Positions 1 through 6,376 of a DNA stretch of 6,376 nucleotides are shown here, in pieces. The position numbers were made by a program, and so were the translations under genes. Position 1 is the stretch's first letter, and every line of letters starts with the position of its first letter. Where the stretch lies: contig JAFPMR010000028.1 in NCBI GenBank assembly GCA_017411235.1, positions 1-6,376 on the forward strand, given 5' to 3'. The notes below the pieces were generated by a model. The model did not search any database. It was not told the origin of the DNA and saw only the letters and a list, made by a program, of their open reading frames with translations. Origin of the DNA: Bacilli bacterium (lineage in GTDB: Bacteria > Bacillota_I > Bacilli_A > RF39 > UBA660).

Positions 1-847
1 ATTCAGTTTTATTACGTTGATTTACAGTTTTATATACACAATCATCTTCTTTAGAATTAAGTAAACATTTAGCTACCATAAAATCTTTTATAGAAGTAAT
101 ATATGTATCATTTATTATATTACTAATAGTATCTCCATTTAAAAAATCATATAAACACAACATTTTATATATAGTAGTATATTCATTCTTTGTTAAATGA
201 TATTTCAAGTCTGTCAATAACTTTCTATTAGTATATACATCTCTTAATAATTCAAAGATTTTAGCATTATTTACATATTTATCAAATAAATTATCCAAAT
301 CAAATAATACAGGAACATCTGGAAGATTAAACATCAATCGTATTGTTCCATAATAAATATGTTCATTAATATTAAAGTCATTATAACCATATAAAGTAGC
401 TTTCAATAATTCAATAATACTTTCATCAAATGTAGATACTGTCGGTGGCGTAAAATCTTGCAAGGCTATATCAAAATAACCATCTTCAAAAGGACTTTGC
501 AACAATGGATGTGACATCATTTTTTGAATATATAATTGGTCTTTTATATCAGTAATATCATCTGCTCTTATAGGCAATTCTTTACAATCATACAATTTAT
601 CTACTTTCAATCTATTATAAAATTTTTTAGCTATTTGAATACCATTCAATACTTCATTTCTTATATCTTTTTGTACCTTTTTAGTACAAGATAAAATAGT
701 ATTATATGGTATTTGATATAGTGCTTTAGATATTCCAAAATAACTAGTATTATAATAAAGTGTATTAAAATCCTTATTACTACTTGGATTATTTAAAGAT
801 GTCAAAGTAATTAAGGCTTGTACATCTTCTACAGGTAATTTTATCAT
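1..847 (-). CDS. Unknown protein, C-terminus cut off by the window edge
   Basis: An open frame of 282 codons runs from an ATG at 847 to the left edge without a stop, so the C-terminus is missing. I checked the whole frame for stops and found none. The start is supported by an AAAGGA ribosome binding site about 10 bases upstream. The protein begins MIKLPVEDVQALITLTS and is rich in Asn, Tyr, Asp and Leu. I see no signal peptide, membrane segment, zinc-binding cluster or nucleotide-binding loop. It looks like a mostly helical soluble protein, but I do not recognise a family. It lies just after the terminator of the 291-aa gene, so it needs either read-through or a promoter in the roughly 25-base gap, where I see none that is convincing. 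Codon use is the extreme A/T-rich type of most of the window, unlike its right-hand neighbour. Confidence 0.85.
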   Translation of the reverse strand, partial: MIKLPVEDVQALITLTSLNNPSSNKDFNTLYYNTSYFGISKALYQIPYNTILSCTKKVQKDIRNEVLNGIQIAKKFYNRLKVDKLYDCKELPIRADDITDIKDQLYIQKMMSHPLLQSPFEDGYFDIALQDFTPPTVSTFDESIIELLKATLYGYNDFNINEHIYYGTIRLMFNLPDVPVLFDLDNLFDKYVNNAKIFELLRDVYTNRKLLTDLKYHLTKNEYTTIYKMLCLYDFLNGDTISNIINDTYITSIKDFMVAKCLLNSKEDDCVYKTVNQRNKTE

Positions 848-872
848 TTTTATAATTTCCTTTCTCTATAAT

Positions 873-915
873 AAAAATTAAGGAAAACTATAATATAATC
901 ATAGCTTTCCTTAAT
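873..915 (-). terminator. Strong intrinsic terminator after the 291-aa gene
   Basis: On the minus strand the arms at 901-915 and 877-891 form a 15-bp stem with a single G-U wobble and a 9-base loop, followed by a T run. The hairpin begins 17 bases after the stop codon at 932. The opposite side of the stem also ends in A/T-rich sequence, so it may work weakly in both directions. Confidence 0.9.
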
Positions 916-931
916 ATATTTATTTTATCTA

Positions 932-1807
932 CTATGCCATATTCTTAAAGATATTTTCTGCATAACAATCAGCAGCATCATTTATAAGTGATGTATTATC
1001 AGAATTAACATCCTTTAATGCTCTCCAATTAATACGATATTCTTGACTAATTTCATTTCCAGTATATCTCTTTGGATTTGTAAAATCATCAGGAAGTCCA
1101 CACTTCTTAACAATTTCCTTTAATCCATTAGAATATGCCTCCATATCCTTAATAGCATTATATTTAACACAAGGGAAACCATCAATATCAAAATAAGCTG
1201 ATACCTTTGCTCCAGTAGACTTATCTTTATCTACCTTACAATACTTACTTGCTGTCTGATACCCTTCAATAGCATCCTGAAGATTATCACAAGAAAAATC
1301 AAATAAACTACCAATACTCTTATATTCATCTTTAAGAATATCTGGCTGATATGTACCACCATCTGTTCTTGTAGCATTAGGGTCGATAATACCATTTGCT
1401 ATACATTCCTGAATATATCTAGTCTTTTCCTTATAATAAGCTATAATCTGCTTTGGATAATCTTTCTCATACTGTTCTTTTGCTGCCTTTTCTGCCTGAT
1501 AATCTTCTTCCTGTTTAGGAGATTTAAGATTAACTTCACTTAAATACTGATGATTTGTGTCAAGTTTCTTAATCTTATCAGCATAAAAATCCTTTGCAGC
1601 AGAAAATACTCTGTACTCTCCCCAAGCTGTGAATGATACATCAGAAGTAGTATCATCAACATCAAAAAACTTTAATACTCCGTGTGCATCAAGTACTTCC
1701 GTAAGTGTTTTAGCATCAGGTCGATTGTCATTATTGTAATTCTTTAATTCTGCAAAATTGTGAATTACATTATTGAAAAACTTAGTTTGATTGATTTTTA
1801 AATACAT
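932..1807 (-). CDS. Unknown 291-aa soluble protein in its own transcription unit
   Basis: The start at 1807 (MYLKINQTKFF) is chosen because a perfect AAGGAGG lies just upstream. A longer frame adds 19 residues, but those codons lie within the A/T-rich leader between promoter and ribosome binding site. The product is hydrophilic and charged, without a signal peptide or membrane segment. It has a Lys/Glu-rich, probably helical stretch around residues 95-135. A Cys-containing segment follows at about 170-220 (FDFSCDNL, SKYCKVDKDKS, FPCVKYN). I recognise no family and no catalytic motif. It has a consensus promoter, a strong ribosome binding site and a strong terminator of its own, which is the layout of an abundantly made protein. 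Its codons use C and G more than its neighbours do, either from selection for expression or from separate ancestry. A structural or host-takeover protein is possible, but that is a guess. Confidence 0.9.
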   Translation of the reverse strand: MYLKINQTKFFNNVIHNFAELKNYNNDNRPDAKTLTEVLDAHGVLKFFDVDDTTSDVSFTAWGEYRVFSAAKDFYADKIKKLDTNHQYLSEVNLKSPKQEEDYQAEKAAKEQYEKDYPKQIIAYYKEKTRYIQECIANGIIDPNATRTDGGTYQPDILKDEYKSIGSLFDFSCDNLQDAIEGYQTASKYCKVDKDKSTGAKVSAYFDIDGFPCVKYNAIKDMEAYSNGLKEIVKKCGLPDDFTNPKRYTGNEISQEYRINWRALKDVNSDNTSLINDAADCYAENIFKNMA

Positions 1808-1854
1808 TATAGTATCCTCCTTGAATATATATTTAATTTTTAATATGTATATAT

Positions 1855-1882
1855 AATATAACACATAGCATTAGTTTGTCAA
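1855..1882 (-). promoter_or_regulatory. Sigma70/sigmaA-type promoter for the 291-aa gene
   Basis: On the minus strand a perfect TTGACA (1877-1882) is followed after 16 bases by TATATT (1855-1860). An 18-base spacer to TATTAT is also possible. The start of transcription would fall near 1845-1848, leaving a leader of about 40 A/T-rich bases before the AAGGAGG and the ATG at 1807. The -35 box lies just past the stop codon of the 111-aa gene. This is the clearest promoter in the window. Confidence 0.8.
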
Positions 1883-1885
1883 CAG

Positions 1886-2221
1886 TTAAATTGCAATATT
1901 TGGTAAATTTTTTGGCATAGTTTGAATAGTATATTGAAATGTATGTTTATCATCTTTATAATTAGCAACTTCCTCATTTCGTTCTAAACTAATATCAGGA
2001 CGTGTATCATATAATAATAGATAATAAGGTTTATTTTCTTGTAAATTTTCTGGAATTATTGTAAATCTATCCTTTACTAATACACCTTTTATTAAATTAA
2101 TATTATCAGTAATTATCATATAATTACTATTACATTTATTCATATAAGAAGATAAACTTTTCTCTAATGTTTCAATATTCATAAATTCAAAATATTGTTT
2201 ATTGTCAATAAATCCAACCAC
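1886..2221 (-). CDS. Unknown 111-aa protein downstream of the FtsK-like ATPase
   Basis: The start is a GTG at 2221, supported by a perfect AAGGAGG with an 8-base spacer. No ATG fits this ribosome binding site. The product is a small soluble protein with alternating hydrophobic strands (for example YMIITDNINLIKGVLV and PYYLLLYD), suggesting a small alpha/beta fold. It has no Cys cluster, signal peptide or membrane helix, and I do not recognise a family. It lies 23 bases after the end of the ATPase gene with no terminator between them, so the two are probably cotranscribed. That makes it a candidate accessory to the ATPase, but only by position. No terminator follows it, so transcription probably continues into the 291-aa gene, which also has its own promoter. 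Confidence 0.85.
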   Translation of the reverse strand: MVGFIDNKQYFEFMNIETLEKSLSSYMNKCNSNYMIITDNINLIKGVLVKDRFTIIPENLQENKPYYLLLYDTRPDISLERNEEVANYKDDKHTFQYTIQTMPKNLPNIAI

Positions 2222-2244
2222 AAGTATATCCTCCTTATGCTATT

Positions 2245-3046
2245 TTATTTCTTTTTATTAATATGTAGTTTTAATTTTGTAGAAGGAGCTTCAGAATAGG
2301 TATTATCTATATTTAATTTAATATTATTAGTATTTGGTTCAGCTATATCTAATGCATCTTCTACTTTCTTTCTAGTGGATGATTGTTCTCCAAATGGATT
2401 ACTAAATAAATCATCCATATCATCCGACATTTTTATATCATCTATTGATTTTTTTGGAGTTTCTTCTTTCTTTGTATCATCAGAAGTTTGTGTATCAGAT
2501 TTCTTAAATAAATCATCTATATCTTGATTTATTTTACTATCCTCATTATCATTAAAATCATTATCATTAGTTCCTTCAAATTCTTCTTCAATGATTTCTT
2601 CTTCAACTTCTTCATCTAAAGGATGTTGTTTTACCCAACCACTATCATCTATAGTAATTCCTTTTCTTTTACATTGTTCAAGATATACTGGATTATTATA
2701 AGATAATTTTTGTTTATCATCAAATACCCAATCATTTTCAGGTTGTGTAAAATATGTTTGTGTTTCGATAATCTCATTTCCACTTCCGATGAACCCACGA
2801 CCCTTTATATCAGGTTTTGCTAAATTTGATATATCTTTTTCAAACATTAATTGTGATGCACCTTCATCAAATCCACCTAATAATACGGACATTTGGATAT
2901 TGTTCTTTAAATCACTTGATATAGTACTACCACTTGCTCTCTGACAAGCTAATGCTAAATGAACAGCAGCAGCACGTCCTAATCTAGCAATAGAACCTAA
3001 TGCTTGTTTTACTTTATCAACAGACTGATAATCATCAGATGTCATA
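2245..3046 (-). CDS. FtsK/SpoIIIE-like motor ATPase, C-extein exon 2
   Basis: This is the 3' exon of the gene that starts at 4971. Joined to 4289-4971 it stays in frame and gives a 494-residue precursor. Right after the junction comes the conserved FtsK region following Walker B. Exon 1 ends ...ADELNEL and exon 2 continues MTSDDYQSVDK, then RLGRAAAVHLALACQRAS (precursor residues 249-266), matching the FtsK pattern RAAGIHLVLATQRPS. A GRG turn follows at 310-312, as in the end of the FtsK motor core. From about residue 371 the protein becomes a long, acidic, low-complexity and presumably disordered tail with two DDLF motifs (403-408, 437-442) and a basic end (KLKLHINKKK). No FtsK gamma winged-helix domain is evident. 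There is no ribosome binding site before the ATG at 3045, so this is not a separate gene. Packaging, segregation or secretion roles are all possible for phage FtsK-like motors. Confidence 0.92.
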
Positions 3047-3425
3047 CATATTTGGACTATATCTTTATCCCATATACTATTACCATATATGAAATACCTA
3101 CTACTTCATTTTAATGGATTTATATTATGCTAATCTCACATAAAAACCAACCATATAGGCACTACTCTACTCATTTACTCACTATAGTATTTCTCTATAG
3201 TTACACTTTCGATAGTCTCTGAACCCATCTCTATTCGAGATTTGGATGCTGATTTACTAATTATTATACGACCTTAGGACCAGGATTACTTTTTCTGGCT
3301 TTTATTTCACCATAGCCTAGTTCTTTTATTTTTTCTACTTTCGTCACCGTCACACTTAGACTTATTTCATTCTTATGTTGTGGTTAAAAGAACATTATAG
3401 ATTCCAGCAATTCAATAGGTTAATT
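3047..3425 (-). ncRNA. Catalytic core of the group I intron (P2 3' strand to terminal G)
   Basis: This stretch without a gene is ribozyme. Reading in the RNA direction: the P2 3' strand is at 3417-3425. The P3 5' strand CUAUUG (3413-3418) pairs with UAAUAG (3077-3082). P4 pairs UGCUGG (3404-3409) with UCAGCA (3247-3252). P6 is formed by bases near 3244-3246 and 3224-3226, capped by a UCUC/GAGA helix (3237-3240 with 3228-3231). P7 pairs GACUAU (3212-3217) with AUAGUC (3055-3060). The latter sits in the classic AAGATATAGTCC string. A hairpin with CTATAG arms (3181-3201) lies between the P7 5' and P3 3' strands, where P7.1/P7.2 occur in IA introns. The long segment between the P4 strands holds P5-type extensions. 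The P3, P2 and P8 details are less certain than P4, P6 and P7. Confidence 0.88.
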
Positions 3426-3445
3426 CTTGCACACATTGATTATAA

Positions 3446-4249
3446 CTAATTATTTAAAAAATCATATAAATCTTGTAATTTCCAAAAAACTATATAATTT
3501 AATTTATTTTTTCTTGCGCATTTATATTTTTTTATATCTCTATTTGTCCAAACATTTATTGCATTTTGATAGTATTTAGATGTTTTTGCTTTTTCTTTCC
3601 ATTTCGTTAATTGTTGTTTACAAAATGTTTTTCTACCATCATATTTTATATGTCCGTGTGTCCAATGAAAATTACATTCAATATATAAATTTAATGGTAT
3701 TATATAAAAATCACATCTAAAAGGATATTCTAATGTTTTATAATTTCGTTTTACATTAGAATTTCCATAAAAATCACATAATTCTTTATATGCAATATTT
3801 TCTTGTTCTGATACCTTAAATGTTTTATTCTTTTTTAATGTATTATAATGTTTTTGAAGTGCTTCTTTTGAATGAGCATTTTCTTTTATTTGTGGGATTA
3901 AATATGGATTTTCTACATTATAATGTTGTTTTAGTGTTTGTTTACATTTTTCTAGTACTTCTGGTCTATTAAAAGGATGACCGAAAGTATTAGATAATGT
4001 TTCGTGTCTTTGTTTAATTACATTAGTATCTTTATTAGCACATATTTTATTACAATGTGTTTTATATCCATATCCTATTGATTGAAATTTAGTAGGTTTT
4101 CCACAAGTCGGGCAAATATGATACGAATTTGTATCTATATAAGTATCATAATAATATTTTTGCGATATATTTTTATGTTTTTTAGTTAAATGTGCAGATA
4201 AAACATTTAAATTTTTAAATTCTTTATTACATAATTTACATATATACAT
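3446..4249 (-). CDS. Intron-encoded homing endonuclease, EDxHD (Vsr-like) family
   Basis: This 267-aa protein has DNA-binding modules at the front and a nuclease at the back. Residues 4-25 form a C2H2 finger (C4, C7, H20, H25). Residues 46-70 form a second zinc site (CPTC plus C66 and C70). Residues 85-135 hold repeated helical units of the type NRPEVLEKCKQTLKQHY / NVENPYLIPQIKENA, common in phage homing nucleases. The C-terminal domain has the EDxHD pattern: E148 or E150 (SEQE), D180 (FRCDFY), the strand IECNFHWTHG with E191, H195 and H198, and D238 in WTNRDIKK, followed by NYIVFW. All expected catalytic positions appear present, so it is probably active. Its likely target is the intronless ATPase allele across the exon junction. 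The ATG follows an AGAGG ribosome binding site with an 8-base spacer. That site lies in the proposed P2 helix, so RNA folding may limit its translation. Confidence 0.9.
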   Translation of the reverse strand: MYICKLCNKEFKNLNVLSAHLTKKHKNISQKYYYDTYIDTNSYHICPTCGKPTKFQSIGYGYKTHCNKICANKDTNVIKQRHETLSNTFGHPFNRPEVLEKCKQTLKQHYNVENPYLIPQIKENAHSKEALQKHYNTLKKNKTFKVSEQENIAYKELCDFYGNSNVKRNYKTLEYPFRCDFYIIPLNLYIECNFHWTHGHIKYDGRKTFCKQQLTKWKEKAKTSKYYQNAINVWTNRDIKKYKCARKNKLNYIVFWKLQDLYDFLNN

Positions 4250-4269
4250 AATTATAACCTCTGTATACC

Positions 4270-4293
4270 GAGCCTATGACATCAGTTAAGCTC
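4270..4293 (-). other. 5' splice site and internal guide sequence (P1/P10)
   Basis: The last five exon bases (4289-4293) and the intron guide form P1, GAGCU with GGCUC, ending in the U-G wobble that defines the 5' splice site. The adjoining guide bases (4275-4283) match the first nine bases of exon 2 (3038-3046) perfectly as P10. The guide therefore aligns both exons in one continuous helix and fixes the junction between bases 4289 and 3046. Confidence 0.92.
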
Positions 4294-4971
4294 ATTTAAC
4301 TCATCTGCAAGGAATAATAATACTTTTGGTGTATAAATTCCTTTAGACATTCTAATTGAATTTTTATCAATATAAGAATTATAACCTTTTACTTCAGGTA
4401 ATTGTGGGTGTCTGCCTTCCCATTTATCTTCCATCATACCATCATAAATTTCTTGAATAGTTAATATCATAGGTTGTCTGCCATCTTGATATATTAACTT
4501 CATTTTATTATAATTTCTATCTTTTTCATCCAAATCAACAGTAAGTTCAAACATTTCATCAAATTGTACTTTTTCTCCAAAGACTTCAAAATAATTAACT
4601 TCTTTATCTTTGATTTTATAAATATTATTGACCTGTTGATTTTCCATAAACTTGAATCTGTCCATCATAATTTTCTGGAAGTTAGCCACAGTAGCAGCGG
4701 CAGTAGGTACATCTAAGGCAACACCTTTAACACCTTTAACACCTCTTAAAAGATTAAATTCAACCCTTTTACAATCAACACCTACTAATTGAAATCTATC
4801 GGCATATCTTGAAACGTGTCCTACAATAGACTGTTCTAATACAGATTTACCTGAATTATGAAATATAACTCCATTAGGCATTTGATAAAATGGGTCGTTT
4901 CCTTCTAATGAAAATCCAAAATAATGATTTGTTTGATTTAGAGGTTTAATAGAAAATTCGGTATTATTCAT
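4289..4971 (-). CDS. IntC fused to FtsK/SpoIIIE-like ATPase C-extein, exon 1
   Basis: This gene has its own ATG at 4971 and a strong AAGGAGG (4978-4984), 6 bases upstream. Residues 1-39 are a C-terminal intein fragment ending VIFHN. Residue 40 is the +1 Ser of the extein, and SGKSVL (40-45) is the second half of an FtsK Walker A loop (family form GxTGSGKSVL). DCKRVE (66-71) matches the FtsK DPKRVE signature. KVLLFLADE (216-224) is Walker B with D223 and E224. Between them lies a charged segment of about 95 residues, somewhat long for the family. The exon ends inside codon 228; joined to 2245-3046 it continues ELNELM-TSDDYQ. The protein lacks the first half of its P-loop and cannot bind ATP normally until it is trans-spliced to the N-half encoded to the right. 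It lies 21 bases after the 207-aa gene and is probably cotranscribed with it. Confidence 0.93.
4855..4971 (-). other. C-terminal split-intein fragment (IntC, 39 aa)
   Basis: The segment contains an intein F block, HYFGFSLEGNDPFYQ, and a G block, GVIFHN, with penultimate His38 and terminal Asn39 followed by Ser as +1 nucleophile. These are the residues needed for C-terminal cleavage and ligation. Its length fits natural IntC pieces, and it starts with its own Met a short distance before the F block. The matching N-fragment is encoded at 6136-6376. Splicing would leave the Walker A loop as ...G|SGKS. Confidence 0.92.
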
Positions 4972-4992
4972 AATTTACCTCCTTAATTTAAT

Positions 4993-5616
4993 TTATTTTG
5001 CAATAACAAAAAGTCCCTCATATGGAGAACTACCTCTACCTCTACCTCTTGTTTTCTCACATTTTCTAATAAAGTCATTTATAGTAATATAAACTTCACT
5101 CATAATTACATTACCTTTATCAGATGCAATTCCTTCTGAAATAACTCTATCAAGTACATTTTCATCAATTACATCTTTATCATAAGATAATTTATAATTT
5201 CTACCTGCTGTATCACTATCATAATTAATAATAGCTTTAAGCATTTGATAGGCTTTACCAGATTTACCATATTCATTTAAATCTGTAGTATCATCTGCAT
5301 CAAAACCATTATTATTATTTAATCTATCAATATTGACAAGTAATGCATATTGGAAATCATATTTAACCATAAGTCTAGCTAAAGTTCTCTGGTCAGCAGT
5401 ATCTAACCTATCACCTCTATCGAACTTTTTAACTAATTCACTTAAAATTTTTGCATCTGGAACATTAAAACCAAAATCATTATCAAATTTAGTCTGTTCT
5501 GCAACCTGTTCCATAGTTGTTTGCTCTTTATAAATCTTTCTAGCTGCTTCTTTTAAATCTTCTAAACTTGCAAACATTGTTGCATATGCTCTTTCTTCTG
5601 ACATAAGTACTAACAT
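4993..5616 (-). CDS. Unknown 207-aa protein between the split-intein halves
   Basis: The start at 5616 is favoured by AAAGGAG about 11 bases upstream; the next Met (residue 5) would be too far away. The protein is soluble and charged. Residues 59-86 (SELVKKFDRGDRLDTADQRT and following LARLMVKY) form a helical pair with the rhythm L..G..L...Q...L..L..KY. I associate this with short modules in phage replication or DNA-binding proteins, but this is only a resemblance. Residues 190-195 are RGRGRG, from a short tandem nucleotide repeat, followed by SSPYEGLFVIAK. There is no nuclease motif, so it is not the endonuclease often found between fractured intein halves. It lies immediately upstream of the IntC-ATPase gene, probably on the same transcript, and downstream of a terminator and candidate promoter. 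Function is unknown. Confidence 0.88.
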   Translation of the reverse strand: MLVLMSEERAYATMFASLEDLKEAARKIYKEQTTMEQVAEQTKFDNDFGFNVPDAKILSELVKKFDRGDRLDTADQRTLARLMVKYDFQYALLVNIDRLNNNNGFDADDTTDLNEYGKSGKAYQMLKAIINYDSDTAGRNYKLSYDKDVIDENVLDRVISEGIASDKGNVIMSEVYITINDFIRKCEKTRGRGRGSSPYEGLFVIAK

Positions 5617-5637
5617 AATTTTTTTCTCTCCTTTACA

Positions 5638-5668
5638 ATTATACTAAAAAAGAGCCTTAAATAATCAA
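5638..5668 (-). promoter_or_regulatory. Candidate promoter overlapping a terminator, upstream of the 207-aa gene
   Basis: On the minus strand TTGATT (5663-5668) and a perfect TATAAT (5638-5643) are separated by 19 bases, slightly long for sigma70/sigmaA. The -35 box falls in the terminator loop region and the -10 box lies just past the T run. It would restart transcription for the 207-aa gene and the IntC-ATPase gene after the upstream message ends. The -10 match is strong, the spacing weakens the call. Confidence 0.45.
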
Positions 5669-5678
5669 GACTCTTTTT
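5646..5678 (-). terminator. Intrinsic terminator after the 85-aa gene
   Basis: Minus-strand arms AAAAAGAGTCTT (5667-5678) and AAGGCTCTTTTT (5647-5658) make a 12-bp stem with one G-U wobble, an 8-base loop and a terminal T run. The A run on the other arm would let it also act in the opposite direction. It separates the 85-aa gene from the 207-aa gene, and so separates transcription of the two intein halves. Confidence 0.85.
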
Positions 5679-5702
5679 CGTCAGTTAGTTATTATTTAGT
5701 TT

Positions 5703-5960
5703 TTAAGAAATATGATTTTCAGATTTAAACATTTCATACCAATTTTTAGGTTCAAGAATCATATATCTTCTTTCATTTTCTGGTAATGCCATTTGTTCAA
5801 TCTCACATTCCTTTGTTGCTTTCGCCCATTCTTCATCAGTTTGATTATAAAATGGGAAATTAAATTTCTTTACCCAATCAGTAATGGTTTCACATTCAAA
5901 TGTATCTGTTTGCCACTCCAATTCAGTTGAAATTCTACTCTTTTCTATAACTTTAATCAT
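5703..5960 (-). CDS. Unknown 85-aa protein
   Basis: A small gene with an ATG at 5960 preceded by AAAGGA at a normal distance, ending just before a clear intrinsic terminator. The product is acidic and rich in Trp, Glu and Lys (for example ELEWQTDTFE, DEEWAKATKECE, EPKNWYEMF), with no membrane segment, signal peptide or metal-binding cluster. I do not recognise a family. It lies between the IntN gene and the 207-aa gene, within the gap separating the split-intein halves. The ribosome binding site and the terminator make it a believable gene. Nothing links its function to the ATPase beyond position. Confidence 0.8.
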   Translation of the reverse strand: MIKVIEKSRISTELEWQTDTFECETITDWVKKFNFPFYNQTDEEWAKATKECEIEQMALPENERRYMILEPKNWYEMFKSENHIS

Positions 5961-6013
5961 ATTAGTAAATTCCTTTCTTATAGTTATATTGTTTATTATG
6001 TAAACTTCTATAA

Positions 6014-6070
6014 TTATGGTCGTTCTCTAATCATATAATCTTCCTCCTTAAAAGTACTATTATTTTCCAT
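6014..6070 (-). CDS. Possible 18-codon (or 6-codon) mini-ORF with strong ribosome binding site
   Basis: A perfect AAGGAGG (6043-6049) lies 8 bases before an ATG (6032-6034) that opens only six codons, MIRERP, before TAA. The same frame extends upstream to an ATG at 6070, giving 18 residues, but the ribosome binding site then lies inside the ORF. It could be a leader peptide, the remains of a lost gene, or chance. The remaining bases of 5961-6135 hold nothing else I can support. Confidence 0.25.
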   Translation of the reverse strand: MENNSTFKEEDYMIRERP

Positions 6071-6135
6071 TTTTACTTCTTTCTTATTATTAAATAGTGC
6101 ATATTTTACCTATTTTGGTTGAATTTTAAGCATTT

Positions 6136-6376
6136 TTAGACTGTTTCCATAACCCAATGTGATTTAAATTCATCATTCATATACATATAGATATTTACAG
6201 GCATTTCTAAATGTTCTCCTGTATCTCTATCTATTAAAGCTAAAATATGTCCACCATTTACTACATAATTCTCTCCATTTACTGAAATTTCATACATTTC
6301 ATCATTTCCATTATGAATTTCTCCTACTTTTTTAGGTAATCCATCTTTACCAACTACTAAATCACCTATTTTTATA
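6136..6376 (-). CDS. N-terminal split-intein fragment (IntN), 3' end of the N-extein gene
   Basis: An open frame enters from the right edge and ends at TAA (6136-6138), giving 79 visible residues. It starts IKIGDLVVGKDGLPKKVGEI, the usual intein stretch after the A block (kvGD.v.g.dG...kV). Next comes MYEISVNGENYVVNGGHILA, a B block with its conserved His (visible residue 43) but Asn where Thr is usual. The rest, LEMPVNIYMYMNDEF and so on to METV, matches the end of an IntN. No endonuclease domain follows. The missing upstream part should hold the Cys1 or Ser1 A block and, before it, the N-extein ending in the first half of an FtsK Walker A loop. Its partner is the IntC at 4855-4971. About 20 intein residues are probably off the window. 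Confidence 0.85.
   Translation of the reverse strand, partial: IKIGDLVVGKDGLPKKVGEIHNGNDEMYEISVNGENYVVNGGHILALIDRDTGEHLEMPVNIYMYMNDEFKSHWVMETV

What the first reader, a model, noticed from the sequence alone, without database searches (positions are those of the whole stretch)
2245..6376. One ATPase gene broken at two levels: RNA splicing and protein trans-splicing
The coding information lies in three separate pieces: the N-half with IntN, exon 1 with IntC, and exon 2 after a group I intron. The insertions sit at the two most conserved spots of the ATPase, the Walker A loop and the residues just after Walker B. A functional motor needs both intron removal and intein trans-splicing, which could couple its appearance to RNA folding and to the balance of the two half-proteins.
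Basis: partly seen in the sequence, partly recalled or inferred. Interest (0 to 1): 0.93.

Follow-up and report, generated by a model that had tools for sequence, protein, structure and literature searches.

The report
Three-piece split intein in ATPase gene
A membrane ATPase gene of a huge mobile element lies in separate pieces that seem to be rejoined by removal of an RNA intron and by an intein that is itself split over three genes, an arrangement that I otherwise met only as a laboratory construct.

Summary
The intein reading needs correction. No ATPase N-half lies in the window. ORF 6375-6136 is the end of a free-standing middle piece of the intein. In 4 of 4 related contigs (250-467 kb) the intein is spread over three genes: an N-extein ending GGTG|C plus 14-21 residues, a separate 163-170-codon ORF 2-11 kb on, and an IntC of about 40 residues fused to the C-extein 0.1-28 kb further. 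The pieces tile one contiguous cis-intein of a Bacteroides phage helicase in order. Among metagenomic proteins 93 of 120 listed N-exteins end this way, 84 of 84 middle pieces lack block A, and 11 of 11 IntC end HN|SGKSV. In my searches of open-licence papers three-piece split inteins appeared only as synthetic. The middle piece's first ~70 residues resemble the second half of the Hint fold. Trans-splicing is inferred, not shown. Phage or conjugative element: open.

The parts
6136..6375 (-). C-terminal 79 residues of the free-standing intein middle piece M (open at the window end): body of the Hint domain after block A, with block B VNGGHIL
   Evidence: Pfam Hom_end_hint 32.1 bits, exactly the cut-off; family of 84 proteins, P0118 shares it; 4 of 4 relatives have it as a separate ORF
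5703..5960 (-). ORF of unknown function between M and IntC
   Evidence: no family
4993..5616 (-). ORF of unknown function between M and IntC
   Evidence: phrog_21015 (unknown function), E 1.7e-8
4978..4983 (-). AGGAGG, ribosome-binding site of the IntC ORF
   Evidence: sequence, by eye
4855..4971 (-). IntC, 39 residues, ends FHN
   Evidence: 11 of 11 relatives end HN|SGKSV
4289..4854 (-). C-extein exon 1 of the FtsK-like ATPase, from Ser+1 of SGKS to the codon split at LADELNEL
   Evidence: PF01580 29.9 bits against cut-off 24; phrog_1358 E 2.3e-10
3047..4288 (-). group I intron, 1242 nt
   Evidence: boundaries and empty sites; related introns match RF00028
4270..4293 (-). P1: exon GAGCT (4293-4289) and intron U pair with AGGCTC (4275-4270)
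   Evidence: by eye
3446..4249 (-). intron-encoded endonuclease ORF, 267 aa, C2H2-type zinc finger then a conserved E..CD.Y..E.N..H region
   Evidence: zf-C2H2_6 25.8 bits against 25; phrog_3339 homing endonuclease E 0.0035; alignment of 5 sequences
3047..3445 (-). 3' part of the intron with the conserved core, AAGATATAGTCC near its end
2245..3046 (-). C-extein exon 2 of the ATPase and an acidic tail
   Evidence: phrog_1358 E 1.8e-14; contiguous with exon 1 in P0012

Best explanation
The window carries two of the three pieces of a natural three-piece split intein, plus the intron-broken C-terminal part of its host protein, an FtsK/HerA-type ATPase with two predicted membrane segments. Piece N (outside the window; seen in 4 of 4 relatives) is the N-extein up to GGTG of Walker A, followed by Cys1 and about 15 more residues (block A only). 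Piece M (window 6375-6136 and beyond) is a separate protein with the body of the intein, including the block B His, preceded by a ~70-residue domain shaped like the second half of a Hint fold. Piece C (window 4971 on) is IntC ending His-Asn, then Ser+1 and the rest of the ATPase, whose message must first lose a group I intron. Proposed mechanism (inferred): the intron splices out; N, M and C assemble; the chain is passed from Cys1 to Ser+1, Asn cyclises, and an uninterrupted GGTGSGKS P-loop results, while M, the short N tail and IntC are left behind. Shown: anatomy, conservation, purifying selection, empty sites. Inferred: assembly, splicing, any regulation. The origin is most simply invasion by introns and an intein with endonuclease genes beside them.
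For: 4 of 4 contigs have the three pieces on one strand in the order N-M-C; gaps N-M 4.5, 2.4, 10.6, 4.5 kb and M-C 8.3, ~0.1, 17.3, 28.4 kb for G001-G004 (computed); G002 has one further weak M hit, 29%, inside a 914-residue frame. N-exteins: 93 of 120 listed proteins end GGTG|C with a tail of 10-23 residues in all, 69 of them 16; 0 of 120 with block B. M: 84 of 84 without a block A motif, 83 of 84 start with Met, Asn120 and His123 invariant, 115-177 aa, median 164. IntC: 11 of 11 end HN|SGKSV. In the contiguous cis-intein of Bacteroides phage BS162P1 helicase, N1 matches up to residue 139 (E 0.002), M 72-127 matches 140-195 (46%, E 3e-10), IntC matches 458-480 (E 0.002). A profile of M aligns to PI-SceI from intein residue 15. 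M, N and IntC+exon 1 pairs show dN 0.12-0.63 against dS 0.8-2.0 or saturated. Intein-free alleles: P0257, P0275, P0073, P0074, P0061, P0075.
Against: No splicing of protein or RNA was observed. The window's own N piece and the N-terminal part of its M are not seen; they are inferred from relatives and P0118. All relatives are metagenomic. M has an extra N-terminal domain absent from the cis-inteins that I read (L037-L041, L049, L050), with weaker constraint than the rest (dN 0.42-0.84 against dS 1.1-1.4 or saturated), so M may do something else. In two other phage cis-inteins the N1 match was partial (L039) or missing by BLAST (L037). Rfam does not recognise the window's intron at its cut-off. 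The M model has pTM 0.61 and no Foldseek match under E 0.001 (best Prp8 intein 0.018). 2 of 13 fitted junctions in the family (the first of L003 and of L009) do not fit.
Confidence: 0.8

Rival explanations
1. Ordinary two-piece split intein: in the window's own genome the M body is fused to Cys1 and the N-extein just beyond base 6376.
For: The frame is open at the window end.
Against: In 4 of 4 relatives and 84 of 84 family members M is free-standing and lacks block A; P0118, which shares the window's M sequence, has its own Met and N-terminal domain.
Confidence: 0.05
2. Decaying relic: the pieces no longer make a working ATPase.
For: Extreme fragmentation; alleles with further introns and endonuclease genes.
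Against: dN well under dS in all pieces; C1, block B His and HN|S kept; no intact replacement among the FtsK-type hits in relatives.
Confidence: 0.07
3. The gap between N1 and the M body is closed at the RNA level, by cis or trans splicing, so that the protein is an ordinary split intein.
For: Group I introns are abundant in this gene; in G002 an endonuclease ORF starts within the end of the N1 ORF.
Against: 2.4-10.6 kb with other genes lies between; N1 tails are conserved to their stop; M has a conserved Met start and a translated N-terminal domain before its body.
Confidence: 0.05
4. M is a free-standing Hint protein with another task (for example a regulator), and N and C pieces are not ligated through it.
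For: Extra N-terminal domain; position behind a sigma-factor-like gene in G001, G003, G004.
Against: N1 and IntC together lack block B and the body, and M lacks exactly N1 and IntC; the three tile one cis-intein.
Confidence: 0.06

Closest known systems
Synthetic three-piece split inteins (Sun, Yang, Liu 2004; title seen in the reference list of PMC11923092; content recalled)
   Same: Intein broken after block A and again before IntC
   Different: Laboratory constructs; here three natural genes with conserved break points and an extra domain on the middle piece
Atypically split natural inteins, AceL-TerL and GOS-TerL (passages of PMC11923092 and PMC11766414)
   Same: Very short IntN (about 15-25 aa in general; 25 and 37 for these two)
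   Different: There the rest of the intein is one piece; here it is broken again
Typical split inteins such as Npu DnaE and gp41-1 (passages of PMC11923092)
   Same: IntC of about 40 residues
   Different: Their IntN is one piece of about 100 aa; here it is two proteins
Fractured genes with free-standing homing endonucleases (Dassa 2009; paper not held; title, content recalled)
   Same: Split intein with endonuclease genes at break points (before IntC in L003, overlapping the end of N1 in L002)
   Different: Three pieces, and group I introns in the same gene
Intron- and intein-dense gut phages: Jug phages (PMC12363816) and crAss-like phages (PMC7886860); passages
   Same: Genes cut by several group I introns, inteins in the same genomes; RNA splicing shown for Jug phages
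   Different: No three-piece intein in the passages read; kinship with these elements not tested

Membership tests
Split intein (class 1) | N-terminal nucleophile at the splice junction | tested here: met
   Cys1 in 93 of 93 GGTG-ending split N-exteins and 4 of 4 contigs; the window's own N piece is not visible
Split intein (class 1) | Block B with His | tested here: met
   His123 in 84 of 84 and in the window; the usual Thr (recalled) is Asn here
Split intein (class 1) | C-terminal His-Asn before Cys, Ser or Thr | tested here: met
   HN|S in 11 of 11 and in the window
Split intein (class 1) | Hint fold | tested here: inconclusive
Split intein (class 1) | Trans-splicing activity | not testable with these tools
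   needs co-expression
Three-piece split intein | Three separately encoded fragments that tile one intein | tested here: met
   4 of 4 relatives; tiling; the window shows M and C only
Group I intron | P1 with U.G at the 5' splice site and terminal G | tested here: met
   by eye
Group I intron | Match to Rfam RF00028 | tested here: inconclusive
   window 14.8 bits, E 0.23 in a 407-base search, none in the whole window; related introns 35-42 bits, cut-off 50
Group I intron | Empty homologous site in relatives | tested here: met
   L001, L003, P0012
EDxHD-type homing endonuclease (name recalled) | Catalytic motif and fold | tested here: inconclusive
   conserved E, D, E, H residues in 5 sequences, window included; the PDB sequence search matched zinc-finger proteins and nothing convincing for the nuclease part
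FtsK/SpoIIIE family | PF01580 over its cut-off | tested here: met
   exon 1, 29.9 bits against 24; exon 2 alone 11.6 bits, under it
Tailed phage genome | Terminase, sheath or capsid family | tested here: inconclusive
   no match: PF03237 0 of 3; PF17289, PF04984, PF05065, PF07068 0 of 4 each, the last with a silent control; records may be fragments
Conjugative element | VirB4-like ATPase and relaxase | tested here: inconclusive
   PF12846 over cut-off in 4 of 4, but the G001 protein also matches a phage terminase family, phrog_2666 E 1.2e-9; PF03432 0 of 4

The most novel reading that the evidence does not exclude
M is a dedicated maturation factor: a free-standing intein body that acts in trans as a protein-ligase subunit, so that the ATPase is switched on only when a third gene is expressed. 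Its first ~70 residues, a degenerate copy of the second Hint half, would keep the open horseshoe folded and inactive, like a zymogen, until the 16-residue N tail and IntC displace it.
Probability: 0.25. Interest if true: 0.95.

Novelty: new variant of a known kind. Interest (0 to 1): 0.87.

Why it matters
In the papers that I could search, three-piece split inteins are laboratory constructs. A natural, conserved one would show that an intein can be kept working as three genes, would offer fragments already adapted to assemble from three parts (for labelling or three-input logic), and is an extreme case of gene fragmentation: in G002 the ATPase appears to need three proteins and a C-extein message of five exons. 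It also makes a question testable: do multi-piece inteins persist only as parasites, or do they gate a protein's appearance?

Tried and rejected
Whole genome of the window: none held, so a second ATPase copy could be sought only in relatives. Rfam on the whole window gave one chance match, NEAT1. tblastn of IntC-exon 1 against 50,697 phage and 72,556 plasmid records: no match. M against GTDB genomes: 2 loci, both in genes with block A joined on, cis-inteins. M against IMG/VR: 12 loci, 2 of them (G003, G001) matching the whole M, 10 only from residue 72-76 on; this scan missed G002 and G004, which other searches found, so it is not exhaustive. N-extein alignment against IMG/VR: the same 4 contigs. 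My notebook entry that no phage record matches M's first part went too far: of 234 records I saw ten rows, starting at residues 69-79, and the tool reports 0 covering 80% of M. hhalign of M's N-terminal domain with its own block-B half: P 0.0059, probability 6%, 51 columns, suggestive only; with IntC, nothing. A circular permutation was considered; I keep only the shape similarity of residues 1-71 to the second Hint half, from a candidate list already rich in inteins. RNAalifold on 7 intron cores: 29 of 50 predicted pairs with a two-sided change, but no pseudoknot can be drawn and no shuffle control was run. All 10 paper searches were used; for 'three-piece split intein' 18 papers held the term, 15 were listed, and I read passages of two of these (PMC11923092, PMC11766414) and of PMC7765530, where the term does not occur. 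So 'not in print' is claimed only within these open-licence searches.
Full report
What was claimed and what is there. On the minus strand the window gives, in order: an ORF with intein body sequence that runs off the window (6375-6136), two ORFs of unknown function, IntC fused to an FtsK-like ATPase exon (4971-4289), an intron with an endonuclease ORF (4288-3047), and exon 2 (3046-2245).

The intron. Exon 1 ends GAGCT, the intron begins TAACTG and ends AAATATG, exon 2 begins TATGACATC. The last exon bases can pair with AGGCUC inside the intron, leaving a U.G pair at the splice site (by eye). L001 and L003 have the site uninterrupted, and P0012, identical to the window over 120 residues before the site and 93.6% after, is contiguous there. 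Rfam scores the window's intron weakly (nothing at E<=1 for the whole window, E 0.23 for the 3' part), but finds introns of the same gene in relatives: L003 at E 3.6e-7, and three in L009 at 1.9e-8, 9.8e-8 and 1.5e-6, all under the curated 50 bits. The window's core is 75% identical over 341 columns to the L003 intron and 80% over 483 columns, exon included, to the endonuclease-free intron at the same site in L002. Of 13 junctions fitted in five genomes, 11 have a stop-free ligation with T before the intron and G at its end among the two printed fits; the first junctions of L003 and L009 do not. Introns fitted in the C-extein: 1 in the window, 1 in G001, 4 in G002, 4 in G003, 3 in G004 plus one seen only by Rfam (12304-12657 of L009).

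The intein is in three pieces. Searching four related contigs with that ORF and with an intein-free N-half (P0074) placed the two apart. In G001-G004 the N-half ends ..GGTG|CFDGETPVLMYNTLV..GGTG|CFSEQTPIRMFNTLERPYDSTM..GGTG|CMEENTPVMMYDTLVH and ..GGTG|CMEKNTPVVMHDSIIK, each followed by a stop. The body of the intein is a separate ORF of 163-170 codons, 4.5, 2.4, 10.6 and 4.5 kb further on, and IntC lies 8.3, about 0.1, 17.3 and 28.4 kb beyond that (contig ranges, ORFs). The window shows the last two of these three pieces, 1.16 kb apart.

It is a conserved arrangement. A protein search with the middle piece returned 84 proteins: 115-177 aa, median 164, 83 starting with Met, none with a block A motif, all with the block B His. 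A search with the N-half returned 132, the best 120 listed: 93 end GGTG|C plus a short tail, 4 have an intact GGTGSGKS, 23 lack GGTG. Of those 23, P0266 and P0273 end GSTG|C plus a tail and P0277 ends TG|C plus a tail behind a second, complete intein. 116 of 118 N-halves have two hydrophobic stretches, 2 have three. IntC with HN|SGKSV is in 11 of 11; in P0070 and P0072 the frame reads in from an endonuclease remnant. P0118, which shares the window's M sequence up to its last residues, has 159 residues with the extra N-terminal domain.

The pieces tile one intein. The contiguous cis-intein in the helicase of Bacteroides phage BS162P1 reads GSGK|CHGKGTKILMYD, then GSIKNVEDIVVGDLL.., and later DYYGFTLDG..THN. 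N1 matches up to residue 139, M from residue 140, IntC 458-480. In Vibrio phage 393E50-1 the N1 match is eight residues; in phiHSIC BLAST found no N1 match, though C, then MSDG, is there by eye. The M profile joins PI-SceI at intein residue 15. The M-like proteins that I read outside this family (L037-L041, L049, L050) have block A joined on.

Function and selection. M, N and IntC-exon 1 show dN 0.12-0.63 against dS 0.8-2.0 or saturated; the extra domain alone is less constrained (dN 0.42-0.84, dS 1.1-1.4 or saturated). The catalytic features are kept, so trans-splicing of three proteins to restore the P-loop is the simplest reading. Nothing here shows the reaction. Alleles without the intein or the intron, and endonuclease genes at the breaks (L003 6465-7538 before IntC, L002 5377-6429 over the end of N1), fit a mobile-element origin. 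Regulation is possible but unsupported.

What the element is. IMG/VR lists the contigs as viral. The terminase, sheath and capsid families that I tried gave nothing, which is weak evidence. All four contigs hold a VirB4/HerA-like ATPase over the Pfam cut-off, about 2 kb before the N-half in G004 and G002 and far from it in G001 and G003. The G001 protein has distant matches (under 60% identity, 24-26% in the rows shown) in 204 plasmid records and 3 phage records, and also matches a phage terminase family (phrog_2666, E 1.2e-9). No PF03432 relaxase was found. A coupling protein of a huge conjugative element and a phage motor are both open.

Known or new. Intron-dense gut phages are known (PMC12363816, PMC7886860; passages), as are atypically split inteins with an IntN of about 15-25 residues and typical ones with an IntC of about 40 (PMC11923092; passages). 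Both breaks at once I met only as synthetic designs (listings; passages). I rate it a new variant of a known kind.

Noticed in passing
P0277 (N-extein protein, 420 aa): A complete intein starting PLALDT and ending YTRN lies between GG and TG of Walker A, then only TG, then the three-piece N1: two inteins two residues apart.
   Followed up: partly
L023 3189-3587 (-), L026 2571-2993 (-), L028 1323-2390 (-): FtsK-paralog fragments (in L028 an endonuclease ORF running into one) end NNP or SNP, then LSxDTLVxxK or similar: perhaps a short N piece with Pro first, of a second multi-piece intein of class 3 type (class recalled).
   Followed up: no
L026 1131-1481 (-) and 5252-5722 (-): A free-standing Hint-like ORF without block A, and another IntC-like start (..SHN|SVLTQN) on an FtsK paralog (by eye).
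   Followed up: no
L034 3069-5246 (-): VirB4/HerA-like ATPase with what looks like an intein starting with Pro right after GSGK (by eye).
   Followed up: no
P0070, P0072: Endonuclease zinc-finger remnants reading straight into IntC.
   Followed up: partly
L010, L011, L013: The middle-piece gene sits directly behind a sigma-factor-like gene in G003, G001 and G004 (named by eye).
   Followed up: no
L019 1438-2526 (+), L027 2865-3791 (-): FtsK-like paralogs with an altered P-loop (GGKGSGKN) or none.
   Followed up: no
L009 5219-7930, L036 2615-3709 (-), L033 11697-12548: Cas3-like helicase (by eye), adenylosuccinate synthetase (PF00709) and sortase-like (by eye) genes on these contigs.
   Followed up: no
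window 3110-3224 and 3328-3426: Intron segments match Staphylococcus phage Machias (75%) and Enterocloster phages (81%); part of the endonuclease ORF matches Prevotella Lak phages (66-70%).
   Followed up: no
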